Of a stretch of 8,932 bases of DNA, positions 1 through 8,932 are shown in pieces. How positions within the stretch are numbered: position 1 is the stretch's first letter; each line of letters starts with the position of its first letter. The notes under the pieces were generated by a model that was given only the letters and a program-made list of their open reading frames with translations, was not told the DNA's origin and searched no databases. The translations under genes were made by a program, and so were the position numbers. Source of the stretch: Myxococcota bacterium (GTDB lineage Bacteria; Myxococcota; Polyangia; GCA-2747355; JAKLHH01); NCBI GenBank assembly GCA_022710245.1, contig JAKLHH010000241.1:1-8932 (forward strand). Reading direction: 5' to 3'.

Positions 1-465
1 CGAAGTCGCCGGTTGCTTCCTGACGACGACGAGATCTTCGTCGCCGTCGAGGTCGAGGTCGGCGACCAGCGCGCCGGGCAGCACCTGCGTCGAGGCCGGC
101 TGCGGATCGCCGGCCGGCGGCGCGGTCCACTGGCACTGCACCTGAGGCGCGAAGACTCCGATGGCGCCCGTCTGGCCCGTCTCGAGGCAGGCGGGGTCCT
201 GCTGCCCCTTCGGCCCCGTGCCCCAGGGGATGCAGTGGCCCTGCCAGCAATAGGAGTCGTTGAGACAGCTGTCGTCGTCGGTGCAGGGGCCGAGATCGGG
301 GAGGCACTTGCCCTGGTAGCAGAGCGCCGCGGCGCAGCTCGTGCAGCCGCCCGCGCCCTCGCCGACCCCGCCGTCACCGGGGCTGCCCGAGCCGCTGCCG
401 GGGCAGCCGGCGAGCAGCGCGCCGGCCAGGATCAGCATCGTGGTCGCCAGCCTGGGTGGTCTCAT
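1..465 (-). CDS. Predicted lipoprotein with Cys-rich segment and FG-GAP/VCBS-type motif (3' part outside window)
   Basis: The reading frame starts at the ATG at 465-463 and stays open to the window edge, giving 155 residues with the C-terminus missing. A GGAGG ribosome binding site lies 4 nt upstream of the ATG. Residues 1-21 form a lipoprotein signal peptide: MRPPRLATT, a hydrophobic core, then the lipobox LLAGC with Cys21 as the lipidation site. A Gly/Ser-rich linker (22-40) is followed by a cysteine-rich stretch (about 41-78), then a region leading to the motif DLDLDGDED at 136-144. That motif matches the DxDxDGxxD calcium loop of FG-GAP/VCBS repeats, so a beta-propeller probably lies in the missing part. 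An envelope-anchored, possibly adhesive or binding surface protein is inferred; the ligand cannot be told. It is the same architectural type as its upstream neighbour (signal, linker, Cys-rich part). Confidence 0.82.
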   Translation of the reverse strand, partial: MRPPRLATTMLILAGALLAGCPGSGSGSPGDGGVGEGAGGCTSCAAALCYQGKCLPDLGPCTDDDSCLNDSYCWQGHCIPWGTGPKGQQDPACLETGQTGAIGVFAPQVQCQWTAPPAGDPQPASTQVLPGALVADLDLDGDEDLVVVRKQPATS

Positions 466-620
466 CGGGCCTCCAGCGGCAGCTGGGTCTGCAAGCGAGG
501 GACCAGGCCGGGCGACCGGGATCGCGAGCAAATGCGGGAGGCGCGAACCGGCGGCTGGAGACCATTGACCACGGCGCGCCCGCCGGCTGGTCCCGCCAGT
601 CCCGAGATGGCTGTCAGGGG

Positions 621-634
621 GGCCGGCTCCGGCC
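621..634 (-). terminator. Stem-loop just after the Cys-module lipoprotein gene
   Basis: GGCCGG-CT-CCGGCC is a perfect inverted repeat 5 nt beyond the stop codon of the gene at 640-1491. It would fold as a 5-bp stem with a 4-nt loop. There is no T-run after it in the direction of transcription, so it is at best a weak or Rho-assisted terminator. It could also be chance in GC-rich DNA. Confidence 0.3.
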
Positions 635-639
635 GCTCG

Positions 640-1491
640 CTACTGCTTGCAGTACTTCTGCGTGGTGTCGCACTTCTTGGTCGTCGTCTTCGCGCAGTCA
701 GCGTCGGTGTTGCAGCCGCAGAGGCCCTTGTCACAGACCGCGCCGTACTTGCTCGCCGCGCACTCCGTGGCGGTCTTGCACTCGACGCACAAGCCCTGGG
801 CCGTGTCACAGAAGTCGGCGCCGAAGTCGAGCGCCTTGCAGTCCGCGTCGGTCTTGCACTCCCGGCAGGTGTGCTTGGTCGTGTCGCAGGCGCTGTAGCC
901 CTGGGCGGCGCACTCCGCGTCGGTGGTGCACTCGACGCACTGGCCGGTCGAGGTCAGGCAGCTCGTGCCCGACGGGCAGTCGGTGCTCGCGGTGCAGGGC
1001 TTCTGGCAGTACTGCGTGGCCGCGTCGCCGCCGTAGCAGAGGGTGAAGGGCGACTTGCACTCGCTGGCCGCCGCGCAGGTGCACATCTGCGCGGTGGTGT
1101 TGCAGGTCTTGCCGCGGCTGTTCGTGGCGCACTCGGCGTTGCTGGCGCAGACGCAGATCCCCTGGGCCGGGTCGCACTTCGGCCCCAGCGCGCCGGGGTT
1201 ACCCTGGCAGTGGGCGTCGGTCATGCACTCGACGCACGACTTGCTCGCCGAGTCGAAGGCGCAGAGGGTGTCCCCCTCGGCGAGGCACTGCTTGTCGCAG
1301 CCGTTCGGCAGCGTCTCGTGCTGCTCCGGCATGCCGGCCTCGCCGCCGGTGCCGACGGCGCCGCCGTCATGGGTGGCCTTCGCCCCACCGCCATCCGAGG
1401 AGGGACGCGCGGCCCCCGGTCCATCGCCGGCACAGGCGGTGATCAGCAGGGCGGCGGAGAGCAGAGACGCGACATTCAGGCGGGAGCTCAT
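640..1491 (-). CDS. Lipoprotein made of nine four-cysteine modules
   Basis: This is a 283-residue exported protein. The start at 1491 is chosen because AGGAGGT lies 7 nt upstream and the frame opens directly into a lipoprotein signal peptide, MSSRLNVASLLSAALLITAC, with lipidated Cys20. The same frame is open further upstream to 1674 but would bury the signal. Residues 21-60 are a Gly/Ala/Asp linker. From Cys65 to Cys281 there are exactly 36 cysteines, forming nine groups of four. The repeating pattern is C-x5-C, a gap of 6-10 residues, C-x4-9-C, then only 1-3 residues to the next module. Several modules begin ECxTDAxC, and the last ends two residues before the C-terminus. The pattern resembles the disulphide-rich repeats common in myxobacterial surface proteins. 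All cysteines are probably paired, giving a rigid rod on the cell surface. No catalytic motif is visible, so a structural or binding role is inferred. Confidence 0.88.
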   Translation of the reverse strand: MSSRLNVASLLSAALLITACAGDGPGAARPSSDGGGAKATHDGGAVGTGGEAGMPEQHETLPNGCDKQCLAEGDTLCAFDSASKSCVECMTDAHCQGNPGALGPKCDPAQGICVCASNAECATNSRGKTCNTTAQMCTCAAASECKSPFTLCYGGDAATQYCQKPCTASTDCPSGTSCLTSTGQCVECTTDAECAAQGYSACDTTKHTCRECKTDADCKALDFGADFCDTAQGLCVECKTATECAASKYGAVCDKGLCGCNTDADCAKTTTKKCDTTQKYCKQ

Positions 1492-1559
1492 CGTTGACAC
1501 CTCCTGTCGTCTGGTGATTGCAGGGGTCGTGCCAGAGGGTCCGATGTGGGCTTCAAGAG

Positions 1560-1610
1560 GAATTCGCCCTTCATCGCGGAGCCTCCGAAGGAGGCGAGCA
1601 GGGCGAATTC
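1560..1610 (-). repeat. 11-bp inverted repeat with nested hairpin in the leader of the Cys-module gene
   Basis: The arms GAATTCGCCCT (1560-1570) and AGGGCGAATTC (1600-1610) are perfect complements. Between them GCCTCC-GAA-GGAGGC (1581-1595) forms a second 6-bp hairpin. The structure lies 69-119 nt upstream of the start codon at 1491 and 180 nt past the stop of the next gene upstream (1791). No T-run follows in the minus direction, so an ordinary intrinsic terminator is unlikely. A leader RNA structure or a protein-binding site is possible. The arms also resemble the flanks of a TOPO TA cloning site, which is treated as a separate observation. Confidence 0.6.
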
Positions 1611-1626
1611 GTGCGCGAGGTGGGTA

Positions 1627-1647
1627 ACTGAGGACCCCAGTCGTCAA
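1627..1647 (-). promoter_or_regulatory. Operator-like palindrome beside a -35-like TTGACG
   Basis: On the minus strand TTGACG (1647-1642) is immediately followed by a 15-bp imperfect palindrome at 1641-1627, ACTGGGGTCCTCAGT. Six of its seven half-site pairs match, around a central T. A palindrome sitting in the expected promoter spacer suggests a repressor site for the gene at 640-1491. No convincing -10 hexamer is found at 16-18 nt, so the promoter call is weak. Confidence 0.3.
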
Positions 1648-1695
1648 CCGCAGTAGCCAGCTGGCGAAGCGCACCCGATCTCAGAGGAGCGAGGA

Positions 1696-1783
1696 GCGCG
1701 GGCGCTGGAGCGCGGGCGCTGGAGGAGCGCTGGAGGAGCGCGGGCGCTGGAGGAGCGCTGCTGGAGGCGCGCGGGCGCTGGAG
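1696..1783. repeat. G-rich 15-mer direct repeats, four exact copies
   Basis: GCGCGGGCGCTGGAG occurs exactly at 1696-1710, 1710-1724, 1738-1752 and 1769-1783, with start-to-start spacings of 14, 28 and 31 nt. Shortened units such as GAGCGCTGGAG (1725-1735) fill the gaps, so the tract looks like a minisatellite with a unit of about 14 nt. It begins a few bases beyond the stop codon (1791) of the dual-peptidase gene and is non-coding. One strand is G-rich and the units contain the palindrome AGCGCT. Together with the inverted repeat at 1560-1610 and the palindrome at 1627-1641 it accounts for most of the 299-bp gene-free stretch 1492-1790. Confidence 0.8.
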
Positions 1784-1790
1784 GAGCCGC

Positions 1791-3305
1791 TCAGCCGTCG
1801 AAGCGCAGCTTCAGCACCCAGCGCTCCCACTCCTTCTGGAACGCCTGGAGGTCGCTGCGGCCGAGGACCCGCTTCAGCGTCTCGTAGCCCGTCGGGTCCT
1901 GCGCCTGCGCGGCGCGAAGCTCGCGGAAGTAGCGACGCAGGAGCTTGTGCTCCTGCAGGTAATAGCAGAGGTAGCGCGCCTGCGCGTAGTTGGTGCCCTT
2001 GTCCTGCTGGTAGAACTGCTTGTCCGTCGTGGCGAGGAGCTCCTTGAACGACGGGAGCCCGTCGCCCTCGATGGCCTCCTGCAGGCCCGCGAGCCGCCAG
2101 TTGGTGTAGCCCGTGATGTGCCCGTCCTCGTCGCCGCACTGCTCGAAGAGCGAGCCCATCCCCTCGTTGAGCCAGGCCGGGCAGCGCGGGAAGTTCGCGC
2201 GCATGAAGGGGTGGACGATCTCGTGCACCAGCGTGCCTCCGCCGGTGGCGATGTTCATCACCAGCGCGTGGTGGCTGGCGAGGTAGTAGCCGTAGGGCGT
2301 GTCGGGCTCCTCCTTGAAGAGGCGCCGTGACGCGCTCCGGTAGGTCTTCGCGTCCTTGAAGAGCCAGATGTCGATGATCTCCTCCGGGTCGCGCTCGAAG
2401 AAGTCCTGCTTCAGGCGGAGGGCCGCCCACTTCACCGTCCGCTCCGCGCGATCGCGCACGCGCTCCGGCGACTCGTCGCCGATCACGACGAAGGGCGGCT
2501 GCACGACGATGGTGACCACCGTGCCTGTCAGCTTCTCGCGCAGCTTGCGCACGTGCTGGGCGAAGCGCGCGGCCAGGGCGGGCCTCACCGGGCGTGCGGC
2601 GCGCGCCGCCGCGCTCGGCTCCAGCCGCAGGCGGATCAGCGTGGCCTCCTTCTCTCCCTGGAGCGGCCAGAGGTCGAGGAAGCGCGAGCGCGCCATCCGG
2701 CGGTAGGCGCCGTCTGCCTCGGCGGGCTCGTGGTAGATCACCTCGTCGCTCGAGGCGCGGTAGCCGAGGACCAGGCGGAAGTGCTCCGTGGTCCCGGGGC
2801 TGTCGTCGTAGTGACCGCAGACGATGGAGGGGACGCCGCGGAGGAGGTCCGCGTGGAGCGCACGCCACTCCTGCTCGGCGCCCTCGGCGGTGCGGCTCGC
2901 GGGCACGCGCCGCCAGACGGGCCCGACCTTGAAGCCGAGGCGGGTCGCCGCCCGGACCAGCTCCGCGGTGTAGGCTCCCCGCCCCTCGGCGGGATCGACG
3001 CCGGCCTGCTCGAAGACGTCGTCCTGGCTGACCCGCGCCCCCAGCTTGCGCAGCGCCATCTCGACGCAGGCCTCACCGCAGAAGTCGGGCCGCTGCAGCA
3101 CGTGCGGCACGCCCTCGAGCAGCACGTCGGCGAGGCCGGCGCCTCCGCGCGGGTCGGGGCGGCCGCCCGGCGGGCTCTGGCGGCACCCGCCGGCGAGCAG
3201 CAGCGGCAGGATGACAGCTGACGCGATCCACGGTCGGGGCAGACGTGGAGCGGCGCCGCCCAGGTTGGGCGGTCGGGCGCAGCTGCCGCGATCAAGACCA
3301 GGCAT
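1791..3305 (-). CDS. Lipoprotein fusing a C39-like cysteine-peptidase domain to an HExxH metallopeptidase domain
   Basis: This is a 504-residue envelope protein. The start at 3305 is the only in-frame ATG close to the signal peptide; the one at 3371 would overlap the divergent gene. The SD is weak (AGGGA, 2 nt away). A long n-region (1-26), partly encoded by an intergenic repeat, precedes the hydrophobic core IASAVILPLLLAGGC with lipidated Cys41. Residues about 63-215 look like the Peptidase_C39_2 (papain-like) fold: Gln71, Cys76 in CGEAC, His175 in EHFRLVLGY, and YHEP at 191-194, where the usual Asp-Pro is Glu193-Pro. Residues about 260-500 resemble the peptidase-MA/DUF1570 gluzincins: HEIVH at 361-365 with Glu381 in WLNEGMG as likely third zinc ligand, then helical repeats. 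Both active sites look largely intact. Periplasmic or surface proteolysis or cell-wall peptide cleavage is inferred; substrates are unknown. The gene is divergent from the one at 3370. Confidence 0.85.
   Translation of the reverse strand: MPGLDRGSCARPPNLGGAAPRLPRPWIASAVILPLLLAGGCRQSPPGGRPDPRGGAGLADVLLEGVPHVLQRPDFCGEACVEMALRKLGARVSQDDVFEQAGVDPAEGRGAYTAELVRAATRLGFKVGPVWRRVPASRTAEGAEQEWRALHADLLRGVPSIVCGHYDDSPGTTEHFRLVLGYRASSDEVIYHEPAEADGAYRRMARSRFLDLWPLQGEKEATLIRLRLEPSAAARAARPVRPALAARFAQHVRKLREKLTGTVVTIVVQPPFVVIGDESPERVRDRAERTVKWAALRLKQDFFERDPEEIIDIWLFKDAKTYRSASRRLFKEEPDTPYGYYLASHHALVMNIATGGGTLVHEIVHPFMRANFPRCPAWLNEGMGSLFEQCGDEDGHITGYTNWRLAGLQEAIEGDGLPSFKELLATTDKQFYQQDKGTNYAQARYLCYYLQEHKLLRRYFRELRAAQAQDPTGYETLKRVLGRSDLQAFQKEWERWVLKLRFDG
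3247..3302 (+). repeat. Dispersed structured 56-bp repeat, copy A
   Basis: This copy aligns without gaps to copies B (46/56 identical) and C (48/56 identical). It contains a perfect 7-bp hairpin with a 3-nt loop, CCGCCCA-GGT-TGGGCGG (3256-3272), an outer 5-bp stem GCGGC/GCCGC (3250-3254 with 3285-3289) and the palindrome GCAGCTGC. Unlike B and C it lies inside a gene. Read on the minus strand it supplies residues 2-19 of the lipoprotein starting at 3305, and its plus-strand 3' end faces the gene starting at 3370. Confidence 0.85.
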
Positions 3306-3369
3306 CGTCCCTGATACGCTCCCGCGCTCGTCTATTATCCCCCAGGGACCGCGTGTACACTCTGATCTC
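3306..3369. promoter_or_regulatory. Divergent intergenic promoter region
   Basis: This 64-bp gap between two divergent genes is the most AT-containing stretch in the left half. For the plus-strand gene, CTGATA (3311-3316) and TATTAT (3333-3338) are separated by 16 nt and match the sigma70 consensus at 4/6 and 5/6. For the minus-strand gene, GATAAT (3339-3334) is a possible -10, but its -35 candidate TGTACA is only 14 nt away. An 8-bp palindrome GTGTACAC (3353-3360) is a possible regulator site in the leader of the plus gene, which has no clear SD. Confidence 0.4.
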
Positions 3370-4662
3370 ATGAAGCACCTCCGTCCCCTCCTCCTCGCCG
3401 CCGCCGCGCTCGGGCTCCTCGCGGGTTTGCTCGCGCTGCCTCGCTGCAGCGACCCCGCCTACTTCCCCGCCGAGGCAGGCCCGGTCGATGGTCCCTGGAC
3501 CTGGAAGGATCAGCCGCCGTCCTACCCCGACGTCTACACCAACCCCTGCGCGCCGAACCCGCCCCCGTCGGTGACCGGCCGCGTCCTCGCCCCGAACGGC
3601 ATCGACCCCGTCGCCGGCGCCTCGGTGCACGTGCCGCTCGCCATCACCCCGCTGCCGACCACCGTGCAGTGCGAGAGCTGCGCCGTGAAGGGCCGCTTCT
3701 CGGCGCACGTCTACACGAACGCCGACGGCACCTTCAAGCTGGTCGGGGTCCCCAACGGCACCTTCAAGCTCGGCATCCAGAAGGGCCACTTCCGCCGCTT
3801 CGTCGAGGTCACCGTCCCGCAGTGCGGCAACCTGGAGCTGACCAAGGAGCAGGCCACGCTGCCGGGCAAGAACGCCGCCTGGGACGCGCTCGACACCATC
3901 CCGAACATCGCGGTGGTGAGCGGCGCCTGGGACCACATGGAGAAGGTCCTCGACAAGCTCGGCGTGCAGCAGAAGACCATCTACAACGGCAAGGACTGGG
4001 GCACCGGCCCGGAGAGCGTGCAGGCCCTCCTGCAGAACGGCGCGCTGCTGCAGTCGTACCACCTGCTCCTCGTCGACTGCGGCACCAAGTTCGAGTCGCT
4101 GGTCACCTCGCCAGGCCCGGTGCGGAGCAACCTGCTCGCCTACGTACGCAAGGGCGGCCGCCTCTTCGTCACTGACTTCTCCTATGACTACGTCGAGCAG
4201 GTCTTCCCCGAGTTCATCGACTTCGAGGGCTCGGACGCCACGCCGGCCGCCCAGCCCGAGGAGCCGAACGCCGCCGAGGTGGGCACCCAGGACCTGGTGG
4301 TCCCGGCCGCCGTCGCCGACGCCGACCTCAAGGCGTGGCTCGGCCTGCCCGAGATCGGCGCGCTCCTCCCCGACGGGCACGTGCAGGTGACCGGGTTCAT
4401 GACCGGCTGGGCGGTGATGAAGTCCGTCAACACCGCGATCGGCGGCAAGGTCTGGACCACGGGCAGCGTCAAGTGGGCGGGCGGCGCCGGCGTGCGCCCG
4501 CTGGCGGCGACGCTGGACTTCCACGACAAGGACAGCCAGGGCTGCGGCCGCGTGCTCTTCTCCTCGTACCACACGCACGGCGAGCAGCCCGAGCTGCTGC
4601 CGCAAGAGCGCATCCTCGAGTACCTGATCCTCGAGATCGGCGCCTGCGGCAAGATCGAGTGA
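3370..4662 (+). CDS. Exported protein with carboxypeptidase-regulatory-like and GATase1/ThuA-like domains
   Basis: This is a 430-residue protein. The N-terminus MKHLRPLLLAAAALGLLAGLLALPRC is a clear export signal. Cys26 sits where a lipobox cysteine would be, but the preceding Pro-Arg is atypical, so lipidation is uncertain. Residues about 65-150 fit a carboxypeptidase-regulatory-like (Ig/transthyretin-type) domain: SVTGRVLAPNG, then YTNADGTFKLVGVPNGTFKL, ending in VEVTV. Residues about 178-285 resemble a class I glutamine amidotransferase/ThuA-like Rossmann fold (IAVVSGAWDHM, YHLLLVDCG, LLAYVRKGGRLFVTDFSYDY). A later strand, CGRVLFSSYHTHG (392-404), seems to complete that fold. Cys237 follows a hydrophobic strand in VDCG, but no amidotransferase triad can be assigned, so a non-enzymatic or ThuA-like role is as likely. 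Function is unknown. The stop is 65 bp from ubiE, and nearly all of that gap is repeat copy B. Confidence 0.82.
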   Translation: MKHLRPLLLAAAALGLLAGLLALPRCSDPAYFPAEAGPVDGPWTWKDQPPSYPDVYTNPCAPNPPPSVTGRVLAPNGIDPVAGASVHVPLAITPLPTTVQCESCAVKGRFSAHVYTNADGTFKLVGVPNGTFKLGIQKGHFRRFVEVTVPQCGNLELTKEQATLPGKNAAWDALDTIPNIAVVSGAWDHMEKVLDKLGVQQKTIYNGKDWGTGPESVQALLQNGALLQSYHLLLVDCGTKFESLVTSPGPVRSNLLAYVRKGGRLFVTDFSYDYVEQVFPEFIDFEGSDATPAAQPEEPNAAEVGTQDLVVPAAVADADLKAWLGLPEIGALLPDGHVQVTGFMTGWAVMKSVNTAIGGKVWTTGSVKWAGGAGVRPLAATLDFHDKDSQGCGRVLFSSYHTHGEQPELLPQERILEYLILEIGACGKIE

Positions 4663-4663
4663 T

Positions 4664-4719
4664 GGAGCGGCGCCCCGCACGCTGGGCGGTGGCGGGCAGC
4701 TGCCGCGACCAACAACAGG
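4664..4719 (+). repeat. Dispersed structured 56-bp repeat, copy B
   Basis: This is an ungapped match to copy A at 46 of 56 positions. It begins 2 nt after the stop of the upstream gene and ends 8 nt before the ubiE ATG, so it is almost the whole intergenic gap. The inner hairpin has shifted but persists (CGCCC 4671-4675 with GGGCG 4684-4688), and the centre carries the 10-bp palindrome GGCAGCTGCC. Its 3' end (CAGG) merges into the AGGGAG ribosome binding site of ubiE. Confidence 0.8.
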
Positions 4720-4727
4720 GAGAGCGC

Positions 4728-5411
4728 ATGCGCCCCGGCTCCGGTGAGATGTTCGACCGCGTCGCGGGTCGCTACGACCTGCTGAACCGGATCCTCTCCT
4801 TCGGCCTCGACCGCGGCTGGCGGCGGCGCGCGCTCGCGGCGCTGGAGCTGGGCGACGGCGCTCGCGTCCTCGACCTCGCCTGCGGCACGGGCGACCTGAC
4901 GCTGGCCCTGGCGCGAGGCGGCGCCCGCGTGGTCGGGGTGGATCCCTCTCGCGGCATGCTGGCCACGGGCCGCGCCAAGCTCGCGCGCGGGGACGTGCCC
5001 GCGGCGCTCACGCTCGGCGAGGCCGAGGCGCTCCCCTTCCCGGATGGCAGCTTCGACGCGGTGACCATGGCGTTCGGGATCCGCAACGTGCAGAGCCGCC
5101 CGCGGGCGCTCGCCGAGCTCCGGCGAGTGACCCGTCCTGAGGGGCGGGTCGCCATCCTCGAGCTCTCGGATCCCCGGCCCGGCCCGCTCGGGAGCCTGGC
5201 CCGCTTCTACCTGCAGCGGGTCGTGCCGCGGGTCGGGGCGATCCTCTCGGGCGCCCCTGAATACCTGTACTTGCGTGACTCGGTGCTGGCGTTCCCGGAG
5301 CCCGCCGCCTTCATCCTCGAGCTCGAGGCGGCGGGGCTGGCCCTGCTCGCCCACCAGCCCCTCGGGCCGGGCGGGTGCCACCTCTACCTCACCACCCCGC
5401 TCCAGGCTTGA
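4728..5411 (+). CDS. ubiE: Demethylmenaquinone/ubiquinone-biosynthesis C-methyltransferase (UbiE/MenG)
   Basis: This 227-residue protein is of normal size for the family. It catalyses the SAM-dependent C-methylation late in quinone synthesis; if the organism is a menaquinone user, as most myxobacteria are, the substrate is demethylmenaquinone. Seen in the sequence: the UbiE N-terminal signature FDRVAGRYDLLNRILSFGLD (9-28), SAM motif I VLDLACGTGD (48-57), the acidic VVGVDPS at 68-74, FDAVTMAFGIRNV (109-121), and LRRVTRPEGRVAILELSDP (131-149). The C-terminal block EYLYLRDSVLAFP (178-190) is also family-typical. The start is chosen for AGGGAG 5 nt upstream of the ATG. The protein is cytosolic or membrane-peripheral. 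The promoter of rpmE overlaps its last codons. Confidence is high for the family and moderate for the exact quinone. Confidence 0.95.
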   Translation: MRPGSGEMFDRVAGRYDLLNRILSFGLDRGWRRRALAALELGDGARVLDLACGTGDLTLALARGGARVVGVDPSRGMLATGRAKLARGDVPAALTLGEAEALPFPDGSFDAVTMAFGIRNVQSRPRALAELRRVTRPEGRVAILELSDPRPGPLGSLARFYLQRVVPRVGAILSGAPEYLYLRDSVLAFPEPAAFILELEAAGLALLAHQPLGPGGCHLYLTTPLQA

Positions 5412-5436
5412 CGCTCCCGCCTCCCCGCGCTATAGG
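5408..5436 (+). promoter_or_regulatory. Sigma70-type promoter of rpmE
   Basis: TTGACG (5408-5413) and TATAGG (5431-5436) are separated by exactly 17 nt, matching the consensus at 5/6 and 4/6. The -35 element contains the ubiE stop codon. A start near 5443 would leave a leader of about 14 nt carrying the GGAGG of rpmE. This is the best promoter in the window and implies that rpmE, and perhaps the genes after it, is transcribed independently of ubiE. Confidence 0.6.
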
Positions 5437-5456
5437 TCCACGTCTTGGAGGCCATG

Positions 5457-5675
5457 ATGAAGAAGGCTATTCATCCGAACTACCAGCCAGCGACCATCGA
5501 GTGCGCCTGCGGCGCCACCGTGCAGACCTACTCCACGCGCGGCTCCTTCAAGGTCGAGATCTGCTCCGCCTGCCACCCCTTCTACACCGGGAAGCAGAAG
5601 CTGATGGACTCGGCCGGTCGCATCGAGCGCTTCAACAAGAAGTACGGACGCGCTTCCGCCACGCCGAAGGAGTGA
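5457..5675 (+). CDS. rpmE: 50S ribosomal protein bL31, zinc-binding type
   Basis: This is a 72-residue large-subunit protein of the bL31 family. The start at 5457 (MKKAIHPNY) is preferred because GGAGG (5447-5451) lies 5 nt upstream and the N-terminus then matches known L31; the adjacent ATG at 5454 would leave only 2 nt. The zinc-ribbon cysteines are complete, with CxC at 16/18 and CxxC at 36/39, so this is the zinc-containing form rather than the Cys-free paralogue made under zinc starvation. HPFYTGKQK and [11 protein letters not shown] are highly conserved family segments. It has its own promoter and is followed 64 bp later by a DUF1385 gene and then prfA, a frequently seen neighbourhood. 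Confidence 0.97.
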
Positions 5676-5739
5676 TCCCTTCCTTCGCCGGGCGGCCGGG
5701 CTCCGTCCGCCTCCTCCCGCTCACCGACGGTAGCCCCGC

Positions 5740-6894
5740 ATGAGCAGCGCCCCCCAGAAGTGCAACGTCGGTGGTCAGGCCGTCATCGAAGGCGTGATGA
5801 TGCGCTCGCCAGCCTCGTTCGCCGTCGCTTGCCGGCGGCCGGGCGGCGAGATCGTCGTGCGTGAGGAGCGCTGGCGCGCGCTGACGGCGCGCCTGCGCCC
5901 GCTGCGCTGGCCGTTCCTCCGCGGCGCGGTGGTGCTCCTCGAGTCGCTCCTCAACGGGATGTCGGCGCTCTCCTTCTCGGCGAAGCAGCAGGAGGAGGCC
6001 AGCGGCCACGAGGGCGCTCCCGACGGCGCACGCACGGCCGCATCGACCGCCCCCGCCGCGACAGCGGCGTCGACCGCCTCCGCCGCGACAGCTGCGTCGA
6101 CCGCCGCCGCCGCGCCGGGCGCGTCGTCCGCCCCCGCCGCGCCGGACGTCCGCGCGCCTCGCGCGCCTCGCGAGCCCAGCTTCACCGGCATGCTGATCGT
6201 CTCGGTGCTGGCCGCGCTGCTCGTCTTCAAGGGGCTCCCGCACCTGCTCACCTGGCTCCTCGGGCTGAAGACCAGCTCGATCTCCTTCCACCTCGTCGAC
6301 GGCGGCTTCAAGGTCCTGCTGCTGGTGGGCTACATCGCCTCGATCGGGCTGATGAAGGACATCCGGCGCGTCTTCATGTACCACGGCGCCGAGCACAAGG
6401 CGATCTGGGCCCACGAGAAGGGGCTCGAGCTCACCGTCGAGAACGTGCGCCGCGAATCGCGCTTCCACCCGCGCTGCGGCACCTCCTTCCTGGTGCTGGT
6501 GATCCTGATCAGCGTCTTCATCTTCGCGCTGCTCCTGCGCTACCCGATCTCCCAGGTCGCGCTCGTCGACAACCTCGTCAAGATCCTGATCAAGGTGCCG
6601 CTGATGTTCCCGGTGGCGGGGCTGAGCTACGAGGCGATCAAGCTCTCGGCGCGCTTTCGCGAGAGCCCGATCGTCCGCGCGCTCGTCGCTCCCGGCCTCT
6701 GGCTGCAGCGGCTGACCACGCGCGAGCCGACGGATGACCAGCTCGAGGTCTCTCTGGTCGCGCTGCAGAAGACGCTCTGGCGCGAGCGCGCGACCAGCGA
6801 GGTCGGCGAGGTGGGCGAGGGCGGCGTCGAGGTCTTCGCGACCTACGCCGAGGCGCTCCCCTCCCTCAAGGGCGGAGAGCCGGCCGCGGCCTGA
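5740..6894 (+). CDS. DUF1385 (YqhQ-like) multi-pass membrane protein with Ala-rich insert
   Basis: This is a 384-residue membrane protein of the DUF1385 family. Family landmarks are VGGQAVIEGVMMRSP (10-24), YHGAEHKAI (214-222) and RFHPRCGTSF (241-250). Hydrophobic segments lie at about 148-176, 190-206 and 249-268, with a further weakly hydrophobic segment around 280-298. The biochemical role of the family is not established; conserved His/Cys residues (H215, H219, H243, C246) could bind a metal, which is inference. Residues 98-133 are an alanine/serine/threonine-rich insert built from four 9-residue repeats, followed by a Pro/Arg/Ala stretch to about 146, forming a flexible linker before the first membrane segment. 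No good SD is visible before the ATG, so the start is less certain than the rest, though the conserved N-terminal motif supports it. Its position between rpmE and prfA is typical of the family. Confidence 0.9.
   Translation: MSSAPQKCNVGGQAVIEGVMMRSPASFAVACRRPGGEIVVREERWRALTARLRPLRWPFLRGAVVLLESLLNGMSALSFSAKQQEEASGHEGAPDGARTAASTAPAATAASTASAATAASTAAAAPGASSAPAAPDVRAPRAPREPSFTGMLIVSVLAALLVFKGLPHLLTWLLGLKTSSISFHLVDGGFKVLLLVGYIASIGLMKDIRRVFMYHGAEHKAIWAHEKGLELTVENVRRESRFHPRCGTSFLVLVILISVFIFALLLRYPISQVALVDNLVKILIKVPLMFPVAGLSYEAIKLSARFRESPIVRALVAPGLWLQRLTTREPTDDQLEVSLVALQKTLWRERATSEVGEVGEGGVEVFATYAEALPSLKGGEPAAA
6031..6138 (+). repeat. Coding 27-bp tandem repeat, four units, in the DUF1385 gene
   Basis: Four in-frame units start at 6031, 6058, 6085 and 6112. 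They encode RTAASTAPA, ATAASTASA, ATAASTAAA and APGASSAPA. Units two and three are nearly identical at DNA level, which suggests recent slippage. Because the unit is a multiple of three, copy number can change without breaking the frame, so linker length may vary between strains. Confidence 0.85.
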
Positions 6895-6897
6895 GCG

Positions 6898-6929
6898 CGG
6901 CGGCCAGCGCCGCCGACAGCTCCCTGTCG
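6898..6929 (+). other. Two overlapping stem-loops after the DUF1385 gene
   Basis: CGGCGGC-CAGC-GCCGCCG (6898-6915) and CGACAG-CTCC-CTGTCG (6914-6929) are both perfect stems and share two bases. The right arm of the second also overlaps the left outer arm of repeat copy C (6926-6933), so the three structures compete. No T-run follows. They could be a processing or Rho-independent-like site between the DUF1385 gene and prfA, or chance folding of GC-rich DNA. Confidence 0.35.
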
Positions 6930-6981
6930 CGGCGCCGCCCAGGTCAGGCGGTCGGGCGTAGCTGCCGCGACCAACACCCGG
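6926..6981 (+). repeat. Dispersed structured 56-bp repeat, copy C
   Basis: This copy is identical to copy A at 48 of 56 positions, without gaps. It has the best outer stem of the three copies, a perfect 8-bp pair GTCGCGGC (6926-6933) / GCCGCGAC (6964-6971), and an inner 5-bp hairpin CCGCC/GGCGG (6935-6939 with 6947-6951). It ends 13 nt before the prfA ATG and lies just upstream of its GAGG ribosome binding site. Confidence 0.85.
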
Positions 6982-6994
6982 TGAGGACACGCTG

Positions 6995-8068
<1,074 letters not shown>

Positions 8069-8099
8069 CGCTCGGGCCGCCGCGGGGACCGGCAGCCTC

Positions 8100-8294
8100 T
8101 CAGACCCGCCTGACGGATCCCCTCTCGAGCAGCCGCTCGAGCTCCGCGAGGAGCGCCCGCTCGTCCTCGTCGATCTGCTCGTCCTCGCGCGCGAGCTCGA
8201 GGATGGCCTGGTGCTCGGCCTCGGTGAGCTCATGGTCGCTGATGGCCTTGCTGATCATCGCGGCGAGGCGCCCGGCGCTCTTGCTGGCTCTCAT
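8100..8294 (-). CDS. Small acidic helical protein, paralogue of its neighbour
   Basis: This 64-residue protein is led by a very strong ribosome binding site (GGAGGAGGAGGT, 4 nt from the ATG). It is clearly paralogous to the gene at 8368-8571: both share SKSA(G/P)RLAA near the N-terminus, DHELTEAE (20-27 here), the segment ID(E/K)(D/E)ERALL(A/E)EL, and the ending GSV(R/K)RV. Two similar halves are visible: DHELTEAEHQAIL (20-32) and DEQIDEDERALL (38-49), each an acidic turn followed by a helix. The second half resembles the acidic-turn helices of TerB-like proteins, but the protein is far too short to be a full TerB. There is no signal peptide or membrane segment, so it is probably cytosolic. 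Function is unknown. It is convergent with prfA, with 31 bp between stops. Confidence 0.8.
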   Translation of the reverse strand: MRASKSAGRLAAMISKAISDHELTEAEHQAILELAREDEQIDEDERALLAELERLLERGSVRRV

Positions 8295-8367
8295 CTCGAC
8301 CTCCTCCTCCTCGAGTGACGGCGCCCCGCGGTCGAGTCGCTCAGCGCGAGCTCGCTCCGCGCGCGGC

Positions 8368-8571
8368 TCACGGCACGCGCTTGACGCTCCCGTTGTCGAT
8401 CAGGTGCTGCAGCTCCTCGAGCAGCGCCCGCTCCTCCTTGTCGATGTGGTGGTCCTCGTCGGCGATCGCCAGGATCTCCTTCAGCTCGGCCTCGGTCAGC
8501 TCGTGGTCGTGGATCGCCTTCTTGATCCGCGCGGCGAGGCGCGGGGCGCTCTTGCTGGGCTTGATCGGCAT
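8368..8571 (-). CDS. Small acidic helical protein, paralogue of its neighbour
   Basis: This 67-residue protein has GGAG 8 nt upstream of its ATG. It is the upstream member of a tandem pair, 73 bp before the second. A basic N-terminus (KPSKSAPRLAARIKKAI) precedes the two-fold pattern DHELTEAELKEIL (22-34) and DHHIDKEERALL (40-51), and it ends GSVKRVP. The paired acidic turns recall EF-hand or TerB-like helix-turn-helix units, but the spacing does not fit a canonical calcium loop. Conservation of both copies at the protein level argues that both are real genes. Function is unknown. TTGACG at 8626-8621, overlapping the stop of the upstream gene, could be a -35, but no good -10 is seen at the right distance. 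Confidence 0.8.
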   Translation of the reverse strand: MPIKPSKSAPRLAARIKKAIHDHELTEAELKEILAIADEDHHIDKEERALLEELQHLIDNGSVKRVP

Positions 8572-8622
8572 CGGCTCGTCTCCGGAACGCGTCCTCTTTT
8601 CTCCCCTTATCGGGGCGCGGCG

Positions 8623-8932
8623 TCAAGGGCGCCGCGGGCGGCGGGCGTGCGGCGAGGGCGCGGCGAGGCCCTCGAGCTCCAGGGTCAGGTGCTTGCGCAC
8701 GCCCAGCGAGAGCTCGGCCTTCACCAGCCCGCGCAGCTTGCCGTCCGCGCCCAGCCCCGCGAAGACCAGGTCGTCGACGCGGACCTCGATCCGCTTCGGC
8801 CGCAGCGCGCCCAGCTTCACGCACTCGGCGGCGAGCGTCCCGCGCAGGCGCTCGAGGTCGCCGCGCGCGCGGGTGAGCAGGTTCGCCGGCAGGAAGCCCA
8901 GGCCCTCGCCCTCGGCGACCGGCAGGCTGGTG
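8623..8932 (-). CDS. Unrecognised protein, C-terminal part only
   Basis: The frame is open without interruption from the window edge to the TGA at 8625-8623, giving 102 residues. The start lies outside. The alternation of hydrophobic and charged residues (IEVRVDDLVFAGLG, then LVKAELSLGV and LTLELEGL) suggests beta strands, and the last residues are a Pro/Arg-rich tail (PHARRPRRP). A GTG at 8820 could start a shorter protein, but the upstream frame continues in the same style (FLPANLLTRARGDLERLRGTL), which favours a longer gene. I do not recognise a family. It is 51 bp upstream of, and co-directional with, the small paralogue pair. Confidence 0.65.
   Translation of the reverse strand, partial: TSLPVAEGEGLGFLPANLLTRARGDLERLRGTLAAECVKLGALRPKRIEVRVDDLVFAGLGADGKLRGLVKAELSLGVRKHLTLELEGLAAPSPHARRPRRP

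Follow-up and report, generated by a model that had tools for sequence, protein, structure and literature searches.

The window, that is the whole stretch of 8932 bp analysed here, contains three copies (A, B and C) of a 56-bp repeat among the genes for a C39 peptidase, a carboxypeptidase-like lipoprotein, ubiE and prfA, neighbours which have no evident common function. The features to which we refer are the following:

3247..3302, plus strand: repeat copy A, overlapping codons 2-20 (codon 20 in part) of a minus-strand C39-peptidase frame with its called ATG at 3305
3250..3289, plus strand: common hairpin in copy A (alignment columns 4-43); the MFE of this copy favours a different inner hairpin
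3311..3338, plus strand: sigma-70-like site CTGATA-16-TATTAT (consensus match), downstream of copy A and preceding the gene at 3370
4664..4719, plus strand: repeat copy B, within the 65 bp that separate a carboxypeptidase-regulatory-domain gene (stop at 4662) from ubiE (start at 4728)
4667..4706, plus strand: common hairpin in copy B (alignment columns 4-43); the MFE structure is the shared fold with 2 outer pairs added
6926..6981, plus strand: repeat copy C, within the 100 bp that separate a DUF1385 gene (stop at 6894) from prfA (start at 6995)
6929..6968, plus strand: common hairpin in copy C (alignment columns 4-43); the MFE structure is the shared fold with 3 outer pairs added

The repeat and its gene context

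An earlier note on this DNA had given the coordinates and the length of the repeat, an alignment without gaps, and identities of 46/56 (A/B) and 48/56 (A/C), all of which we recovered as they stood; B and C are identical at 42/56 positions. The best ungapped pair of 56-mers reached only 35-37 identities in each of six Markov-1 simulated windows, and the only other pairs of equal similarity in the window belong to tandem paralogous reading frames near 8100-8570. The likeness ends at both borders of the three copies, the sole extra adjoining common column being a T at position -1. The repeat is confirmed as real, far above chance and sharply bounded.

The three copies are single and on the plus strand, with no inverted pairs in the window. 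Their common orientation had been put forward as an argument; it is true of all three, but three copies share one orientation by chance with a probability of 1/4. Copy B begins 1 nt past the upstream stop codon and ends 8 nt before the start of ubiE, while copy C begins 31 nt past the upstream stop codon and ends 13 nt before the start of prfA. Only 64 of the 4643 positions of a 56-mer between 3370 and 8068 are wholly intergenic, and both B and C occupy such positions. The description of the repeat as intergenic clearly holds for these two copies, but not clearly for A, which overlaps the gene called from 3305. The gap between the DUF1385 gene and prfA, 100 bp here against a median of 21 bp across 58 loci, does not by its length alone show an insertion, because it measures 90, 79 and 68 bp in the myxobacterial loci L015, L017 and L038.

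The shared hairpin

A single hairpin of 16 pairs over 40 nt (columns 4-20 with 25-43) fits the three copies without a broken pair (48/48 cells) and leaves the 3' 13 nt of the repeat unpaired. Eleven of the 16 pairs are invariant; pairs 19-26 and 20-25 show U-G/C-G changes, and pairs 12-32, 14-30 and 17-28 show two-sided (compensatory) changes, all of them in copy B when compared to A and C. The earlier note had asked for an excess of compensatory changes over random sequence, and the three swaps are rarely matched in structureless simulation: they were reached in 18 of 6000 unstructured triples when at most one broken pair was tolerated, and in none of 6000 when no broken pair was allowed. In a separate run, 1 of 3000 structureless triples matched the swap count of the hairpin. 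Slid controls for the fold gave no two-sided change in 6/6 cases, and the observed values were reached in 18 of 500 shuffles, a weak control with three rows only.

The claim that each copy retains an inner hairpin stands in the sense that the 16-pair fold fits them all, but copy A taken alone favours another inner hairpin (-24.3 kcal/mol, against -19.5 for the shared fold). The folding energy of single copies is unexceptional for equally GC-rich sequence (z of -0.09, -0.89 and -1.38 on the plus strand).

Other genomes and known elements

The covariance model R1 gives 82-85 bits to the copies of the window and 12.8 bits to the best other position in it. The search of related Myxococcota which had been proposed brought out no convincing copy: among 59 close relatives, 33 had a match at E <= 0.5, the best scoring 31.1 bits. 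All of 8 genomes had a match to R1 at E <= 1, with a best score of only 24.2 bits, and BLAST with copy C gave matches at E <= 0.01 in 17 of 96 genomes, none spanning more than 43 of the 60 query bases. Weak relatives of the repeat may be missed in these searches, because first-look candidates were scored up to a number per genome (150 for R1 in the 8 genomes, 96 for R1 in the 59, 9 for BLAST in the 96) and because the filters were stricter for the 59 relatives than for the 8 genomes. We inspected eight R1 alignments and judged the weak R1 and BLAST matches in relatives to be due to chance; in one genome (G043), each of 7 weak-match places falls within at least one open frame of more than 300 codons. 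A pattern search found the repeat in none of 282 genomes sampled across the phylum, and the exact pattern had no match in a collection of 84,980 species genomes. In the three nearest relatives examined, the repeat is absent from the lipoprotein-rpmE and rpmE-prfA gaps.

Four patterns of the repeat had no match in viral contigs. Its 17-base core occurs in five of them, three of which share one sequence; these were rejected, their flanks being unlike the repeat by eye and R1 giving at most 17.7 bits (15.7 at the core match of locus L160). Matches of copy C to phage (3) and plasmid (1) records, at E of 0.09-0.4 and with none covering 80% of the query, were judged to be chance as well.

RAYT-linked REPs are extragenic, carry GT[AG]G at the 5' foot of their hairpin, and have a cognate Y1 transposase (RAYT) gene flanked by the repeat; they often form inverted dimers or BIMEs, and single copies occur too. 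In the window, copy A alone has this foot (as GTGG, one base off the stem), copy B having ATGG and copy C CTGT, and the three copies are single and in the same orientation, with no inverted dimer or BIME. Membership among RAYT-linked REPs is not shown; two of the three copies are without the GT[AG]G foot.

REPs are imperfect palindromes of 21-65 nt (PMC6006769), a range which includes the 40 nt of the present hairpin with its 16 pairs and 48/48 paired cells, and their copy number in a genome is usually above 100 (PMC2817692). REPs of P. entomophila and S. wittichi lying between genes of the same direction are reported near the 3' terminus of the gene upstream, and REP families are described as varying between different complementary residues in the stem and as having G-T pairs (PMC3733652). 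Like the GTAG-1 REPs of Pseudomonas and Xanthomonas (PMC2817692, PMC3733652), the repeat is a short GC-rich palindrome, located in gene gaps as far as copies B and C are concerned, with alternative complementary stem residues, G-T pairs and unpaired bases at the foot. The foot of copies A and B, GGAGCGGC...GCCGCGA, recalls the Pput3 REP TGTGGGAGCGGCC..GTCGCGA given in PMC2817692, a resemblance noticed after the fact. Unlike these REPs, of about 20-26 nt, our repeat consists of a 40-nt hairpin and a partly conserved 3' tail of 13 nt, the GT[AG]G foot is missing in 2/3 copies, copy C is without GGA, and there are no inverted dimers. A literature search gave no match for RAYT-linked REPs with GGAG, nor for an intergenic repeat in Myxococcus xanthus.

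CGTC-tagged REPs, according to PMC3733652, have a CGTC tag (or TGTC/CCTC), a stem of 8-9 bp starting with A-T pairs and a loop of 4-5 bases. The repeat is like them in that a short hairpin is followed by a 3' tail which is also short, and the TGTC before the stem of copy C is a variant listed there; it is unlike them in that A and B have no tag and in that stem and loop do not fit. With the tag variant in C only and a stem starting GCGGC, this identity was rejected. The attC sites of integrons are defined by R''/R' core boxes, RYYYAAC/GTTRRRY. The repeat is similar to them in size, in a fold kept above sequence and in a common orientation near genes; unlike them, it shows by eye no R''/R' boxes in the expected places and has ordinary chromosomal neighbours (ubiE, rpmE, prfA). 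We set the attC identity aside for the missing boxes, and that of a terminator on its features. A classic MITE was rejected: no terminal inverted repeats span the element, its 3' 13 nt being unpaired in the shared fold, and by eye the flanks of A, B and C show no target-site duplication. So was a known structured RNA family: Rfam has nothing at the copies, its sole match in the window up to an E of 1, at positions 1732-1836, has an E of 0.77 and falls well short of the cut-off.

Interpretation

We favour, with a probability of roughly 0.55, a lineage-specific dispersed repeat, REP-like and palindromic, which would be short, mobile or formerly mobile, and recognised through its hairpin. What is observed is the three copies, their shared fold, the compensatory changes, the position of B and C between genes, and the lack of a match in the relatives searched. 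The earlier note had named a REP, a MITE or a cis-acting RNA; the first is now best supported (palindrome, gaps, absence in relatives), while classic MITE signs are absent and the cis-acting RNA is weakened. We infer that the repeat is mobile, that many copies exist in its genome and that an HUH/Y1 (RAYT-type) enzyme may lie behind it. The hairpin, formed in single-stranded DNA, would be the unit recognised for copying to new sites, and copies would be retained at sites where they cause little damage: behind a stop codon in a gene gap, or at the 5' border of a gene. In transcripts, the hairpin may have the additional effect of tuning the mRNA, which has been proposed for REPs.

That only three copies are known counts against the REP-like reading, as do the GT[AG]G foot limited to copy A, the lack of inverted pairs in the window, the weak shuffle control and the confinement of all three swaps to copy B. 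The known copies all lie inside 3.7 kb; together with the lack of a convincing copy elsewhere in the sequences searched, this clustering speaks for a local duplication, where an ancestral palindromic spacer would have been copied twice in the cluster, by recombination or template switching, with no wider family. We find this rather unlikely: the copies differ by 14-25%, three separate gene borders are involved, and, as the flanks are alike at one adjacent base only, such a duplication would have carried no flanking DNA.

It is unlikely that the repeat is a cis-acting RNA leader, a hairpin of the 5' untranslated mRNA of ubiE and prfA which would set translation or decay from beside the ribosome binding site. 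The 8 and 13 nt between B and C and the respective start codons, and a fold kept with G-U pairs on the plus strand, are in its favour. However, between 3200 and 7050 no sigma-70-like site was found other than that at 3311..3338, and copy A lies upstream of this candidate promoter for the next plus-strand gene and within the 5' part of a divergent reading frame; hence, the copies share no leader-RNA position. The neighbouring genes without common function, the absence of the repeat before prfA in the three nearest relatives examined, the lack of an Rfam match and the 1/4 probability of the common orientation also speak against a leader.

Just as improbable, in our opinion, is an undescribed family of mobile repeats acting through a single-strand hairpin in an unsampled delta/myxococcal lineage, which would keep its 3' tail conserved, lack the GT[AG]G foot, be spread by an enzyme outside the known RAYTs and place its hairpin beside the ribosome binding sites of core genes like prfA. 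Palindrome correction, a template switching inside a quasi-palindrome during replication, would have made the compensatory changes without selection on the fold and left the repeat as neutral debris, which we hold to be very unlikely: the confinement of the three swaps to copy B agrees with it, the 11/16 invariant pairs and the absence of a broken cell do not, and with three copies this is weak either way.

To return to the REP-like reading, three copies on one contig are a modest and fairly ordinary finding. If many copies exist, they would make up a REP-like family whose fold is kept by paired changes and whose foot lies outside the GT[AG]G rule, and would help to establish which feature the copying enzyme in fact recognises. 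The Y1 transposase family PF01797 is present in 25 of the 59 relatives; among the three nearest ones examined, G029 and G036 have none and G021 has 12. In 400 kb of the 8 Mb genome of G029 no such repeat family was found, the commonest 16-mer occurring 6 times and a depth of 3 being reached at only 5 spots. The absence of Y1 from G029 and G036, and that of a repeat family from G029, count against the REP-like reading. At 11 of the 12 Y1 loci of G021, R1 found nothing above 14.4 bits. Inverted repeats of 73-257 bp flank the gene on both sides at no fewer than four of 11 such loci, that is at least at L195, L196, L198 and L200.

Three copies and the hairpin they share

Copies A, B and C of the 56-bp repeat (3247-3302, 4664-4719 and 6926-6981, all on the plus strand) align without gaps, with 46/56 identical bases between A and B, 48/56 between A and C and 42/56 between B and C, which confirms, with corrections, what the earlier note had observed. 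The best pair of 56-mers in each of six simulated windows with the same base-step frequencies reached only 35-37; hence, chance is excluded for the similarity of the three copies. The edges of the repeat are abrupt: adjacent to the element, the sole common base is a T just 5' of it.

One hairpin suits all three copies (columns 4-43 of the alignment, 16 pairs, a 4-nt loop, one base of the 5' arm and three of the 3' arm left unpaired), and pairing is kept in 48 of the 48 cells. Eleven pairs are invariant, two carry one-sided changes and three carry two-sided changes, all of these swaps being in copy B. No two-sided change was left when partners were moved by 1-3 columns in either direction; in a weaker control, 18 of 500 shuffles reached the observed values. 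We also simulated triples in which as many substitutions as observed were placed at random, the best consensus fold being chosen anew each time. At least three two-sided pairs occurred in 247 of 6000 triples, of which 18 had at most one broken pair and 0 had none broken; in a smaller run they occurred in 150 of 3000, one of these 150 having none broken. On a fixed fold, three two-sided pairs appeared in 7/3000. The consensus fold given to the real copies by the same program has 18 pairs, three of them two-sided, and one broken cell. Three results count against the fold: the energies of the single copies are ordinary for such GC-rich sequence (z of -0.09, -0.89 and -1.38), copy A alone favours a different inner hairpin (-24.3 vs -19.5 kcal/mol for the shared fold), and the swaps are confined to copy B.

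A separate palindrome, read by eye, lies at 1560-1610, upstream of a minus-strand gene starting near 1491. It has perfect 11-bp arms, GAATTCGCCCT and AGGGCGAATTC, and an inner GCCTCC/GGAGGC hairpin.

Genes around the copies

The genes listed here were assigned by Pfam.

Genes near the copies
from ATG 3305 (as called), minus: C39-type peptidase, 504-residue protein P0093
3370-4662, plus: lipoprotein-like, carboxypeptidase-regulatory domain (match under the curated cut-off)
4728-5411, plus: ubiE
5454-5675, plus: rpmE
5740-6894, plus: DUF1385 gene
6995-8068, plus: prfA

Copy B takes up 56 of the 65 bp separating the 4662 stop from the 4728 start, and copy C lies within the 100-bp gap before prfA; over 3370-8068, only 64 of 4643 56-mer positions are wholly outside the five plus-strand genes. 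The intergenic position described earlier is clear for B and C, before ubiE and prfA; A overlaps the peptidase frame as called and, with that start, encodes residues 2-20 of P0093 in antisense. The only other in-frame ATG, GTG or TTG near this start is ATG 3371, further upstream. For the best 119 of 6443 matched homologues of P0093, starts were extrapolated onto the query: 20 lie no later than residue 1, 46 between residues 2 and 20, and 53 beyond residue 20. This scatter means that the protein does not always include the stretch encoded by A. Just one promoter-like site, at 3311-3338, precedes the gene at 3370, and copy A is upstream of that site. Being antisense-coding in one gene and upstream of this site, A shares no leader-RNA place with the other copies; what is common to the copies is nearness to gene ends.

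Further observations concern other genes. The DUF1385 gene contains a repeated 27-bp unit (6034-6141) giving an Ala/Thr/Ser-rich stretch. A Cys-rich lipoprotein-like gene of 283 aa (640-1491, minus), internally repetitive in units of about 75 bp, has no Pfam match at E 0.001, nor have two tandem small reading frames of 64 and 67 aa (8100-8294 and 8368-8571, minus), which are 77% identical in DNA over 184 nt.

Relatives and the gap before prfA

Among 39 genomes compared, the nearest relatives by lipoprotein identity are G029 (62%), G021 (56%) and G036 (55%), in which the lipoprotein gene, rpmE and prfA stand in a row without intervening ubiE and DUF1385. The visible gaps of this row hold no copy of the element, and the covariance model of the repeat, R1, has no match up to E 1 in the three loci; the G021 contig stops 56 bp upstream of the lipoprotein gene, which leaves the place of copy A in this one genome outside the comparison. 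R1 gives the window copies 82-85 bits; among the candidates scored, its best was far lower in 8 genomes (24.2 bits) and in 59 genomes (31.1 bits). A pattern of 32 fixed bases, which recovers all three window copies exactly, was found with up to 3 mismatches in 0 of 282 genomes sampled from the phylum, and an exact pattern has 0 matches in the genome collection. BLAST with copy C against 96 genomes of the class gave, among the candidates scored, partial matches in 17, each spanning at most 43 of the 60 query bases; seven match places inspected in one genome, G043, are all within long open frames. None of these searches found a convincing copy.

In the 58 loci having both genes, DUF1385 and prfA are separated by a median of 21 bp, a value which includes a few rows with a misplaced start or stop (negative or near 1000); in the window they are 100 bp apart, that is, 44 plus the element. 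Three myxobacterial loci also have long gaps (L015, 90 bp; L017, 79 bp; L038, 68 bp). Hence the gap length by itself is no proof of insertion, and we counted it, as a minor point, with the evidence against a REP-like repeat.

In the window, ubiE and DUF1385 interrupt the row seen in the three nearest relatives. The order rpmE-DUF1385-prfA is present in more distant genomes (L001, L002, L015, L017 and L038); DUF1385 was therefore perhaps lost in the nearest relatives and ubiE gained in the lineage of the window.

Kind of element

The repeat probably works like a REP (short palindromic repeat), since it is a short palindrome which keeps its fold as its bases change, lies in gaps following genes, has sharp ends and was not found in relatives. 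PMC3733652 describes REP families whose stems have alternative but complementary residues and G-T pairs, and it also shows, for two species, REPs between same-direction genes near the 3' end of the upstream one. The stem foot of the Pseudomonas REPs in Table 1 of PMC2817692 is similar in copies A and B. We do not assign the repeat to the REPs linked to RAYT (Y1) transposases, because the GT[AG]G foot given for REPs in the relevant passages of PMC2817692 and PMC6006769 is matched loosely, in copy A only, and no inverted pairs are seen among the three copies of the window. The proposal of a REP/MITE-like element or a cis-acting RNA is partly supported: its REP-like part is the best-supported reading, and the copies have no common place in a leader RNA; for B and C a leader-RNA role is possible, as a side effect.

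G021 has 12 matches to the Y1 transposase family (PF01797). In at least 4 of 11 loci (L195, L196, L198 and L200), the Y1 gene is flanked on both sides by inverted repeats of 73-257 bp, and these loci resemble the TIR-flanked tyrosine transposases described in PMC3733652.
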